Assembly (NCBI GenBank): GCA_018970945.1
Contig: JAGWVJ010000007.1
Span: 1-64,000 of the forward strand
Direction of reading: 5' to 3'
Origin: Cyanobacteria bacterium REEB417
GTDB lineage: Bacteria; Cyanobacteriota; Cyanobacteriia; PCC-6307; Cyanobiaceae
Length of the DNA stretch: 64,000 nucleotides
In this document: one piece after another, positions 1-64,000 of the stretch
How positions within the stretch are numbered: position 1 is the first letter of the stretch
Layout: every line of letters begins with the position of its first letter
Notes under the pieces: model-generated
Seen by the model: the letters and a program-made list of their open reading frames with translations, nothing else
What the model was told of the DNA's origin: nothing
Database searches by the model: none
Translations under genes and position numbers: made by a program

Positions 1-1166
1 CGGCGCAGGCCGCCCATCAGGCGCATGTCCTGGGCGAGCACCGGTTCGTGGCCCACCACTTCTTCCATGGCGTGGATCACCGAGCCCGAGCCCAGGAACA
101 GCATGGCCTTGAAGAAGGCGTGCGTCACCAGGTGGAACATGCCCGCCACCGGTGCGCCGCAGCCCATGGCCAGCATCATGTAACCCAGCTGGCTCACGGT
201 GCTGTAGGCAAGGCCTTTCTTGAGGTCCATCTGGGTGAGCGCGATGCTGGCGCCCAGCACCAACGTGATGGTGCCGATCACGGCCACCGTGGCCTGCACC
301 TCGGGGAACGGTGCATACAGGGGCTGCAGCCTGGCCACCAGAAACACCCCTGCCGCCACCATCGTCGCGGCATGGATCAGGGCCGAGATCGGCGTGGGCC
401 CCTCCATGGCGTCGGGCAGCCACACATGCAAGGGGAACTGGGCTGATTTGGCCATCGGCCCCATGAACACGAACAGACACAGGGCCACGGCGGCCCATCC
501 GGGCACCGTGCCATTGGCCACGGCGGTCTGCAGGCCTGAGCCGATCTGTTCAAAACCGAAGCTGCCCGTGGCCCAAAACAGACCCAGGATTCCCAGCAGC
601 AGGCCGAAGTCGCCGACCCGGTTTGTCACGAAGGCTTTCTGGGCCGCATTCGCGGCGCCATCGCGGTCATACCAGAAGCCCACCAGCAGGTAGGAGCACA
701 TGCCCACCAGCTCCCAGAACACGTAGATCTCGAGCAGGTTGGGGCTGATCACCAGGCCCAGCATCGAACTGCTGAACAGGGCCAGATAGGTGAAGAAGCG
801 CACATAGCCCTTGTCGTGGGCCATGTAGCCATCCGAGTAAACCATCACCAACAGGGCGATGGTGGTCACCAGGGCGAGCATCACCGCCGCCAGGGGGTCG
901 ACGCGGAAGCCCATCTGCAGGTTGAAGCTGCCGGCGCTGGCCCAGTTGAACAGCACTTCCGTCGGAGCGGCCCCGGCCAGTTGCTCGGCCAGCACGGCAA
1001 AACTCAGCACGGCTGCGGCACCCACGCAGCTGATCAGCAGCCAGGCGACAGGCTTGCGCAGGCGGTTGACCGTGCGGTTGAAGCTGATCAGTCCCAGGCC
1101 CGTGATCGCCGCGCCGATCAGGGGCAGCACCGGGATCAACCAGGCGACTTCTGCGGCGGATGGCAT
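1..1166 (-). CDS. ndhF: NAD(P)H-quinone oxidoreductase chain 5 (NdhF1 type), 5' part only
   Basis: Large proton-pumping, antiporter-like membrane subunit of the thylakoid NDH-1 complex (respiration and cyclic electron flow). The gene runs off the left edge, so only the first ~388 residues are visible. The ATG at 1166 opens with MPSAAEVAWLIPVLPLIG, followed by closely spaced hydrophobic helices. Family-typical stretches include HDKGYVRFFTYLALFSSSM, ISPNLLEIYVFWELVG and the pumping core FPLHVWLPDAMEGPTPISA. The opening resembles NdhF1 of marine Synechococcus rather than the CO2-uptake NdhF3/F4 copies, but the subtype is a judgement by eye. The Z-ISO homologue lies upstream on the same strand, 194 bases away. 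Confidence 0.95.
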   Translation of the reverse strand, partial: MPSAAEVAWLIPVLPLIGAAITGLGLISFNRTVNRLRKPVAWLLISCVGAAAVLSFAVLAEQLAGAAPTEVLFNWASAGSFNLQMGFRVDPLAAVMLALVTTIALLVMVYSDGYMAHDKGYVRFFTYLALFSSSMLGLVISPNLLEIYVFWELVGMCSYLLVGFWYDRDGAANAAQKAFVTNRVGDFGLLLGILGLFWATGSFGFEQIGSGLQTAVANGTVPGWAAVALCLFVFMGPMAKSAQFPLHVWLPDAMEGPTPISALIHAATMVAAGVFLVARLQPLYAPFPEVQATVAVIGTITLVLGASIALTQMDLKKGLAYSTVSQLGYMMLAMGCGAPVAGMFHLVTHAFFKAMLFLGSGSVIHAMEEVVGHEPVLAQDMRLMGGLR

Positions 1167-1291
1167 CCGGCGGTGCTCCCATGAAAAGGGGGTGGGGCGA
1201 GTCTAGGAACCCTCGTGCGAAAGGCCCTGATCTCTGTCAGGACCTGCTGCAAGGCTCGCAACAGTGTTGCGTCCATCGGGGCTGGGCCGCA

Positions 1292-1329
1292 CTCCAAAAA
1301 AACGCCAGCTTTCACGCCAGTTTTTGGAG
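1292..1329. repeat. Inverted repeat between ziso and ndhF
   Basis: Arms CTCCAAAAA (1292-1300) and TTTTTGGAG (1321-1329) are perfect 9-base complements around a 20-base loop, and the loop contains CGCCAG twice as a direct repeat. It sits in the 194-base spacer (1167-1360) between two minus-strand genes and is AT-rich in a GC-rich genome. It could be a weak terminator for ziso or part of the ndhF leader. Nothing else recognisable is in this spacer. Confidence 0.5.
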
Positions 1330-1360
1330 CGTTTCGGCGGGCCATGCAGGCCCCCTGCGA

Positions 1361-2095
1361 TCAACCCAGCCAGTGGGCCAGCGCACTGCGTGAAAACGCT
1401 GTGGCCCCGGTGCCGATGAAGCGGTGGGCCCACCAGAAGACACCCACGGCGATGGCGATGCCCACCTGGGCGGGCCGCAGAAACTCGCCCGGCACCAGGG
1501 TCTGGCGGCCATCGAGCACCGCCTTGAACGGGATCACCGAGGTGCTGGCTTTCAGCTCGGCAAAGGCGTCGCCAAAGCGGTTCGCCAGGCGCCGGTCGCC
1601 GTTCCAAATGGCAAACAGATGGTGGCCGATCAGCCCCACGCAGGCCGCCACCATGAAGCTGCTGCCGATCCACAACAGGTGGGTGGCGCACCACAGGATC
1701 TGGCCCACCGCCTGGGGGTGGCGGCTGATGCGGATGATGCCGCTCGCATAGAGCCGCACCTGGGGCTTGAGCACCGCCGGGATCTCGAGCAGGTTGTAGG
1801 TGGCGGGATACAAAAACAGAAAACTGATCGCGGTGCCGGTCCAGACCAGCGGCACGATCCAGGGCTGATCCTGCAGGTTCCAGAGCCGCACCCCGTCATA
1901 GCGATGGGCCAGGAAATAGCCGATCACCACCACAGCCGAGGGAATGCTGATCCCGGCAAACAGCAACCGCCAGACCCGCTCCCCCAGGCGCGCCACGCCC
2001 CAGGCCCGCAGCGAGGCTCCGCCGCTGTGAAGGACGGCAAAGGCGACCAACAGGGCCAGCATCACCCAGCTGCTGTGGTGCAGGGAGCTGGCCAT
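1361..2095 (-). CDS. NnrU-family membrane protein, probable 15-cis-zeta-carotene isomerase (Z-ISO)
   Basis: A 244-residue polytopic membrane protein. Its sequence closely follows plant Z-ISO, the heme-containing isomerase that converts 9,15,9'-tri-cis- to 9,9'-di-cis-zeta-carotene between phytoene desaturase and zeta-carotene desaturase. Visible matches to the plant family are LHSGGASLR near residue 22, [55 protein letters not shown] and [13 protein letters not shown]. The reading frame stays open for 44 more codons upstream, but MASSLHHSS at 2095 is the natural ATG. It is divergent from rbcR (113-base spacer), with crtP and crtB about 2.3 kb away. The family placement is seen in sequence; the isomerase role in this organism is inferred. 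Confidence 0.85.
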
Positions 2096-2207
2096 GGTGA
2101 TCTCTGCAAGGGCTTGTGAAGCTGGTGATTCTGGCGACCGACCGGGCCCCCTAGAGTTTGTGAACGTCTGCCTCACCGCCCTCGGGCGACCCTGGTTCCC
2201 CAGCGCG

Positions 2208-3194
2208 ATGGCCGATCTGCCCTTCACCCTCGATCAGCTGCGCATCCTGCGGGCGATCGCCAGCGAGGGCAGCTTCAAGAAGGCTGCTGACAGCCTGTAT
2301 GTGACCCAGCCTGCGGTCAGCCTGCAGATCCAGAATCTCGAGAAGCAGCTCGATGTGTCGCTGTTTGACCGTGGCGGGCGCAAGGCCCAGCTGACCGAGG
2401 CCGGTCACCTGCTGCTGAGTTACTGCGATCGCATCCTCAGCCAGTGCCAGGAGGCCTGCCGCGCCCTCGACGATCTGCACAATCTCCGGGGAGGGTCGCT
2501 CGTGGTGGGTGCCTCCCAGACCACCGGCACCTATCTGATGCCGCGCATGATCGGTCTGTTCCGGCAGAAGTACCCCGATGTGGCCGTGCAGCTGCAGGTG
2601 CACAGCACCCGCCGCACCGGCTGGAGCGTGGCCAACGGTCAGATCGATCTGGCGATCATCGGCGGCGAGCTGCCCAGCGAACTGGGTGAGCAGCTGCAGG
2701 TGGTGCCCTACGCCAGCGATGAACTGGCCCTGGTGCTGCCGGTCAAGCACCCGCTGGCCCGGCTCAACGAGCTCACCAAGGACGACCTGTATCGGCTGGG
2801 TTTTGTCTGCCTCGATGCCCAGTCGACCACGCGCAAAATGGTTGACCAGCTGCTGGCCCGCTCCGGCCTCGACGTGAGCCGGCTCAAGATCGAGATGGAA
2901 CTCAACTCGTTTGAGGCGATCAAGAACGCGGTGCAGAGCGGCCTGGGCGCGGCCTTCCTGCCGGTCGTGTCGATCGAGCGCGAGCTCTCGGCCGGCAGCG
3001 TGCACCGGCCCCAGATGGCCGATCTTCTGGTGCGGCGTCAGCTCAAGCTGATCACCCACCCGGCGCGGTACTGCTCACGCGCTGCCGAGGCCTTCAGGCG
3101 CGAGATCCTGCCGGTGTTCGCCAGCCCCGACAGCCCCCTGCGCCGGCCCCTGCAGCAGGACCAGCTGCAGCAGCAGGCCCAGCAGGAGAGCTAG
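2208..3194 (+). CDS. rbcR: LysR-family transcriptional regulator, RbcR type
   Basis: A 328-residue LysR regulator, a DNA-binding protein that in cyanobacteria and red-lineage plastids controls RuBisCO/CCM and related genes. The N-terminal winged helix-turn-helix is [20 protein letters not shown] followed by [19 protein letters not shown], and the periplasmic-binding-fold effector domain starts near residue 90 ([18 protein letters not shown]). The ATG at 2208 was chosen because [14 protein letters not shown] is the conserved RbcR beginning; the 38 extra codons upstream look non-coding. The C-terminus ends in a Gln-rich tail ([14 protein letters not shown]). No rbcL is in the window, so the target is unproven. 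NdhR/CcmR is the main alternative, but the overall pattern fits RbcR better. Confidence 0.85.
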
Positions 3195-3206
3195 GCCTCA
3201 GAACTC

Positions 3207-3880
3207 TCAGAACTGGTCGGCTTCGGGGGTGATGCCGACCGTGTCGTCGGCAACGCCCTTGGTCAGGAACTTGTTCTCGCTGGTGTCGGTCTGATAAACG
3301 CAGCGCACGATCGGTTTGTCCTTGATGGAGCCGATGTAGGCAAAGGTGTTCATGCGCTGTTTGCACTGACGCATCTGCTCAGCGGTCACGGCCCCCTCCT
3401 TCTGCAGCACGCTCCAGTTCTCGCGCCTGATCACGCAGCCTGGCTTGAGCGCCGGCTGGGTCACGAAGCTGGAGCTGGGGTTCATCGTCGTGTACAGCTC
3501 GATGTCCATGACAAAGGCGCTGGCCCCCCATTGGCGGCAGAACTCGGGATCGGGTACGGCCATGTCGAGCTGCTGGGAGCTGGCGATGTTGCCCTGATCG
3601 CCCTGGGTGGTGCTGGAAATACCGGTGCCGATGCCGATGCCAACCACCAGCACACCCGCCAGGATCGCGATGGTCCCCACGTTGAACGGCAGCGACGGCC
3701 CTCCGCCAGGGCCCCCGCCGCCGCGCGGAGTGCCGCCGCGACCGCCGTTGCCCCGCTGGTCATAGCCCCGCTCGTCGTAGTCGCGGGCCTCGTAGCTGCG
3801 GCTGTCTTTGCTACGGCTGTCGTAGCTGCGGCTCTCTTGATTGCGGCTGTCGTAGCCGCGTCGGTCGAAGCGCGAGCGCG

Positions 3881-3884
<4 letters not shown>
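3207..3884 (-). CDS. DUF3172 membrane protein with basic Arg/Tyr/Ser-rich N-terminus
   Basis: A 225-residue conserved cyanobacterial protein of unknown function. Residues 1-45 form a charged low-complexity segment built on YDSR / [10 protein letters not shown] motifs, followed by a glycine run and one transmembrane helix ([20 protein letters not shown], about residues 69-88). The soluble C-terminal domain has three cysteines ([28 protein letters not shown]) plus IVRCVYQTD, so disulfides outside the cytoplasm are possible. It shares four bases (3881-3884) with the end of ndhM and is probably co-transcribed with it. The pairing could hint at a link to thylakoid complexes, but that is inference. 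Confidence 0.85.
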
Positions 3885-5784
<1,900 letters not shown>

Positions 5785-5785
<1 letters not shown>

Positions 5786-6714
5786 TGGCGATCGCGGGCC
5801 ATCCAGCGGCCACCCCCCTGCCCAGCCTGGAGCAGGCCTTTGAAGCCTGCCGGCTGGAAACGGCCCAATGGGCCAAGACGTTCTATCTGGGCACCCTTTT
5901 GATGCCGCCGGCCAAGCGTCGGGCGATCTGGGCGATCTACGTGTGGTGCCGTCGCACCGATGAGCTGATGGACAGCGCCGAAGCCCAGGGACGCTCGATC
6001 GAAGAACTGTCGTCCCGGCTCGATGCCTGGGAGGCGCGCACCCGGGAGCTGTTCGCCGGCCAGGTGCGCGACGGCCTCGATCGCGTCATGGCCGACACCC
6101 TTGAGCGCTATCCCCAGTCGATCCAGCCCTACCTCGACATGATTGAGGGGCAGCGCATGGATCTGCGCCAGCACCGCTACGCCAGCTTCGAGGAGCTGAA
6201 GCTGTACTGCTACCGGGTGGCGGGCACCGTCGGGCTCATGACCCAGGAGGTGATGGGCGTGGATGCGGCCTATACCTCGGCCCCCTGGAGCGATGCGCCC
6301 GACACCTCGGAGGCGGCGGTGGCCCTGGGCATCGCCAACCAGCTCACCAACATCCTGCGCGATGTGGGCGAGGACCGCGCCCGCGGCCGCATCTATCTGC
6401 CGCTCGAGGATCTGCAGCGCTTCGGCTACAGCGAGCCCGAACTGTTGGCCGGCACCCTCAACGACAACTGGCGCGCCCTGATGCGTTTTCAGGTTGATCG
6501 GGCCCGCGACTGGTTTGCCCGCAGTGAGGCCGGTGTGCGCTGGCTGGCACCCGACGCCCGCTGGCCGGTTTGGGCCTCGTTGCGGCTCTATCGCGGCATT
6601 CTCGATGTGATCGAGCAGCACGACTATGACGTCTTCAACAAGAGGGCTTACGTGCCGAGGGCGGGCAAGCTGTTGGATCTGCCGGTGTCGTTTGTGGTGG
6701 CTCAGGTGCGCTGA
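5785..6714 (+). CDS. crtB: Phytoene synthase
   Basis: A 309-residue squalene/phytoene synthase family enzyme that condenses two geranylgeranyl diphosphates head-to-head. The two Asp-rich Mg2+/diphosphate sites are present: CRRTDELMDSAEA near residue 53 and ANQLTNILRDVGED near residue 187. YCYRVAGTVGLM is the helix between them. The start codon overlaps the crtP stop (TGATGG), so it is translated coupled to the desaturase. The 3' end overlaps the convergent hydrolase gene by 13 bases, leaving no terminator space. Confidence 0.96.
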
Positions 6715-7583
6715 GGCTTGCTGCGATCCGGTGCTGCGATCCAGCGCTGCAGGATCGGATTGACCTGCCCAGGAGCTTCGTCGTGGGGGCAATGGCCGAG
6801 CCCAGGCAGCACCACAAGATCCACGATGCAGCTGTGGTCGTGCGCCCATTGCCGTGCCTCGGCCGGATCTTCCCAGGGATCCGCTGCCCCCCACAGCAGC
6901 CGCACGGGCGGTGCGTCGGCATGGCGGCCGAGCTCGGCCAGCAGGTCGGGTGCGAGGTGGTCGTTGAACAGGTTGACGAAGCCCCGGAAGCTCTCCAAGG
7001 CGCCGGCTGTTGTGCTGGGCCGATAGAGCAGCTCCACCAGCTCGGCGTCGATGTTGGCGCCGCTGGGGTAGGCGCGCTGCAGCACCCGGCGAATCACCGA
7101 TGGCCGGGCCAGGCTGCCGAACAGGGCCGCCAGTAGCCAGCGCTGACGCACCAGCTGTTTCACCAGGGGCCGGGTGCTCCGCTCCCAGGGGCTCAGCTGC
7201 CCGGCACGCTTGTCGTCAAGGGTGCGTTGGGCGCAGTCGATCAGAATCACCCCGGCTGGAGGGGTGCCGCGTGCCCGCAACAGCCGTGCCGCATTCAGGC
7301 AGACCACGGCCCCGATCGAATTGCCTACCAGATGCAGTGGTGTCTCCGGGCCACTGGGTGCGATCACCGTGTCGATGAAGGCCAGCAGCTGCTCGGACCA
7401 CAGATCGAAGCCGTAGGCCACGGCGCCACTACGCGGCATCTCGCCGTTAAGCCGCGAGGGTGGCTTGCTGCTGGCTCCAAAGCCCAGCAGGTCAATGGCC
7501 CACACGTGGGCCACCCCGCTGAGGGGGGCCAGGGTGTGGCGCCAATGGCGTCGGTTGGCGCCAAAGCCATGGACCAGCAACAC
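6702..7583 (-). CDS. Alpha/beta-fold hydrolase, cyanobacterial conserved; start uncertain
   Basis: Alpha/beta hydrolase with the usual order of motifs: oxyanion-hole HGFGANRRHW near the start, nucleophile elbow HLVGNSIGAVV (Ser within G-N-S-I-G), late Asp in LLWGAADPWEDP, and His in LPGLGHCPHDEAPGQV. The substrate is unknown; such proteins are common beside pigment genes. The first conventional start codon (GTG 7583) leaves almost no residues before the HGFG motif. The same frame stays open another 126 bases and encodes a plausible N-terminus (LLLSDPLLTTWQGLDVAYDS) with only CTG codons as possible starts. The true protein is probably about 30 residues longer. It is convergent with crtB (13-base overlap). 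Confidence 0.85.
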   Translation of the reverse strand: MLLVHGFGANRRHWRHTLAPLSGVAHVWAIDLLGFGASSKPPSRLNGEMPRSGAVAYGFDLWSEQLLAFIDTVIAPSGPETPLHLVGNSIGAVVCLNAARLLRARGTPPAGVILIDCAQRTLDDKRAGQLSPWERSTRPLVKQLVRQRWLLAALFGSLARPSVIRRVLQRAYPSGANIDAELVELLYRPSTTAGALESFRGFVNLFNDHLAPDLLAELGRHADAPPVRLLWGAADPWEDPAEARQWAHDHSCIVDLVVLPGLGHCPHDEAPGQVNPILQRWIAAPDRSKPQRT

Positions 7584-7674
7584 CCGCGGTGCGTCTGCAG
7601 CAGGTCCTGGCAGGCTGTCGTAGGCGACATCCAGACCCTGCCAGGTCGTCAGGAGCGGATCAGACAGCAGCAGG

Positions 7675-8106
7675 TCAGACGGCAGCGGTTTGGTTTGCCA
7701 GCAGCGACTTCAGTTTGGCCAGTTCGCCGGCCCAGCGGGGGTCGGGGGCTTCGCTGTCGACGCTGTCGGCGTGGACCACTTTGTTGACGGCTTTGCGGGC
7801 CACGGGGTTGTTGTTTCCCGGGCTGCGACGGTCGTTGCCGCCGCCGCCAGCGCGGGCGTCGCGGCGCTCGGAGACTTCGATGCGCAGGGCATTGCCCCCG
7901 AAGTCCTTGCCATTGAGCTGCTCGATCACGGCGTCGGCGAGCTTGGCGTCGTCGACATTGGCGAAGCCGAAGCCACGGCAGGCGCCGGTGTCGCGGTCAT
8001 TGACGGCCTTGAAACGCACCCCCTCGCCCACGTTGGCAAACAGAGCCTCAAGCTCCTTGGCATCGAAGGCGGTCGGCAGGTTGCCGACATAGAGACGAAC
8101 GCTCAT
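7675..8106 (-). CDS. RRM-domain RNA-binding protein
   Basis: A 143-residue protein with one N-terminal RNA-recognition motif: RNP2 is RLYVGNLPTAF (residues ~4-14) and RNP1 is CRGFGFANV (~42-50). After residue ~80 comes a Gly/Arg/Asn-rich linker, then a Trp-containing C-terminal tail (DPRWAGELAKLKSLLANQ). Cyanobacterial Rbp proteins of this kind bind mRNA, some are cold-induced, and some help localise photosystem mRNAs at thylakoids. Any probable 5' extension of the hydrolase gene would begin at or just inside the end of this gene. Confidence 0.93.
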   Translation of the reverse strand: MSVRLYVGNLPTAFDAKELEALFANVGEGVRFKAVNDRDTGACRGFGFANVDDAKLADAVIEQLNGKDFGGNALRIEVSERRDARAGGGGNDRRSPGNNNPVARKAVNKVVHADSVDSEAPDPRWAGELAKLKSLLANQTAAV

Positions 8107-8170
8107 GGGGGAAAGACAATGGGAACTGCTGGGGCGGGCTGTCTTGCTTCAACGCCTTTGCGCCACAAAG

Positions 8171-9460
8171 TTAATCACGGCGCCGGGTCGCATTGGGTGC
8201 TGCAGGGCCGTTTTCGTCCAGCCACTGCCGGGCCAGGGCCAGCACCCCGGCTGTTGGGGCATCGGCAGGCAGGCGTCCGAACGCCCGTTCCTGGCTCAGA
8301 TGGGTCAGCAGCTGCCCCAGCTGGGGGCCTGCGCTGAGACCCAGCTGCTGCTGCAGCTGGTGGCCATCGAGCGGCGGACGGGGATGGCAGAGCGGATCAT
8401 CAGCGTTGCGCCAACGGGACAGCAGCTCTGCCTGGCGGCAGCCTGCCGGCAACAGCAGCAACAAGGCCGGCAGATCGGCCTCCAGATCGCGGTGCAGCGC
8501 AAGGCGCTCGCACTCCTGCAGGGCCGCTGGGGCGCGGCCGGCCAGCCGCTGCCAGTGCTGGCGCAGCTGCTGCACCTGCTTCTGCAGGGCTCGGCTGCTG
8601 CGCAGCCGTCCCAGGGCCGCTCCATCGGCGATGCAGGCCAGCCGGGCCAACGGCAGGGCCCAGGCCTGCTCGACCGCGTTGAGCTCCAGGGCCTGGGCCC
8701 CCTCGGGCGTGAGCCTGGCGAGGGGGTCATGCAGCGCGATCCCAGGGCCCAGCCACGGGTCGAGCAGACCGCTCTGAAGCACCTGCCCCAGGCCGTGGGC
8801 GCCGTCTGGGGCGCAGGCCAGTTTCTGCAGCTCGGCCAGCACCCGTTCCCCCGCCACCGCCTGAAGCGTGGTCCGGTGTTGGGCGATCCAGCCCCAGGTT
8901 TCGGCGGCGATGCTGAACCCGAGGTCGCTGGCCAGTCGCAGACCCCGCAGCAGCCGCAGCGGATCGCTCAACAGGTTGGCCTCGCTGATGGCCACCAGCT
9001 CGCGGCGCTGCAGGCTCGCCAGCCCGCCAGTGGGGTCGAGCAGGGGGGCGCCGGGAGCCAAAGGCAGGGCGATGGCATTGACGCTGTAATCGCGCCGTTG
9101 CAGGTCGACGCTGAGGCAATCGCCCTCCCGGGCGGCCAGATCAAAGCACCAGCCCTGCAGCACCAGCCGCGCGATGTCGCGCTCCTGATCGAGCACCACG
9201 GCGCTGCCGCCCAGCCGGCGCGCCAGGCTGCGGCACAACGGGATCGCCCCGCCAGGCACCACCACGTCGATGTCGGGCTGGGGCGCCAGGCGGCCCAGCA
9301 GGGCGTCGCGCACGGCGCCACCCACCAGCGCGCTACCGGTTGGCAGGGCGCTCAGGGGCAGGGGCCAGGCCGGAGGGTTGAGCCGTTGCCACAGCTGGGT
9401 GGCTGCGGAGGGCTCTGCCGGCACAATGGGCTCCTGGCATGGCTGCGGCCGCATGTGCAT
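8171..9460 (-). CDS. CCA-adding tRNA nucleotidyltransferase (class II poly(A) polymerase family)
   Basis: A 429-residue enzyme adding or repairing the 3'-CCA of tRNAs. The nucleotidyltransferase signature is LVGGAVRDALLGR near residue 45, followed by PDIDVVVPGG (metal-binding DxD). The ERDIARLV and RRDYSVNAIALPL motifs and DPLRLLRGLRLASDLGF (family motifs C-E region) follow. The C-terminal half is Leu/Gln/Arg-rich and poorly conserved. Two ATGs lie at 9460 and 9454; both are inside the beginning of the divergent ycf34 gene, so the 5' ends overlap head-to-head. Confidence 0.9.
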   Translation of the reverse strand: MHMRPQPCQEPIVPAEPSAATQLWQRLNPPAWPLPLSALPTGSALVGGAVRDALLGRLAPQPDIDVVVPGGAIPLCRSLARRLGGSAVVLDQERDIARLVLQGWCFDLAAREGDCLSVDLQRRDYSVNAIALPLAPGAPLLDPTGGLASLQRRELVAISEANLLSDPLRLLRGLRLASDLGFSIAAETWGWIAQHRTTLQAVAGERVLAELQKLACAPDGAHGLGQVLQSGLLDPWLGPGIALHDPLARLTPEGAQALELNAVEQAWALPLARLACIADGAALGRLRSSRALQKQVQQLRQHWQRLAGRAPAALQECERLALHRDLEADLPALLLLLPAGCRQAELLSRWRNADDPLCHPRPPLDGHQLQQQLGLSAGPQLGQLLTHLSQERAFGRLPADAPTAGVLALARQWLDENGPAAPNATRRRD

Positions 9461-9704
9461 CTGCGTGGACTGCCATTGGCTCGACCGCTGTCAGGCCTAC
9501 CACGCGGTGGAGCGCCAGCATGGTGTTGTCCACCTCTGTGAAGCACCGGATTTTGTGCCGGTTGATCCCCGCATTCACGTGCAGGTGAGGGATCTGGGCG
9601 ATGGCGCCGCCGGTGTCGAGTGGGATGTGCGTGCCTGCGCCAGCTTTCAGCGCGAGCCGGGTCACTGGCTGCGGCTGCGCCCCGGCGAGGCGGTGCCCTC
9701 ATGA
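9453..9704 (+). CDS. ycf34: Ycf34 family protein
   Basis: An 83-residue protein with the highly conserved Ycf34 start MCICVDCHWLDRCQAYHAV, continuing as ERQHGVVHLCEAPDFVP. Four to five cysteines in C-x-C-x2-C-x5-C...C spacing fit the iron-sulfur binding described for Synechocystis Ycf34, which supports photosystem I accumulation. Its ATG lies inside the first codons of the divergent CCA-enzyme gene (8-base overlap). Its TGA overlaps the tsaB start in ATGA, so ycf34-tsaB-ydcF form one tightly coupled operon. Confidence 0.92.
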   Translation: MCICVDCHWLDRCQAYHAVERQHGVVHLCEAPDFVPVDPRIHVQVRDLGDGAAGVEWDVRACASFQREPGHWLRLRPGEAVPS

Positions 9705-10300
9705 GTTGGCTGTTGGCGTTGCACAGCTCCAGCCCGGTGCTGGGGGTGGGCCTGCTCGATCTCGCGCGTCCCGATCAACCGCCCCGCCTGGAGGCCTTTG
9801 ACCTGGGCCGCGGCCTCTCCAACCAGCTGATCGCTTGCCTCGAAACCGTGCTGCCGGCACCCCGCTGGGGTGAGCTGGTCCGGCTGGCGGTGGCCACCGG
9901 GCCGGGAAGCTTCACCGGCACCCGGCTCACGGTGGTGCTGGCCCGCACCCTGGCCCAGCAGCTGCAGGTACCCCTCGATGGCATCAGCAGCTTCCAGCTG
10001 GTGGCCTCCCGCCTGGGGCTCAACGAGGCCACCTGGCTCGGCCAGACCCTGCCCCGCCGCGGCGTCGTGGCCGGCCTCTATGGCCCCGACCCCCAGCAGG
10101 GCGGCGCCGTGTGCGAGCTGGCGCGGCCGCGCCTGTTTGCGGCCGGCAGCGCATTGCCCCCCGGCCCCCGGGCTGAGGCGGTGGTGCAGATCCCGGCTGA
10201 TGTCGCCGGGCTGCTGGCGATCAGTGCCGCCCGCGGGGCCGCCCCTGCCGCCTGGCAGACCGTGCTGCCGATCTATCCGACCAGCCCCGTCGAGCCCTGA
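9701..10300 (+). CDS. tsaB: tRNA N6-adenosine threonylcarbamoyltransferase accessory protein TsaB
   Basis: A 199-residue ASKHA-fold protein, partner of TsaD/TsaE in making the universal t6A37 modification of ANN-decoding tRNAs. The N-terminus MSWLLALHSSSPVLGVGLLD and the segment VATGPGSFTGTRLTVVLART are diagnostic. The start overlaps the ycf34 stop by four bases and its own stop overlaps the ydcF start by one base. The C-terminal half is shorter and more divergent than in enterobacteria, as is usual for cyanobacteria. Confidence 0.92.
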   Translation: MSWLLALHSSSPVLGVGLLDLARPDQPPRLEAFDLGRGLSNQLIACLETVLPAPRWGELVRLAVATGPGSFTGTRLTVVLARTLAQQLQVPLDGISSFQLVASRLGLNEATWLGQTLPRRGVVAGLYGPDPQQGGAVCELARPRLFAAGSALPPGPRAEAVVQIPADVAGLLAISAARGAAPAAWQTVLPIYPTSPVEP

Positions 10301-10977
10301 TGGCCGTTCGTCGTGCCAGACCAGCAAAGAGGCCCGCAAGACCCCGGCGGCGCCGTCGCCGCCTCTCCTGGCGTGCTCTGGTGGTCGCCACCGGTGGTGG
10401 AGTGCTGCTGTGGCTCTCGCGCGGCTGGTGGTGGCCGGCGCCGCCGGCGCCCCAGATGATCCTGGTGCTGGGAGGCGATGTGGCGCGCGAGCAGGCGGCT
10501 GCCGAGCTGGCCCGCCAACGGGGTCTGCCGGTGGTGGTCAGCGGTGGCAGCAACCCCGAGTACGCCCATTGGCTGTTCAGCCAGCGCGAGGGGCTGCCCC
10601 GGGAGCAGGTGCTGCTGGACTACCGCGCCCAGGACACGGTCTCCAACTTCACCTCCCTGGTCGATGAGTTGCGGCGGGCCCGCATCCGCCACGCCTTCCT
10701 GGTCACCAGCAGCGATCACATGCAGCGTGCCCTGCTGGTCGGTCGGCTGGTGGCCGGTAGCCGTGGCATCAAGCTGACCCCGGTTCCGGTGAGCTGCCTC
10801 GATCGCTGCATTCAGGAACCCGCCAGCAAGATCTGGCGCGACGGCCTGCGTTCAGCCCTGTGGGTGTTCACGGGCCTTGACCTGCGTTGGTGGGCGGCAG
10901 AGCGCCTGCCGCCCTGGCTGGGGGGGCAAGCAGCGGTTCGCTCCCCCGGATCAGCCCTTGATCCAGCAGAGCATTGA
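10300..10977 (+). CDS. YdcF family (DUF218) membrane-anchored protein
   Basis: A 225-residue protein. A very basic N-terminus (RRARPAKRPARPRRRRRR) precedes one transmembrane segment (about residues 24-46), then a DUF218 domain beginning MILVLGGDVAREQAAAELAR. VVVSGGSNPEY and the DTVSNFTSLVDEL / VTSSDHMQRALLV motifs follow. The family is linked to envelope metabolism in E. coli (YdcF, ElyC), but the biochemical role is unresolved. The last 110 bases overlap the convergent plsC gene, the largest 3' overlap in the window. Confidence 0.88.
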   Translation: MAVRRARPAKRPARPRRRRRRLSWRALVVATGGGVLLWLSRGWWWPAPPAPQMILVLGGDVAREQAAAELARQRGLPVVVSGGSNPEYAHWLFSQREGLPREQVLLDYRAQDTVSNFTSLVDELRRARIRHAFLVTSSDHMQRALLVGRLVAGSRGIKLTPVPVSCLDRCIQEPASKIWRDGLRSALWVFTGLDLRWWAAERLPPWLGGQAAVRSPGSALDPAEH

Positions 10978-11656
10978 TCTGCTGCTGGCAGGCGGCGGTG
11001 GCGGCGTCGAGGTCGGGCCGCCTGCGGCTCGCAGGCGGAGGAATCAGCGTGCCGATGCGGATGTGCACCGGCACCAGCCGCGCCCGTTTGGAGCCCGTTC
11101 CCAGGGCCCTGTGGCTGTTGACGATCGCTACCGGTAGCAGCGGCACGCCGGCCCGGGCGGCCAGCAGGGCGGCGCCGGCCTGGGGGTCGTTGACGCGGCC
11201 ATCGCTCTGGCGTGTGCCATCGATGAACACGCCGATCGCCCAGCCCTCGTCGAGGCGGTCGGTGGCCGTACGGATCGCCTCGCGGTCGCTGGCCCCGCGG
11301 GCCACCGGGTAGGCCCCGCAGGCGCGGATGATCGGCCCCAGCAGGGGCACCCTGAACAGCTCGGCCTTGGCCATGAAGGCCACCGGCCGGCCCAGGGCAT
11401 GGCCCAGCAGGGGTGGGTCGAGGTGGGAACCGTGGTTGGCCACCACCACCAGGGGGCCCTCCAGGGGCACGTTGGCATTGCCGCCGGTGCGCCCGCGAAA
11501 CAGCAGCCGGTAGATCGGAAACACCAGCAGGTAGCTGATCAGTCGGTAGGTCAGGCTGGGCCTGGGTGTGCTCAGCAGGGCGGGGGGGTCGGCGCGCCTG
11601 CGGCGCCTGAGCACCCGTTTCATGGCATTGACCGGTCGGTTCACGGCCTGTTTCAC
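10868..11656 (-). CDS. plsC: 1-acyl-sn-glycerol-3-phosphate acyltransferase family (PlsC)
   Basis: A 262-residue acyltransferase that makes phosphatidic acid from lysophosphatidic acid. Catalytic HX4D is in VVVANHGSHLDPPLLG; the second block is MAKAELFRVPLLGPIIRACG and the third FIDGTRQSDGR (EGTR-like with Glu replaced by Asp). An N-terminal amphipathic/hydrophobic stretch (YRLISYLLVFPIYRLLF) anchors it to the membrane. It is the last gene of rpaB-plsX-fabH-fabD-plsC, and its start overlaps the fabD stop by four bases. The C-terminal ~35 residues overlap ydcF and look unconserved. Confidence 0.92.
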   Translation of the reverse strand: MKQAVNRPVNAMKRVLRRRRRADPPALLSTPRPSLTYRLISYLLVFPIYRLLFRGRTGGNANVPLEGPLVVVANHGSHLDPPLLGHALGRPVAFMAKAELFRVPLLGPIIRACGAYPVARGASDREAIRTATDRLDEGWAIGVFIDGTRQSDGRVNDPQAGAALLAARAGVPLLPVAIVNSHRALGTGSKRARLVPVHIRIGTLIPPPASRRRPDLDAATAACQQQINALLDQGLIRGSEPLLAPPARAAGALPPTNAGQGP

Positions 11657-12528
11657 AACCCCAGATCGGCGGCGCTGGCGATCTGGGCGGTGGCGATGCC
11701 GGGGCAGCTGCGCTTGATCAGGCCGCTCAGCACATTGCCCGGGCCGATCTCCACGGCCACCTCGATGCCCTCGGCGACCAGCCGCTGCATGGTTTCTCGC
11801 CAGCGCACGCCGTTGGTCATCTGGCTGGTCAGCCGCGCCTTCAGCGCGCTGCCGCTGGTTTCCGGGGTCGGCTCGGTGTTGCTCAACACCGGCACCCTGG
11901 CTTCGCCAAAGGGCACGGCCGCCAGGACCTCGGCAAAGGCCGCGGCCGCCTCGGCCATGAATGGTGAATGAAAGGCGCCGCTGACCGCCAGCGGAATCGC
12001 CCGCTTGCAGCTCAGCTGGCTGCTGACCGTTGCCACGGCCTCGGGGCTGCCCGAGATCACCACCTGGGCCTCGCTGTTGTCGTTGGCGATCACCACACCC
12101 TCGGTGGTCGCCACCAGATCTTCGAGCTGGGCCCGATCGAAGCCCATCACGGCAGTCATGGCGCCACCGCCAGCAGCCGCCATCAGGGTGCTGCGGGCCT
12201 GGATCAGCCGCAGGCCGGTGGCGGCGTCAAACACCCCGGCGGCATACAGGGCCACCAGCTCACCAGCGCTGTGGCCGGCCACCAGCTGGGGGGCGCGGCC
12301 CTGGGCCAGTAGCCCATCGACCAGCAGGCTCTCGAGCACGAACAGGGCCGGCTGGGTGTTGCGGGTGTCGTTGAGGTCGCCATCGCCGGCGCAGATCGCC
12401 AGCAGGTCGCGGCCCAGCAGGTCACTGGCGGCGGCAAAGCGGTCGCGGGCTCCGGGCAGCGCCAGCACGGCCTCGGCCATGCCTGGCTTCTGCGACCCCT
12501 GGCCGGGAAACACCCAGGCATTGCCCAT
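11653..12528 (-). CDS. fabD: Malonyl CoA-acyl carrier protein transacylase
   Basis: A 291-residue enzyme transferring malonyl from CoA to ACP for fatty-acid synthesis. FPGQGSQKPGMAEAVL is at the start; the catalytic serine motif is GHSAGELVALYAAG (near residue 90), and the His partner is in AVSGAFHSPFMAEAA. The active-site region is normal apart from GHSAG replacing the common GHSLG. It lies downstream of fabH by 45 bases and overlaps plsC by four, in an acyl-chain operon. Confidence 0.95.
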   Translation of the reverse strand: MGNAWVFPGQGSQKPGMAEAVLALPGARDRFAAASDLLGRDLLAICAGDGDLNDTRNTQPALFVLESLLVDGLLAQGRAPQLVAGHSAGELVALYAAGVFDAATGLRLIQARSTLMAAAGGGAMTAVMGFDRAQLEDLVATTEGVVIANDNSEAQVVISGSPEAVATVSSQLSCKRAIPLAVSGAFHSPFMAEAAAAFAEVLAAVPFGEARVPVLSNTEPTPETSGSALKARLTSQMTNGVRWRETMQRLVAEGIEVAVEIGPGNVLSGLIKRSCPGIATAQIASAADLGL

Positions 12529-12573
12529 GGACCGTGGCTCCTGCGTTCAGTGGCAGGAGATTACGGTGCAGCC

Positions 12574-13638
12574 TCAGCAGCCCCGTCCCCCGGGGCCGCG
12601 CCAGCGCAGCAGGGCCCCACCCCAGCTCAGACCAGCGCCGAAACCGCTGCTGGCCAGCAGATGGCCGGGCTGCACACGGCCGTCGCGCACGGCTTCATCG
12701 AGCATCAGCGGGATCGTGGCCGCTGAGGTGTTGCCGTAGTGGGCCAGGTTGCTGAGCACCCGCCCATGGGGCACCGCGAAGCGATCGGCCACCGCATCGA
12801 GGATGCGCTGGTTGGCCTGGTGCAGCAACAGCCAGTCGAGCTGGTCGGCGCTGATGCCGGTCGTGTCAAGCAGGTCGGCGAGCACCGCCGGCACCTCACG
12901 CACCGCAAATTTGTAGACCTCCTGGCCGTTCATCTGAATCGGGGCAAAGCCGCCCCGTTGCGCCGTGACCCCCTCGAGCAGGGGGGTGTGGGTGTGGGTC
13001 TGAGCCAGGGTCAGGCAGGCGTTGCGGCTGCCGTCGCTGCGCATGCGAAAGGCCAGCAGGCCGGTGTGTTCGGCAGGACAGGCTTCGACTGCCACGGCAC
13101 CGGCTCCGTCACCGAACAGCACACAGGTGCGCCGATCGTCCCAGTCGACCCAACGGCTCAGCTGGTCGGCACCGATCACCAGGGCCCGCTGCATCGTGCC
13201 GCCCGCCAGGTACTGGCCTGCGGTGATCAGGGCAAACAGAAAGCCGCTGCAGGCTGCCGTCAGGTCAAAGGCGACGGCGTTGCTGGCCCCCAGCGCTGCC
13301 TGGATGCGAGGGGCTGTGCCAAACAGATCGTCGGGGCTCGAGGTGGCCAGCACGATCAGGTCGACCTGATCGGCGCGCCAGCCGGCCTGGTCAAGGCAGG
13401 CTTGGGCCGCCTCGCTGGCCAGCTGGGTCAGCCCTTCGTGGGGGCCGGCGATGCGCCGGGCCCCAATGCCGGTGCGACTGCGAATCCAGTCGTCGCTGGT
13501 GTCGACCCGGGTGCTCAGCGCTTCGTTGCTCAGACGGGTCGAGGGCACCGCGCTGCCCGAGCCCACGAGGGCCATGCCCTGCAGCAAGGATCCGGGTGCC
13601 AGCGCGCTCACAGACCATGCGTGGTTGGGCTCAGTCAA
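12574..13638 (-). CDS. fabH: 3-oxoacyl-ACP synthase III (KAS III)
   Basis: A 354-residue condensing enzyme that starts fatty-acid chains from acetyl-CoA and malonyl-ACP. The catalytic triad is visible: Cys in DLTAACSGFLFAL, His in LLLHQANQRILDA, Asn in LAHYGNTSAATIP. The protein is about 20-30 residues longer at the N-terminus than usual. MALVGSGSAVPSTRLSN (ATG at 13575) is where the family normally begins, so that may be the true start. The start at 13638 overlaps the plsX stop by four bases, which supports the longer form through coupling. Confidence 0.94.
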   Translation of the reverse strand: MTEPNHAWSVSALAPGSLLQGMALVGSGSAVPSTRLSNEALSTRVDTSDDWIRSRTGIGARRIAGPHEGLTQLASEAAQACLDQAGWRADQVDLIVLATSSPDDLFGTAPRIQAALGASNAVAFDLTAACSGFLFALITAGQYLAGGTMQRALVIGADQLSRWVDWDDRRTCVLFGDGAGAVAVEACPAEHTGLLAFRMRSDGSRNACLTLAQTHTHTPLLEGVTAQRGGFAPIQMNGQEVYKFAVREVPAVLADLLDTTGISADQLDWLLLHQANQRILDAVADRFAVPHGRVLSNLAHYGNTSAATIPLMLDEAVRDGRVQPGHLLASSGFGAGLSWGGALLRWRGPGGRGC

Positions 13639-15005
13639 CCACAGGCGGCTCTGGTGAGGGCGTGCAGGTTCTCCATCACTCCGTGGCTGGCGGCTGAATG
13701 GGCCAGCCGCAGGGCGCTCAGGACCGACAGGGCCTTGCTGCTTCCGTGGCCGATCACACAGACGCCATCAACTCCCAGCAGCAGGGCCCCGCCGTGTTCG
13801 GCGTGGTCGAGGCGCTTTTTGATGCGGCGCAGGTTGCCGATCAGAAAGGCCGATCCCACCTTGCCGCGACGGCCCCGGGGCAGTTCGGCCTTGATCACAT
13901 CAAGCAGAACGCTGCCCACGCTCTCGAGAAACTTGAGCAGCACGTTGCCGGTGAAGCCGTCGCACACCACCACGTCGAATGCGCCCGAAAGGATGTCCCG
14001 TCCTTCGCAGTTGCCGGCGAACTGCAGTCGGCTTTCGCCGGCCAGCAGCGGATGGGTGCGCAGGCACAGGTCATTGCCCTTGCACTCCTCCTCACCGATG
14101 TTGACCAGGCCGACGCGGGGCTGGCCCACCTGCAGCACGTCGCGGCTGTAAATGTTGCCCAGCAGGGCCCACTGCAGCAGCCACTCGGGCTTGCAATCCA
14201 TGTTGGCGCCCACATCAAGCACCAGTACCTGCTGCTCGGGGTCCTTGGTGGGGAACAGGGCGCCGATGGCCGGGCGGTCGATGCCCTTGAGCCGGCCCAG
14301 GCGAAAGATGGCTGAAGCCATCACCGCACCGGAGTTGCCGGCCGAATAGACCGCCAGGGCCTGGCCGTCTTTGACCAGATCCATGGCCATGTTGATGCTG
14401 GCGTCACGCTTCTTGCGCACCACCGTCGCCTCTTCGTTCATGCCGACCGAAGGGCCGCTTGGCACCAGTTCGATCAGGCCCCGGGCGATGGCCTCGTCAA
14501 GCGGCTCCCCCAGGTCCATGGCGGCCACGGCGGCCGCGAGCGGCTCGCTCTCGGCCACGAATCGCACCCGCAGGGGTAGGCGTTCAACGGCCTGCAGGCA
14601 GCCTTCAAGAATCGGCCCCGGGGCGTGATCACCTCCCATGCCATCGACGGCGACCCAGAGCCGGTCGGCATCGTTGATCGGGTTCTCTTCGCCCGGACCG
14701 CCCAGACCCCGTTGGAGTCGTCTGAGGGGATCGAAGACCAGTGGCTCAAGCACTGATCCAGCCACGCTGCCGGCGCCTGAGACCACGGATCCGGCCACCG
14801 AACCGGCGCCCGAGACCACCGAGCCCGCCACCGTTCCAGCAGCACCGGCGGCCGAGGTGGCCGTGTCGACCAGGCTGGTCACCGCGGCATTACGGCGATA
14901 CCAGATCACCAGACGGCGGATCGTGCGGTTCGGTTTGCTGCGGCGGGCCTGGCTGCCGCTGGGCTCAGGATCCTTCGGAGGCAACGGCGTGTTCGCGGGG
15001 TTCAA
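13635..15005 (-). CDS. plsX: Phosphate acyltransferase PlsX with N-terminal 11-residue-repeat extension
   Basis: A 456-residue enzyme making acyl-phosphate from acyl-ACP, the first step of phospholipid synthesis with PlsY. The PlsX core begins only near residue 117 (VAVDGMGGDHAPGPILEGCL); VYSAGNSGAVMASAIFRLGR and VVVCDGFTGNVLLKFLESV are family motifs. Before the core is an extension: a basic segment (RRLVIWYRRNAAVTSLVD), then GTVAGSVVSGA repeated nearly three times with an 11-residue period. The start lies 41 bases inside the end of rpaB. Core function is secure; the extension may be a membrane or protein contact, which is inference. Confidence 0.93.
   Translation of the reverse strand: MNPANTPLPPKDPEPSGSQARRSKPNRTIRRLVIWYRRNAAVTSLVDTATSAAGAAGTVAGSVVSGAGSVAGSVVSGAGSVAGSVLEPLVFDPLRRLQRGLGGPGEENPINDADRLWVAVDGMGGDHAPGPILEGCLQAVERLPLRVRFVAESEPLAAAVAAMDLGEPLDEAIARGLIELVPSGPSVGMNEEATVVRKKRDASINMAMDLVKDGQALAVYSAGNSGAVMASAIFRLGRLKGIDRPAIGALFPTKDPEQQVLVLDVGANMDCKPEWLLQWALLGNIYSRDVLQVGQPRVGLVNIGEEECKGNDLCLRTHPLLAGESRLQFAGNCEGRDILSGAFDVVVCDGFTGNVLLKFLESVGSVLLDVIKAELPRGRRGKVGSAFLIGNLRRIKKRLDHAEHGGALLLGVDGVCVIGHGSSKALSVLSALRLAHSAASHGVMENLHALTRAACG
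14755..14853. repeat. 33-bp tandem repeat inside plsX
   Basis: Three consecutive 33-bp units (14755-14787, 14788-14820, 14821-14853). The first two are near-identical and the third has diverged. They encode the 11-residue periodicity in the PlsX N-terminal extension and keep frame. Confidence 0.8.
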
Positions 15006-15723
15006 CGATGCGCTGGAACAGATAGCCGGTGCCCCGGGCCGTCAGGATCAGCTCGGGATTGGCCGGATCGTCCTCCAGTTTGGAGCGCAGCCGGGAGATA
15101 TGAACATCCACCACCCGGGTGTCAACGTGACGTTCGGGTGTGTAGCCCCATACCTCCTTGAGGATCTCCCCACGGCTGAAGGGCTCTCCCGAGCGGCTCA
15201 CCAGCAGCTCGAGCAGGCTGAACTCCATGCCGGTGAGACGAATGCGTTCGTCGGCCCGGTACACCTGGCGTTTGTTGGTGTCGATGCGCAGGTCGGAGAC
15301 GCTGATCACCCCCGAGTTGGGGATACCGGGCACCGATTCCTTGTCGACCCGGCGCAGCACGCAGCGGATGCGGGCTTCCAGTTCCTTGGGACTGAAGGGT
15401 TTGACGACGTAGTCGTCGGCCCCCAGCTCCAGACCGGTGATGCGGTCGGCTACGTCGCCCAGGGCCGTGAGCATCACGATCGGCACATCGGACTCCTTGC
15501 GCAGCTCCTGGCAGACGCCGTAGCCGTCAAGTTTGGGCATCATCACGTCGAGGACCACCAGGTCGGGCTCCGACTGGCGGAAGGCTTCGAGCGCCTCTTC
15601 TCCATCGCAGGCCGTGACCACCCGATAGCCAATCATGGACAGGCGGGTTTCAAGGATCCTGCGGATGCTTGCCTCGTCGTCGACGACAAGGATCGTTTCT
15701 TTTGGCGTGGCGGAAGCCGTCAT
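14965..15723 (-). CDS. rpaB: OmpR-family response regulator RpaB
   Basis: A 252-residue regulator, known in cyanobacteria as the essential NblS (Hik33) partner that binds HLR1 sites and controls high-light, photosystem and phycobilisome genes. The receiver domain starts ILVVDDEASIRRILETRLSM, with phospho-acceptor Asp in DLVVLDVMMPKLDGYG and Lys in DDYVVKPFSPKELEAR. The OmpR winged helix ends DVHISRLRSKLEDDPANPE and RGTGYLFQRIVEP. Receiver residues and length match Ycf27/RpaB closely. It heads the plsX-fabH-fabD-plsC run. A TGTAAC hexamer (15738-15743) lies just upstream of the start. Confidence 0.93.
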   Translation of the reverse strand: MTASATPKETILVVDDEASIRRILETRLSMIGYRVVTACDGEEALEAFRQSEPDLVVLDVMMPKLDGYGVCQELRKESDVPIVMLTALGDVADRITGLELGADDYVVKPFSPKELEARIRCVLRRVDKESVPGIPNSGVISVSDLRIDTNKRQVYRADERIRLTGMEFSLLELLVSRSGEPFSRGEILKEVWGYTPERHVDTRVVDVHISRLRSKLEDDPANPELILTARGTGYLFQRIVEPREHAVASEGS

Positions 15724-15829
15724 TTCGGCGGCGTGGCGTTACAACGGACCCGATCTACTGAAAAGGGCGGAGGGGGCATTCGTTCACCGAACGAAGCCTT
15801 TCTTCATAACTCCTCTGCGTCGCCAGCCC

Positions 15830-17266
15830 GTGGCCAAGACCACCTCCCTGTTTGTCTGTGGCGAATGCGGCGCCCAGACGCGCCAGTTTTTTGGCCGTTG
15901 CAGCAGCTGTGGCAGCTGGAACAGCCTGGTCGAGCAGGCTGCACCACTTGCGGTCGATCAGCGTCGACGCCGGCCTGTGGCCGCCCCCGATGCGGCGCTG
16001 GCGCCAGCCCAGGCACGCCGGTCAGAGCCGATGGCGGCGGTGGGCGAGCGACCCCTGCAGCGGCTGGCCAGCGGTTACGGCGAGCTTGACCGGGTGCTTG
16101 GGGGTGGCCTGGTGCCGGGATCGCTGGTGCTGCTCGGAGGCGATCCCGGCATCGGCAAGAGCACCCTGCTGCTGCAGAGCGCCCGCTCCATGGCAGCCCG
16201 CACCTCGGTCCTCTACGTGAGTGCCGAGGAGTCGGCCCAGCAGGTCAAGCTGCGCTGGCGCCGTCTGGCCGAGGCTGAACGGGCGGGCGCCGGTGAGGCT
16301 CAGGCCGACCTGCAGCTGCTTTCGGAGACCGACCTCGAGCTGGTGCTGCAGGAGCTGGAGAGCCTGCGGCCGGCGGTGGCCATCATCGACAGCATCCAGG
16401 CCCTGCACGACGGTGAGCTCAGCAGCGCCCCGGGGTCGGTGGCCCAGGTGCGCGAATGCGCCGCTGCCCTGGCCCGCATCGCCAAGCGGCAGCACACCGC
16501 ACTGTTGCTGGTGGGCCACGTCACCAAGGAGGGTGCGCTGGCGGGGCCCAAGGTGCTGGAGCATCTGGTCGATGCGGTGCTCACCTTTGAGGGCGATCGC
16601 TTTGCCAGCCACCGCCTGCTGCGTGCGGTCAAGAACCGCTTCGGTGCCACCCACGAGCTGGGGGTGTTCGAGATGCGCGATCGCGGACTGGCCGAGGTCA
16701 GCAACCCCAGCGAGCTGTTTCTGGGAGGCGAGGAACCCAGCAGCGGCACCGCCACGATCGTGGCCTGCGAGGGCACCCGGCCCCTGGTGGTTGAGCTGCA
16801 GGCCCTGGTCAGCACCACCAGCTATGCCAGCCCCCGCCGCAGCGCCACCGGCATCGCCGTCAACCGGTTGCACCAGATCCTGGCGGTGCTTGAAAAGCAC
16901 CTGGGTCTGCCGCTGTCGCGGTTCGACTGCTACCTGGCGGTCGCCGGCGGCCTCGAAGTCGAGGAGCCGGCGGCAGATCTGGGCGTGGCCGCGGCGGTGG
17001 TGGCCAGTTACCGCGATCTCACCCTGCCCTCAGGCACGGTGCTGATCGGCGAACTCGGGCTGGGGGGCCAACTGCGGCCGGTCAGCCAGCTCGAGCTGCG
17101 CCTGGGCGAGGCGGCGCGGCTGGGTTTCAACCGGGCGGTGGTGCCCCGTGGTAGCGGCCTGGGGCCCGTGGCGGCAGGCCTGGGACTGCAACTGCTCGAA
17201 GCGGGCAGCATTGCCGAGGCCCTGGTGGCGGCTCTGGGGGTCAACCCTGCCGACGACCAGGCCTGA
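15830..17266 (+). CDS. radA: DNA repair protein RadA
   Basis: A 478-residue RecA-like, DnaB-type branch-migration helicase for recombination intermediates. The N-terminal zinc finger is FVCGECGAQTRQFFGRC then SSCGSW. Walker A is GGDPGIGKSTLLLQ (near residue 107), the RadA-specific motif is AVKNRFGATHELGVFEM, and the C-terminal Lon-like domain starts near VSTTSYASPRRSATG. The GTG at 15830 (VAKTTSLFVCGECG) fits the family start; upstream frame has no conserved character. It is divergent from rpaB with 106 bases between them. Confidence 0.95.
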   Translation: MAKTTSLFVCGECGAQTRQFFGRCSSCGSWNSLVEQAAPLAVDQRRRRPVAAPDAALAPAQARRSEPMAAVGERPLQRLASGYGELDRVLGGGLVPGSLVLLGGDPGIGKSTLLLQSARSMAARTSVLYVSAEESAQQVKLRWRRLAEAERAGAGEAQADLQLLSETDLELVLQELESLRPAVAIIDSIQALHDGELSSAPGSVAQVRECAAALARIAKRQHTALLLVGHVTKEGALAGPKVLEHLVDAVLTFEGDRFASHRLLRAVKNRFGATHELGVFEMRDRGLAEVSNPSELFLGGEEPSSGTATIVACEGTRPLVVELQALVSTTSYASPRRSATGIAVNRLHQILAVLEKHLGLPLSRFDCYLAVAGGLEVEEPAADLGVAAAVVASYRDLTLPSGTVLIGELGLGGQLRPVSQLELRLGEAARLGFNRAVVPRGSGLGPVAAGLGLQLLEAGSIAEALVAALGVNPADDQA

Positions 17267-17488
17267 GTGCCTGGTGCGCGCATTGGCAGTGATGACAGGC
17301 AATCAGCGCCAATGCCTGCGGGCGCGATGACATGCCACCCGTCGCAGTGTCTCCCAAAGGCCATCACAGGGCCTCCCCAAGCTCATCCATCGTCAGCAAC
17401 AGTGGTGGAATCCCGCAACAGCGCATCGCAGGTCTGGTCGGCGTCGTGCTGTGGAGCCGATGAGCTGGCCGCTGGGCGATCCGGACGC

Positions 17489-18010
17489 TCAGAAATACAC
17501 GTCGACACTGCCGCGGCCGCTGGTCTTGAGCCAGTTCTGGGCTTCGATGTAATTGTTGGGAGCCAGGCGGATCGCCTTGCCCCAGAACTCGGCGGCCTGG
17601 TCGTACTGGCGGTCGGCTTCGTCGGCATCCCCCCGCTCTTCGGCCAGTGAACCCAGGTGGTGGTGAATCACCGCCATGTTGTTGAGGGCCTGGGGCATCT
17701 TGCCGTTGAGATCCAGGGCTTGGCCGTAGAGGTCGAGGGCCTTGCCATGTTCGCCATTGGAGGCGAACACCAGTGCCATGTTGTAGAGGATGAACGCCTT
17801 GTCATTGGGGTCGTCCTCGAGCTTGAGGGCCTCCTCGTAATTTTCCAGGGCTTCGGCGTACTCGCCGTCGGCCTGGGCGCTCATGCCGTCGCGGTAGTAG
17901 GCGAAGGCTTCCTTGGCGCGGCGATTGGTGGGCAGCACCTTGAGGATCAGGTCGGCCATCACCGTGAAGCTCTTGTCGATGAAGTTGTCGTTGCGCTGCG
18001 AGCGGGGCAC
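17489..18010 (-). CDS. ycf3: Photosystem I assembly protein Ycf3
   Basis: A 173-residue TPR protein on the thylakoid surface required to assemble PSI. The beginning [20 protein letters not shown] is the conserved Ycf3 N-terminus. Three TPRs follow ([60 protein letters not shown]), and the C-terminus [15 protein letters not shown] is typical. It is convergent with radA across a 222-base spacer and divergent from the Cu-ATPase. Nothing recognisable is seen in 17267-17488 beyond a weak 8-bp inverted repeat GCATTGGC/GCCAATGC. Confidence 0.96.
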
Positions 18011-18123
18011 GGGTGCTGGCGCGGCGGCCGCGCGGTCCTTGGTCAGCCCATCTTGCCGTCTGTCAGCCGGCGCTGATCGCCATCGGCAAATCCCACTAGC
18101 CTGGGTTCCATTGGCGTTCTGCC

Positions 18124-20481
18124 GTGTCGACGCTGTTGCTCGAGATCGAGGGCATGAAATGCGGCGGCTGCGTGCGCGCCGTCGAGCAGAAGCTGCTCGA
18201 GCAACCGGGCGTCAGCGAAGCCAGCGTCAATCTGCTCAGCCGGACCGCCTGGATCGATCTGCAGGCCGCCCCGGGCGAAGCCCTGCCGCGGTTGATTGAT
18301 GCGCTACAGGGTCTCGGCTTCGCTGCCCATCCGCGCGACGAGCAGGACGCCGACGCCCCCAGTCGCCTGCGCAGGCTGCAGGAGCGCAACTGGTGGCAGC
18401 AGTGGCGGCAACTGGTGGTAGCGCTGGCCCTGGTGCTGGTCTCGAGCCTGGGCCATCTGGCCATGCTGGGGCAGCTGCCGGCAACCCCGGCCACCGCCCT
18501 GCTCGGCGACCTCTGGTTGCATGCGCTGGTGTCCACCGTTGCCTTGGCCGGGCCAGGCCGGCCGATCCTGGTGAACGGTGGCCGGGCCCTGCTCCATGGC
18601 GTGCCGGGCATGGACAGCCTGGTGGGTGTGGGTCTGGCCAGCGCCTATCTCGCCAGCGTGGTCGGACTGCTATGGCCCGCCAGCGGCTGGCCCTGCTTTT
18701 TCAACGAGCCCGTGATGCTGCTGGGCTTCGTGCTCAGTGGTCGGTTCCTGGAGGAGCGTGCCCGCTACCGCACCGGCTGGGCCTTGGAGCAACTGGCGCA
18801 GCTGCAGCCCGAGACCGCACAGCTGCTGCTGGGTCCTGGCCTGACCCGTCCACTCCGGGTGGGCGGCCTGCGGCCCGGCGATCGCATTCTCCTGGCTCCC
18901 GGCGATCGGGTGCCTGTTGATGCGGTGGTGCGCGAGGGCCGGGGCAGCATCGATGTGTCTGCCCTCACGGGTGAACCCCTGCCCGTCGAGGCGGCCATGG
19001 GTGTCGAGCTGGCGGCCGGCAGTCTCAATCTTGAAGCGGTGCTGGAGCTCGAGGTGCTGCGCAGCGGTGCCGACAGTGCCGTCGCTCGGATCATGGCCCT
19101 GGTAGAGCGCGCCCAGTCCCGCAAGGCCCCGATCCAGGGCCTGGCCGACCGGGTGGCGGGCCGCTTCAGCCTAGGGGTGCTGAGCCTGGCAGCCGCCACC
19201 TTTCTCTTCTGGTGGCAGTGGGGTTGCCGCCTCTGGCCCCAGGTGCTGCTGCCGGCCCATGGCGCCATGGATCAGGGCGCCATGGGCCATGGCGGTCATG
19301 GGGTGTTGGGTCAGCATGCATCGTCGCCCCTTGCCCTGGCGATGCAGCTGGCCATCGCCGTGCTCGTGGTGGCTTGTCCCTGCGCCCTTGGCCTGGCTAC
19401 CCCCACGGTGATCACCGTGGGCTCAGGCCTGGCAGCCCGCCGCGGTCTGTTGTTCCGCGGTGGCGATGCGATCGAAATGGCTGCCCAGCTCAAGACCGTG
19501 CTGTTCGACAAAACTGGCACCCTCACCCTGGGCCGCCCCCTGGTCACGGCCGTGGTCCCGTGCGGTCCAGACGGTGAGCCCTTGAACAGCGATGACCACG
19601 CTGCCAAAAACCAAGCTGCCGATGCCCTGCTGGCCCTGGCGTCGGGCCTGGAGGCCCAGAGCCGCCATCCTCTGGCCCACGCCCTGCAGCAGGAGGTCCT
19701 CCGCCGCGGGCTCACGCCGCTGGTAGCCAGTGGGGTGCAGGCCGTCGCGGGCGAGGGGGTGCAGGGCCTGGTCGATGGCATGGTGGCCCGTGTGGGCCGG
19801 CTCAGTTGGCTGGCGCAGCAGCAGGTGGCCATACCTGTGGATGTTGCTCCCCAGCCGGGTTCGCTGCTGGCGGTGTCCCATGGCGAGCGGTTGTTGGGCT
19901 GGGTGGTGGTGGCCGACCAGCCCCGCGCCGATGCGGGCGCCACCGTGGGCCAGTTGCGTCGCCTTGGCATGGCGCTGGGTCTGCTCAGCGGTGATGCCCG
20001 TGCGGCCGTGGCCCAGCTGGGCCACGACCTGGGTCTGCAGCCGGCCGAGCTGGCCTGGGAGCTGCGGCCCGAAGACAAGCTGGCCCTGCTCGAGGACCGC
20101 CGCGCCGATGGCCCGGTGGCCATGGTCGGCGACGGCATCAACGATGCCCCGGCCCTCGCCGCTGCCGACCTGGGCATTGCTGTGGGCACCGGCACCCAGG
20201 TTGCCCAGGACACGGCCGATCTGGTGATCCTGGGCGATCGTCTTGAGGGGGTTGTGGAGGCGATCCGGCTGGCCCGCGCCACCCTCGCCAAGGTGCGTCA
20301 GAACCTGGTCTGGGCCTTTGGCTACAACCTGATCGTGATTCCGATTGCAGCTGGCGTGCTGCTGCCCCGGTTCGGGGTGTTGCTCACCCCGCCGCTGGCG
20401 GCGCTGCTCATGGCCCTGAGCTCGATCACTGTGGTGGTTAACGCCCTGCTGCTTCAAGATGGCGTCCGATCTGGACCCTGA
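18124..20481 (+). CDS. ctaA: Copper-transporting P1B-type ATPase (CtaA/PacS family)
   Basis: A 785-residue heavy-metal ATPase, likely moving Cu(I) for plastocyanin and cytochrome oxidase. The N-terminal HMA domain has the metal site GMKCGGCV. The actuator loop is [12 protein letters not shown], the metal channel CPC is in [13 protein letters not shown], the phosphorylation site is [10 protein letters not shown], the HP motif is SRHPLAHAL and the hinge is [20 protein letters not shown] luminal/periplasmic loop just before the CPC helix is rich in His and Met ([15 protein letters not shown], about residues 378-395). The GTG start at 18124 gives a standard HMA beginning. CtaA is favoured over PacS on the HMA site only. 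The 3' end overlaps tmk by 23 bases. Confidence 0.9.
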
Positions 20482-21148
20482 TGTGCGCGGCCGCTTTGTG
20501 GTGCTGGAAGGCATTGATGGCTGCGGTAAGTCGACCCAGCTCGATGCGCTTGCCGCCTGGCTGCCGGGCTCGGGATTGCTCGCGCCCGGCTGTCAGCTGG
20601 TGGTGACCCGCGAGCCCGGCGGCACGGCCCTGGGCCGGGCCCTGCGCCAGCTGCTGCTGCACCCCCCAGGCGACGCGGCACCCGAGACCACGGCCGAGCT
20701 GCTGCTCTATGCGGCCGATCGGGCCCAGCACGTGCAGCAGCTGATCGCGCCGGCCCTGGCCGCAGGCCATTGGGTTCTGAGCGACCGCTTCAGCGGCTCG
20801 ACCGCCGCCTATCAGGGCCATGGCCGCGGCCTGCCCCTGGCCCTGATCGACCAACTGGAGCAGATCGCCACCGCTGGCCTGGTGCCCGATCTGACCCTGT
20901 GGCTGGACCTGCCCCTGGCCGAGGCCAGCCGCCGCCGCCGTGATCGCCATGGTGATGCCGGCCCCGATCGCATTGAGGCTGGCGGCGAGGCGTTTCTGGC
21001 GCGGGTGCATCAGGGCTTTGCCCTTCTTGCCGATCAGCGCGGCTGGCAGGCCATCGCTGCCGACCAGGCTCCCGAGCCGGTGAGTGCCGCCTGCCGCCGG
21101 GCGTTGCAGCAGCGGTTTGGGGCGGCCCAACCCCCCCGGGCGGCATGA
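20459..21148 (+). CDS. tmk: Thymidylate kinase
   Basis: A 229-residue dTMP kinase for dTTP synthesis. The P-loop is FVVLEGIDGCGKSTQLDALA, the DRX motif is WVLSDRFSGSTAAYQGHGRG, and TREPGGTALG is the substrate-binding strand. The Arg-rich lid region is ASRRRRDRHGDAGPDRIEAG. It starts inside the end of the Cu-ATPase gene, and its stop overlaps holB by four bases; tmk-holB pairing is common in bacteria. Confidence 0.95.
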   Translation: MASDLDPDVRGRFVVLEGIDGCGKSTQLDALAAWLPGSGLLAPGCQLVVTREPGGTALGRALRQLLLHPPGDAAPETTAELLLYAADRAQHVQQLIAPALAAGHWVLSDRFSGSTAAYQGHGRGLPLALIDQLEQIATAGLVPDLTLWLDLPLAEASRRRRDRHGDAGPDRIEAGGEAFLARVHQGFALLADQRGWQAIAADQAPEPVSAACRRALQQRFGAAQPPRAA

Positions 21149-22170
21149 GCGCTGCAGGGCCTCTGTTTGCCGATCTGATCGGCCAGGTGCAGGCGGTCAC
21201 CCTGCTGGAGGCCAGCCTCCAGCGCGGCCGGGTGGCCCCCGCCTATCTGCTGGCGGGTCCCCACGGGGTTGGTCGTCGGCTGGCAGCCCTGCGTTTTCTG
21301 GAGGGTGTGCTGGCGGGGCCTGCCGGCGATGGCGCCATCCGCCGCCGCCTGGCCGACGGCAACCATCCGGATCTGCTGTGGGTGGAGCCCACCTACAGCC
21401 ACCAGGGCCGATTGGTGAATCAATCGCAGGCCGCCGACGAGGGGGTCAGTCGCCGCACCCCGCCCCAGCTGCGCCTGGACCAGGTGCGTGAGGTAACCCG
21501 CTTCCTGGGCCGCCGGCCGGTGGAGGCGCGCGGCTGTCTGGTGGTGCTCGATGGCGCCGAAGCCATGGCCGAGGCCGCTGCCAACGCCCTGCTCAAGACT
21601 CTGGAGGAGCCCGGTGATGGCCTGCTGTTGCTGATCACCGAGGCACCCGATCAGTTGCTGGCCACGATCCGCTCCCGCTGTCAGCTGATTCCGTTTGCCC
21701 GCCTCGCGCCCGCCGAGCTGCAGCGGGTGCTGCATCGCTGCGATGCGGCATCAGAGCACCAGTCCCAGCAGGCGGACGATTCGGCCGAGCTGCTGGAGCT
21801 GGCGGCAGGTTCACCGGGGGCGCTGCTGGAGCACCGTCGCCAGTGGCAGCTGCTGCCACTGGAGCTGCGCCAGAGCCTGGTTCAGCTCGCCACCGAGGCC
21901 GGTGCGCTGGCCGCTTGCCCGCCCCTGCAGCTCCTGCAGCTGGCGAGCCAGATCAGCGATGCCCTCGAGGGCGAGCAACAGCTATGGGTCGTGCAGTGGT
22001 GGCAGCTGCTGCTCTGGCGCAGCGGCTTTGGCCGCGAGATGCTCGAACGGCTCAACCGCCTGCGCGGCCATCTGTTGGCGTTCGTGCAGCCGAGGTTGGC
22101 CTGGGAGGTTGCCCTGCTCGATCTGGCTCAGCAGGCCTTGGCCTGCTCCAGCCGCTCCCGCGCGGCCTGA
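21145..22170 (+). CDS. holB: DNA polymerase III delta' subunit
   Basis: A 341-residue clamp-loader subunit. [20 protein letters not shown] and [20 protein letters not shown] form a degenerate Walker A (Lys replaced by Arg), as expected for an ATP-independent delta'. [20 protein letters not shown] and [11 protein letters not shown] carry the SRC motif. It follows tmk with a four-base overlap and runs 43 bases into the convergent rpaA gene. Confidence 0.92.
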
Positions 22171-22904
22171 ACCAGGGGGATCAGGTCGGCCAGTTGTTCG
22201 TCACTGGGCAGTTCAAGGCAATAGCCCGCCCCATAGATGGTCTTGATGAACCGGGGCTTGCGCGGATCGGGCTCCAGCTTGGTGCGCAGGTGCCGCACGT
22301 GCACCCGGATCGTTTCGATGTCATCGTCGGGCTCGTAGCCCCAGACCTCCTTGAGGATCAGGGAGGGGGCCACGGTCTGGCCGTGACGCTGCAGCAGGCA
22401 GTGCAGCAGTTCGAATTCAAGGTGGGTGAGACGCACCGGCTGGTCGAACCAGATCGCTTCGAACCGCTCAGGCACCAGGGTCAGGCAGCCGTAGCTGAGG
22501 ATCTCATTGTGTTTGCTGCTCTGAGGCGTGTGCTCGCTGCGGCGCAGCAGCGCCTTGATGCGCACCACCAGCTCCTCGAGGTCAAACGGCTTGGTGAGGT
22601 AGTCGTCGGCACCCGAGTTGAACCCGCTCACCTTGTCCTTGGTGCCCCCCAGGGCCGTGATCATCAGAATCGGAATCCGTGATGTGCGTTCATCACGCCG
22701 CAGGCGTTGGCACAGGGTCAGGCCATCGACCTTGGGCAGCATCAGATCCAGCAGGATCAGATCCGGGTTGACCTGCATCGCCAGGGCCTGGCCCTTGATG
22801 CCGTCCTCGGCGCGGTGCACGGCAAAGCCCCCATGCTCGAGATGGCCCGCCACCAGCTCGCGCATGTCGCCGTCGTCTTCGATCAGCAGGATGCCGGGCT
22901 TCAT
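22128..22904 (-). CDS. rpaA: OmpR-family response regulator RpaA
   Basis: A 258-residue regulator; RpaA is the output factor of the cyanobacterial circadian clock (partner SasA) and affects phycobilisome-photosystem coupling. The receiver starts [20 protein letters not shown], with acceptor Asp in [18 protein letters not shown] and Lys in [13 protein letters not shown]. The DNA-binding domain carries [20 protein letters not shown] and [20 protein letters not shown], and ends with [13 protein letters not shown], all characteristic of RpaA. Its upstream spacer (22905-23159) holds a GTTACA hexamer. Confidence 0.88.
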
Positions 22905-23159
22905 GGCACTGCAGCGATGACGTCCATTGTCCCCGCTGCGATCCGGTTTCGGGAGCCGGTGACAGGCAGGTGGTGAGGCAGGCCTGACACGGGACCTCCA
23001 CCCTGCGCAGGGCCTGATCGGGTCTTGCGGCTCAGATGCCAGTCACAGTGCACCATCTCCCTGGTCTTAACGCTGTAACCCTGCAGCAACATCAAGGGAC
23101 ATGAGGTAGAGATCTTCACAATCTCTTCAAGCTTTTTTGTTGCAGTTTTGACTGAAAAA
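22905..23159. other. Spacer between rpaA and tRNA-Asn
   Basis: These 255 bases contain no convincing gene. The right part (about 23090-23159) is strikingly AT-rich for this genome, with TTTTTT and AAAAA runs, and a small inverted repeat AGTTTT...AAAACT (23144-23161) lies at the tRNA 3' end. TGTAAC (read as GTTACA toward rpaA) is at 23074-23079. It probably holds the rpaA promoter and the tRNA trailer. Confidence 0.5.
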
Positions 23160-23231
23160 CTCCCCGGGCGGGATTCGAACCTGCGACCAATCGGTTAACA
23201 GCCGACCGCTCTACCGCTGAGCTACCGAGGA
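23160..23231 (-). tRNA. tRNA-Asn (GTT anticodon)
   Basis: A 72-nt cloverleaf can be drawn completely. The acceptor is TCCTCGG / CCGGGGA with discriminator G, the D-arm GCTC...GAGC, and the anticodon arm GTCGG CTGTTAA CCGAT with anticodon GTT. The variable loop is TGGTC, and the T-arm is GCAGG TTCGAAT CCCGC. The middle pair of the T-stem is an A-C mismatch, which is unusual. CCA is not encoded. TTTTT follows directly in the 3' trailer. Confidence 0.95.
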
Positions 23232-23259
23232 ATGTTGCCCTTTCGGGAACCGCAAGACC

Positions 23260-23967
23260 CTACCTTTCGGCCCCTCCCTTGGGCAAGGCCCGTGCCAGGG
23301 CCGTACCGTCCTGCCACGGACCTGCCTGGCCGCGGCTCATCAGCGCAGCACCATCGCAGTGCTTCAGTTCTTCCAGTCGGTGGGTCACCCATAGGGCTGC
23401 GAGCCGGACCCCACGGGCTCTGGTGAGCCTGGCGATCAACGCAAGGATCTCGTCTTGGCTGGCGGGATCGAGCAGTGCTGTGGGTTCGTCGAGCAGCAGC
23501 AGCCCGGCCCCGCTGGCCACCGCGCCGGCGATTGCCAGCCGTTGTTTCTGGCCGCCGCTGAGGGTGTGAATCGGCCGGTCTTCGAGGCCCTCGAGCCCCA
23601 CCAGGGCCAGGGCTTCACGCACCCGTTGCTGCCGTTGCGCCAGGCTCAGATCGCAGGGCAGCCACAGCTGCAGGTCACTGCTGCAGCTCGGCAGCAGCAG
23701 CTGGTGGTCGGGGTTCTGAAACACCAGCGCCATGCGGCTGCTGCAATGAATCTCACCGGTGCTGGGTTGCAGCAGGCCGGCCAGCAGTCGCAGCAGCGTG
23801 CTCTTGCCGCTGCCGTTGCCGCCCACGAGCATCCACAGCCCTTGGCCCGGGATCTGCAGGTTGCATCCCGATAACGCAACCCTGCCGCCCGCCCAGCTGA
23901 AGCCCAGGTTGGTGGCCTGCAGGATGGGTGACTGCGCTGCCCCAGCGGAGATGGCTTCAGTTGTCAA
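23260..23967 (-). CDS. ABC transporter ATP-binding protein, ECF/CbiO-like
   Basis: A 235-residue ATPase subunit. Walker A is [17 protein letters not shown], the Q-loop is [15 protein letters not shown] (the FQNPDxQ form typical of ECF and CbiO ATPases), the signature is [20 protein letters not shown], Walker B is [13 protein letters not shown] and the switch His is in WVTHRLEEL. No membrane or substrate-binding partner is adjacent, so the substrate is unknown; plants have a related plastid ABCI protein. The start is a TTG at 23967 overlapping the end of the UPF0367 gene by 11 bases; a later start is possible. Confidence 0.85.
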
Positions 23968-24220
23968 AGCTGAAGCCGGGCCGCTTGCCGCCCCCGCCGG
24001 CTGCCGATTTCTCGTAGAGCTGCACGGCCACGATCTCGCTGCTGAGCAGGCTCACGCGCTTGTGCTCCTCTTTTTCGCAGGTGAGTTCAAGCACGGCTGG
24101 CTGGCCGCTCTCCAGGCATCCCTTGATGTGGTGATAGAGCCCTTCGGCGTCGGACAGCTCCTTGCGCTGCACCGCCAGGGGCATGGGGCTCAGTTTGATC
24201 GAGAGCTCAACGACGTACAT
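23957..24220 (-). CDS. UPF0367 family protein
   Basis: An 87-residue conserved cyanobacterial protein of unknown function. The text [20 protein letters not shown]...[20 protein letters not shown]...[18 protein letters not shown] is diagnostic for the family, which ends in KRPGFSFD. I chose the ATG at 24220 because it matches the family length. The frame is open to another ATG at 24298, adding 26 non-conserved residues. It is divergent from psbD. Confidence 0.85.
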
Positions 24221-24393
24221 CGGCTTGGGCGCTGGGCCTGACTGCTCCCACTCTGGCGAACGGAGGGCCCCGCCCGAGCCGTAGGCACTTGTACTCATTT
24301 ATTGGCAAATGTTGTGAATGGCCCAGGGCTGTCGCGCGCTGGGCGGTCTTCACCCCGTACCATTCGCCATGTAACGCTTCGTGAAGCCCTTTC

Positions 24394-25449
24394 ATGACGA
24401 TCGCTGTAGGGCGCGCGCCGCAACGGGGATGGTTCGACGTCCTCGATGACTGGCTCAAGCGCGACCGCTTCGTTTTTGTGGGCTGGTCAGGGCTCCTGCT
24501 GTTCCCCACCGCCTACCTGGCGCTGGGCGGCTGGCTCACCGGCACCACCTTCGCCACCTCCTGGTACACCCATGGCATTGCCAGCTCCTACCTGGAGGGC
24601 TGCAACTTTCTGACCGCTGCGGTGAGCACCCCGGCTGACGCCATGGGGCACTCCCTGCTGCTGCTCTGGGGCCCTGAGGCCCAGGGCGACTTCGTGCGCT
24701 GGGTGCAGCTCGGCGGCCTCTGGCCGTTCGTGGCCCTGCACGGTGCCTTCTCCCTGATCGGCTTCATGCTGCGTCAGTTCGAGATTGCCCGTCTGGTCGG
24801 CATCCGCCCCTACAACGCCATCGCCTTCTCAGGCCCGATCGCGGTGTTCGTCAGCGTTTTCCTGATGTACCCCCTTGGCCAGAGCAGCTGGTTCTTTGCA
24901 CCCAGCTTCGGGGTGGCGGCGATCTTCCGCTTCCTGCTGTTCCTGCAGGGCTTCCACAACTGGACCCTGAACCCGTTCCACATGATGGGCGTGGCCGGCA
25001 TCCTGGGCGGTGCACTCCTGTGTGCCATCCACGGCGCCACCGTCGAGAACACCCTGTTCGAGGACGGTGAAGGCTCCAACACCTTCAAGGCGTTTGAGCC
25101 CACCCAGGAAGAGGAGACCTACTCCATGGTCACCGCCAACCGTTTCTGGAGCCAGATCTTCGGGATCGCCTTCTCCAACAAGCGCTGGCTGCACTTCTTC
25201 ATGCTGTTCGTGCCGGTGATGGGTCTGTGGACCAGCAGCATCGGCATCATCGGCCTGGCCCTCAACCTGCGGGCCTATGACTTCGTCAGCCAGGAGATCC
25301 GGGCGGCAGAAGATCCCGAATTCGAGACCTTCTACACCAAGAACATCCTGCTGAACGAAGGTCTGCGCGCCTGGATGGCCCCCGCTGACCAGCCTCACGA
25401 AAACTTCGTCTTCCCTGAAGAGGTCCTGCCCCGCGGCAACGCTCTCTGA
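24394..25449 (+). CDS. psbD: Photosystem II reaction-centre protein D2 (stand-alone psbD copy)
   Basis: A 351-residue D2 protein, full length and highly conserved: [20 protein letters not shown] at the start, [20 protein letters not shown], the QA/non-heme-iron region [20 protein letters not shown], and the end [18 protein letters not shown]2 binds P680, QA and the non-heme iron with D1. In cyanobacteria one psbD copy overlaps psbC and a second stands alone. Here psbC is absent and a terminator follows at once, so this is the psbD2-type copy, which is often light-induced. TGTAAC at 24370-24375, 24 bases ahead of the ATG, may be regulatory or a -10. Confidence 0.98.
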
Positions 25450-25484
25450 TCAGATAGGGCACCATCCACGATTTCGCACTGTCC

Positions 25485-25510
25485 AAAGCCCCCAATAGGG
25501 GGCTTTTTGT
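25485..25510 (+). terminator. Rho-independent terminator of psbD
   Basis: Stem AAAGCCCCC / GGGGGCTTT (25485-25493 and 25498-25506) with loop AATA, followed by a T-run (TTTTTG). It lies 35 bases after the psbD stop and shows that psbD is monocistronic. Confidence 0.92.
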
Positions 25511-25587
25511 TGGCGCTGAATGCCGGGCTGTGACCAACGGCCCCAAGCAGCTCGCTTCTACGGTTCTTGACGACTGGCCTGGGCTGG

Positions 25588-26871
25588 ATGGCTGATCGAC
25601 CGCGACCGATCTCAGGGCAACCGATCTCAGGGCAACCGACCGCCGGTCCATTAGGTATCGAAAAGGGCTCGCTGCGCCGATTCCTCAGCGAGTACGGCCC
25701 CTATGGGCTGCCAGTTGTGCTGTTGGTCTATCTGGCGCTGGAGAGCTATCAGATCGATTTCCGCGCGTTCTATCTGGCGGGCAAAGCGGTGCTGCTGGGG
25801 CTGGATCCCTATCTCAACCATGTGGGAACGCGGCCCGACTTCTATGCCCCCATCAATGCTGAGGCCTTCGCCACTTCAGGCTTTCGTTATCCACCGCTGG
25901 CGGCCCTGTTGTTTGCCCCGTTGGCGTTAGCCCCCTACGTCGTCAGCAAGGTGCTGTTCAGTCTGCTGATGTGGCTGTTGCTGGTTGGCATCGCGTATCA
26001 ACTGGTGCGGCGCAGCGGCTGGCGGTTGCCCGGTGAGGCGCTGCTGTTTGCCGGGGTCAGTTTCCCGGTGCTGGCCATGGTCGAGCGGGGCCAGATCGAT
26101 CCGTTGATGGTGGCCCTGGTGCTGGCGTCCTATTGGCTCGCGCTGCGCCCGGGGCGTCAGGGGTTGGCCGGGGGCCTGCTGGCGTTGGCGGGGTCGCTCA
26201 AGATCTTTCCGTTTGTGGTGTTATTGGATTGGCTGGCGCGACGCCGTTGGCGGCTGGTCCTCTGGACCCTGGTGTGGGCCGTGGTGCTGTTTGTGCTGCC
26301 CTTGCCCCTGCTGGGGCAGCAGGTGTATGGCCATTTCTGGCAGCGCACCCTGCCCGAGCTGTTCGGTCAGATCACCGCAGCCAACCCGATCGATCTGCAT
26401 GGTCAGGGTATCGACCTGGGCCGCCTGGCCCGCTCGCACGAGGGCAATGGCCTGCTGCTGTCCCATGACTTCACCAACGGGTTCATGAATCCGCTGTTCC
26501 AGAACAGCACTGGAGGGGCATTCGTCTGCGGTCTGGGACTCAGCGCTGTGCTGTTGCTGACAGCCAGGGGGGCACCGTCAGATCTGCGGTACTACGCCGT
26601 TCTCAACCTAATCAATCTGTTCAATCCCCTCGCCTGGATCATGGGCCTGGTCTGGTATTTGCCACTGTTCTTTTACCTTTACCCGTCTGTGTCACGGCTG
26701 GGTCGCTGGTTGATCCTGATGCCGTTGTTTCTGCCGCCCTTTCTTAATGCCAATGCGGTGCTGGCCTATGTCATCGCCGTGCTGTTTCTGATTGCCCGCC
26801 GGGTGCCGCAGCTTGCCCGGAGGCTGCTCGCAGCACCGGCATGCATCCCGTGTCATGGGCTGCAGCGGTAA
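25588..26871 (+). CDS. GT87/DUF2029-type membrane glycosyltransferase
   Basis: A 427-residue polytopic GT-C protein of the DUF2029 (GT87) family, whose studied members add sugars from polyprenyl-phosphate donors outside the cytoplasm. Features are an early Asp motif YQIDFRAFYLAGKAVLLGLD, FRYPPLAALLFAPLAL, MVERGQIDPLMVALVLASYW, and about ten hydrophobic helices. The start is ATG 25588; a TTG at 25567 is possible. The N-terminal tail contains an exact 15-bp tandem duplication giving PISGQPISGQ. Its 3' end overlaps the convergent GT39 gene by 19 bases. Acceptor and sugar are unknown. Confidence 0.82.
   Translation: MADRPRPISGQPISGQPTAGPLGIEKGSLRRFLSEYGPYGLPVVLLVYLALESYQIDFRAFYLAGKAVLLGLDPYLNHVGTRPDFYAPINAEAFATSGFRYPPLAALLFAPLALAPYVVSKVLFSLLMWLLLVGIAYQLVRRSGWRLPGEALLFAGVSFPVLAMVERGQIDPLMVALVLASYWLALRPGRQGLAGGLLALAGSLKIFPFVVLLDWLARRRWRLVLWTLVWAVVLFVLPLPLLGQQVYGHFWQRTLPELFGQITAANPIDLHGQGIDLGRLARSHEGNGLLLSHDFTNGFMNPLFQNSTGGAFVCGLGLSAVLLLTARGAPSDLRYYAVLNLINLFNPLAWIMGLVWYLPLFFYLYPSVSRLGRWLILMPLFLPPFLNANAVLAYVIAVLFLIARRVPQLARRLLAAPACIPCHGLQR
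25606..25635. repeat. Exact 15-bp tandem duplication in the GT87 gene
   Basis: CCGATCTCAGGGCAA occurs twice back to back (25606-25620 and 25621-25635), encoding PISGQ twice in the cytoplasmic N-terminal tail. The identity of the two copies points to a recent event. Confidence 0.9.
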
Positions 26872-28484
26872 TGGTCATGCAGATGGCCTCCGCCGCTGGC
26901 GTAACGCTGGTGGCGGCAGTCGGATCGCTGAAGCGCCAGCGACACCGCGCCATGGGCGTTGATGATCCAAAGATCGAAGGGTCCCTGCAGCCGTTCGATC
27001 TGCTGAATCCCCTCAGCTGGGCTAGTGCCATCGCTGCGTAACAGCATCAGCCGGGGCTGTGCCCCACCGCGGCTGAGCTGCCGCACCTGCTCGGGATGGC
27101 TCTGGAGATGCCAGGCGATGCTGAGCCCCTCGTAGCCGATCAGCGGTTGACCATCGGGCACGGGGCGTTCCTGAAAGACCAGCACGATCGGTTCACGCGA
27201 CTGCATCTGGATCTCTTGCACCAGCAGTTCGGGGTTGTAGCTGGCTGGCAGGGCCACGCCGGCCGCCACGGCCAGGCAGCACACCAGGCTGCAACCCAGC
27301 AACACCGGTACAACACGGCCCCGGCCCCGGCCCCGGCCCTGGGCCTGGCTGGCGGCGACCGCCAGCAGGCCCAGCACCCCGGGCACAAACACAAAGCCGT
27401 AGCGCAGAGCCCGACTGAAATCCTTGCCACTGATCAGACTGGCCCCGAGCAGCAGGGCCAGGCTGCTGACGCTGAACAGCAGCAGCAGGGGCGTGGGCCG
27501 GCCGGCTCGCCACACGATGGTGTCCAGGGCCAGCAGGCCCAGCAGGGTGGCCGCACCGGCGGCGATCACAAATGGCCATTGCCACAGGTGGGCCAGGCTG
27601 GTTCCCGGTGCGAGCACGGCACACAGGGCGGTGACGAGCAGCTGCACGGGCATCAGCAGCCATTGCAGGGGTTGGCGGGGATCCAGCGCCAGCCAGGCGG
27701 TCTGATCGGCGCCGCCGCCGGCGCCCTGCAGGGCCAGCCAGGCCGCCGCCAGCAGCAGCGACAGGCCTGGAGCCAGGGCCAGACGCCCGGGCCAGCTCAG
27801 GCGTCGTTGCTCCAGGCTCGCCAACACCACCACGGTGATCAGCTGCGATGCGATGCACAGCACAAACAGGTGGTGGCTGAACAGGCCCAGCAGATTGAGT
27901 GTTAGCCAGCCTGCGGGCAGGCGCCACGGCAAGGGCCTGCCCTCCTGCTGGTGGCGCCAGCCGGCAGCCAGGGCCCACAGGGCCGCGCACACCAGGGTGG
28001 TGGCAAGGGCGTAGTGGCGGGCTTCCAGCCCCATGGCCACTGCCAGCGGTGACACGGCCATTGCCGCCGCTGCCAGGCTGGCCGCGCGCCGTTCGCCGCT
28101 GGCTGCCAGCACCGCGCGGTGCAGCAGCGGCACCGCCAGGCTGCCGCACAGCACCGCCGGCAGCCGCGCCGTGAGCGGCTGCAACACGGCACCGGGCTCC
28201 TGCAGCAGCTGGGCGGTCACAAAGGCCAGGGCAAAGTGCAGCGGCGGATGGTTGTCTTCGCGGTGCAGGTGGTCCAGGGCCTGCACCAACTGGCCTGGTT
28301 CCACCAGGCGCAGGGACGCCACAAAGTCGGACAACGACACCAGGCTGTTCTGTGGCGTGATCCAGCTGCTGTTGCCGGCTGTGAAGATCGCGCTGGCGGC
28401 CTCGTCGACCCAGACCGGTCGCAGCAGCGCCCCCAGCAGCCTCAGCGCCACGGCCAGCAGGATGAGCGGCACCAGGGGCGTCAT
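26853..28484 (-). CDS. GT39-like (PMT_2) membrane glycosyltransferase
   Basis: A 543-residue GT-C protein. The first luminal loop carries VWVDEAASAIFTAGN (the Asp-Glu pair expected for metal/substrate binding) and REDNHPPLHFALAFV (the D...HPP motif of ArnT/PMT-like enzymes). About ten further hydrophobic helices and a soluble C-terminal domain follow (about residues 405-543: REPIVLVFQERPVPDG...LMLLRSDGTSPAEG). The C-terminus is His/Gly-rich (HQRYASGGGHLHDHY). Its start overlaps the flippase-like gene stop by four bases. It probably transfers a lipid-linked sugar; specificity is unknown. Confidence 0.82.
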   Translation of the reverse strand: MTPLVPLILLAVALRLLGALLRPVWVDEAASAIFTAGNSSWITPQNSLVSLSDFVASLRLVEPGQLVQALDHLHREDNHPPLHFALAFVTAQLLQEPGAVLQPLTARLPAVLCGSLAVPLLHRAVLAASGERRAASLAAAAMAVSPLAVAMGLEARHYALATTLVCAALWALAAGWRHQQEGRPLPWRLPAGWLTLNLLGLFSHHLFVLCIASQLITVVVLASLEQRRLSWPGRLALAPGLSLLLAAAWLALQGAGGGADQTAWLALDPRQPLQWLLMPVQLLVTALCAVLAPGTSLAHLWQWPFVIAAGAATLLGLLALDTIVWRAGRPTPLLLLFSVSSLALLLGASLISGKDFSRALRYGFVFVPGVLGLLAVAASQAQGRGRGRGRVVPVLLGCSLVCCLAVAAGVALPASYNPELLVQEIQMQSREPIVLVFQERPVPDGQPLIGYEGLSIAWHLQSHPEQVRQLSRGGAQPRLMLLRSDGTSPAEGIQQIERLQGPFDLWIINAHGAVSLALQRSDCRHQRYASGGGHLHDHYRCSP

Positions 28485-29458
28485 CGCCGCAGCCGCTGCA
28501 GATCGGGTTGCAGCGCCAGGCTCATCGCGCCAACGGCGCTGGGCAGCAGCAGGGTGGCCAGCCGCAGCACAACGGTCAGCGCCAGGGCCGTGCCCTGCCC
28601 GGCCCCGTAGAGCACCGCCAGCCCCACGCTCGTGAGTTCACTGGTGCCCAGTCCGGCCGGCAGCAGCGACAGCACCCCCCCCAGGCTGGTGGCCGTGCGC
28701 AGCACGGTCGCCTGCTCGAGGCTCACGGTCGCACCCAGCTGGTGCAACAGGTGCAGCACCAGAGCGCTTTCAAACAGCCACACCGCCGTGGTCAGCAGCA
28801 GTCCCCAGGCCAGGGGGACTGGCCGCAGCAGCAGGGTCCGCAGCGCGGCCAGGGCCTGAACGCCCTCGCGCAGCACCCGTTGCAGCCCGTGCCAGCGGCG
28901 CCCCAGGGGCAGCAGGCCGATGGCCCGCTCGAGGCGGCGCAGGGCCTTCGGATGGCTGAACAGCCAGGCCAGCCCCCCCAGGGCCAGCAGCACCAGCGCC
29001 AGGGCGGCGCGTTGCTGGGCCAGCCCCAGGCCCCAGGCCAGCAGCAGCAGGGCGCTCGTCAGATCCAGCAGCCGCTCGGCGGCGGTGGCGGCCACGCCGA
29101 TACGCAGCGGAATCTGGTGCCTCCGCTGCAGCCACAGCCCCCGCAGGGCCTCGCCGCTGCGCGCGGGGGCGGCGATCAGCCCCAGCCCCGCCAGGTAAAT
29201 GGCCCCGCTGGGCCTGGCCGCCAGCGGGTGCCCCAGGCCGCGTAGCAGCAGCTGCCAGCGCACGAACAGCAGCCCGTAGCCGGTGGCCACCACCAGCGCC
29301 GCCAGCAGCCACAGCGGCCACCCCACCGCCACCAGTTGTTGGCTCACCTGGCCCCAGCCGAGCAGCAGCCCCAGCAGGCCGTAGACCAGCAGGCCGCCGG
29401 CCAGCAGCACCAGGGCCTTCAAGGGGTGAAGCGCAGTTTGGTGGCGGCCACCAGGCAC
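28481..29458 (-). CDS. UPF0104 / LPG-synthase-TM flippase-like membrane protein
   Basis: A 325-residue polytopic protein of the family annotated as lysylphosphatidylglycerol synthase transmembrane region / flippase-like domain. Visible signatures: LIAAPARSGEALRGLWLQRR, the conserved ERLLDLTSALLLLAWG, and SLLPAGLGTSELTSVGLAVL. There is no soluble aminoacyl-transferase domain, so it is the membrane module alone, often found with glycosyltransferases. It starts with GTG at 29458, 40 bases inside the end of the methyltransferase-GT2 gene, so co-translation is likely. A role in moving a lipid-linked sugar is inferred from neighbours. Confidence 0.82.
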   Translation of the reverse strand: MPGGRHQTALHPLKALVLLAGGLLVYGLLGLLLGWGQVSQQLVAVGWPLWLLAALVVATGYGLLFVRWQLLLRGLGHPLAARPSGAIYLAGLGLIAAPARSGEALRGLWLQRRHQIPLRIGVAATAAERLLDLTSALLLLAWGLGLAQQRAALALVLLALGGLAWLFSHPKALRRLERAIGLLPLGRRWHGLQRVLREGVQALAALRTLLLRPVPLAWGLLLTTAVWLFESALVLHLLHQLGATVSLEQATVLRTATSLGGVLSLLPAGLGTSELTSVGLAVLYGAGQGTALALTVVLRLATLLLPSAVGAMSLALQPDLQRLRR

Positions 29459-30816
29459 AGGCGGGCCAGGATCAGTCCCTCTTTGACGTGGGCGATGTTG
29501 GAGCTGCCGTAGCTGCGCTCCTGGTAGCGCACGGGCACCTCCACGATCTTGAGGTTGAGCTTGCTGGCACCGAACAGCAGGTCGAAATCACCAAACGGGT
29601 CAAAGTCGCCGAAGAAGGCCCGGCCCGCCTTGAGCCGTTCGTAGTCGGCCTTCCAGATCACCTTGGTGCCGCACAGGGTGTCCTTGATGCGCTGGCGCAG
29701 AAGCCAGGCGAACACCGCCGCAAAAAAGCGGTTGGCGGCGGTGTTCAGCAGCGGCATTGCGGCATGGCTGCGCGGATAGACCAGGCGGCAGCCGTTGACA
29801 AATTCGCCGCGCCCCTCGGCCAGGGCGGCGATGAAGCGCGGCAGGTCCTCGGGCCGCACGGTCAGGTCGGCATCGAGGATCACCAGAACCTCACCGGTGG
29901 CCTGCTCAAACCCCAGCCAGACCGCATCGGCCTTGCCGCGGCCGCTCTGGCGCAGGGCCCTGGGGGTCAGCGGACCCCGGTAGTCGGCGCAGACCCGCTG
30001 GATGGTCTGCCAGGTGTCATCGGTCGAGTGCCCCTCAACGAACAGCACCTCGGTGCTGCGACCCAGCCGCGGCAGCCGCTCAAGGGCTTTGGCGATGTTG
30101 CCCGCCTCGTTGCGGGCCGGGATCACCACGCTCACGCTGGGCAGGGGCGGCTTGGCCAGGGCGGTGGGGCGCGCCACCAGCCAGTGGGTCAGGCCCAGGC
30201 GCCCGAGCAGGGGCAGCTGGCTGAGCCAGCGGTTGGCCAAGGTCGTCAGCAGGGGGATGCGGCGCGGCAGCAGGCAGCGCTGGCCGCTCTTGAGCACCTC
30301 CCAGCCCGCCAGATCGAGCAGGTTGGTCACATCGCCCGGGGTCAGCCAGCTTTCGGGGGGCTGGGGGCGGCGCTGACCCAGGGCTTCGGCGGCTTTGAGC
30401 AGGGGCTGCCAGAGCCAGTTGTGAAAGCTGATCAGCAGCCGGGTGCGGCTGTGGCAGAAGGCCGCCAGGCGCTCCAGCACGGCCTGCACATCGGCCAGCG
30501 TGTTGAGGCTGTTGCTGAGCACGATCACATCGAACGGCTCGGGCTCGCCCAGCAGCGCCGGGCTGATGTCTTCGGCGGCACCACACACGATGCGCAGCCC
30601 GCTGTGGCGCGCCTGGGCGGCGGCGGCCAGCCGGGGATCGGCTTCCAGGCCCACGCCGCAGCTGGGTTCCAGGTCGGCCAGCAGATCCCCCAGCCCGCAG
30701 CCGATCTGCAGCACCCGCAGGCCCGGTGCCACCAGTTGACGGTGCAGCCTGCGCAGATCGCTGTAGTAGGTGCTGTTGCGCTGCTGGAAGCGCTCCAGGC
30801 TCAGGGGGTTGACCAT
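29419..30816 (-). CDS. Bifunctional class I SAM methyltransferase / GT2 glycosyltransferase
   Basis: A 465-residue fusion. Residues ~1-215 are a Rossmann methyltransferase (LRVLQIGCGLGDLLADLEPS, the SAM-binding motif; FDVIVLSNSLNTLADVQ). Residues ~235-465 are a GT2 domain: VSVVIPARNEAGNIAKALER, DxD-type VLVILDADLTVRPEDLPRF, and KDTLCGTKVIWKADY followed by FGDFDPFGDFDLLFGA, which resembles dolichyl-phosphate-mannose-synthase-like enzymes. No transmembrane helix is apparent. The start ATG 30816 (MVNPLSLERFQQRNSTYYSD) was chosen although the frame stays open far upstream, because that upstream part is a shadow of the next gene. It likely makes a lipid-linked sugar. Confidence 0.85.
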   Translation of the reverse strand: MVNPLSLERFQQRNSTYYSDLRRLHRQLVAPGLRVLQIGCGLGDLLADLEPSCGVGLEADPRLAAAAQARHSGLRIVCGAAEDISPALLGEPEPFDVIVLSNSLNTLADVQAVLERLAAFCHSRTRLLISFHNWLWQPLLKAAEALGQRRPQPPESWLTPGDVTNLLDLAGWEVLKSGQRCLLPRRIPLLTTLANRWLSQLPLLGRLGLTHWLVARPTALAKPPLPSVSVVIPARNEAGNIAKALERLPRLGRSTEVLFVEGHSTDDTWQTIQRVCADYRGPLTPRALRQSGRGKADAVWLGFEQATGEVLVILDADLTVRPEDLPRFIAALAEGRGEFVNGCRLVYPRSHAAMPLLNTAANRFFAAVFAWLLRQRIKDTLCGTKVIWKADYERLKAGRAFFGDFDPFGDFDLLFGASKLNLKIVEVPVRYQERSYGSSNIAHVKEGLILARLCLVAATKLRFTP

Positions 30817-32258
30817 GCCGTGTGCAGCTGCCAGCTGCTGCCCTGAAGTTGCCACACTGCCACCCCGGGTGGCACGGTCTCGGGGGCCGTGTGCAGCGCC
30901 CCCAACTGGGGCGCGCCCAGGGCCAGCAAGATCTGCTGTTTCTGTGCGTCGTCGTCGACCGCGCCTGTCGCCAGAAAGTGCACGGGTCCCCTGGTCAGTG
31001 CGCTCGCCACGAGGGGGTCGCTCAGCTGGCGACGCACCTGGGGGCTGTGGTCGATGAACACGCCCCCCTGCAGCAGGCACACCAGGGCCCCGTAAGGTCC
31101 CAGCAGCCACAGCGCCAAGCGGCGCTGTCCCGGCGGTTGCCAGCCGCTGGCCAGCCAGCAGGCTCCCAGCAGCAGGGCCGCAGCCCGCAGCCAGCCTGCC
31201 GGCAGGCTTCCCGTGGCCGGCAGCGGTGCTGCAACCCCCGTCAGCAGCAGGCCCCCGCCCAGCAGCAGCGGCGGCAGCCGCCACCACCGCCAGGGGCCGC
31301 CGCGCAGCTGGCGGAGCCCGTCGAGGGCCTGGGCTGCGGCATGGGCCACAAACGGGGTGAGCTGCAGGCCGTAGTAAGGCGTCTTCGTCTTGAAACAGCT
31401 CAGCAGCAGCAACAGCAGCAGCGGATAGCCCAGCCACAGCAGCAGCGCCTCGCGCGGGAGCTCCCCCCGCCGCCAGCGCCGCAGCAGCAGCACCGCCCCG
31501 GCGGGGGCGAGCAGGCCCCAGGGTGCCGTGTTGGCCGGCAGGTTCCAGAGGTAATAGAGCGGTCCCTGGGCAAACACCGTGGGGCCCGAAAGCCACAGCA
31601 GTTTTCCCCACAGCAGGCTGACCGTGGCCAGACCGTGCTCAGCGACGCTGAGGCCCAGCCACAGCACCGCCGGCAGCCAGCCCAGCGCCAGGGCCGCCCA
31701 GAAGCCCGGTTGCCGCAACAGCGCTCGCCGCTCGAGCAGCAGCAGCGGCAGCAGCGCCACAAGCGGCAGTGCCACCATGAAGCCCTTGATCAGAAAGGCG
31801 GGCCCCAGCCACAGACCCGCCGCCCAGGGCCGCCGGGTCCACAGCCCCCACAGGCCCAGCAGCTCCAGCGCCAGCAGGGGCATGTCCTGGGTGGCCAGGT
31901 GGGCATAGCTGAACCACAGGGGCGTCAGCACCAGCACGGCTGGCGTCAGCCACCGCTTGCTCAGCTGCCAGGCCAGCGCCGCGCTGCCTGCGGCTGCCAG
32001 CCAGCCGGGCAGGTGCACGGCAACGGGGTTCTGGCCTAACAGGCGCATGGCGACTGCGATCAGCCACTGCACCCCGATGGTGCGGTCATAGAAGGGCTGG
32101 CCCCAGTTCCGGGGGGTGAGCCAGTCGCCGCTGTCCACGATCCAGCGGGCCTGCAGGGCATAGAAGCCCTCGTCGTGGGCCATCAGGCTGCGGGGTGCCA
32201 GGCTCACGATCAGCGGCAGGGCCAGCAGCACGGCCCAGCGGACCGCTCTTGTGGGCAT
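30801..32258 (-). CDS. GT39-family (ArnT-like) membrane glycosyltransferase
   Basis: A 485-residue GT-C enzyme. The catalytic-loop motif is LMAHDEGFYALQARWIVDSG, then WLTPRNWGQPFYDRTIGVQW; later SCFKTKTPYYGLQLTPFVAH matches the K-x-P-x-Y segment of the ArnT/PMT_2 family. About eleven hydrophobic helices plus a small soluble C-terminal part (GPVHFLATGAVDDDAQKQQI). The ATG at 32258 is preferred; in-frame GTG codons at 32273 and 32315 are alternatives. Its stop overlaps the MT-GT2 start by 16 bases, so the four minus-strand genes here are one transcription unit read away from the porin. Confidence 0.85.
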   Translation of the reverse strand: MPTRAVRWAVLLALPLIVSLAPRSLMAHDEGFYALQARWIVDSGDWLTPRNWGQPFYDRTIGVQWLIAVAMRLLGQNPVAVHLPGWLAAAGSAALAWQLSKRWLTPAVLVLTPLWFSYAHLATQDMPLLALELLGLWGLWTRRPWAAGLWLGPAFLIKGFMVALPLVALLPLLLLERRALLRQPGFWAALALGWLPAVLWLGLSVAEHGLATVSLLWGKLLWLSGPTVFAQGPLYYLWNLPANTAPWGLLAPAGAVLLLRRWRRGELPREALLLWLGYPLLLLLLLSCFKTKTPYYGLQLTPFVAHAAAQALDGLRQLRGGPWRWWRLPPLLLGGGLLLTGVAAPLPATGSLPAGWLRAAALLLGACWLASGWQPPGQRRLALWLLGPYGALVCLLQGGVFIDHSPQVRRQLSDPLVASALTRGPVHFLATGAVDDDAQKQQILLALGAPQLGALHTAPETVPPGVAVWQLQGSSWQLHTAWSTP

Positions 32259-32419
32259 GGTTCGGGCCGGCACAGCACTGGAGCTCGTCAAGGATTCACC
32301 ACCATCGGGCTGCACCGGCAGGGGACATTGTGGCTTCTGGCACAGCTGAACTTGTGTTCCCGGTCACATCACCCGAGAGTCCGGAAGGCGCATTGCGCCA
32401 ACTCTCTGTGTGAGGACCC

Positions 32420-34045
32420 ATGAAACTCTTCAAGCAACTTCTGGTTGCTCCTGCGGCTCTCGGACTGCTGACCCCCATGGTCGCCAGCGCCGCTGAGCTC
32501 AACCTCGTTGGCGTCAACAAGTACGCCACCGAAGAGCAAGTCACCAGCATCTCTCAGTTTTCTGACGTCAAGCCCACCGACTGGGCTTATCAGGCTCTCA
32601 GCAACCTGATCGAGCGTTACGGCTGCGTCGCTGGCTACCCCGGTGGCACCTACAAGGGCGCCCGCGCCATGACCCGCTTTGAAGCTGCTGCGCTGCTCAA
32701 TGCCTGCCTCGATCGCGTCTCTGAAGTGACCGACGAGCTCAAGAAGCTTATGGCCGAGTTCGAGAAGGAGCTCGCCATCCTCAAGGGCCGTGTTGATGGT
32801 CTGGAGGCCAAGGTGGGTGTGCTGGAGGCTCAGCAGTTCTCCACCACCACCAAGCTCAAGGGCATCGCCACCATGGTGCTCGGCGGCGTGAGCTACAGCG
32901 GCAACGGTGTCAACACCGCCACCAACACCACCACCCAGGGTGCAACTCTGTTGAACGCCGTGTCGTTCAACTACGACGTTCGCCTCAACTTCGACACCAG
33001 CTTCACCGGCAAGGACCTGCTGCGCACCACCCTGCGGGCCGCCAATGCCGACAACTCGCCCTTCTTCGGCGTTGGTCCCACCAGCCTCACCGGCATGGAG
33101 GCCTTCTTCGATGACACCGCCACCCCGGGCAACCTGAACTCGGTGGGCATCAACCGCCTGTTCTATCAGTTCCCGATCGGTAACAACTGGACGGCCACCT
33201 TTGGTGCCCGCGTCCGCCAGGACGACATGCTGGCCATGTGGCCCAGCGCCTACCCGGCTGACACCGTCCTCGACGTGTTCACCTACGCCGGATCGCCCCA
33301 GACCTACAACCTGAATCTGGGTGCCGGTGCCGGTCTGTTCTGGAAGGACCCCTCGGGTGTCAACTTCAGTGTCAACTACACCGCTGCCAATGGTCAGAAC
33401 GGCAACCCCAACACCGGTGGTTCCAACTTCACCCAAAACGCTAGCGGCGGCATCCTGAACGGCTCCAGCGGTGGCACCTTCACCACCCAGCTCGGCTACG
33501 CCGCCTCCAACTGGGGCGCAGCGGTTGCCTACTCCAACATCCAGGCCGGTGCCTTCAACTACCTGGGCTCTGGTGGCCTGCAGAATCTCATCATCGCCAA
33601 CCAGGGCGGTCTGAGTGCCAACAGCATCGCGCTGAGCGCCTACTGGTCACCCACCACCGCGAGCTGGTTCCCCTCGATCAGCACCGGTTGGGGCATCACC
33701 GGTTACACCGGTTCCCAGAATGGCGTGAGAGGCATCAACACCACCGCCCAGTCGTGGTACATCGGCTTGCAGTGGGCTGACGTGTTTGTCAAGGGCAACA
33801 GTGCCGGTATGGCACTCGGCCAGGCCCCCTTCATCACGGCTACCAACGCCGCCGGTGTGGGTCAGCTCGGCGGTACCCCCAACGACGGCAACTTCGCCTG
33901 GGAGTGGTGGTACAAGTTCCAGGTCACCGACAACATTTCGGTTACCCCTGCGATCTTCTACCTGAGCCAGGCCGGTGGTCAGTTCTACCAGCCCAGCAGC
34001 CTCAATGCCTTCGGTGCCCTGCTGAAGACCACCTTCAGGTTCTGA
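32420..34045 (+). CDS. SLH-domain outer-membrane porin (iron-uptake porin / SomA-like)
   Basis: A 541-residue outer-membrane beta-barrel. A signal peptide (MKLFKQLLVAPAALGLLTPM, cleavage after VASA-A) is followed by an SLH domain (FSDVKPTDWAYQALSNLIER, AGYPGGTYKGARAMTRFEAA) that binds peptidoglycan-linked polysaccharide. A coiled-coil linker (about residues 100-140, VTDELKKLMAEFEKELAILK) and a long Gly/Asn/Thr-rich barrel ending in TFRF (terminal Phe) come next. Codon use is more AT-tolerant and regular than neighbouring genes, fitting high expression. Two hairpins follow. Confidence 0.93.
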   Translation: MKLFKQLLVAPAALGLLTPMVASAAELNLVGVNKYATEEQVTSISQFSDVKPTDWAYQALSNLIERYGCVAGYPGGTYKGARAMTRFEAAALLNACLDRVSEVTDELKKLMAEFEKELAILKGRVDGLEAKVGVLEAQQFSTTTKLKGIATMVLGGVSYSGNGVNTATNTTTQGATLLNAVSFNYDVRLNFDTSFTGKDLLRTTLRAANADNSPFFGVGPTSLTGMEAFFDDTATPGNLNSVGINRLFYQFPIGNNWTATFGARVRQDDMLAMWPSAYPADTVLDVFTYAGSPQTYNLNLGAGAGLFWKDPSGVNFSVNYTAANGQNGNPNTGGSNFTQNASGGILNGSSGGTFTTQLGYAASNWGAAVAYSNIQAGAFNYLGSGGLQNLIIANQGGLSANSIALSAYWSPTTASWFPSISTGWGITGYTGSQNGVRGINTTAQSWYIGLQWADVFVKGNSAGMALGQAPFITATNAAGVGQLGGTPNDGNFAWEWWYKFQVTDNISVTPAIFYLSQAGGQFYQPSSLNAFGALLKTTFRF

Positions 34046-34058
34046 TCACGATCAGCGC

Positions 34059-34087
34059 GAGGGATCCTGCCCAAGGCCGGATCCCTC
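34059..34087. repeat. Perfect inverted repeat after the porin gene
   Basis: GAGGGATCC (34059-34067) and GGATCCCTC (34079-34087), an 11-base loop. It lies just before the true terminator with no T-run of its own, so it may protect the 3' end of the abundant porin mRNA. Confidence 0.7.
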
Positions 34088-34130
34088 CACTGGTTCTCCT
34101 CCTCCTCAATTTTTTCTCCTTCTCACGCTG

Positions 34131-34157
34131 CCCGGCTGGTCTTCCAGCCGGGTTTTT
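34131..34157 (+). terminator. Rho-independent terminator of the porin gene
   Basis: Stem CCCGGCTGG / CCAGCCGGG (34131-34139 and 34144-34152) with loop TCTT, followed by TTTTT. It sits directly ahead of the J-domain gene. Confidence 0.93.
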
Positions 34158-34176
34158 ACATGCCCTGCAGGGGAGG

Positions 34177-34908
34177 ATGGGAGGGATCCTCCAGCCGTGC
34201 CGCCCGACGGTGTCTCAGCGCCTGCCTGCCGCTGCCCGCGACCCCTATGCGGTGCTGGGGGTGAGCCCGAGCGCCAGCGCGGCCGAGATCAAGGCTGCCT
34301 ACAGGGCTCTGGTCAAACAGCACCACCCCGATGCCGGCGGCGAGGCTGCCGCGATGCTGGCCCTCAATGCCGCCTGGGAGGTGCTGGGCGATGGTGAGCG
34401 CCGCCGCGCCCATGACCAGGGCCACGGCAGCACTGCCGCAACCGCCGCGTCAGCAAACGGTGCATCTGCAACCGCACGTCGTCGCCGGGGCCCGGTGGCG
34501 GCTGCCGGCGAGGCCGAGCTGGAGCACTGGTTGCAGCAGGTCTATGGTCCGATTGACCGACTTCTGGGTCAGGTGATCAATCCATTTGAAGGCCAGATCC
34601 GGGCCCTGGCCGCCGACCCCTACGACGATGCCCTGATGGAGGCGTTCTGCGGGTTCCTCGAGCAGAGCCAGGGGCGCGTGCAGAAGGTCGAGACCCTGTT
34701 TCAGGCGGTGGCGTGTCCGCTGCAGGCACAGGCCTTTGGCCTGTCGCTATACCACTGCCTCAGCCTGGTCAAGGACGCCCTGGTCGAGCTGGAGCGCTAC
34801 ACCATGGGTTACGTCGATTCCTACTTGCACGATGGGCGGCAGATGCTGCGTCAGGCCCGGCGGCGTCGCACCGACCTGCAGCTCGAACGCCGTCAGCTGC
34901 TCGGATAG
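34177..34908 (+). CDS. J-domain protein, cyanobacterial type
   Basis: About 243 residues. The J-domain near the N-terminus contains DPYAVLGVSPSASAAEIKAA and YRALVKQHHPDAGG with the essential HPD, so it should stimulate an Hsp70 (DnaK). An Ala/Arg linker leads to a helical C-terminal domain (HWLQQVYGPIDRLLGQVINP; PYDDALMEAFCGFLEQSQGR) of unknown function that is shared by cyanobacterial relatives. There is no zinc finger or classical C-terminal domain. The start is uncertain: ATG 34177 or GTG 34210 (VSQRLPAAARDPY). The 3' end overlaps convergent ndhO by 16 bases. Confidence 0.85.
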   Translation: MGGILQPCRPTVSQRLPAAARDPYAVLGVSPSASAAEIKAAYRALVKQHHPDAGGEAAAMLALNAAWEVLGDGERRRAHDQGHGSTAATAASANGASATARRRRGPVAAAGEAELEHWLQQVYGPIDRLLGQVINPFEGQIRALAADPYDDALMEAFCGFLEQSQGRVQKVETLFQAVACPLQAQAFGLSLYHCLSLVKDALVELERYTMGYVDSYLHDGRQMLRQARRRRTDLQLERRQLLG

Positions 34909-35135
34909 GCCTCAAGCTGGTCCAGACGCAGCCAGACATCGGGCACGGGTCGGCGCCAGCGCAGCTGGGCATGCTCGCCGCGTACGGCCAGAATTTCGCC
35001 AGGGCCTTCGAGCGCGTAGCCCGGCACCAGGCTGTCACTGGCCCTGGACTCCAGGCTGCCGGCATAGGCTTGTTGCCTGAGTCGTACCAGGCTTCCCTTT
35101 TTGAGTGCCGGCGCAGCAGCAGCAGATTCAGTCAT
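34893..35135 (-). CDS. ndhO: NAD(P)H-quinone oxidoreductase subunit O
   Basis: An 80-residue peripheral subunit of cyanobacterial NDH-1. LKKGSLVRLRQQAYAGSLES, SRASDSLVPGYALEGPGEIL and LRWRRPVPDVWLRLDQLEAY are family signatures; length is normal. It is convergent with the J-domain gene (16-base overlap). It adds to ndhF and ndhM, so three NDH-1 subunit genes are scattered in this window. Confidence 0.94.
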   Translation of the reverse strand: MTESAAAAPALKKGSLVRLRQQAYAGSLESRASDSLVPGYALEGPGEILAVRGEHAQLRWRRPVPDVWLRLDQLEAYPSS

Positions 35136-35240
35136 GGCGCGTCGGTGGGCTTCAGCCGTCTTGGGCCAGGCTAGGACCCCTGCTACACGCCTTGGTGCAC
35201 GTGGCGCGCTCCAGTGCGATCGGTATCCGAGCCCGGCGGC

Positions 35241-36467
35241 ATGAGCAGCACCCTGGCCCTGATGTTGGCGATCTTCGGTGCACTGCTGCTGGTGGCCGCC
35301 TTTCTCGATCAGATCGCTGAGCGGATCCGTGTGCCCGGCATCCTGCTGGTGCTGCTGCTGGGCCTGCTGACCGACAACAGCATTCAGGCGGTCCCGGGCC
35401 AGCCGCCACCCCTGCTCAGCCTGTACCAGGCCGATCAGGTGGCCCAGGTGGCCCTGGTGCTGGTGTTGTTTTTCGGTGGGCTCACCACCAACTGGGCTCA
35501 GATCCGTCCGGTGCTGGCTCCCGCCGTGCGCCTGGCCACCCTGGGTTCGGGGCTGACCGCCCTGTTGATGATGGTCCTGGTGCTGCTGCTGGGCACCATT
35601 CCAGGGCTTCAGATCACGCCCACCCTGCCCCTGGCACTATTTGTGGGTGCCATGCTGTGCAGCACCGACGCCTCGGCGGTGATCGCCCTGCTGCGGCCGC
35701 TGGCCGGCCGTCTGCCGGCCCGGCTCGTGAACCTGATCGAATGCGAATCGGCCTTCAATGACCCGGTGGCCGTGGTGTTGAGCGGCGTCGCAATGGCGAT
35801 GGCCAGCGGCAATGAATCGGCCACCGGTGCTTCGTTGGTGATCGAAGTGTTGCGGCAGTTTCTGTTGGGAGGCCTGCTCGGCTTTCTGGGCGGCAGCGTG
35901 GCCCAGCAGGTTCTGGCACAGCGCAACCGCCAGGCGGGCAATGCGCAGCTGGCCGTGCTCAGCCTTGCCGTGCTCGCGCTGCTGGTGGGCGCCACCCAGT
36001 TGCTGGGGGGCAGCGGCATCCTGGCGGCCTATGTGGCGGGTCTGGTGCTGGGCAACAGCGCCCAGTGTGACCGCGGCCTGCTCGAGGAGGCCCATGGCGG
36101 TTTCGCCAAGATGGCCGAGCTTTTGCTGTTCCTGTGCATGGGCCTGGTGGTCGATCCCGACCAGGCCGTGCTAGCCATCGGCTGGGCCCTGGTGCTGCTC
36201 GTCGGTCTGCAGCTTGTGCGCTGGCTGATGGTGCAGTCGATGCTCTGGCGGGCCGGGTTTGACAGGGCCGAGCAGCTGCTGATCACCCTGGCGGGCCTGC
36301 GGGGTGCGGTTCCGATCGCCATTGCGATCCAGGCGGCCGCAGGCTCCACGCCCTGGGGCCGGGCCATGCCCGCACTGGCGCTGGCGGTGGTGCTGCTGGG
36401 GCTGCTGCTTCAGGGGTTTGCCCTGGTGCCCACCGCCCGCCGCTTGGGCCTAGCCTCGCCAGGCTGA
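35241..36467 (+). CDS. CPA1-type cation/proton antiporter
   Basis: A 408-residue, about 12-helix membrane antiporter. The ND motif is in NLIECESAFNDPVAVVLSGV (residues ~160-180), with an upstream CSTDASAVIALLR (the TDxx motif) and AGLRGAVPIAIAIQA near the end. It lacks a cytoplasmic RCK/TrkA domain, so it is a short NhaP-like form. The likely role is Na+ or K+/H+ exchange for pH and salt balance. The start MSSTLALMLAIFGALLL at 35241 fits; the ion is not predictable from sequence. Confidence 0.9.
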   Translation: MSSTLALMLAIFGALLLVAAFLDQIAERIRVPGILLVLLLGLLTDNSIQAVPGQPPPLLSLYQADQVAQVALVLVLFFGGLTTNWAQIRPVLAPAVRLATLGSGLTALLMMVLVLLLGTIPGLQITPTLPLALFVGAMLCSTDASAVIALLRPLAGRLPARLVNLIECESAFNDPVAVVLSGVAMAMASGNESATGASLVIEVLRQFLLGGLLGFLGGSVAQQVLAQRNRQAGNAQLAVLSLAVLALLVGATQLLGGSGILAAYVAGLVLGNSAQCDRGLLEEAHGGFAKMAELLLFLCMGLVVDPDQAVLAIGWALVLLVGLQLVRWLMVQSMLWRAGFDRAEQLLITLAGLRGAVPIAIAIQAAAGSTPWGRAMPALALAVVLLGLLLQGFALVPTARRLGLASPG

Positions 36468-36488
36468 AGCGAACCGGGGAAATCAAGC

Positions 36489-37424
36489 GTGCGCCTGCTG
36501 CTGCTCGGCTGTTCGGGATTTGTGGGGCGCGAACTGGTGCCCTACCTGCTCGAACTGGGCCATGAGCTCACGCTCGTGAGCCGCAATCCGCAGGCCTTCG
36601 AGCGTTTGGCCGGTACCCGTCTATCGGTGTTGCACCTCGATCCGGCCGACGCCGCCAGTTGGGGCCACAACGGCCTCGACGAGGCCCTGCGGCAGGCCGA
36701 GGGCGTCATCAACCTGGCCGGTGAGCCGATCGCCGATAAGCGTTGGACCCCGCGCCATCGGGCCCTGCTGATGACCAGCCGGGTGCACACCACCGCCCAC
36801 CTCACGGCCGCCATGGCCCGTCTGGCGTCGCCGCCGGCTGTGTTGATCAATGGTTCGGCCGTCGGGTACTACGGCAGCAGTGACAGCGCGCGATTCGTCG
36901 AAACCAGCGCGTCGGGCAGCGACTATCTCGCCGAGATCTGTCGGACCTGGGAGGCCGCCGCCGACCAGGCTCCCGCCGGCTGCCGGGTGGTCAAGCTGCG
37001 CATTGGCATCGTGCTGGGGCCCGATGGTGGAGCGCTGGGCAAGATGCTGCCGGTGTTTCGCGCCGGCTTCGGGGGGCCGGTCGGCTCCGGCAGGCAGTGG
37101 ATGAGCTGGATCCATCGCCATGATCTGTGCCGTCTGATCGCTGCGGCCCTGGAGGATCCTGCCTACCAGGGGGTCTACAACGCCGTAGCCCCCGAACCGG
37201 CCACAATGGCCGCCTTTGCCTCGGCGCTGGGGCGCTCCCTGGGTCGGCCCAGCCTGCTGCCGGTGCCGGGACCGTTGTTGCAGCTGTTGCTGGGTGATGG
37301 GGCTCAGGTGGTGTTGGAGGGCCAGCAGGTCCTGCCCCAGCGTCTGGAGCAGCAGGGGTTCCGCTATCAGTTCGCCGCGCTCAGCGCTGCGCTCGCCGCT
37401 GCCACCAGCCCACAGCCCCGTTGA
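36489..37424 (+). CDS. TIGR01777 family NAD(P)-binding epimerase-like protein
   Basis: A 311-residue extended-SDR protein. The GTG-started N-terminus RLLLLGCSGFVGRELVPYLL is the NAD(P)-binding Rossmann motif. GVINLAGEPIADKRWTPRHR and SAVGYYGSSDSARFVETSAS (YxxxK region modified) are family marks, with RIGIVLGPDGGALGKMLPVF and GRQWMSWIHRHDL further on. The family is linked by context to cell division (SulA-like naming) and plastid biogenesis, but the reaction is unknown. It follows the antiporter by 21 bases and overlaps a convergent small gene by 44. Confidence 0.9.
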   Translation: MRLLLLGCSGFVGRELVPYLLELGHELTLVSRNPQAFERLAGTRLSVLHLDPADAASWGHNGLDEALRQAEGVINLAGEPIADKRWTPRHRALLMTSRVHTTAHLTAAMARLASPPAVLINGSAVGYYGSSDSARFVETSASGSDYLAEICRTWEAAADQAPAGCRVVKLRIGIVLGPDGGALGKMLPVFRAGFGGPVGSGRQWMSWIHRHDLCRLIAAALEDPAYQGVYNAVAPEPATMAAFASALGRSLGRPSLLPVPGPLLQLLLGDGAQVVLEGQQVLPQRLEQQGFRYQFAALSAALAAATSPQPR

Positions 37425-37620
37425 GCAGGGCGGCCGCCATCAGCAACCCGATCGCCGGGGTGAATAGCGGTTCCCATAGGGTCTGAAACAGGGTCAGTGG
37501 GGCATCGATGCTGCGGCTGTGCAGCAGCACCGCCACCCCAAACCAAAGGGCCCCGGCGATCACCACGAACACATCGATCACCAGCAGGGTGTCGAGCGTT
37601 CCCTTGAGCCGTTGCAGCAT
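37381..37620 (-). CDS. Small two-helix membrane protein, unknown function
   Basis: A 79-residue protein with two hydrophobic segments (TLLVIDVFVVIAGALWFGVA and ALFTPAIGLLMAAALLNGAV-like text), a short linker with RSIDAPLTLFQTLWEP, and a basic end (WWQRRAQR). A reasonable ATG at 37620 (MLQRLKGTLDTLL) and strong amino-acid character support it as real. I do not recognise a named family. It overlaps the TIGR01777 gene end by 44 bases and is divergent from the LpxB-like gene. Confidence 0.75.
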   Translation of the reverse strand: MLQRLKGTLDTLLVIDVFVVIAGALWFGVAVLLHSRSIDAPLTLFQTLWEPLFTPAIGLLMAAALLNGAVGWWQRRAQR

Positions 37621-37686
37621 GGTTCATCCCTGGGTGTGGGCCGATTCTGAAGGCTCCCTAAGCTCGCCGGACACGACGGGGATTCC

Positions 37687-38931
37687 GTGGGGGCAGCGGC
37701 AGCAGATCTGGACCAGGCCCGCGCCCCAGCCGGGGATCTGTTGGTGATCAGCAACGGCCATGGCGAAGACGTCAACGGCGGGCTGATCGCCGAGGCTCTT
37801 CAGGCGCTGGCCCCCGGTCTTGTCCTGGCCGCCCTGCCGATCGTGGGCGGTGGTGGCGCCTACCGCCGCCGCGGTTTGCCGTTGCTGGTGCAGGGGCGCG
37901 ATCTGCCCTCAGGTGGCATGGTCTACCAGGGCTGGAATCTGTGGCGGGATCTGGCCGCAGGCCTGATCGGCCAGACCCTGGCCCAGATCCGTGCGGCCCG
38001 TGTTTCGGGTCGCCGCTTTCGTCTGGTGCTCAGCGTCGGCGACCATGTGCCGTTGCTGTTTGCCTGGCTCAGTGGGCGCCCCACGGTGGTCTTTCTGGTC
38101 TCCACCTCGAGTTACTACGAGGGGCGCCTGCGGCTCAGCCCGTTGACCCGCTGGCTCTGCCAACGCCGCGCCGTGAAGTCGGTGCTCACCCGCGATGCCT
38201 TCACCGCCCGCGATCTGCAGCATCAGGGGCTCGCCAAGGCGCGGTTTCTGGGCTATCCGATCATGGACCCCCTGGCTTCGGGGCCGGACGCCACGCAGCC
38301 AGAATCCGGGGCCCAGATGGCTCTCGTGGAGCCCCTGACCCTGACCCTGGCCCTGCTGCCCGGCAGCCGTCAGCCCGAGGCCCAGGCCAACCTGGCCCTG
38401 ATGCTGCTGGTGTGTGAGCGGCTGGTGCAGATCGCCCCCGACCAGCCCTGGGCCTTTGAAGCGGCGGTGGTGCCCGGTACCGCCGGGCCTGAACTCGATC
38501 AGCTGCTGCTCCCCCTTGGCTGGCGCGCCGAGGCTGGGGCCCTGGTCAAGGGGGCCGTGCGGGTGCTGCTGCGCAGCGATGCGTTTGCCACGATCCTGCG
38601 GCGCTCCAGGTTGGTGCTGGGCATGGCAGGCACGGCGGTCGAGCAGGCTGTGGGGCTTGGCAAGCCCGTCGTGCAGCTGGTGGGCCGCGGCCCCCAGTTC
38701 AGCTATGCCTTTGCCGAAGCCCAAATGCGACTTCTGGGCGAGGCGGTGTTCACGGTGGGGAGCCAGCCCGCCGGCACCCGTGAGATCCATGGCGCAGCCG
38801 ATCTGATCCTGCAGCTGCTGGCCGATTCGGACCTTCCCCAGCTCTGCCATCAGTGCGGCCTGGAGCGGGTGGGCCCACCGGGCGGCTCACGCGCCATCGC
38901 CCAGGCCTTGCTTGAGCAGCTGCAGCCGTGA
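37687..38931 (+). CDS. Lipid-A-disaccharide synthase-related protein (TIGR03492)
   Basis: A 414-residue GT-B-like protein resembling LpxB. LLVISNGHGEDVNGGLIAEA near residue 20 is the signature of the cyanobacterial TIGR03492 group. VVFLVSTSSYYEGRLRLSPL, LLPGSRQPEAQANLALMLLV and LVLGMAGTAVEQAVGLGKPV correspond to the nucleotide-sugar half. Its product is unknown; it is probably not the true LpxB. The GTG start at 37687 precedes the conserved block by a short tail. A long hairpin follows the stop. Confidence 0.85.
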   Translation: MGAAAADLDQARAPAGDLLVISNGHGEDVNGGLIAEALQALAPGLVLAALPIVGGGGAYRRRGLPLLVQGRDLPSGGMVYQGWNLWRDLAAGLIGQTLAQIRAARVSGRRFRLVLSVGDHVPLLFAWLSGRPTVVFLVSTSSYYEGRLRLSPLTRWLCQRRAVKSVLTRDAFTARDLQHQGLAKARFLGYPIMDPLASGPDATQPESGAQMALVEPLTLTLALLPGSRQPEAQANLALMLLVCERLVQIAPDQPWAFEAAVVPGTAGPELDQLLLPLGWRAEAGALVKGAVRVLLRSDAFATILRRSRLVLGMAGTAVEQAVGLGKPVVQLVGRGPQFSYAFAEAQMRLLGEAVFTVGSQPAGTREIHGAADLILQLLADSDLPQLCHQCGLERVGPPGGSRAIAQALLEQLQP

Positions 38932-38936
38932 GGTGC

Positions 38937-38977
38937 GCAGAGCTGAGCCCAGCCCTTCGTGCTGGCCTCAGCTCTGC
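38937..38977. terminator. Long symmetric hairpin between convergent genes (bidirectional terminator candidate)
   Basis: GCAGAGCTGAG C CCAGC (38937-38953) pairs with GCTGG C CTCAGCTCTGC (38961-38977): 16 pairs with one C/C mismatch and a 7-base loop. It lies 5 bases after the LpxB-like stop, and its right arm includes the stop of the TPR gene. There is no T-run on either side, so it may act as an intrinsic pause, an mRNA 3' end protector or a factor-dependent terminator. Confidence 0.75.
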
Positions 38978-39447
38978 AACCAGGCCCTGATCTTGATCAT
39001 GGAGGCCCAGCCGGGTTTGCGCTGCAGGCCATCGGCGATCGAGTCGTTGATCTCGGCCGCCATCTCAGGTGCCATCGCCAGCACCCTGTGCACGATCTCG
39101 ATGTGCTCGCGCACCCCCTTGGCGCCGGTTTCGAGCATGGCCAGCGCCAGGTTGATGCGCGCCTGGGGGTCCTGGGGGCTGAGTCGCACGGCTGTGCGCG
39201 CCGAGCGCAGGGCTTCCAGGGGGCGGTTGTCGAGCAGCTGCAACCAGGCAAGGCAGGTCCAGCCTGCCGATTGCCGCGGGTTCTGGGCCGCGATTTCTTC
39301 GAACGCGTCGATCAGTTCCGAGGCCTCGGCCCCCTGGTTGTACCGCTGCAGGGCAGATTCAAAGGCCGAGGTCTGGTCGGGGGCGGCGTTGTCGGCCATG
39401 GCTGACGGGGGGGCTGATCGGGCAGGCGCGGATCGCGTCTGTTGCAT
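38968..39447 (-). CDS. TPR-like protein, conserved in cyanobacteria
   Basis: A 159-residue, mostly helical protein with two to three degenerate TPR motifs (SAGWTCLAWLQLLDNRPLEA, LRSARTAVRLSPQDPQARIN and LALAMLETGAKG). The C-terminus EMAAEINDSIADGLQRKPGW is conserved-looking. Start is ATG 39447 or 39399 (MADNAAPDQTSAFESAL); the first 16 residues are low complexity. It follows sufA on the same strand by 45 bases, suggesting co-transcription, but its partner is unknown. Confidence 0.8.
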   Translation of the reverse strand: MQQTRSAPARSAPPSAMADNAAPDQTSAFESALQRYNQGAEASELIDAFEEIAAQNPRQSAGWTCLAWLQLLDNRPLEALRSARTAVRLSPQDPQARINLALAMLETGAKGVREHIEIVHRVLAMAPEMAAEINDSIADGLQRKPGWASMIKIRAWLQS

Positions 39448-39492
39448 CAGATTCCCACGTCGGTCCCACGCCGGGATGGGTCGCGGCGGGGC

Positions 39493-40017
39493 TCAGACCG
39501 CAAACGAGCTGCCACAGCCGCAGGTCTGGCTGGCGTTGGGGTTCGTGAAGTTGAAACCGCCCCCGATCAGGGCGCTCGAGAAGTCGAGCTGCATGCCGTA
39601 GATGTACAGCAGGCTCTTGGGGTCGCAGACCACCTCGAAGCTGGGGGCCTCGGCCGGTTCGTAGGTGTAGCGCTCGTCGTCGCTGCGGATCGCGCTGCTG
39701 TCGATGAAATCCATCGTGTAGCTCATGCCGCTGCAGCCGCCCGAGCGCACGCCCACCCGCAACACCTTGCCGGATCCTTGCTGGGTCATCAGGTTGGCCA
39801 GCTGCTTCATCGCTGGCTCGGAGATCTGAATGCCCTTGCCATCTCTCGCCGTGAAGGTGGGAGCGGGGGTCGTGGCCGTTGCTTCCGTGGCTGCCATGGC
39901 GTCAGGGACTGCAACATCAGTCATCACGATGGTGTTGGCATCTGAGGTGGTGTCAGCAACTGCCGTGGTGTCTGCGATTGCAGCGCCACCAGCCATTGCA
40001 GAAGTATCAGCAGCCAT
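39493..40017 (-). CDS. SufA/IscA-type iron-sulfur assembly protein with repetitive N-terminal extension
   Basis: The A-type carrier core spans residues ~60-174: ISEPAMKQLANLMTQQGSGK, VRSGGCSGMSYTMDFID and the terminal TCGCGSSFAV supply the three cluster-ligating cysteines. The preceding ~60 residues are an Ala/Asp/Thr-rich stretch with a loose six-residue rhythm (IADTTA VADTTS DANTIV), absent from ordinary ~110-residue SufA. The start is uncertain: TTG 40038, ATG 40017 (chosen), ATG 39924. The role, delivery of Fe-S clusters, follows from the core. Confidence 0.88.
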   Translation of the reverse strand: MAADTSAMAGGAAIADTTAVADTTSDANTIVMTDVAVPDAMAATEATATTPAPTFTARDGKGIQISEPAMKQLANLMTQQGSGKVLRVGVRSGGCSGMSYTMDFIDSSAIRSDDERYTYEPAEAPSFEVVCDPKSLLYIYGMQLDFSSALIGGGFNFTNPNASQTCGCGSSFAV

Positions 40018-40198
40018 GGCGACAGACCCTTGATCCAAGAGGCGAATCTAGGCAGGCAGGTGGGGTGTTGCCTGTCCTGCCCATCTTTCGTGTTCAGATC
40101 GGCAGGGTCTGAAGCCCTCGATCGCTGTCCGCTGAGCCATGCCACCCCGCCGCGGGGCGCCGCTCCATAGAGTCGGGCCACTGTTTGCGGGTCAGGGC

Positions 40199-41692
40199 AT
40201 GCGGGTCGCCATCGTGGGTGCGGGTCTGGCCGGGTTGGCGGCGGCCGTCGATCTGGTCGATGCCGGCCACCAGGTTGACCTCTACGAGGCTCGGCCGTTC
40301 ATGGGCGGCAAGGTGGGCAGCTGGGAGGACGCCGATGGCAACCATATCGAGATGGGCCTGCACGTCTTCTTCTTCAACTACGCCAATCTGTTTGCCCTGC
40401 TCGAGAAGGTCGGCGCCCGGGAGAACCTGTTGCCCAAGGTTCACACCCATCTGTTTGTCAACACCGGCGGCGACCTGCGTGAGCTGGATTTTCGCTTTGC
40501 CCTGGGGGCACCCTTCAACGGGCTCAAGGCCTTCTTCACCACCCCCCAGCTCGACTGGATCGACAAGCTGCGCAATGCCCTGGCCCTGGGGACGAGCCCG
40601 ATCGTGCGCGGTCTGATCGACTACGAGGGGGCGATGAAGACGATCCGCGCTCTCGACAGTGTCAGTTTTCAGGACTGGTTCGTCGGCCATGGCGGCAGCG
40701 AGCAGAGCATCAAGCGCATGTGGAATCCGATCGCCTATGCCCTGGGATTTATTGACTGTCAGGCGATCTCGGCCCGCTGCATGCTCACCATCTTCATGAT
40801 GTTCGCGGCCAAGACCGAGGCTTCCAAGCTCAACCTGCTCAAGGGCTCGCCCCACCGCTGGCTCACCGGCCCGATCCTTGACTACATCACCGCCCGCGGC
40901 GGCCACCTGCATCTGCGCCACCGCGTCAGCGAGCTGCTGTTTGACGAGGGTGCTCCGGGTGCCGATGGCCAGCCCGGCACCAAGGTGAGCGGCCTCAAGC
41001 TGGGCACCCCCGATGGCGAGATCACGGCGACGGCCGATGCCTACCTCGCCGCCTGTGACGTGCCCGGCATCCAGCGCATGATTCCGCAGGCGTGGCGCCG
41101 CTGGCCCCTGTTCGAGCGCATCTTTGCGCTTGAGGCGGTGCCTGTGGCCACGGTCCAGCTCCGTTATGACGGCTGGGTCACCGAGATGGGCGACAGCCCC
41201 GCCGCCCAGGCGGCTCGCCATGACCTGAGCCATCCCAGCGGCCTCGATAACCTTCTCTACACGGCCGATGCCGATTTCAGTTGTTTTGCCGACCTGGCCC
41301 TGGCCAGTCCCGAGGACTACCGCAAAGAGGGTCTGGGTTCCCTGTTGCAGTGCGTGCTCACACCCGGCGATCCCTGGATTCCCAGAAAGACCGAGGACAT
41401 CGTTGCCCACACCGACGCCCAGGTCCGGTCCCTGTTCCCATCGGCCAGGAACCTCACGCTGGTCTGGAGCAATGTGGTCAAACTGGCCCAGTCGCTCTAC
41501 CGCGAAGCCCCCGGCATGGAGCCCTATCGCCCCGACCAGCGCACGCCGGTGAGCAATTTTTACCTGGCTGGCAGCTACACCAAGCAGGACTACATCGATT
41601 CGATGGAGGGCGCCACCATGAGCGGACGCCTGGCGGCTGCGGCGATTCTGGGCCGCTCGGCCCGGTTGGCCAGTAACGCGGCGGTGGCCTGA
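40199..41692 (+). CDS. crtQ: Zeta-carotene desaturase (CrtQ, plant type)
   Basis: A 497-residue FAD enzyme converting 9,9'-di-cis-zeta-carotene to prolycopene. FAD fold [20 protein letters not shown] at the start, [19 protein letters not shown] and [20 protein letters not shown] follow; the C-terminal motif is [20 protein letters not shown]. Distinguishing features from CrtP are FFFNYANLF and the C-terminal [13 protein letters not shown]. The ATG at 40199 is the conserved start. The next gene begins one base after its stop, making a crtQ-START-lipoprotein operon. Confidence 0.96.
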
Positions 41693-41693
41693 G

Positions 41694-42179
41694 ATGGGAC
41701 GCTGGCTCGAGCATTCGGTGACGACCGAGATCCAGGCTCCGGTGGAGCTGGTCTGGACGGTGTGGAGCGATCTCGAGGCGATGCCGCGCTGGATGCGTTG
41801 GATCGAATCGGTCGTCACGCTGCCCAATGATCCCGACCTCACCGACTGGACCCTGGCGGCCCAGGGCTTTCGCTTTCACTGGAAAGCGCGCATCACCCAG
41901 CGGGTCGAAGCCCAGCAGCTCCACTGGGAGTCGGTCGGCGGTCTGCCCACCAAGGGGGCTGTGCGCTTTTACCCCCAGGATGGGGGCTGCACCGCTGTCA
42001 AACTGAGCGTCAGCTACGAGCTGCCGGCGGCCCTTGCGCCGCTGATGGAACCGACCATCCTTGGGGGCATCGTCACCAAGGAACTGCAGGCGAATCTTGA
42101 CCGTTTCCGCGACCTGGTCGAAAGCGATGCTGGCGCTTCCTCTGCCCCTGCTGCTGGCGGGCTGCCAGGGCCGGCCTGA
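41694..42179 (+). CDS. SRPBCC (START/Coq10-like) family protein
   Basis: A 161-residue helix-grip protein: VTTEIQAPVELVWTVWSDLE and MPRWMRWIESVVTLPNDPDL are typical of the cyclase/dehydrase-like group, and VKLSVSYELPAALAPLMEPT completes the fold. Such proteins bind hydrophobic ligands. Placement one base after crtQ suggests a carotenoid or quinone binding role, which is inference from context. The 3' 53 bases are shared with the next gene in another frame. Confidence 0.88.
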   Translation: MGRWLEHSVTTEIQAPVELVWTVWSDLEAMPRWMRWIESVVTLPNDPDLTDWTLAAQGFRFHWKARITQRVEAQQLHWESVGGLPTKGAVRFYPQDGGCTAVKLSVSYELPAALAPLMEPTILGGIVTKELQANLDRFRDLVESDAGASSAPAAGGLPGPA

Positions 42180-42618
42180 GTCGAGCCTGCAGCCTCCGGC
42201 TGCCCTGCCACCACTGCCCCGATCGGCGGTGTCCGCTGGTGATGTTGCGGGCGGGCCCGCACCCACGGGGCTGACGCCGTTGCCCACACCCCAGCAGGTG
42301 GTGACGGCGCAGCCGGTTGGCCGCCTCGATCCCTTTCTACCGGTGCAGGGAACCTCCAGCGGCCCCGGCGGTGCTGCCCAGCCCCCCCTGCCGGTGGGTT
42401 TCCGCTTTCAAGGGGTGATCCTGAGCCGGGGCAGGGCCCAGGCCCTGGTGCAGTACGGCAGCGAGTCGGGCAATCTGCGGGTCGGCGATGCCGGCGGTCG
42501 AACCACCCCGTTGCTCCCCCCGGGCTGGGCCGTGGGGGGCATTGACGTGGCCCGCGGTCAGCTGATTCTCAGGGTGTCGGGACGGTCGGTGCCCGTCAGC
42601 CTCGACGCTCGCTCCTGA
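42127..42618 (+). CDS. Putative lipoprotein with PilP-like C-terminal half
   Basis: A 163-residue protein. The signal sequence and lipobox MLALPLPLLLAGC predict a lipid-anchored cysteine at residue 13. A Pro-rich linker (QPPAALPPLPRSAVSAG) is followed by GRLDPFLPVQG and GFRFQGVILSRGRAQALVQY, then LRVGDAGGRTTPLLPPGW. That order (DPF.P, GVI, LV, GD.G) resembles PilP-type pilus-alignment proteins, but similarity is weak. It starts inside the SRPBCC gene and overlaps convergent hemD by 23 bases. Confidence 0.72.
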   Translation: MLALPLPLLLAGCQGRPESSLQPPAALPPLPRSAVSAGDVAGGPAPTGLTPLPTPQQVVTAQPVGRLDPFLPVQGTSSGPGGAAQPPLPVGFRFQGVILSRGRAQALVQYGSESGNLRVGDAGGRTTPLLPPGWAVGGIDVARGQLILRVSGRSVPVSLDARS

Positions 42619-43423
42619 GTGCTGTCATACAGGCCTGCACCAGGCCGCTCAGGTCATGGGGCGTGGCTTCGGCATCGACCCGGCCCAGCAGCTCCAGGCA
42701 GGCCTTGGTGGTCTGCGGGCCGATCGACACCAGGGCCAGCGCCCGGGGTCGGCCGCCGTGGGGGGCGAGCAGGTCGGGCCAGTCTTGGCCAAAGGCCTTG
42801 TGCAGAAGGCTGACGGTGTGGTGCACCGTCTTGGCACTGCTGAAGGTGAGGGCATCGAGGTTGCCGCCTGCAAGGGCTGCCACAGCGCTGCTGGGCAGGC
42901 AGGGGGGGCAACCGGTCTCATAGGCCGCCACCTCCACCACGCGCGCACCGGCTTCGCCAAAGGCCTCGGCCAGCACGCTGCGGCCGCCGCTCTGCACCCG
43001 GGGGATCAGCAGGCGCAGGCCCCAGGCCGAACACGGAAAGTGCTCGATCAGGCTGTCGGCCACGTACGCGGGTGGCACAAAATCAGCCGGGGCGCCCAGC
43101 TCCTCAAGTCGCTGGGCGGTCTTGCGCCCCACCGCAGCGATTTTGAGTCCGGGGGGCCTGTGGGCCAGGCTGCTGCCCCGGTGCCGCAGCCGCGCGTCAA
43201 CCGCGTCAGCGCCATTGCTGCTCGACACCAACAGCCAGTGGAAACTGTCGAGCTCGGCCAGGGCATCGTCGATTGGGCCCCAGTCGCTGGGGGGCGTCAC
43301 CACCAGGGCCGGCAGGTCGATCACCCGGGCGCCCACCCGCTCGAACAGGCGGCGTGCCTCGCCGGCCTGGCCTTCGGCCCGGGTGACGCCGATGCAGCAG
43401 CCCGCCAGGGGCAGATCAGCCAT
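42596..43423 (-). CDS. hemD: Uroporphyrinogen-III synthase
   Basis: A 275-residue enzyme closing hydroxymethylbilane to uroporphyrinogen III for heme, chlorophyll and bilins. The sequence is divergent, as usual, but the pattern is clear: GVTRAEGQAGEARRLFERVG with LPALVVTPPSDW at the start, DSFHWLLVSSSNGADAVDAR, AAVGRKTAQRLEELG, LDALTFSSAKTVHHTVSLL and LVSIGPQTTKACLELLG. Its start codon lies in the second copy of a 19-bp tandem duplication whose first copy ends the upstream GT2-TPR gene. Confidence 0.9.
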   Translation of the reverse strand: MADLPLAGCCIGVTRAEGQAGEARRLFERVGARVIDLPALVVTPPSDWGPIDDALAELDSFHWLLVSSSNGADAVDARLRHRGSSLAHRPPGLKIAAVGRKTAQRLEELGAPADFVPPAYVADSLIEHFPCSAWGLRLLIPRVQSGGRSVLAEAFGEAGARVVEVAAYETGCPPCLPSSAVAALAGGNLDALTFSSAKTVHHTVSLLHKAFGQDWPDLLAPHGGRPRALALVSIGPQTTKACLELLGRVDAEATPHDLSGLVQACMTALRSERRG

Positions 43424-43453
43424 TCAGCTTCACCTCAGCCATTCAGCTTCACC
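43417..43453. repeat. 19-bp tandem duplication at the GT2-TPR / hemD junction
   Basis: CAGCCATTCAGCTTCACC occurs at 43417-43434 and 43436-43453 with a 19-base period. Read on the minus strand, each copy contains AATGGCTGA. The upstream copy supplies the stop of the GT2-TPR gene (AAT GGC TGA) and the downstream copy the start of hemD (ATG GCT GAT). Confidence 0.92.
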
Positions 43454-44619
43454 ATGGCCCCGGCCTGCTGGCGCAGAGCCACCGCCTCGCCGTGGCGGCC
43501 CTGGGTCTGCAACAGGCTGATGGCCTGCACAAATCCGGCGCGGGCCCCGTCGATCTCGCCGCCCAGCAGCAGGGCCACCGCCAGGTTCTGATGGGTTTCG
43601 GGGTGATCGGGCTCGAGGCTCAGGCTGCGGCGGTAGGCGTGGATGGCCTCGCCGAGGCGACCGCGGCGCCGCTCGATCAGACCCAGACTGCGCCACGGCA
43701 GCGCCAGCTCGGGTGCCGCCTCAGCGCCGCCGCTGACCAGGGCAGCGGCCTCCTCCAGGTTGCCGTGTTCCAGCAGCAGGGCGGCCAGGTTGAGGCGGGC
43801 CGCCAGGGTCAGCCGCGGGGGCAGCGGCAGCTCCAGGGCCTGGCGGTACAGCGTCTCAGCTGTTCGGCCGTCTTCGGCCAGGGCCAGGTGCAGCAGCAGC
43901 TCATAGCGCTCGGGATGGGCCTCGCTCGGGCATTGGGCCAGCCCCTGGCGCAGCAGGGCGATGCCGCGCTCACGCTGCCCCTCGCTGATCTCGAGGGCCC
44001 CCAGCTTGGCGGCGGCATAGGCATCGCCGGGACGCTCGGCCAGCTCGGCCTCCATTGCAGCCCGCAGCTGCCGGGCCTTCTGGCCGCTGGCCAGCAGTTC
44101 GGGGCGGTAGCCGTCATGCAGCAGGGCCGGCACCGGGCAGTCGGCGATCCGCCAGTGGGGTTCCCGCTCCAGCAGAGCCCCGACGCTGTCGTCGACCATG
44201 GCGTGGTAGCGGCGGCTCCAGCTGATCTGAGGGTGGCGGCGAAACAGGCGACTCACATTGGAGTAGGGGGCCTGCGCCGCCCCGAGTTCATGGCGCAGCA
44301 GGTTGATCAGCAGCAGATCGGGATCGGCCATCAACTGCCGCAGTGGCTCGCGGGCCTGGTCGCAGAGCACCTCATCGGCATCGAGCACCAGCACCCAGTC
44401 GCCGCTGACGTGCGACAGGGCCGTGTTGCGGGCCGGGCCGAAGTCGCCTGGCCAGGGCACGTGGTGCACCACGGCGCCACAGCGTTCGGCAATGGCCACG
44501 GTGTCGTCACTGGACCCGGTGTCGACCAGCACCATCTCGTCGACGAATCCCGTCACCGAGGCCAGGCAGCGCTCCAGCCGCTCGGCTTCGTCGCGCACGA
44601 TCATCGAGAGGCTGAGCAT
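43435..44619 (-). CDS. GT2 glycosyltransferase fused to TPR domain
   Basis: 394 residues. The N-terminal GT2 domain of the WaaE-like kind has LSLSMIVRDEAERLERCLAS, MVLVDTGSSDDTVAIAERCG and DWVLVLDADEVLCDQAREPL (DxD). From about residue 190 it becomes tetratricopeptide repeats (PGDAYAAAKLGALEISEGQR; GLIERRRGRLGEAIHAYRRS; HPETHQNLAVALLLGGEIDG). The ATG at 44619 is the family start; a longer open frame upstream is a shadow of nagZ. It may glycosylate envelope polysaccharide or protein; the target is unknown. Confidence 0.88.
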   Translation of the reverse strand: MLSLSMIVRDEAERLERCLASVTGFVDEMVLVDTGSSDDTVAIAERCGAVVHHVPWPGDFGPARNTALSHVSGDWVLVLDADEVLCDQAREPLRQLMADPDLLLINLLRHELGAAQAPYSNVSRLFRRHPQISWSRRYHAMVDDSVGALLEREPHWRIADCPVPALLHDGYRPELLASGQKARQLRAAMEAELAERPGDAYAAAKLGALEISEGQRERGIALLRQGLAQCPSEAHPERYELLLHLALAEDGRTAETLYRQALELPLPPRLTLAARLNLAALLLEHGNLEEAAALVSGGAEAAPELALPWRSLGLIERRRGRLGEAIHAYRRSLSLEPDHPETHQNLAVALLLGGEIDGARAGFVQAISLLQTQGRHGEAVALRQQAGAMVKLNG

Positions 44620-44632
44620 CGCGGCTGGGTAT

Positions 44633-46294
44633 TCAGTCGGTGAAGTCCCTGCAGACATCGTTGTCGGCCCCAGTGTCGCCGAAACCCGGGCCCAGGCCCA
44701 GGCTCTGCAGGGCCAGGGTCTGGGCCTGGGGCATCTGGCCGGGGCTGTAGGCCGCCGGGATCCGAGGTTCGAGCACCGTCTGCAGGCTCTGCCACAGGTA
44801 GGGGCTGCCGTAGACAACCAGCCCCGCCAGCCGCCCTAGCCGCTGCAGCTGCATCACCACCTCGGCCCAGGGTTCGCGGGCGGCGCTGGAGCCGCGGAAC
44901 GGATTCCCCCGCACAAACAGCTGCAGCAGCACCGCCCCCGCGCCCAGTGCGGCCAGGTTCAACGGTGCCTCGGGCGCATCGCTCCAGGGGCTGGGGCTGC
45001 GGGGCTCCAGCAGCACAGCCCTGAAGCCCTGGTCCGCCGGCAGCTCCAGCGCCGGCATCCGGGGCACCGCCTGGGGCGCCTGCAGGCAGCTCTCCAGACG
45101 AATCAGATTGATGCCTGGGGCGCCGGCCAGGCGGCCCCCTTGGCGCTGCAGGCTCAGCTCCAGCACCGCCTGGGCCAGCTGGGTGTCGGGTTCCAGATGC
45201 TCGGGGTTGGCTGCCGTGGGGCTTTGCTGCTCGTAGACGCGCTGCAGCGCCCGCTGGCGCCGTTGGGCACTGATCGCGAGTTGCTGGTGGCTCAGGCGTC
45301 CGCTGGCCACGGCAGCGGCGATGGCGGCGAGGGCGGCCCGGGCATCGGCCGGCATCAGCACCAGATCGGCTCCGGCTTCAAGCGCCAGCACCGCCGCCTC
45401 GCCGGCCCCGTAGCGCTGGCTGATCGCCTCCATCACCAGCGCGTCGGTGACCACCAGGCCGTCAAACCCCAGCTGCCCCCGCAGCAGGTCGGTGAGCACC
45501 GTCTTCGAGAGGGTGGCGGGGCGCTCGGCGTCGAGGGCAGGCAGCATCAGGTGGGCCGTCATCACCGCTGCGACTCCGGCGTCGATGCAGGCCGCAAAGG
45601 GCGGCAGCTCCACGTCGGCCAGCCGCTGGTGGCTGTGGTGCAGCACCGGCAGCGCCAGGTGCGAATCGACACTGGTGTCGCCGTGGCCTGGAAAGTGCTT
45701 GGCGCAGCCCAGCACCCCTTCGGCCTGCAGCCCCGTGCTGAAGGCCCGGGTGAGGGCGCTGACCACCGCGGGGGTCTCACCCCAGGCCCGCACGTTGATC
45801 ACAGGATTGGCGGGGTTGTTGTTGACATCGCACACGGGCCCCAGCACCCAGTTGAGCCCCAAGGCCCGGGCCTCGCGGCCGGTGCAGCGTCCATAGCGGT
45901 GGGCCAGCGCCACGGCCTGATCGGGATTGCGGGCATGCAGCTGGCCCAGGCTCAGCGGTGGTGGCAGCCAGCTGGCCCCTTCAAAGCGCTGGCCGACCCC
46001 CTCTTCGACGTCGGCACAGAGCAGCAGCGGCCCCCAGGCCCAGCCCTGCAGCTGCCGGCAGCGCAGGCTGAGCTCGGCGGCGCTGCCCCCCAGCAGGATT
46101 ACCCCGCCCACACCCAGCTTCAGCAGCGATTCGAGCTCGCCATTGGACAGCTCCCACTGGGGGTAGCGCCGCTGGCCATCGAGTAGGTGACCGCTGGCGC
46201 GGATCACCAGCAGGGAGGCGATCAGGGCTTCGAGCTCACCATTCCCGCAGGCCCCGGACGTCACGATCCCGTCAGGCACGATTCCCTCAGTCAC
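44633..46294 (-). CDS. nagZ: Glycoside hydrolase family 3, beta-N-acetylhexosaminidase (NagZ-like)
   Basis: About 553 residues. The NagZ signature [20 protein letters not shown] carries the catalytic His/Asp loop, and the nucleophile region is [40 protein letters not shown] is the first barrel strand region. It should remove GlcNAc from muropeptides during wall recycling. The C-terminal ~200 residues form an extra domain beyond the single-domain E. coli enzyme. The start is uncertain: GTG 46294 (chosen) or TTG 46303. Both lie within rbfA. The first codons include a 15-bp duplication (EGIVPDGIV). Confidence 0.88.
46262..46291. repeat. Imperfect 15-bp tandem repeat at the nagZ start
   Basis: CACGATCCCGTCAGG (46262-46276) and CACGATTCCCTCAGT (46277-46291) share 12 of 15 bases. 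They encode the [10 protein letters not shown] repeat at the nagZ N-terminus, and the second unit covers the rbfA stop codon. Confidence 0.8.
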
Positions 46295-46688
46295 TGAAGG
46301 CAAGGCCGCCTTCGCCCGGTTCGCCCTTCTGCTCGCGTTCAGCTTCGAGCTTGTTGAGCAGGCTCAGCACCGTGGTGCCGTGCTCGAGGCCGCGATCTAG
46401 CACGAACACCACCTCGGGGGTGCGGCGCATCTTGAGACGCCGGCTCAGCTCGCCTTTGACAAAGGGCGCCGCTGAGCGCAGTCCGGCCAGGGCCTGCTGC
46501 GGGGCATCACCGCTGCCGTAGACACTCACGAAGATCTTGCAGTGCTGCAGATCGCCTGCCACGTCGACATGGGTGATGCTCACCATGCCCTGGCTGACCC
46601 GCTCGTCCTTGATGCCACTGAGCAGCAACTCGCTCACTTCGCGGCGGATCAGGGCCGCCACCCGCTCGACCCGTCGGCCCTGTGCCAT
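46287..46688 (-). CDS. rbfA: 30S ribosome-binding factor RbfA
   Basis: A 133-residue KH-fold ribosome maturation factor needed for 16S 5'-end processing and cold growth. [40 protein letters not shown] and [20 protein letters not shown] are clear family motifs. Neighbours: a DUF751 gene 3 bases upstream on the same strand, nagZ overlapping downstream. Confidence 0.95.
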
Positions 46689-46691
46689 GGC

Positions 46692-46898
46692 TTATGTCAA
46701 CGGTGCTGTGCTCACCATGGCATGCAGCACCAGTGACAGGCTGATCAGGCCACTGACGCCTGCGCCGATCAGGGCGATCGCTGTGACCGGATTGCTGGCC
46801 CGAGCGGCCAGGGGTTCAAACACCGAATTGGCCACCCCCAGACCAAAGGCGACCAGATAACGCGGGTAACGCGTCACATTCAGAAAGAAGTCCTTCAT
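46692..46898 (-). CDS. DUF751 family small membrane protein
   Basis: A 68-residue protein beginning MKDFFLNVTRYPRYLVAFGL, continuing GVANSVFEPLAARASNPVTA, with two hydrophobic segments, typical of the cyanobacterial/chloroplast DUF751 family of unknown function. The ATG at 46898 fits the family; 17 further codons upstream look unrelated. rbfA begins three bases after its stop. Confidence 0.87.
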   Translation of the reverse strand: MKDFFLNVTRYPRYLVAFGLGVANSVFEPLAARASNPVTAIALIGAGVSGLISLSLVLHAMVSTAPLT

Positions 46899-46947
46899 CG
46901 TCGCCTGGTCTCCCTGGCTACTCTGCCGCCCTTGAGGTCCTGTTGGC

Positions 46948-47637
46948 ATGCAGCTGCATCAGTTTCGTCAGTCCCCCTTCTGCGAGAAGGTCCGGCTGAT
47001 GCTGGCCTTCAAGGGGCTCGAGCACGAGATTGTCGAAGTCACGCCCGGCGTTGGCCAGATCAACCTGTTCAAGCTGTCGGGGCAGCGTCAGGTGCCCGTG
47101 CTGGTGGATGGCGAAACCGTCATCGCCGATTCCACCGCGATCGCCCTGCACCTGGAGCGCGAGCATCCCCAGCCGCCGCTGCTGCCGGCGGACCCTGAAC
47201 TGCGCGCCCGGGCGCTGCTCCTCGAAGATTGGGCCGATACCGCCCTTGCCTCCGGTGTGCGGTTGGCCCTGGTGCAGGCCGCGGCCGGAGATCCGGCGTT
47301 GCGGGCCGTGTTGTTGCCGGCGGCCACGCCCAATCCGCTGAAGCAGCTGGTGGCGGCCGTGCCCGCCGGCCTCGGCGGCCTTGCCGAGGCCCTGGGCGAA
47401 TCGCTGCTCGGCAGTGGCGAACGACTCCAGTTGCAGCGCAGCCTGGAGAATCTGCAGACCCTGGTCAGCCTGCAGCCCTATCTGGTGGGCCCGTCACTGA
47501 GCCTGGCCGATCTGGCGGTGGCGGCCCAGCTGTCGTGGCTGCGGCCCCAGGGCCTGGTGGTGCCGGGTCTGGGCGACAACCCGCTGCTTGAGCCGTTGTT
47601 CAGCTGGCGTGATCGCCTGGTGCAGCGACTGGTGTGA
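46948..47637 (+). CDS. Glutathione S-transferase family protein
   Basis: A 229-residue cytosolic GST-fold protein. The thioredoxin-like half starts MQLHQFRQSPFCEKVRLMLA with a CxxK-type site (SPFCEKV, Cys followed by Glu-Lys), and RQVPVLVDGETVIADSTAIA contains the cis-Pro and glutathione-binding Asp-Ser. The helical half is longer than average. The sequence SPFCEKVR is typical of GSTs acting in redox or detoxification; the substrate is unknown. Its end overlaps the convergent DUF6816-like gene by 38 bases. Confidence 0.88.
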   Translation: MQLHQFRQSPFCEKVRLMLAFKGLEHEIVEVTPGVGQINLFKLSGQRQVPVLVDGETVIADSTAIALHLEREHPQPPLLPADPELRARALLLEDWADTALASGVRLALVQAAAGDPALRAVLLPAATPNPLKQLVAAVPAGLGGLAEALGESLLGSGERLQLQRSLENLQTLVSLQPYLVGPSLSLADLAVAAQLSWLRPQGLVVPGLGDNPLLEPLFSWRDRLVQRLV

Positions 47638-48262
47638 GCGTCAGCTGCCAATGGGCGCTGCGCAGTGGTTCCGCCGCCACTCCTGAGGACGGGGAGGCAT
47701 AGGTGGCCTGCCATTGCTCCCCGTCGATGCTGCCGTCGTTTTGCAGCCGGTAGCGGCTGAGGGTTTCGATGCGGCTGATCCGGGGCGGTGCACCGGGTTG
47801 GTGCAGCACCTGCAGCGCCAGTTCATCGGCCAAGAACTCGGCCCCGGTCGCTGGAGCTTCACTGCGCCGTGCCACCACGGTCGATTCGAGCAGCAGGTCG
47901 TCTTTGAGGGCGGCCAGCTGACGGTTGGGGTTGGCCGGGTCGTTGTCGACCCTCAGCAGCGCGTCGCCCAGCACCGCCCGGCCCACCGAGGCGGCGTTGA
48001 AGGCCCGCTCACCCACCACCGTGCCATCGGCGCGCGGCGCGAACCGCACTGGGTAGGTGCCGTCGTCGCTGCTGACGATCCAGGAGCCGGCAAACCAGCT
48101 GGGGTACACCAGATCGGCCCTGCCGCTCGGCCGCAGCGGGGCCGGCAGATGCCAGTCGGGCCAGCTGGCGGCCCGCCCTGGCAGCACAATCGCTGGCAGC
48201 ACGTTGAGCGGCAGCACGGTCAGCAGCAGGGCCAACATGGATCCCATCAGAGCCATCGTCAT
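47600..48262 (-). CDS. Exported conserved protein resembling DUF6816
   Basis: A 220-residue protein with an N-terminal hydrophobic signal (about residues 4-30), then DLVYPSWFAGSWIVSSDDGT, a lipocalin-like opening strand seen in a cyanobacterial and plastid-lumen family I believe is DUF6816. Further parts: VVGERAFNAASVGRAVLG and the end HWQLTLTPVAAPGDHAS. It is probably lumenal or periplasmic. The family name is from memory and unverified. Its start codon overlaps the divergent CRR7-like start within CATG. Confidence 0.72.
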   Translation of the reverse strand: MTMALMGSMLALLLTVLPLNVLPAIVLPGRAASWPDWHLPAPLRPSGRADLVYPSWFAGSWIVSSDDGTYPVRFAPRADGTVVGERAFNAASVGRAVLGDALLRVDNDPANPNRQLAALKDDLLLESTVVARRSEAPATGAEFLADELALQVLHQPGAPPRISRIETLSRYRLQNDGSIDGEQWQATYASPSSGVAAEPLRSAHWQLTLTPVAAPGDHAS

Positions 48263-48524
48263 GTCTGATCCGCTGCTGCGTGAGCTCGATCATTACGTGG
48301 TGCTCGAGCCCGGTGGGGCCGAGCGCATTCTCAGCGCCGACGAGACCCTGCACTGGCTGGTCGGCCGGCTCGACACCCTGGCCGAGCCGCCGGCCGACCT
48401 GCGCCACCTGGCCGGGACCGGGCAACGGGCCCAGCGCCTGCTCGAGACGGCCTGTGAACTGGAGCTCGAGCCGGGTCTGGTGGTGCAGTGGTTTGCAGTG
48501 CGGCTGGAGCCGCCGGGGGGCTGA
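48261..48524 (+). CDS. CRR7 (chlororespiratory reduction 7) family protein
   Basis: An 87-residue protein: ELDHYVVLEPGGAERILSAD, ETLHWLVGRLD and LLETACELELEPGLVVQWFA followed by VRLE match the small CRR7 family. In plants, CRR7 is needed to build chloroplast NDH. The cyanobacterial role is less clear; possibly NDH-1 assembly. The ATG at 48261 shares bases with the divergent gene's ATG, so its promoter must lie in that gene's coding region. No ribosome-binding site is obvious. Confidence 0.8.
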   Translation: MSDPLLRELDHYVVLEPGGAERILSADETLHWLVGRLDTLAEPPADLRHLAGTGQRAQRLLETACELELEPGLVVQWFAVRLEPPGG

Positions 48525-48535
48525 GGCGGGCGGGC

Positions 48536-49180
48536 TCAATTGAACGACTGCAGCAGTTGGCCGTCGCTGTCCTGCAGCACCACGCCGCCCTCGGGGGGGG
48601 CACCGCGGCTCTTGAGAATCCCTGGAAGGGCCTCCAGCACCAGCGCGGCCACGGTGGCGGGCGATTCATCGCTCTGGCAGATCTGCAGGTCGGCCTGGTG
48701 GTACAGCGGCCTGCGTTCCTGCAGCAGCGCCTGCAGCCGGGCTTCCCGGTCGTCGCCCTGCAGCAGGGGGCGTGGGGTCGGGTCGGCGCCGAGCCGAGCC
48801 AGCAGCAGCTCTGCCGGCGCGTCAAGCCAGATCACCACCCCCTGGCGCATGTGTCCCCAGTTCTCGGGACGGGTCACCACACCCCCGCCGGTGGCCACCA
48901 CAAGCGAGTGCCAGGTTGCGATCTGACCGATCACCGCGGTTTCGAGGTCGCGAAACCCGGCCTCGCCCTGCTCGGCGAAGAGCTGCGGGATCGGCCGACC
49001 GGCCACCGCTTCGATGGCGGTGTCGGCATCGACGAAGCGGTAGCCCAACGCATCGGCCAGCGGTCGCCCGACGGCACTCTTGCCGGCGCCCATCATGCCC
49101 ACCAGGTAGAGGTTGAGGCCTTCGAGGCGGCGGCGCAGCGCTGAGGCTTCAGAAGCGGCGTCGATCGGCTCGGCAGTCAC
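48536..49180 (-). CDS. aroK: Shikimate kinase
   Basis: A 214-residue kinase phosphorylating shikimate at O3 for aromatic amino acids. P-loop: NLYLVGMMGAGKSAVGRPLA; substrate Asp in YRFVDADTAIEAVAG; FRDLETAVIG and VVATGGGVVTRPENWGHM (GGG motif); lid Arg in PTPRPLLQG; late RRPLYHQADLQI. A C-terminal tail of ~35 residues (LKSRGAPPEGGVVLQDSDGQ) extends beyond the usual end. It is divergent from the PTPS gene with a 60-base spacer. Confidence 0.95.
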   Translation of the reverse strand: MTAEPIDAASEASALRRRLEGLNLYLVGMMGAGKSAVGRPLADALGYRFVDADTAIEAVAGRPIPQLFAEQGEAGFRDLETAVIGQIATWHSLVVATGGGVVTRPENWGHMRQGVVIWLDAPAELLLARLGADPTPRPLLQGDDREARLQALLQERRPLYHQADLQICQSDESPATVAALVLEALPGILKSRGAPPEGGVVLQDSDGQLLQSFN

Positions 49181-49240
49181 CAGGCGTGCTCGGCAGGGGT
49201 TCTGGGCACTTTCTAGGATGGCCGTTCTTCAAGGACGGCA

Positions 49241-50155
49241 ATGACGGCCCAAGGAGCCCCCCACGGCCGCGGCCGGCCCTGCCTGATCACCCGCCGCGCC
49301 CGGTTCAGCGCCAGCCATCTGTACTGGTTGCCCGAACTTTCGGACGACGACAACCGGGCCCGTTTCGGTCCCTGCAGTCAGGCCCCAGGCCATGGTCACA
49401 ACTACGAGCTGATCGTGGCGATGGCCGGGCCCCTCGATGCCAACGGCATGGTGCTCAACCTCTCGGAGGTCAAGCACGCCATCAAGTCCGAGATCACCGC
49501 CCAGCTCGACTTTCGCAGTCTCAACGGTGTGTGGCCCGAGTTTGACCTGGGCCTCCCCGGGGGCAGCCTGCCCACCACCGAGGCCCTGGCGCGGGTGATC
49601 TGGACCCGTCTGGTGACCCATCTGCCCGTGGTGGGCATCCGCCTTTACGAATCTGAAACCCTCTGGGCCGATGTCCTCGGCGACACCATGGAAGCTTTCG
49701 TCTCGATCCGAACCCACTTCGCCGCCGCCCACCGCCTGGCCCGCGAAGAGCTCTCCCAGGCCGACAATGAGGCCATCTATGGCAAGTGCGCCCGGCCCCA
49801 CGGCCATGGCCACAACTACCTGCTGGATGTGACCGTGCGCGGCCAGATCGAGCCGCGTACCGGCATGGTCTGTGATCTGGCGGCCCTGCAGCAGCTGGTC
49901 GAGGACCTGGTGGTCGAGCCGTTTGACCACACCTTCCTCAACAAGGATGTGCCCCACTTCGCCAGCTGTGTGCCCACCGCCGAGAACATCGCCCTGCACA
50001 TCGCCGACATCCTCAGCGCCCCGGTCGCTGCTACGGGTGCGCGTCTGCACAAGGTGCGTCTGCAGGAAAGCCCCAACAACGCCGCCGAGGTCTTTGCCGA
50101 GACTCCCCAGCTGGATTTGATGCCCCAGGCCCTGGAGGCTGCGCTGGTCTCCTGA
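49241..50155 (+). CDS. Tandem 6-pyruvoyl/6-carboxy-tetrahydropterin synthase (two PTPS domains)
   Basis: A 304-residue fusion of two PTPS/QueD-like domains. Domain 1 (~15-150): TRRARFSASHLYWLPELSDD, PCSQAPGHGHNYELIVAM, LDFRSLNG, RLYESETLWADV. Domain 2 (~155-295): IRTHFAAAHRLAREELSQAD, KCARPHGHGHNYLLDVTV, EPFDHTFLNKD, VRLQESPNNAAEV. Zn-binding His residues and the Cys are present in both. Domain 1 has Asp-Phe where domain 2 keeps the catalytic Asp-His pair, so domain 1 may be inactive. The product could be a queuosine or pterin-glycoside precursor; this is not decidable here. Confidence 0.9.
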   Translation: MTAQGAPHGRGRPCLITRRARFSASHLYWLPELSDDDNRARFGPCSQAPGHGHNYELIVAMAGPLDANGMVLNLSEVKHAIKSEITAQLDFRSLNGVWPEFDLGLPGGSLPTTEALARVIWTRLVTHLPVVGIRLYESETLWADVLGDTMEAFVSIRTHFAAAHRLAREELSQADNEAIYGKCARPHGHGHNYLLDVTVRGQIEPRTGMVCDLAALQQLVEDLVVEPFDHTFLNKDVPHFASCVPTAENIALHIADILSAPVAATGARLHKVRLQESPNNAAEVFAETPQLDLMPQALEAALVS

Positions 50156-50165
50156 GGGCGGTTCG

Positions 50166-50813
50166 TTGAGACCCCAGACGCGGCTGGTGCTGGCGATCAG
50201 CCTCGATGGTCGGCTGGCCCCGGCGCACGGGGGGCCTGCCCAGCTGGGCGGCAAGGGCGATCGCCGGGCGCTGGAGGAGGCCCTGACCTGGGCCGACGGC
50301 TGCCTGATCGGCGCCCAGACCCTGCGCCTGCACGGCAGCACCTGTCTGATCAAGGCCCCCGACCTGCAGCTGCAGCGTCGCAGCCAGGGGAGCGCGGCCC
50401 AACCGGTGGCGATCGTGGTCAGCCGCAGCGGTCAGCTGCCGCCTGAGCTGCCGTTCTTTGCCCAGCCCGTCGAGCGCTGGCTGTTGCAGCCCCCGGCAGG
50501 CTCCGGTCGGCCGCCGGGGTTCACCCGTCATCTGCCCTGGCGCGACTGGGCGCAGGCCCTCGCCGTGCTGGGGGAGCAGGGGCTTAGGCGCCTGGTGGTG
50601 CTGGGCGGAGCCCAGCTGGCTGCCGGTCTGCTGCAGGCCGACTGCATCGATGGGATGCAGCTCACCCTCTGCCCACGGCTGTTGGCAGGCCCCCACAGCT
50701 GGGTGCCTGCCGCCACCCGGCTGCCCCTCGGCCAGGCTGGCTGGCAGCTCGAGCACCAGCAGCACCTCGGCGACGGCGAGGTGCTGCTGCGCTACGGCCG
50801 CACTGCGCTGTAG
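50166..50813 (+). CDS. RibD C-terminal-domain (pyrimidine/pterin reductase-like) protein
   Basis: A 215-residue DHFR-like reductase domain without the RibD deaminase half. RLVLAISLDGRLAPAHGGPA, AQLGGKGDRRALEEALTWAD and the NADPH-site GLRRLVVLGGAQLAAGLLQA are family marks. It starts with TTG (50166) 10 bases after the PTPS gene, so the two probably act in one pterin or flavin-like pathway; a pterin reductase is an attractive but unproven idea. Its 3' end overlaps a convergent gene by 22 bases. Confidence 0.85.
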   Translation: MRPQTRLVLAISLDGRLAPAHGGPAQLGGKGDRRALEEALTWADGCLIGAQTLRLHGSTCLIKAPDLQLQRRSQGSAAQPVAIVVSRSGQLPPELPFFAQPVERWLLQPPAGSGRPPGFTRHLPWRDWAQALAVLGEQGLRRLVVLGGAQLAAGLLQADCIDGMQLTLCPRLLAGPHSWVPAATRLPLGQAGWQLEHQQHLGDGEVLLRYGRTAL

Positions 50814-51247
50814 CGCAGCAACAGCTCCCGCAGGGGCAGCTGGTCGAGGCTGCCGGCCTCCAGGCCCAGTTGCCGCGCCAGGCAGCGCTTGACCACCCGC
50901 TCGCTGTCGTCGCCGAACCGGCCGGCCAGCAGGTCGCTGATCACGCTCAGGCTCCTGCCGGAGCGATCGGTTTCCTCGATCAGGCAACGGCTGATGGGGG
51001 CGGCAATCGTCTGGCAGGGTGCCTGCAGCCGGGCCGCCAGCTCACCATCATTGCCGCCCGCCAACTGCCGCACGCAGGCCTCGCTCAGCCTCCACTCCAG
51101 CTGCGGCCGCAGCAGGTCCAGCACTGGCCGCAGCAGTGAGGCCTGGGCCCCACGGATCAGGACGACCTGAATCAGAACAACCTGAATCAATACCGTCTGC
51201 AGCAGGGTTGTCAGGGCCTGCAGCGGCCGGGCAGACCAATGGACCAT
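50792..51247 (-). CDS. Conserved-looking hypothetical protein
   Basis: About 151 residues, not recognised. The N-terminal part contains an amphipathic repeat VLIQVVLIQVVLIRGAQASL produced by 15-bp tandem repeats, then LRPQLEWRLSEACVRQLAGG, CQTIAAPISRCLIEETDRSG and VISDLLAGRFGDDSERVVKR with regular helical character. No signal peptide or metal motif. The start is uncertain: ATG 51247 (chosen) or earlier in the open frame up to 51310. Convergent with the RibD-like gene, divergent from the FemAB-like gene. Confidence 0.65.
   Translation of the reverse strand: MVHWSARPLQALTTLLQTVLIQVVLIQVVLIRGAQASLLRPVLDLLRPQLEWRLSEACVRQLAGGNDGELAARLQAPCQTIAAPISRCLIEETDRSGRSLSVISDLLAGRFGDDSERVVKRCLARQLGLEAGSLDQLPLRELLLRYSAVRP
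51156..51200. repeat. Degenerate 15-bp tandem repeat (three units)
   Basis: ATCAGGACGACCTGA (51156-51170), ATCAGAACAACCTGA (51171-51185), ATCAATACCGTCTGC (51186-51200). The first two share 13 of 15 bases; the third is diverged. It encodes the VLIQV periodicity of the hypothetical protein on the minus strand. Confidence 0.82.
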
Positions 51248-51300
51248 CGGGGCTGAAGCTCTGGTTAGTTTGGCCCGGCACCATCGCTGCCGGCCTGCCC

Positions 51301-52515
51301 ATGGCTGCATTGCAGGCCCGCTGGCACCGGGGCATGGCCGATCTGCCCGAAACGAAGTGGGACCGGCTGCTGGCCGCCGCCTGCGGCAGCCCGGCGCCGT
51401 TGCCCTTCTACCGCTGGCGCTGGTTGCGGCAGCTCGAGAGCAGCGGCAGCATCGTGCCGGAACAGGGCTGGCAGAGCTGCCCCCTGGGCCTCTGGCGCGG
51501 CGATCAGCTCGTAGCGGTGGCCCCGCTGTATCTCAAGGGTCATAGTTACGGCGAGTTCGTCTTTGACCAGAGCTTTGCCGAGCTCGCGGCACGGATTGGT
51601 CTGCAGTACTACCCCAAATTGGTGGGCATGAGTCCGGTGAGCCCTGTCATGGGCTACCGCTTTTGGATCGATCCGGCTGAGGACGCCGCCCAGCTCACCG
51701 CGCTGATGCTCGAGCTGATCGATGGCTTCTGCCTCGAGCACGGCATCCTCAGCGTCAATTTTCTCTATGTCGATCCCGCCTGGGCGCCCCTGGCCGAAGC
51801 CGCGGGCTGTGCGCTCTGGCTCAACCAGCAGAGCACATGGACCAACCCGGGCTTTACGGGCTTTGAGGACTATCTGGCCAGCTTCAACGCCAACCAGCGA
51901 CGCAACATCAAGCGTGAGCGTCGGGCCGTCGAGTCGGCTGGCCTGACGGTCACACCGCTGGCCGGTGACGCGATCCCGCCGGCCCTGCTCGCCCGCATGC
52001 ATGACTTCTATGCCATGCACTGTGCCCGTTGGGGTCCCTGGGGCAGCAAATACCTCACCGAAGCGTTCTTTCAAGCGGCTGCCAGGGACCTGCGCGAGCA
52101 TCTGGTGCTGTTTGCCGCCCATCCCAGCGGCGCGAGCCCCGCCGCCGATCCGCTGGCGATGTCGTTATGTGTGCGCGGTGCCGACCAACTGTGGGGGCGC
52201 TACTGGGGCAGTGCCGTGGAGCTCGAGAACCTCCATTTCGAGGTCTGTTACTACGCGCCGATTGCGTGGGCGATCGAGCAGGGCATCACCCGGTTTGACC
52301 CGGGCGCAGGTGGCAGTCACAAACGCCGCCGCGGCTTTGTGGCCGAGCCGCGCATCAGCCTGCATCGCTGGAGCGACCGGCGTTTCGCCGCGATTCTGCA
52401 GCAGTGGTTGCCCGGGGCCAACGAACAGATGCTGGCGCAGGTCGACGCGATCAACGCCGAGCTCCCGTTCACGGCTGCTTACGATCCACCCCATGCCCCA
52501 ACCCCTGAACCCTGA
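51301..52515 (+). CDS. FemAB-like / DUF482 peptidogalycan biosynthesis protein (GNAT fold)
   Basis: A 404-residue protein of the PF04339 type. FYRWRWLRQLESSGSIVPEQ at the start region, LASFNANQRRNIKRERRAVE, MHDFYAMHCARWGPWGSKYL, and the signature FDPGAGGSHKRRRGFVAEPR near the C-terminus. Relatives are annotated as acyl/aminoacyl transferases in peptidoglycan or polysaccharide assembly, but the reaction is unproven. The ATG at 51301 was chosen because the in-frame region upstream lies over another gene's antisense and looks non-coding. Its 3' end overlaps the next gene by 23 bases. Confidence 0.86.
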   Translation: MAALQARWHRGMADLPETKWDRLLAAACGSPAPLPFYRWRWLRQLESSGSIVPEQGWQSCPLGLWRGDQLVAVAPLYLKGHSYGEFVFDQSFAELAARIGLQYYPKLVGMSPVSPVMGYRFWIDPAEDAAQLTALMLELIDGFCLEHGILSVNFLYVDPAWAPLAEAAGCALWLNQQSTWTNPGFTGFEDYLASFNANQRRNIKRERRAVESAGLTVTPLAGDAIPPALLARMHDFYAMHCARWGPWGSKYLTEAFFQAAARDLREHLVLFAAHPSGASPAADPLAMSLCVRGADQLWGRYWGSAVELENLHFEVCYYAPIAWAIEQGITRFDPGAGGSHKRRRGFVAEPRISLHRWSDRRFAAILQQWLPGANEQMLAQVDAINAELPFTAAYDPPHAPTPEP

Positions 52516-52891
52516 GCAGCAGCATCAGCTCACTGAGCTGGACGCCCGCTTGTCGCAACGGTTCATTGCCCTGGATCCAGAGGGGTACTTCCTGATCAGG
52601 GTCGACCATGGGGCCGCCCAGCTGGTGGTTGAGCACTACGGCAACGGCATCGACGACCGTGGCCTTGCGACCGATCCTGAGACCGGTAGCGTGCTCAGCT
52701 GCAGCGGGGCTGGGCCGCGGCGGCCACTCGCCATCTGGCGGGCATCCAGCGCCAAGCAGCTGGGCATCCAGCTCACCGAAGGAGACGGGCCACACCCATT
52801 GAGCCGGCTTGACCATGCCCTCTATCTGGGCCGCGAACTGCAGCGTGCCGAACAGTGCTTGCTCCAGGGTGCTGACTACATCCAGGATTGA
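52493..52891 (+). CDS. DUF4346 domain protein
   Basis: A 132-residue cyanobacterial protein. The central segment PEGYFLIRVDHGAAQLVVEH and YGNGIDDRGLATDPETG fits DUF4346, a domain also found as a C-terminal part of some dihydropteroate-synthase-related proteins. The end SRLDHALYLGRELQRAEQCL is typical. It overlaps the FemAB-like gene by 23 bases. Function is unknown; proximity to the PTPS and RibD-like genes could hint at pterin metabolism. Confidence 0.8.
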   Translation: MPQPLNPEQQHQLTELDARLSQRFIALDPEGYFLIRVDHGAAQLVVEHYGNGIDDRGLATDPETGSVLSCSGAGPRRPLAIWRASSAKQLGIQLTEGDGPHPLSRLDHALYLGRELQRAEQCLLQGADYIQD

Positions 52892-52908
52892 ACGGCTAGG
52901 CAACCGGA

Positions 52909-54507
52909 TCAGACCGGCTGCAGCTGACGCACCGGGGCCGCAGGCTCCTCGGGGGGTAGCGCGGCCAGCTGCTCGCCGATCTCCTGGGTGACCACCGAGC
53001 GGTACTCGAGGAAGTGCTCGTTGTGGGCGAGGACCACGAGAAACTGTTCGAGCACGCCGGGGTTGTGCCGTCCCACCTTGAGCAGGGCGCGCCAGAAGCG
53101 CCAGCGGGTGTCACGTTTGATGCCCTGGCGCCAGATCACAATCAGCAGGGCGCGTACGTCGGTCCAGGCGGGCAGGGAGGCCTTGCCGAAGGCCGCCGGC
53201 ACGTACTGCTGCCAGCGGGGCAGGCCCATCTTCATGTAGTAGTGCGTGACACGGTCGATGTAGGCGTGGGGCTCGTAGAGACGGCAGAAGGCATCGACGT
53301 ATTCATTGGCGATTTCGCGGATCGGACGGGTCGGCACAAAATTCAGAAGGTTGGTCTGGTTGACTCCTTTGGCGGCGTCCTTGTCCTGGATCAGTCGGCC
53401 TTCCTTCTCGAGACGGTGCCACAGACCGGTGTTAGGCAGGGCCTGCAACATGCCCATCATCGCCGCAGGAATGCCGGTGCGACTCACAAACTCGACAATG
53501 CGATCACCCGCACCGCTCTTTTCGCCGTCAAAACCGATGATGAAACCCGCCATCACGCGGATGCCGTAGCTGCCGATGCGGTCCACCGACTCCTCAAGGG
53601 AGCTGCGGGTGTTCTGCAGTTTCTTCGCGGTTTCGAGGCTGGCGGCATCGGGGGTTTCGATGCCCAAAAAGACTGAGTCAAAACGGCATTCGGCCATCAT
53701 CTCCATCAGTTCGTCGTCGCTGGCCAGGTCCACCGAGGCTTCGGTGGCAAAGCTGAACGGGTAGCCGTGCTCGATCTGCCAGGACTTGAGGGCCGGCAGC
53801 AGCAGTTTGGCGTTGCGCTTGTTGCCGATGAAGTTGTCGTCGACCAGAAAGATCGAACGCCGCCAACCCAAGTCGTAGAGCCGTTGCAGCTCGGCGATCA
53901 GCTGCTCGGGGGTCTTGGTGCGCGGTTTGCGGCCATAGAGCACGATGATGTCGCAGAACTCGCACTGGAACGGGCAACCGCGCGAGAACTGCACGCTCAT
54001 CGAGTCGTAGGCGTCGAGCTGAAGCAGATCAAACCGCGGTACCGGTGTGGCGGTCACATCGGGTTTTTCGCCCTCAGCGCTGAAGCGCCCCGCCCGTTCG
54101 CCCCGCTCGATCGCTTCGATGAACAGGGGCAGCGTGATCTCTCCTTCGTCGAGCACCTTGAAGTCGGCCAGCTGAAGCTCGGGAGCATCTGGGGTCGAAC
54201 TGGCGAACGGACCGCCCACGGCAACCGGCAGACCGCGCTCCTTGGCGCGGGCGATCTGCACGGCCATGTCGGCCTTCTGCACGATCATCCCCGAAATCAC
54301 CACCAGCTCAGCCCAGTCCCACTCGTCAGGGGTGACCTCGCGTACGTTGCGGTCGACCAGCTTCATCTCCCAGCGCTGGGGCAGCAGGGCGGCGACCGTC
54401 ACCAGTCCCAGCGGCGGCAGCAGCACCTTGCGGTTCACGAGCTCCAGGATCTTTTCGTAGCTCCAGAAGGTTTTCGGGAACTCCGGATAGATGAAGAGCG
54501 TGCGCAT
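52909..54507 (-). CDS. B12-binding-domain radical SAM protein (DUF4070 type)
   Basis: 532 residues. The N-terminal part (RTLFIYPEFPKTFWSYEKIL; ELVVISGMIVQKADMAVQIA) is a B12-binding-like Rossmann domain. The radical SAM cluster is FSRGCPFQCEFCDIIVLYGR, and the DUF4070-type C-terminal region contains TRPIREIANEYVDAFCRLYE. The cobalamin-ligating DxHxxG is not present in canonical form (VDRNVREVT instead), which is common in this subgroup. The substrate is unknown; relatives include hopanoid and tetrapyrrole-modifying enzymes, and the sequence does not match HpnP. Confidence 0.88.
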   Translation of the reverse strand: MRTLFIYPEFPKTFWSYEKILELVNRKVLLPPLGLVTVAALLPQRWEMKLVDRNVREVTPDEWDWAELVVISGMIVQKADMAVQIARAKERGLPVAVGGPFASSTPDAPELQLADFKVLDEGEITLPLFIEAIERGERAGRFSAEGEKPDVTATPVPRFDLLQLDAYDSMSVQFSRGCPFQCEFCDIIVLYGRKPRTKTPEQLIAELQRLYDLGWRRSIFLVDDNFIGNKRNAKLLLPALKSWQIEHGYPFSFATEASVDLASDDELMEMMAECRFDSVFLGIETPDAASLETAKKLQNTRSSLEESVDRIGSYGIRVMAGFIIGFDGEKSGAGDRIVEFVSRTGIPAAMMGMLQALPNTGLWHRLEKEGRLIQDKDAAKGVNQTNLLNFVPTRPIREIANEYVDAFCRLYEPHAYIDRVTHYYMKMGLPRWQQYVPAAFGKASLPAWTDVRALLIVIWRQGIKRDTRWRFWRALLKVGRHNPGVLEQFLVVLAHNEHFLEYRSVVTQEIGEQLAALPPEEPAAPVRQLQPV

Positions 54508-54622
54508 GAGGCGGGCGTCAGTTGGGCGGGCCAGAGCGCTTGCGCGTCAGCTGGAGGAAGTGGTGCGAACGGTGTGGGGCTTGTTCTGAGGGCGACTGCA
54601 GGGCTTGGGGACGGGGGAATTC

Positions 54623-54667
54623 CTGGAGGTCGCGTTGCTGGAGATCGCGTCGCCGGAGCTGGCGGCG
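54623..54667. repeat. Degenerate 15-bp tandem repeat in the spacer before petL
   Basis: CTGGAGGTCGCGTTG (54623-54637), CTGGAGATCGCGTCG (54638-54652), CCGGAGCTGGCGGCG (54653-54667). The first two share 13 of 15 bases. It lies in the 264-base spacer 54508-54771, which otherwise holds only the probable petL promoter. Confidence 0.8.
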
Positions 54668-54738
54668 AAAGCTTCCCCCTCAAAAGGAACCTTCTTGACC
54701 CTAGGTGATCCAAGCGAAGCCCTGCCGGGCCGCAGGTC

Positions 54739-54747
54739 TGCTGTAAT
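54739..54747 (+). promoter_or_regulatory. Candidate extended -10 element of petL
   Basis: TG-C-TGTAAT (54739-54747) matches the extended -10 consensus TGnTATAAT at all but one base and lies 24 bases ahead of the petL ATG. No good -35 is seen at the right distance, as is usual for extended -10 promoters. Sequence-only prediction. Confidence 0.4.
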
Positions 54748-54771
54748 GGCCTTCGCTTCTTGAGATCTGCC

Positions 54772-54864
54772 ATGGGCGTTGCGATCTATCTGGCACTGGT
54801 GGGTGGTGGCCTGGCCACTGCGTTGATGGCCACCGTCGTGCTGCGCGGCATCAAGCTGATCTGA
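54772..54864 (+). CDS. petL: Probable cytochrome b6f complex subunit PetL
   Basis: A 30-residue single-helix membrane peptide, MGVAIYLALVGGGLATALMA then TVVLRGIKLI. The ending LRGIKLI resembles the conserved C-terminus of cyanobacterial and plant PetL (…IKSIKLI, …IRLI), and the single membrane span and length fit. PetL is a small peripheral helix of the b6f complex. It stands alone between a radical SAM gene and an MFS gene, with its own likely promoter. Another small photosynthetic subunit is possible. Confidence 0.72.
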   Translation: MGVAIYLALVGGGLATALMATVVLRGIKLI

Positions 54865-54913
54865 GCGCTCGACGCGTCAGACCTGGTGCCCATTCAGGCC
54901 GGCTGCCCGGGCT

Positions 54914-56155
54914 TCAGTTGAGCGCCTCAGGTTCTCTCAGGCGCGTACCGCCGCGGCGCATCAGTTCCAGGGCGCCCAAGCCGATCCCCAGGCTGCCCAG
55001 CAGGGTCAGGCAGGCGTTCAGGCCCCAGGCGAGGGTGATCAGGGCGGCCACCAGCCCACTGAGGCCTCCGCCCCCCAGAAACGCGATCTGGCTGAGGCCT
55101 GCCATGCGGCCACGTATGCGCTGGGCTGAGCCCACCTGAACGATCAGGTTGACCCCTGCCAGCAGGCTGGCGGTGCCCACGCCAATGACAAACGTCATGA
55201 CCAGTCCGGCTGCGGCCCCACGGTTGGTGCCCAGTCCCACCTGGGCCAGTCCGGTGATCAGGGTGCAGCCGCCGAGCAGCAAGCCGGGTCTGCCGCTCAG
55301 CCAGCGGCTGTAGCGTTGCAGCACCAGGCCGCCGCTGATGCTTCCGGCCGCCAGCACCGCGGTGAACGTTCCGAGGGCTTGCGGACTGCCATCGAGCACC
55401 TGCCTGGCCATCAGCGGTGCCAGGCCGGGATGGAAGAACACCACCAGACAGGCCACGGCGGTGAACTGCAGCACATGGCGCAACACGGCTCCACAGCCAT
55501 CCCAGGCCGCCTGCAGGGTGGCTTCGCTGCCAGGCTTGCCCTCGTTGCGGCTGGTCTGTTCGGCGCTTCGGTTGGGTAGCAGCAGCCACACGATCGTGGC
55601 GATCGGCAGCAGGTAGGTGGTCGCATCGAGGGCCAGGGCGGTGGTGGGTCCGCTCAGCGCCAGCAGCCAGCCACCAAGGGGCGGACCCACCAGCTTGCCC
55701 ACGTTGAACACCACCGAGAAGCTGGCCAGATAGGGGGCCAGCTGCGCGGGTTCATCGATCAGCAGGGCGCAGTATTTGCTGCGCGCGGTGAGCTCAAACG
55801 TGCTGGCGATGCCGATCAACAGGGTGCTGAGCAACAACAGACCCACCTGCAGCTGCCCTGTGGTGAGCGGAATCGCTACCGCGCCTAGCACCGCCGCGCC
55901 AAACAGGCCCCATTGGGCCCTGATCAACATGGCCTCGCTGCCCATCCGGTCGGTTAACACCCCGGCGAAGCCGCTCACCGCCAGCGACGGCAGGGCCAGG
56001 GCGCCGAAGTGCAGGGCCAGGACCAGCGGATTGTCATTGCCCTGGATCAGGATCCAGCCCTTGGCCGTGATTCCTGCAAACGATCCAGCCGTGCTCAGTC
56101 CCGAGGCCAGCAGAAACGTGAGGCGCTGATGGCGCCTCAGCCAGGGGTGAATCAA
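54914..56155 (-). CDS. MFS transporter
   Basis: A 413-residue, 12-helix major facilitator of the EntS/DHA3-like group: [20 protein letters not shown] is the loop 2-3 motif, [20 protein letters not shown] follows helix 4, and [20 protein letters not shown] is the loop between helices 10 and 11. A charged linker with [20 protein letters not shown] separates the two halves. It is likely an efflux system for a small molecule; substrate unknown. The start overlaps the rimO stop by four bases, so both belong to one unit. Confidence 0.87.
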
Positions 56156-57528
56156 GTGCTGACCCGCCTTGCTGCGAGTGCGTCGTTCACCATCGCCCCG
56201 GCACCGACAACCTCACCGATCAGGTCATAGGTGTCGGCTGCGGTGATCCGCACCGGCACCATCGCGCCCGGGGCGGCGCAGAGGCCGCCCTCGCCGGGCA
56301 GCACCCGGACCTCGCCGTCGACCTCGGGGGCGAAGCGGGCGCAGCGGCCCAGCATCGCGCCGGTTGAGGGGTTCTCCTGTTCGATCAGCACATCGACGAT
56401 GCGGCCCACCCAGGCCGCGTTGCGTGCGGCGGCGATCGGCTGCTGAAGAGCCATCAGACGGTCCTTGCGCGCGGCCGCCACCTCGGCCGGCACCTGATCA
56501 GGGAGGTCTGCCGCAGGGGTTCCTTCCTCGGCCGAGAAGGTGAACACACCCACGTGGTCGAACTGCTGCTCGGCCACAAAGGCGAGCAGGTGTTCAAAGT
56601 GCTCCTCGGTTTCGCCGGGAAAGCCCACGATGAAAGTCGTGCGCAGCACCGCCTCGGGCAGCTGCGCGCGGATGCGCGCCAGCACGCCTGCGGTCACATC
56701 GGCCTGCCAGGGGCGGTTCATCGCCCGCAGCACCTCGGGGTGGCTGTGCTGCAGTGGCAGATCCAGGTACGGAAGCACATTGGGCACCTCCCGGTAGGCC
56801 GCCAGCACCTCGGGCGTCAGTCCGGTCGGGTAGGCGTAGTGCACCCGGATCCAGGGGATCTCCACCTCTCCGAGGGCGCGCAGCAGCTCGGCGAGCTGGG
56901 GCTTACCCGCCAGATCGAGGCCGTAGTTGGTCGTGATCTGGCTGATCAGCACCAGCTCCTTGACCCCCTGGATTGCCAGCTGCCGGGCCTCGGCCACGAT
57001 GCTCGCAATCGTGCGGGAGCGCTGGTCACCCCGCAGTCTGGGAATGATGCAGAAGGCGCAGCGGTAGTCGCAGCCCTCGGCCACCTTGAGGTAGGCGATC
57101 GCCTCGCTGGTGGTGCGGTACCGGGGCAGGTGCTCATCGCCCACGAAGGTTGGGTTGGCGCTCACCTGGTTGACGCGCTCGCCGGCCTCCACCCGTTCGA
57201 GCACGCTCACGATGTGCTGGTAATCGCCGGTGCCGACGATCGCCCTGGCCTCAGGCAGGCTGTCGAGCAACTCCTCTTGGAAGTGCTGCGCCAGGCAGCC
57301 CGCAATGATCAGCTCCTTGCCCTGCTCGGCCAGTTCCACCAGGGTGCGCACCGACTCTTCGCGGGCGTCCTGGATGAAACTGCACGTGTTGACCACGACA
57401 ACGGCGGCGTCGTTCTCGTCGGCGCTGACGCCATAGCCGGCCTGCGCTAGCAGGCCCAGCATGTGCTCGGTGTCCACCCGGTTCTTTTCGCAGCCCAAGT
57501 GGGCAAAGGCCACGGTTGGCTTGGTCAT
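56152..57528 (-). CDS. rimO: Ribosomal protein S12 methylthiotransferase RimO
   Basis: A 458-residue radical SAM methylthiotransferase acting on Asp of ribosomal protein S12. The N-terminal UPF0004 domain carries cluster cysteines ([35 protein letters not shown]); the radical SAM CxxxCxxC is [19 protein letters not shown]; the C-terminal TRAM domain ends [10 protein letters not shown]. The conserved start [16 protein letters not shown] is at 57528; an ATG at 57561 would add 11 residues. Confidence 0.95.
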
Positions 57529-57610
57529 GGCAGCTGGGCTGTCGGCAGAAGCCGATTCCACCCTATGGGACGGCTGCTGCGAGAATCAGGACACCGCCGA
57601 TGCCTTGCGC

Positions 57611-58564
57611 GTGACCTCCAGTCGCCTCAGTGAGCGCCTCAGCTCCCAGCGCCGCCGGCCTGAGAGTGGACCCCGCTGGGTGCGGGTGGTGATGGCCGTG
57701 CTGGCCACCATCGGGGTGATCGATACCGGCTCGATCACCCTCAACACGTGGGGGGTGCTGGGTGCGCTCAGCTGCGGTAGCCAGGGCTTTTTCGGCTGCA
57801 ACGGCTGCGACAAAGTGCTCTCCAGTGCCTGGGGCAGCCTGCTGGGCCAGCCCCTGTCGCTGTTCGGGCTGCTGGCCTACGGGGCCATGCTGCTGCTGGC
57901 GGTGTCGCCGCTGGTGGCCCAGAGCCCTGCCGTGCTGGCTCCCTGCCGCTGGGGGGCCTTTGTGCTGAGCACAGCCATGGCGGTCTTCAGTCTGGTGTTG
58001 GTCGGGGTGATGGTCTTCGCAATTCGGGACTGCTGCCCGTTCTGCATCCTGTCGGCCCTGCTGAGCCTCTCCCTGTGGGTGCTCAGCCTGTTGCAGGGTG
58101 ATTGGCCGGACCGCGGTCAGTTGCTGTTCAGGGGAATCCTGGTGGCCCTGGTGGTGGCTGTGCTGGGCCTGGGCTGGGCTGTAGCCATCAACCGTCCGGC
58201 TGTGCTCACGACCAGGGGGGCTCCGAACCCCGTCACCACGGTCAGCACGCCGACCAGCCTGGCTCTGGCCGACAAGCTCACAGCCAGTGGAGCAGTGATG
58301 TACTCGGCTTACTGGTGCCCCCATTGCCACGAACAGAAGCAGTTGTTCGGCCAGGAGGCCGCGTCGCGCCTCAAGGTGATCGAGTGCGCCCCCGATGGAC
58401 AGAACAGTCAGGCGGAGCTCTGCCAGAGCAAGGGCATTGAGGGATACCCCTCATGGGAGATCAACGGCACGGTGGATTCGGGCGTCAAACCCCTGCAGAA
58501 GCTTGCCAACCTGGTTGGCTTCAATCAGCTGGTGACCCCTGCAACCGGTGTGGCTTCCAACTGA
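57611..58564 (+). CDS. Vitamin K epoxide reductase-thioredoxin fusion (VKOR)
   Basis: A 317-residue membrane disulfide-forming enzyme; the electron acceptor is a quinone, and the lumenal Trx-like domain passes disulfides to proteins. VKOR part: four hydrophobic helices, with loop cysteines in SCGSQGFFGCNGCDKVLSSA and the active-site CxxC in IRDCCPFCILSALL. C-terminal Trx-like domain: MYSAYWCPHCHEQKQLFG (CPHC) and EGYPSWEINGTV (cis-Pro). In Synechocystis/Synechococcus relatives it supports photosystem II assembly. The GTG at 57611 was chosen (VTSSRLSERLSSQ); it is divergent from rimO. Confidence 0.9.
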   Translation: MTSSRLSERLSSQRRRPESGPRWVRVVMAVLATIGVIDTGSITLNTWGVLGALSCGSQGFFGCNGCDKVLSSAWGSLLGQPLSLFGLLAYGAMLLLAVSPLVAQSPAVLAPCRWGAFVLSTAMAVFSLVLVGVMVFAIRDCCPFCILSALLSLSLWVLSLLQGDWPDRGQLLFRGILVALVVAVLGLGWAVAINRPAVLTTRGAPNPVTTVSTPTSLALADKLTASGAVMYSAYWCPHCHEQKQLFGQEAASRLKVIECAPDGQNSQAELCQSKGIEGYPSWEINGTVDSGVKPLQKLANLVGFNQLVTPATGVASN

Positions 58565-58566
58565 GC

Positions 58567-58611
58567 ACTGCCCACTTGATTGCTGCCAACTTGACTACTG
58601 CCAACTTGAGT
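58567..58611. repeat. Imperfect 15-bp tandem repeat after VKOR
   Basis: ACTGCCCACTTGATT (58567-58581), GCTGCCAACTTGACT (58582-58596), ACTGCCAACTTGAGT (58597-58611), then ACTGC. Units 2 and 3 share 13 of 15 bases. It fills most of the 54-base spacer between the convergent VKOR and nadB genes. Confidence 0.9.
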
Positions 58612-58618
58612 ACTGCGA

Positions 58619-60286
58619 TCAGCTGACCGCTCCGGTCGCGATCGCCCGGCCGATCTGCTGCAGGGTGTGGCGTTGCCAGAAGGGTTGGCTGGCCGGCGCA
58701 TCGGTGCGGTGGTGCCCGCCGCGGCTTTCAGAGCGAAACAGGGCAGCCCCGATCAGCAGTTCGGCCAGCACCAGTCGGTGCTGCAGGTCGACCTGCGCCC
58801 GCAATCCAGTCCTGGATTCGTGCCCCACGGCCAGTCCGGTGCAGGGTTCCAGCCGGCTCAGCTGCCGCAGCTGGGGCCACTGCTCCAGCTCCTGCCGTCG
58901 CTGCCTCACCTGGGCCAGCGCCCGAATCATGAGGTCGGCGCGCCGCTCCACCCCTGCAGCGTTCCAGCACAGTTGGCGCAGCCCATGCTGAAGCGCTTGC
59001 AGGTAGCTGTTGTCGCTCGCCCTGCCGGCTGGGGCGAGGTCGGGCCCGGCCACGGCTGGTGGTGGCGGTGCCATGGCTTCGCAGGGCAGGTTGGCCGTCA
59101 GATGCCGGGCCAGCCGTCGGGCAAAGACCAGGCACTCCATCAAGGAGTTGCTGGCCAGCCGGTTGGCTCCATGCACGCCGGTGCTGGCCACTTCGCCGAC
59201 GGCGTAGAGCCCTGCGATCGAGGTGGCCGCATGGAGGTCGGTGCCGATGCCCCCCATCCAGTAGTGGGCGGCAGGCGCCACCGGGATCGAACCGTTGAGC
59301 GGCTCCAGGCCGAGCTCCCGGCAGCGGCCCAGGATCGTCGGAAACTGGGCCTGGAGCCGCTGCTCGCCCACCGGGCGCAGGTCGAGCCAGACGTGGTCGA
59401 CGCCCTGGGCGGCCATGGTTCGCGCCAGGGCGCGGCTCACCTGGTCGCGGGGAGCCAGATCAGCTCCGGCGAGCCCGGCCACCGGACTGCGGCCGGCGGC
59501 ATCGTGCAGGCGCGCCCCCTCCCCACGCACCGCCTCAGAGATCAGAAAGTGCGGCGCTCCCGGCAACATCAGGGCGGTGGGATGGAACTGCACGAACTCG
59601 AGGTCCCGCAGCACCGCTCCGGCCTTCCAGGCCATCGCCAGGCCATCGCCGCTGGCCTGGGCCGGATTGGTGGTGTGGGCAAACAGATGGCCGCCTCCGC
59701 CGCTGGCCAGCACCACCGCCTGGCTGCTGAGCCAGCCGACCTGATCGCCATCGAGCACCTGCAGACCGCGGCAACGTCCCTGGTCCATCCACAGCTGCAG
59801 GGCCATGACACCCTTGCGTTGGATCACATTCGGGCGGCTCAGGACCTGCCGTTCCAGGGCGTCGACCAGGGCGCCGCCGGTGCGGTCCTGGGCATGGAGC
59901 ACACGGCGGTGGCTGTGGGCAGCTTCGAGCGTGGTGCTCAGCTCGCCGTCGTCGTGGTCGAAGGCCATGCCCAGGTCCAGCAGGCGGGCGACGCAGCCCG
60001 GAGCCTCCTGCACGAGCACGTCGACCGCTGTGGCATCACACAGCCCTGCACCGGCCCGCAGGGTGTCGTCGGCATGGGAGCTGAAGCTGTCTTCGGCAAG
60101 GGTCACAGCGGCGATGCCGCCCTGGGCCCAGCGGCTGGCCGAGCGGGGCGAGCCGTCCTTGCTGATCAACAGCACGCGCATCGACAGCGGTAGCTCAAGG
60201 GCTGTCATCAGCCCCGCAGCACCACAGCCGACAACCACCACATCCCAGGGGGTGCCAGAGGTGGGATTGTGCTCAGGTGCCATCAC
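58619..60286 (-). CDS. nadB: L-aspartate oxidase
   Basis: A 555-residue flavoprotein converting aspartate to iminoaspartate for NAD synthesis. FAD fold: WDVVVVGCGAAGLMTALELP; flavin-binding Arg region RSASRWAQGGIAAVTLAEDS; HSHRRVLHAQDRTGGALVDA; ASGGGGHLFAHTTNPAQASG; EFVQFHPTALMLPG; and MGGIGTDLHAATSIAGLYAV with GVHGANRLASNSLMECLVFA. The C-terminal helical domain is normal. The N-terminal stretch carries two adjacent ATGs. Confidence 0.94.
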   Translation of the reverse strand: MMAPEHNPTSGTPWDVVVVGCGAAGLMTALELPLSMRVLLISKDGSPRSASRWAQGGIAAVTLAEDSFSSHADDTLRAGAGLCDATAVDVLVQEAPGCVARLLDLGMAFDHDDGELSTTLEAAHSHRRVLHAQDRTGGALVDALERQVLSRPNVIQRKGVMALQLWMDQGRCRGLQVLDGDQVGWLSSQAVVLASGGGGHLFAHTTNPAQASGDGLAMAWKAGAVLRDLEFVQFHPTALMLPGAPHFLISEAVRGEGARLHDAAGRSPVAGLAGADLAPRDQVSRALARTMAAQGVDHVWLDLRPVGEQRLQAQFPTILGRCRELGLEPLNGSIPVAPAAHYWMGGIGTDLHAATSIAGLYAVGEVASTGVHGANRLASNSLMECLVFARRLARHLTANLPCEAMAPPPPAVAGPDLAPAGRASDNSYLQALQHGLRQLCWNAAGVERRADLMIRALAQVRQRRQELEQWPQLRQLSRLEPCTGLAVGHESRTGLRAQVDLQHRLVLAELLIGAALFRSESRGGHHRTDAPASQPFWQRHTLQQIGRAIATGAVS

Positions 60287-60290
60287 AACG

Positions 60291-60311
60291 GCCGCCGGTA
60301 GAACCGGCGGC
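60291..60311. repeat. Short inverted repeat between nadB and psbU
   Basis: GCCGCCGGT (60291-60299) and ACCGGCGGC (60303-60311) form a 9-bp GC stem with loop AGA. It lies downstream of psbU and upstream of nadB on the same strand, so it is either a psbU 3' hairpin without a T-run or part of the nadB leader. Confidence 0.6.
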
Positions 60312-60337
60312 CGGCGACGTGGCGCCGAGCTTAGGCC

Positions 60338-60715
60338 TCAGCGGTATTGGCCGTCGTTGATGCGGTCGAAACCCTCATTGAGGGCGACTTCAGGCGGCGT
60401 GACGGTGAAATTGGACTTGTATTTCTCGAACAGCTCCTTCTGGCGATCGGTCAGATCAAGCTTGAACACATCATCGACGCTGCTGTAGGGGCCACCGAGC
60501 ACGATCTTGCCCGCCAGGGTCGGGTACATCCCGGGAAAGTCCTGGAAGCGGCGCACCGAGCAATTGTTCAGGTCGATCTTGCCGGCGCGCTCGGCGATCT
60601 TGTCATCGGCGATGTTGCGGCGCTCAGCGGCAAAGGCGGCCTGAGGCAGCACTAGCACACACAGCAGAGAGAACAGAACGAGTCCAGCCATGAGCCAGGC
60701 AGCCAGCCGTTTCAT
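60338..60715 (-). CDS. psbU: Photosystem II 12 kDa extrinsic protein PsbU
   Basis: A 125-residue precursor of a lumenal extrinsic PSII subunit stabilising the Mn cluster. Signal peptide MKRLAAWLMAGLVLFSLLCV ends near PQAAFA, then ERRNIADDKIAERAGKIDLN. The helix-hairpin-helix core has NNCSVRRFQDFPGMYPTLAG and KIVLGGPYSSVDDVFKLDLT. ATG 60715 gives a proper signal peptide; an upstream ATG at 60754 adds 13 residues. TGTAAC (60744-60749 complement) lies 34 bases upstream, as for psbD. Confidence 0.95.
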   Translation of the reverse strand: MKRLAAWLMAGLVLFSLLCVLVLPQAAFAAERRNIADDKIAERAGKIDLNNCSVRRFQDFPGMYPTLAGKIVLGGPYSSVDDVFKLDLTDRQKELFEKYKSNFTVTPPEVALNEGFDRINDGQYR

Positions 60716-60798
60716 CGCGACACTCCAAGGGGCGTGAGGCAACGTTACAGACATCCCTCTCCTTCAACCTACGCTGGGTGGCAGGCTTTTGCAGATCT

Positions 60799-61548
60799 TC
60801 AGATCAGTCCGCTCCAGCGCGGGGCGATCAGCACCAGTGCCACAAAAAGCGCGTCGACCAGAAGGGTTGTGATCACCGTGGCTGCGGCCAGTCGGGCGGT
60901 CGCCCCCCGCTTCCACAGTCCCAGGCCGACGCCTAGCAGGGCCGCGGCAAATCCAGATATGAGAACCAAATTGAGCGGCGTCAGCAGGCGCAGGGCGGCT
61001 TCCTGCAGCAGGGCGCCCGCTTGGCCCGCTTCGGCGGCCAGGGCCGCGGGCCACAGCGGCATCAGCCCGGTGAGGGCCATGGACGCATCGGTGGCTGCGG
61101 TGCCCAGCAGCGAAGCGAGGTAAAAGCTCCCCGCCAGCTGCCAGCGGCTGCGCAGCCCCCCCAGGGCCAGGGGCAGGGCCAGCGCCTCGATCGGCAGGTG
61201 CCAGAGCGGGTGCAGCCGGCACCAGCCCCAGAAGAGGCTGCCGCACAGCCAGCTGCCCGCAAAGCCCACCAGCAAGGCGCCGGCCCTGGCGCGCTGCGCC
61301 GATGGGCTGAGCCCCAGCACGATGCCTGTACCCAGCAGGGGCACCGTCAGCAGGGTCGCCACGAGTGGATGGCTGTGCACCAGCGGGGCCTGCACAAACA
61401 CCGGCAGGCAAACCAGCAGGGCGGCGACCAGGTCCAGGCTCAGCCGGTTGGGCAGGGCCAGGCCCCTCGGGGCTGGCAGCAGGCTGGGCGCGGCGCCGAT
61501 CACCAAAACTGAGAAAACGTTGCGCAACCTTAAGCGCTCTGCCGCCAT
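60799..61548 (-). CDS. DUF3120 membrane protein
   Basis: A 249-residue polytopic protein. RLRNVFSVLVIGAAPSLLPA then PRGLALPNRLSLDLVAALLV opens the family signature; about seven hydrophobic helices follow, with WLCGSLFWGWCRLHPLWHLP as a conserved central block. The function of the cyanobacterial DUF3120 family is unknown. It starts 45-72 bases from the divergent uppP gene. ATG 61548 (MAAERLRLRNVFSVLVI) was chosen because the further upstream open frame is a shadow of uppP. Confidence 0.85.
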   Translation of the reverse strand: MAAERLRLRNVFSVLVIGAAPSLLPAPRGLALPNRLSLDLVAALLVCLPVFVQAPLVHSHPLVATLLTVPLLGTGIVLGLSPSAQRARAGALLVGFAGSWLCGSLFWGWCRLHPLWHLPIEALALPLALGGLRSRWQLAGSFYLASLLGTAATDASMALTGLMPLWPAALAAEAGQAGALLQEAALRLLTPLNLVLISGFAAALLGVGLGLWKRGATARLAAATVITTLLVDALFVALVLIAPRWSGLI

Positions 61549-61620
61549 AGGGTTTGGCCCGGCGCCACGGATCTGGCTGAGACGTGGCTGGCCGTGACGT
61601 TTCTGAGTGAGCCTGTGCCC

Positions 61621-62502
61621 ATGACTTCCCTGGCCGTGACTGCCGCCGCTCCTGGGCTGCTCGAGTCCTGCTGGCGCGCCCTGGTGCTGGGCATCGTGCA
61701 GGGGCTCACCGAGTTTCTGCCGATCAGCAGCTCGGCCCATCTCAAGGTGGTGCCCGTTCTGCTCGGTTGGGGCGATCCCGGCGTCTCCTTCACCGCCGTG
61801 ATCCAGCTGGGCAGCATCGTGGCTGTGTTGGCCTACTTCTGGGGCGACCTCAGGCAGGTGGGGCGGGCCATCGCCAGGGCCGCACGCCATGGTCAGTGGT
61901 CCGATCCGTCGGCCCGCCTTGGCATCGCGATGGCCATCGGCACCGTGCCGATCGTGCTGGCGGGCCTGGCGATCAAGCGCTGGCTGCCCGATTACGACCA
62001 ATCGCTGCTGCGCAGCATGGCCAGCATTGCCATTGTTTCGATCGTGATGGCCCTGTTGCTGGCCCTGGCCGAGATGGTGGGCCGGCGCCGCCGCTCCCTC
62101 GACGCGGTCAGTGCGCGCGACGGCCTGCTGGTGGGCCTGGCACAGGCCCTGGCGCTCGTGCCTGGGGTGTCGCGCTCCGGCAGCACCCTCACGGTGGCGC
62201 TGCTCGATGGCTGGCAGCGCCCAGCGGCAGCGCGCTTTTCGTTTCTGCTGGGCTTGCCGGCCATCACCCTGGCCGGCCTGGTCGAGCTCAAGGAGGCCCT
62301 GGCCGCCTCGGCCAATGGCGGGCCGCTACCGATGCTGGTCGGGCTGCTGTCGGCTGGGATCGTCAGCTGGCTGGCGATCGCCTGGCTGCTGCACTACCTG
62401 CAGCGCCATGGCACCTGGGTGTTCGTGGCCTATCGGCTGCTGTTTGGCATGGGAATCCTGCTGTGGCTGCGGGCGGGCGGCTCGGGCGCCACAGTGGGGT
62501 GA
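61621..62502 (+). CDS. uppP: Undecaprenyl-diphosphatase (UppP/BacA)
   Basis: A 293-residue membrane phosphatase recycling the C55 lipid carrier. The E-rich motif is VLGIVQGLTEFLPISSSAHL, and the Arg/Ser catalytic block is ALVPGVSRSGSTLTVALLDG; KDxYQ-like text is replaced by TVPIVLAGLAIKRWLPDYDQ. It supplies Und-P for peptidoglycan and any lipid-linked sugar pathway. Start: ATG 61621 chosen; GTG 61594 is possible. It is followed by the PDZ-radical SAM gene (30-base spacer). Confidence 0.93.
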   Translation: MTSLAVTAAAPGLLESCWRALVLGIVQGLTEFLPISSSAHLKVVPVLLGWGDPGVSFTAVIQLGSIVAVLAYFWGDLRQVGRAIARAARHGQWSDPSARLGIAMAIGTVPIVLAGLAIKRWLPDYDQSLLRSMASIAIVSIVMALLLALAEMVGRRRRSLDAVSARDGLLVGLAQALALVPGVSRSGSTLTVALLDGWQRPAAARFSFLLGLPAITLAGLVELKEALAASANGGPLPMLVGLLSAGIVSWLAIAWLLHYLQRHGTWVFVAYRLLFGMGILLWLRAGGSGATVG

Positions 62503-62532
62503 GGCCCTTCACCCAGGACGCTGCCCCGGCCC

Positions 62533-63924
62533 GTGTGGAACGAACCCTCCACTGCCCTTGCCACCGCTGAGCTGGCGGGACCCCAGCGCCAGCCTGATCC
62601 GGCACTGGTGGTCAGTGTCGAACCCGGCTCGATCGGTGAGGAGCTGGGCTTTCAGCCTGGCGATCGCCTGATCAGCATCAACGGCAGACGGCCGCGCGAT
62701 CTGATCGATCTGCAGATGCTCTGCTGCGACGAAGACCTGACGCTCGAGGTTGAAGACTCCGGCGGCACCCGCCATGTGGTCGAACTTGAAAAAGATGCCG
62801 ATGACGGTCTGGGCCTTGGCTTCAGCGAGGCCCTGTTCGACGGTCTGAAGCAATGCAACAACCAGTGCCCGTTCTGCTTCATCGACCAACAGCCCCCAGG
62901 CCGGCGCCGCAGCCTCTATTTCAAGGACGACGACTACCGGCTCAGCTTCCTCTACGGCTCCTATCTGACCCTGACCAACCTCACCACGGCCGACTGGCAG
63001 CGCATCGAGGCCCAGCGGCTCTCACCGTTGTATGTGTCGGTGCACGCGACCGACCGCGATCTGCGAAGTCGCCTGCTGGTCAATCCCCGTGCGGGTCAGT
63101 TGCTTGAGCAGCTGGCCTGGTTTGATCAGCGCGATCTGCAGATCCATGCCCAGGTGGTGGTCTGCCCCGGACTCAACGACGGCCCTGCCCTGCTGCGCAC
63201 CCTCACCGATCTGGCCGGTTTTGCAGGTGGCGAGTGGCCGGCCGTGCTCTCGGTGGCGGTGGTGCCCGTGGGGTTGACCCGTTTTCGCCCGCCGGGGGAT
63301 GGCCTGGTGCCCGTTGACCGGGCCGCGGCCCGGGCCGTGATCGCTGCGGTCGAGCCGTTGCAGCAGGGGTTTCAGCAGCGGCTGGGCAGTCGCTTCGCCT
63401 GGCTGTCCGACGAGTGGTATCTGATCGCCGGTCTGCCATTGCCGTCGCGCTCGGCCTACGAAGATCTGCCCCAGCAGGAAAACGGTGTGGGCAGCATCCG
63501 AGCCTTTCTGGAGCAGCTCGAAAGTGCCACGGCCGATTTGCCCCTGCGGCTTGAGCGGCCCAGGCGGCTCAGCTGGGTGGTGGGTCGCCTGGTGGGCGAT
63601 GCCCTGGCGCCGGTAGTGGCCCGCCTCAATCGGATCGAGGGTCTGCAGCTGGGCCTCCATGCCCTGCCCAGCCCTTACTGGGGGCAGGAGCAGGTGGTGA
63701 CGGGTCTGCTCACCGGCAGCGATTTGCTCAGCGGTCTGGCGGGCCAGGATCTGGGCGATCGCCTGCTGTTGCCGTCGGTCACCCTGCGCCAGGGCGACCC
63801 GGTGTTTCTCGACGATCTGACCCTGGCCGAGCTGGAGCAACGGTTGCCTGTTCCCATCGAGGTGATCGGCGGGGCAGAGGAGCTGGTGGCCGCCTGCATC
63901 CGCAATCCGGCGAAGTTTCCGTAA
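62533..63924 (+). CDS. PDZ and radical SAM domain protein (TIGR03279, DUF512)
   Basis: 463 residues. A PDZ-like domain comes first (ALVVSVEPGSIGEELGFQPG, DRLISINGRRPRDLIDLQML), then radical SAM cluster CNNQCPFCFIDQQPPGRRRS, the segment YFKDDDYRLSFLYGSYLTLT, and a DUF512 C-terminal domain. Typical for a cyanobacterial family without a known substrate, where the PDZ part may bring in a protein target. GTG at 62533 is the start; a shorter start is possible. Confidence 0.9.
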   Translation: MWNEPSTALATAELAGPQRQPDPALVVSVEPGSIGEELGFQPGDRLISINGRRPRDLIDLQMLCCDEDLTLEVEDSGGTRHVVELEKDADDGLGLGFSEALFDGLKQCNNQCPFCFIDQQPPGRRRSLYFKDDDYRLSFLYGSYLTLTNLTTADWQRIEAQRLSPLYVSVHATDRDLRSRLLVNPRAGQLLEQLAWFDQRDLQIHAQVVVCPGLNDGPALLRTLTDLAGFAGGEWPAVLSVAVVPVGLTRFRPPGDGLVPVDRAAARAVIAAVEPLQQGFQQRLGSRFAWLSDEWYLIAGLPLPSRSAYEDLPQQENGVGSIRAFLEQLESATADLPLRLERPRRLSWVVGRLVGDALAPVVARLNRIEGLQLGLHALPSPYWGQEQVVTGLLTGSDLLSGLAGQDLGDRLLLPSVTLRQGDPVFLDDLTLAELEQRLPVPIEVIGGAEELVAACIRNPAKFP

Positions 63925-63952
63925 GCTGCGCCAGTATTCGTGCGTTGGATTC

Positions 63953-64000
63953 GTGCGGCGATCGCTGGCTGCTCTTTGCCTGATGGGCGCTGTGGCGTCC
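63953..64000 (+). CDS. Possible start of an exported protein, cut by the window edge
   Basis: GTG at 63953 opens 16 codons reading RRSLAALCLMGAVAS, which looks like a signal peptide start (basic then hydrophobic). Frame and start are not certain because the gene runs out of the window; the neighbouring frame also stays open. The first base of the HIP1 octamer at 63958 lies inside it. Confidence 0.4.
   Translation, partial: MRRSLAALCLMGAVAS

Follow-up and report, generated by a model that had tools for sequence, protein, structure and literature searches.

Organization of the locus

The window, as we call the whole stretch of 64,000 nucleotides analysed here, lies on contig C59 of G000, a MAG of a Cyanobium-like genus (2.0 Mb, 78.6% complete). 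Between a psbD gene and the gene of an SLH porin it carries five genes (Table 1), which encode a GT87 protein, two further GT-C proteins (GTC_a and GTC_b), a UPF0104 protein and a fusion of a methyltransferase with a GT2 glycosyltransferase (MT-GT2). This five-gene cluster and its place between the two flanks had been put forward in an original prediction, and both are borne out by the open reading frames and Pfam matches. In the direction of transcription, the minus-strand genes follow the order GTC_a, MT-GT2, UPF0104 and GTC_b with overlaps of 16, 40 and 4 nt, and the convergent GT87 overlaps GTC_b tail-to-tail by 19 nt; the coordinates thus agree with the three coupled ends and the convergent gene described before. 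Alternative ATG starts of GT87 (25588) and GTC_a (32258) match the boundaries initially given to the block. The 465-aa frame of MT-GT2 sits within a longer open frame, and the plus-strand ORFs within the block look like unsupported shadow frames of GC-rich DNA. Scans of the locus for promoters and terminators gave nothing above shuffled sequence. No Wzx/Wzy-type family was matched by Pfam profiles within the psbD-porin interval, in agreement with the original prediction, and the cluster holds neither a sugar-nucleotide gene nor an acceptor gene.

Table 1. Genes of the psbD-porin interval and its flanks in the window.
Feature	Position	Strand	Remarks
psbD, solo (psbC not behind)	24394-25449	+	Left flank of the hotspot; psbD of relatives 97-100% identical, in the same place
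GT87 GT-C glycosyltransferase, accessory	25567-26871	+	PF09594 1.3e-27; convergent to the operon
GTC_b, PMT_2-like GT-C, accessory	26853-28484	-	At the end of the operon; 21.8 bits against PMT_2 (cut-off 26.1); ten hydrophobic segments
UPF0104 / LPG_synthase_TM, predicted lipid-linked-sugar flippase, core	28481-29458	-	PF03706 4.1e-37
MT-GT2 fusion, 465 aa, core	29419-30816	-	Glycos_transf_2 8e-21 and Methyltransf_12 2e-9
GTC_a, ArnT-like GT-C transferase, core	30801-32315	-	First gene of the operon; PMT_2 2.7e-9
OprB/SLH porin	32420-34045	+	Right flank, divergent from GTC_a; PF04966 6.3e-15, PF00395 3.2e-10

The MT-GT2 fusion protein

The fusion joins a class I SAM methyltransferase (about residues 1-180) to a GT2 domain (residues 226-450) that resembles polyprenyl-phosphate-sugar synthases. 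The best PDB profile matches of the GT2 half are DPMS (1.8e-17), ArnC (2.5e-12) and GtrB (1.9e-9), and a Foldseek search with the AlphaFold model of the protein (pLDDT 78.5, 19 sequences) led to ArnC (5e-14), DPMS (4e-11) and GtrB (6e-10). This half also matches the NCBIfam family AglJ at 1e-26, below the cut-off of that family, and its DAD motif and final EVPVRYQERSYGSSN block are strongly conserved. The nearest relatives in sequence and in modelled fold therefore support a predicted polyprenyl-phosphate-sugar synthase activity. MT-GT2 has no hydrophobic segment: the C-terminal transmembrane helices of the GtrB/ArnC subfamily were not found, and in the model the domain closes with a single helix (444-460), so that the protein must act as a peripheral enzyme. 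Some DPM1 enzymes are known to work in this way.

A typical SAM motif, which reads VLQIGCGLGD in the window, is present in the methyltransferase half, whose model folds like class I methyltransferases according to Foldseek. A KSB1 relative (L098, 1356-2687) keeps an intact GT2 half next to a degenerate methyltransferase half without the glycine-rich SAM motif, which indicates that the methyltransferase may be dispensable there.

A predicted flippase with the MprF fold

The UPF0104 protein reaches 128.7 bits against PF03706 (cut-off 33.4). A sequence search against the PDB gave no match, and the top six PDB matches of its AlphaFold model (pLDDT 83.8) in Foldseek are all MprF, the lysyl-phosphatidylglycerol flippase, whose fold is common to both; unlike MprF, it has no LPG synthase domain, and its partner genes are glycosyltransferases. 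UPF0104 proteins are widespread, and their cargo outside MprF is mostly predicted. In the present case, the MprF-type fold of the model and the co-occurrence with MT-GT2 (see below) support the prediction of a dedicated flippase.

The same MprF fold, together with a GT2 enzyme devoid of membrane helices, could also be read as a sign of phospholipid or glycolipid remodelling, where UPF0104 would flip an ordinary (glyco)lipid in the manner of MprF and MT-GT2 would make that glycolipid instead of a polyprenyl donor. We consider this very improbable, because the most constant partners of MT-GT2 here are GT-C proteins, enzymes that take polyprenyl-linked donors, as is established for ArnT, GT39 and GT87.

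The GT-C proteins

The profile of GTC_a matched the solved structure of ArnT (5EZM) at 8.7e-17, in an alignment that spans 400 residues and in which the DE (DEG) motif is aligned. Its invariant residues comprise D48-E49, the acidic catalytic motif of a GT-C transferase, as well as Q143-D144 and a TKTxYYxLQ block. Two proteins of the cluster had been assigned to GT39, an assignment that the PMT_2 match supports for GTC_a and that is weak for GTC_b, whose score against PMT_2 (PF13231) falls below the cut-off of 26.1 bits and reaches 26.9 bits when neighbouring matches in the frame are included. GTC_b nevertheless displays the DE...HPPL signature of GT-C proteins. Its orthologues were found only in G082 and G022; in the latter, the gene (54-56% identity; L186, 6422-9186) follows psbD immediately where the contig ends, and no MT-GT2 orthologue was seen in this 62% complete genome.

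GT87 (97.5 bits against PF09594, cut-off 25) accompanies the cluster in only one other genome (G047, L034), in the same convergent place, which in L045 is occupied by a distant member of the GT87 family. A homologue of the GT87 of the window stands divergently beside a GT2-GtrA gene in G136 (L187, 6576-8856), a further tie of GT87 to a polyprenyl-phosphate-sugar synthase. Most other members of the cluster family carry instead GTC800, a GT-C protein of 800 aa with a weak TPR-like tail, encoded between GTC_a and MT-GT2 or, in one Prochlorococcus-type genus, behind UPF0104.

A conserved core of three genes

In a sample of 151 Cyanobiaceae genomes, MT-GT2 orthologues (> 60% identity) occur in 23, spread over 7 genera. 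All 23 also have GTC_a, which is found in one other genome (Fisher p 3e-26), and 21 of them have UPF0104, likewise found in one other (Fisher p 2e-22), both p values ignoring the kinship of genomes that fall into 7 genera. G135 keeps MT-GT2 and the GT-C proteins, and UPF0104 was not detected in it. In the 26 surrounding loci that we read, GTC_a stands beside MT-GT2, with UPF0104 behind, in almost all cases where the sequence reaches far enough to show it. This order exceeds chance, since it recurs in relatives down to the 40-nt overlap between MT-GT2 and UPF0104 (L034-L036, L046 and L087).

Comparison of gene order in relatives, one of the checks suggested at the outset, hence confirms the order GTC_a/MT-GT2/UPF0104, and the notion of all five genes forming one block stands for these three only: GTC_b and GT87 are kept in few relatives. 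The conserved core consists of GTC_a, MT-GT2 and UPF0104, with GTC_b and GT87 as sporadic accessories, so that a single conserved five-gene unit is ruled out. In one genus, an AT3-SGNH acyltransferase, a modifier of envelope polysaccharides, is encoded behind UPF0104.

The psbD-porin interval as a hotspot for cassettes

With a 113-aa gene upstream of psbD serving as anchor, we read the interval both where the cluster is present and where it is missing, and obtained 45 complete psbD-porin intervals from about 40 distinct genomes (five to six loci came twice, once from each of two collections). The MT-GT2 cassette fills 26 of these intervals, a GT2-GtrA protein with GT-C and DUF2079 proteins another 4, and GT-C/DUF2079 proteins without a GT2 a further 9; the remaining 6 hold none of the reference proteins and span a gap of 0.5-1.4 kb. 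Porin and psbD share the same orientation in 45/45. The content differs between genomes of one genus in g6 and in g10, and several marine genomes without this psbD copy have the GT2-GtrA set beside the 113-aa gene (L118, L131, L134, L136 and L137). The interval is therefore a hotspot for envelope-sugar cassettes, where relatives carry other sets or none. The frame is not universal, since in L102 and L103, both of genus g10, no porin lies within 11 kb. We found no description of the psbD-porin interval, nor of DUF2079 GT-C proteins, in the searchable literature.

No interval among the 45 combines MT-GT2/UPF0104 with GT2-GtrA. This offers a new argument for the flippase role of UPF0104, as MT-GT2 plus UPF0104 would replace a GT2-GtrA protein at one locus. 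The replacement is local only: the cluster has no match to GtrA (PF04138), and the single match in G000, on contig 37, belongs to a GtrA-type synthase gene. A strict genome-wide exclusion between GtrA and MT-GT2 is thus ruled out.

The porin next door raises the question of the acceptor, and either this protein or its SLH ligand had been suggested as a target. A PMT-like O-glycosylation, with the OprB/SLH porin or another exported protein as the acceptor, would agree with the PMT_2 family matches and with the porin as a fixed divergent neighbour in Cyanobium-type genera. However, psbD and the porin remain adjacent when the interval is empty or holds unrelated GT sets, and in Prochlorococcus-type and S. 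elongatus-like genomes the core has no porin close by. Moreover, GTC_a resembles ArnT, which uses a lipid or glycan acceptor, and not the protein PMTs. A dependence of the cassette on the porin is not borne out among these loci; the porin is part of the frame of the locus, its adjacency is ruled out as evidence for an acceptor, and we hold protein O-glycosylation to be improbable.

Some minor features of the interval deserve a mention. In g10 genomes (L046-L048), a CopA-like multicopper oxidase is encoded about 80 bp after psbD, before the UPF0104 end of the cassette, and a homologue of this oxidase lies beside a DUF2079 protein in L102. The hotspot psbD of G083 (L107, 10795-11850) shows, against all relatives, a middle part in another frame with internal stops, which reflects either frameshifts from sequencing or the decay of this solo psbD.

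A probable three-component cassette for decorating envelope glycans

The domains, folds, motifs, core order and co-occurrence observed, together with the other sets (GT2-GtrA or GT-C) that occupy this site elsewhere, point to a three-component cassette that decorates glycans through polyprenyl-monophosphate sugars, located in a hotspot for such cassettes, a reading to which we assign a probability of about 0.74. We infer its steps as follows. The GT2 half of MT-GT2 would load a sugar from its nucleotide form onto polyprenyl phosphate at the cytoplasmic face; the MprF-type UPF0104 protein would bring the lipid-linked sugar to the periplasmic face; and the ArnT-like GTC_a would transfer it from the lipid donor to an envelope glycan. 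The accessory GT-C proteins, GTC_b and GT87 here and GTC800 in most relatives, would draw on this donor pool as well. As for the N-terminal methyltransferase, its most likely target is the sugar, either while bound to the donor or in the nascent product. Joint work of synthase, flippase and GT-C enzymes was the heart of the original prediction, and it gains from the solved relatives nearest to each part (DPMS/ArnC/GtrB, MprF and ArnT), from the structure models of MT-GT2 and UPF0104 that it called for, from the core order kept and from the GT2-GtrA sets with GT-C proteins at the same locus elsewhere. What weighs against this reading is that the cluster has no acceptor or sugar-nucleotide gene, that the GT2 half has no membrane helices, that MT-GT2 occurs on its own in most of its cyanobacterial hosts outside Cyanobiaceae, that UPF0104 was not detected in G135, that G000 has a GtrA-type synthase elsewhere and that the SAM motif is degenerate in the KSB1 relative. 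Neighbouring GDP-mannose dehydratase/fucose-synthase genes in Prochlorococcus-type genomes, with similar-looking ones in L097, are suggestive of fucose as the sugar, and they are not conserved.

The several GT-C proteins per cassette and the AT3-SGNH neighbour favour LPS or another envelope polysaccharide as the acceptor, which would thus be one of these rather than the porin. A special case of this explanation would be the modification of lipid A or the LPS core in the manner of ArnC-ArnT or RgtE-RgtA, for example with a uronic acid or a methylated sugar on lipid A. Solved structures of ArnT and ArnC indeed rank high among the matches of GTC_a and the GT2 half, but several different GT-C proteins and an O-acyltransferase neighbour suit a polysaccharide better, and most Cyanobiaceae lack the cassette although they are expected to have lipid A, which makes this variant rather unlikely.

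Three-component glycosylation systems with other flippases have been established or proposed (PMC11127046). Like GtrA-GtrB-Gtr(X) and ArnC-ArnT, the cassette groups genes predicted to encode a GT2 synthase of the polyprenyl-phosphate-sugar type, a dedicated flippase and a GT-C enzyme; it differs in a flippase of the MprF/UPF0104 type instead of GtrA/SMR/MATE, in a GT2 fused to a methyltransferase and without its own membrane helices, and in its two to three GT-C proteins. In archaea, the occurrence of UPF0104 genes next to AglD-like GT2 and PMT-like genes led to the proposal that these proteins flip glycan carriers (PMC5898192). The archaeal AglJ and AglD-UPF0104 N-glycosylation genes share with the cassette a GT2 of the AglJ kind, a UPF0104 membrane partner and PMT-like neighbours, whereas the cassette has a separate UPF0104 gene, a methyltransferase fusion and bacterial ArnT-like partners. 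Closer at hand, the marine Synechococcus cassettes (GT2-GtrA, PMT, PMT_2, DUF2079) occupy the same interval with the same kinds of components, yet with a non-homologous flippase, a GT2 without methyltransferase and different GT-C proteins. The cassette is real and conserved, and as a probable polyprenyl-phosphate-sugar system it belongs to a general kind already known; its novelty lies in the way the parts are combined and in where they are located. More tentatively, and with less than even confidence, it could represent a distinct subtype where loading and methylation of the lipid-linked sugar are united in one polypeptide and flipping falls to an MprF-type protein, and where whole cassettes are swapped in the psbD-porin hotspot, perhaps under pressure from phages or grazers. 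The interval is a defined site where abundant picocyanobacteria exchange their surface-sugar machinery, with a bearing on resistance to phages and grazers.

Wider distribution of the fusion

At the class level, about a third of the cyanobacterial genomes (101/291) have a match to MT-GT2 at E <= 1e-40. Ten of the 101, all Prochlorococcus-type proteins (genus g18), lack the methyltransferase half; most of the others are full length, with 47-65% identity outside the nearest relatives of the window. In G252, G355, G372 and G401 the two halves are split between frames, and assembly errors may account for some of these cases. Outside Cyanobiaceae, most of the cyanobacteria that have MT-GT2 carry it on its own. 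GTC_a-MT-GT2 pairs are present in five distant cyanobacteria (L160, L161, L168, G240 and G335), and G240 and G335 add a convergent GT87 in the arrangement of the window. Two complete genomes of 2.7 Mb from an S. elongatus-like lineage have the operon GTC800-MT-GT2-UPF0104, and three conserved genes in an operon of such a tractable lineage would allow a direct test of whether UPF0104 flips polyprenyl-phosphate sugars.

Beyond cyanobacteria, Bacteroidia, Siphonobacter, Myxococcales and Patescibacteria have full-length relatives at 45-49%, and the KSB1 relative is partial. We found no description of this fusion family in the literature searched; shared as it is by cyanobacteria, Bacteroidota, Myxococcota and Patescibacteria, it would point to pre-methylated lipid-linked sugars.

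Among the g18 genomes, which are Prochlorococcus-like, L056 (8404-9495, plus strand) and L057-L059 encode a GT2 with about 30-35% identity to the GT2 half and a Pfam-less N-terminal extension in place of the methyltransferase. It adjoins a radical SAM protein of the slr0320 photosystem II family in L056, a same-sized protein follows it in L057-L059, and a relative of GTC_a precedes it in L056 and L057. Among non-cyanobacterial loci, MT-GT2 stands beside a 570-aa Pfam-less protein with a SEGGDDSxYI-like motif in L093 (5471-7924) and L095 (6257-7957), and beside a second, stand-alone methyltransferase in L093 and L097 (9367-10113).

Follow-up and report, generated by a model that had tools for sequence, protein, structure and literature searches.

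A conserved, apparently ancient pseudo-domain in the dual-domain 6-pyruvoyl-tetrahydropterin synthase of cyanobacteria, and its RibD_C neighbour as a tentative dihydrofolate reductase candidate

The window analysed here, a stretch of 64,000 nucleotides of cyanobacterial DNA, encodes at positions 49241..50155 (+) a dual-domain 6-pyruvoyl-tetrahydropterin synthase (PTPS; PTPS-II by motif) of 304 amino acids with an ATG start. Pfam PF01242 matches this protein twice (whole-protein E-value 7.7e-61), in agreement with the tandem PTPS fusion that a first-pass annotation had read from the same open reading frame (ORF). Domain 1 covers residues ~14-147 (49280..49681, +) and domain 2 residues ~150-286 (49688..50098, +), and the two halves are 33% identical to each other. 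A RibD-like reductase had been placed 10 bases further on, and it is indeed present: a stand-alone RibD_C protein of the dihydrofolate reductase (DHFR) fold (50166..50813, +; RibD_C E-value 9.3e-21), lacking the DxPxLxxR motif of canonical RibD, starts with TTG at 50166 after the PTPS stop. The third and fourth conserved members of the cluster are a FemAB_like protein (PF04339; 51019..52515, +), the start of which is uncertain, and a PterinBD-DUF4346 protein (PF14251; 52493..52891, +). The latter two genes overlap (51019-52891), and the order PTPS, RibD_C, FemAB-like, DUF4346 is found in 61 of the 68 named picocyanobacterial loci. A 172-aa ORF without a Pfam match lies opposite the cluster between the RibD_C and FemAB-like genes (50792-51310, -), and has relatives in 17 of these 68 loci. 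The divergent upstream neighbour, a shikimate kinase gene (48536..49180, -), is conserved in picocyanobacteria, and is taken here as context outside the system. The source genome (1.96 Mb, 79% complete) has picocyanobacterial close relatives, i.e. Synechococcus, Cyanobium and Prochlorococcus records.

Both halves of the PTPS keep the residues expected from the first-pass reading, i.e. the Zn histidines and the Cys-x5-HGH motif: H26, C45, H51 and H53 in domain 1, and H164, C183, H189 and H191 in domain 2. The catalytic Asp-His pair, on the other hand, is intact in domain 2 as D229-H230 (H230 codon cac, 49928-49930), whereas domain 1 has D90-F91 at this place (codons gac, 49508-49510, and ttt, 49511-49513). 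In addition, domain 1 carries the glutamates E114 and E137, and domain 2 E248 and E276. A re-alignment revealing a displaced His in domain 1 had been named as an outcome that would overturn this reading, but the window protein has no His at residues 85-101, and only 8 of 153 homologues have any His in this interval, at inconsistent places; rescue of domain 1 by a shifted His is therefore rejected. Judging from these residues, PTPS catalysis is very probably absent from domain 1.

The fusion itself is already known, and the window protein is an orthologue of the known dual-domain enzyme. A 2006 title by Kong, which speaks of a 'single or dual domain structure' and belongs to work on the PTPS of Synechococcus elongatus PCC 7942, is among the references of PMC5041015, PMC3546692 and PMC5227711. 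Furthermore, the S. elongatus PTPS-2 primers given in PMC5227711, a paper that cites Kong 2006, fit without a single mismatch at the two ends of a dual gene of 903 bp in a genome resembling S. elongatus (locus L187), and thus the S. elongatus enzyme that has been tested was probably the dual protein. Domain 1 of the L187 protein has Asp-Tyr, and hence also lacks the His. We found no description of the loss of the His in domain 1 among the listed matches of the literature searched, and Kong 2006, represented there by its title, may describe it.

The dual PTPS was matched in 136 of 151 genomes of the same family, including all 94 of this sample with at least 90% completeness and at most 5% contamination, a frequency well beyond what chance would give. 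In the other families of the class, a strong match (E-value below 1e-70) was counted by hand in 71 of 79 genomes, the remaining eight having a weak match (4) or none (4). Outside the class all matches were weak (E-value 6.7e-8 or worse), except for those in two genomes, G171 and G179. From this class-wide distribution, the fused PTPS is the usual form in oxygenic cyanobacteria, and the window protein is ordinary for its clade, neither a local oddity nor a one-off. Several variants were also seen. Five triple PTPS fusions of 430-439 aa were read (L142-L146, from G222, G292, G194, G172 and G196), and eight genomes of the class survey have a frame of such length in which two matches overlap. The class genome G210 encodes, besides its dual copy, a single-domain, catalytically complete PTPS elsewhere (L153). 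One locus (L064) comes from a record whose title names a Bifidobacterium breve metagenome assembly, yet is clearly picocyanobacterial (80% identity), and the record looks mislabelled or contaminated.

The residue tally comprises 153 fused proteins of oxygenic cyanobacteria: 109 picocyanobacterial loci, the window's own included, and 44 others. Among them, 143 domain 1 sequences are distinct, and some genomes are probably present twice. The tally omitted the unfused L150 and L151, the single-domain L153, the partial L160 and L001-L003, and took the last domain of triple-domain proteins as domain 2. Domain 2 is complete in all 153 proteins, while the catalytic His of domain 1 occurs in none of them, which supports the annotation's suggestion that domain 1 is probably inactive; the dual enzyme assayed from S. 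elongatus, provided that the L187 gene encodes it, likewise has no His in domain 1. The residue replacing the His is Phe in 144 of the 153. All 109 picocyanobacterial domains 1 combine this Phe with the full set of Zn ligands and the Cys, and some chemistry in them may therefore be conceivable. In the 44 other proteins the replacement is Phe (35), Tyr (5), Gly (3) or Asn (1), the Cys of domain 1 is lost in 13, and its Zn histidines are lost at H26 in six, H51 in five and H53 in three, whereas domain 2 keeps all catalytic residues in 44/44.

In spite of the missing His, domain 1 does not behave as a decaying half, and we reject this idea: over 3000 sampled pairs its mean identity is 67.8%, compared with 69.5% for domain 2, and this near-equal constraint argues that domain 1 is kept for a function. 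By sequence, then, the first half of the dual PTPS is a strictly kept pseudo-domain. The Glu of the PTTE motif, which we take from the rat PTPS structures to be the pterin anchor, is present in both domains of all 153 proteins (E114 in domain 1), and the second Glu of domain 1, E137, in 150. As these glutamates persist even in most of the domains 1 that have lost Zn ligands or the Cys, domain 1 might be a putative pterin-binding regulatory site acting as a feedback sensor instead of a structural partner; however, the conserved Glu could equally serve folding, and we regard a regulatory site as unlikely. The reading that we prefer, and consider likely, is that the protein is a cyanobacterial dual-domain PTPS-II of a biopterin-type pathway, in which domain 2 would be catalytic and domain 1 an ancient non-catalytic partner.

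The window protein was modelled with pLDDT 91 and pTM 0.86. Domain 2 of the model superimposes on human PTPS (Z 18.7, 136 residues, rmsd 1.4), and the model aligns over its whole length with uricases (Z 12.7, 222 residues, rmsd 4.0) and with GTP cyclohydrolase IB (Z 11.7, 203 residues, rmsd 4.7). The last strand of domain 1 (residues 141-146) and the first strand of domain 2 (151-164) are separated by four residues, and this short gap, together with the uricase alignment, favours a single barrel in which the two T-folds lie next to each other. The model thus suggests a uricase-like pair of domains, with the reservation that packing taken from a monomer model may misassign contacts that belong to the homo-oligomer. 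PTPS forms rings of three, according to the accessible text of PMC7546909. The first-pass annotation had envisaged pseudo-trimers with alternating active and regulatory sites, and this part of it fails on geometry, as domains cannot take turns around a ring of three when each chain contributes two of them. Either an even ring would be needed, or the two kinds of domain would have to be segregated into separate rings; an even ring is used by uricase.

Side-by-side packing also raises the question of a composite active site, in which the Zn site and Cys of domain 1 would work with Asp229-His230 of an adjacent domain 2. In PTPS the Cys comes from one subunit and the Asp-His pair from another, as in the rat PTPS structures; in principle, His230 of a nearby domain 2 could complete the site of domain 1. 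The PTPS catalytic triad is called 'intersubunit' in the title of Burgisser 1995, listed among the references of PMC7546909 and PMC10767420, and interdomain sites are present in bimodular QueF, likewise a tandem T-fold enzyme, according to the accessible text of PMC5372742; the predicted packing with its four-residue strand-to-strand linker and the invariant Zn histidines and Cys of the picocyanobacterial domains 1 would fit such a site as well. However, if domain 1 provided the Zn site and the Cys, the reverse of the pattern seen outside the picocyanobacteria would be expected, where it is domain 1 that has lost these residues in part of the proteins and domain 2 that is always complete. The domain 2 site thus appears to need neither from domain 1, and we consider a composite site quite unlikely.

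The two genomes outside the class, G171 and G179, which belong to one family of the same phylum, hold a different arrangement: two adjacent single-domain PTPS genes (loci L150 and L151), the first with Asp-Phe (YDFKHLN) and the second with Asp-His. A tree of 61 domains contains a split with support 99/93: on one side are the two unfused Asp-Phe genes and all 25 domains 1 used, and on the other 25 domains 2, five middle domains of triple fusions, the two unfused Asp-His genes, the one extra single-domain copy and rat PTPS. Given this placement of the unfused genes, the His would have been lost before the fusion, and the pseudo-half is probably older than the fusion, provided that the tree and the two genomes are correct. 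The middle domains of the triple fusions have the QueD-type spacing CxxxHGH and group in the tree with domain 2 of the same family. No plasmid relative of the unfused Asp-Phe gene was matched at an E-value of 1e-10, and a search of G171 and G179, the two genomes covered from their family, gave no further unfused pairs. An unfused Asp-Phe/Asp-His gene pair that resembles the pre-fusion state and can be read in two genomes is new, and it opens to testing a sequence of events in which duplication came first, loss of the His second and fusion last.

The gene following the unfused pair in both genomes encodes a short-chain dehydrogenase/reductase (SDR); among the NCBIfam models it matches NF005672 best, with a score under the cut-off of that model. 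Two picocyanobacterial SDRs encoded next to folE score above this cut-off as members of the family (E-values 2e-110 and 2e-103), and one of the two is 38 and 41% identical to the SDRs that follow the unfused pairs. FolE was found in all 40 genomes of at least 98% completeness, and the best sepiapterin reductase-like SDR lies less than 2.5 kb from folE in 31 of 40 genomes. This SDR, shared between the folE neighbourhood and the unfused PTPS pairs, appears to tie FolE, PTPS and a reductase together. The pterin pathway to which the annotation had pointed is supported. The animal sepiapterin reductase model TIGR01500 is uninformative alone, matching an SDR in 41 of 41 genomes and passing its cut-off in none. 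FolE was not found in the window's own genome, which is 79% complete; its SDR of the NF005672 family is cut by a contig end, which may be the reason. Under the preferred reading of a dual-domain PTPS-II, FolE would make dihydroneopterin triphosphate, which the dual PTPS would most likely convert to 6-pyruvoyl-tetrahydropterin in a biopterin-type pathway, with the NF005672-family SDR as the likely next enzyme. Domain 2 would carry the PTPS chemistry, and domain 1, an ancient paralogue that would have lost its catalytic His before the gene fusion, would be an obligate partner completing the ring, its pterin pocket probably still there in view of the conserved Glu.

The assignment to PTPS-II follows the motif definitions given in the accessible text of PMC5041015, i.e. 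CxxxxxHGH for PTPS-II, CxxxHGH for PTPS-I and ExxHGH for PTPS-III, where it is also reported, with reference to Kong 2006, that in S. elongatus PCC 7942 PTPS-I is not needed for biopterin/BH4 and PTPS-II has the canonical activity in vitro. The PTPS-II motif is present in both domains (C45/H51-H53 and C183/H189-H191), with five residues between the Cys and HGH instead of the three of QueD/PTPS-I, and the corresponding segments, QAPGHGH and RPHGHGH, are without the Glu of PTPS-III. Zn histidines, Cys and Asp-His occur together in at least one domain, namely domain 2, of all 153 homologues. The best sequence matches of domain 2 are human and rat PTPS (E-values 1.7e-32 and 1.2e-29). The evidence is not free of conflict: the E-values against rat reported for S. 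elongatus in the accessible text of PMC5041015 are better for PTPS-I (6e-31) than for PTPS-II (5e-20), and the dual protein, with 51% identity and 128 bits to rat PTPS, is by this closeness the better fit to 'PTPS-I', whereas the motif, the primer paper and the Kong title say PTPS-II. That the window protein is of the QueD type (PTPS-I) or the folate type (PTPS-III) is very unlikely in our judgement, even though it passes the cut-off of the QueD model TIGR03367 of NCBIfam (115.9 vs 89.25 bits) and fits the PTPS-I rat E-values better, since CxxxxxHGH stands in both domains in place of CxxxHGH or ExxHGH, the best structures are animal PTPS, an SDR directly follows the unfused pair, and the same genome encodes a separate PTPS-family protein with CxxxHGY. 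This other protein (L161, 2848-3525, -, on contig C22 of the window's genome) reads CRFVHGY instead of CxxxHGH. Its frame is partly overlapped by an opposite-strand ORF at 3308-4057, which we presume to be HisI/HisE from its appearance.

The RibD_C neighbour is in our view a better lead than the dual PTPS itself. In every one of the 109 picocyanobacterial loci, counting that of the window, its gene comes after PTPS on the same strand; among 29 loci from other cyanobacteria, none shows this order within the available flanks. Each of the 40 genomes of at least 98% completeness has at least two RibD_C matches. The stronger match falls in a long frame, of the kind expected of a bifunctional RibD, and the neighbour is thus a second RibD_C. 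The DxPxLxxR motif, which we chose ourselves from the canonical RibD copies, is present in 6 of 6 canonical RibD proteins read, and in none of the stand-alone RibD_C proteins, 68 from picocyanobacteria and 17 from others. By these sequence features the neighbour is a second, non-canonical RibD_C protein and not the RibD of riboflavin synthesis; a role as a spare riboflavin reductase is disfavoured by the absence of this motif. PF01872 is its sole Pfam match at an E-value of 0.001, with no match to DHFR_1 (PF00186). The nearest fold to its predicted model (pLDDT 92) is archaeal Rib7 (Z 27.0), Rv2671 bound to a dihydropteridine ring scores Z 25.4, and canonical DHFR is lower (Z 18.9). The neighbour may have its place in folate chemistry no less than in that of biopterin.

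Canonical DHFR (PF00186) was found in none of 41 genomes of the family. The DHFR gap of cyanobacteria has been posed in PMC12903740 and, for Prochlorococcus, in 2007 in PMC1971073, and for Synechocystis the accessible text of PMC7133116 names FolC alone for these folate steps. Among 77 genomes of the class, seven have DHFR only, 65 RibD_C only, three, all of one genus, both, and two neither, where DHFR means a strong match (E-value below 1e-30) and RibD_C only means RibD_C without a strong DHFR. This near-complementarity gives Fisher p-values of 1.7e-6 by genome and 3.9e-6 by genus (1/7 vs 40/41). Eight weak DHFR_1 hits (E-values 3.5e-6 to 4.7e-4, five over the Pfam cut-off) were scored absent, and those in G341, G350 and G358 fall on small RibD_C-family frames; scoring the five over the cut-off as present gives p = 2.5e-6, and scoring all eight 1.6e-5. 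As the genomes are related, all of these p-values are too small. A switch between DHFR and RibD_C is seen within two families (f5 and f15), and in a PF01872 search of 22 of these 77 genomes the seven with DHFR only hold nothing beyond canonical RibD except, in some, frames no longer than 206 aa. On this basis we propose, tentatively and with somewhat less than even confidence, that the RibD_C protein beside PTPS is a candidate for the missing dihydrofolate/dihydropterin reductase, a stand-in for FolA in most oxygenic cyanobacteria that would have disappeared chiefly from genomes with a canonical DHFR, and that in picocyanobacteria is clustered with a PTPS whose pseudo-half would predate its fusion. 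Against this proposal stand the two genomes with neither gene and the three with both, the nearest fold being Rib7, the low DHFR activity reported for the related Mycobacterium tuberculosis RibD in the accessible text of PMC10812664, and the steady partnership with a FemAB-like protein, which has no evident link to pterin genes. None of the listed matches of the literature searched connects RibD_C with the missing DHFR of cyanobacteria. With a single widespread candidate of complementary distribution, the question of this gap can be tested directly.

Compared with known systems, the window protein is closest to the dual PTPS of S. elongatus PCC 7942, with which it shares the architecture, domain 1 having Asp-Phe in the window and Asp-Tyr in L187. 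The window PTPS sits directly before RibD_C, whereas the L187 gene order is PTPS, a 92-aa ORF, RibD_C, FemAB-like and PterinBD-DUF4346. Animal PTPS (3i2b and 1gtq) shares all catalytic residues with domain 2 (Z 18.7 and 18.5; 44 and 40% identity), but unlike the window protein it is a single-domain enzyme that forms a hexamer of two trimers and has no pseudo-domain. Uricase and GTP cyclohydrolase IB likewise carry two T-folds per chain, which align over both window domains, although their identity to the window PTPS is only ~7-10% and their chemistry differs. Bimodular QueF, as described in the accessible text of PMC5372742, is a tandem of T-folds of which the C-terminal module has retained the catalytic Cys while the N-terminal module has lost it; it belongs to another family and catalyses another reaction, and the picocyanobacterial PTPS still has the Cys in domain 1. 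Finally, the Rv2671-type RibD, a functional analogue of DHFR, has the PF01872 fold in common with the RibD_C neighbour and superimposes on its model over 208 residues (rmsd 2.1), with 24% identity and a score below that of archaeal Rib7.
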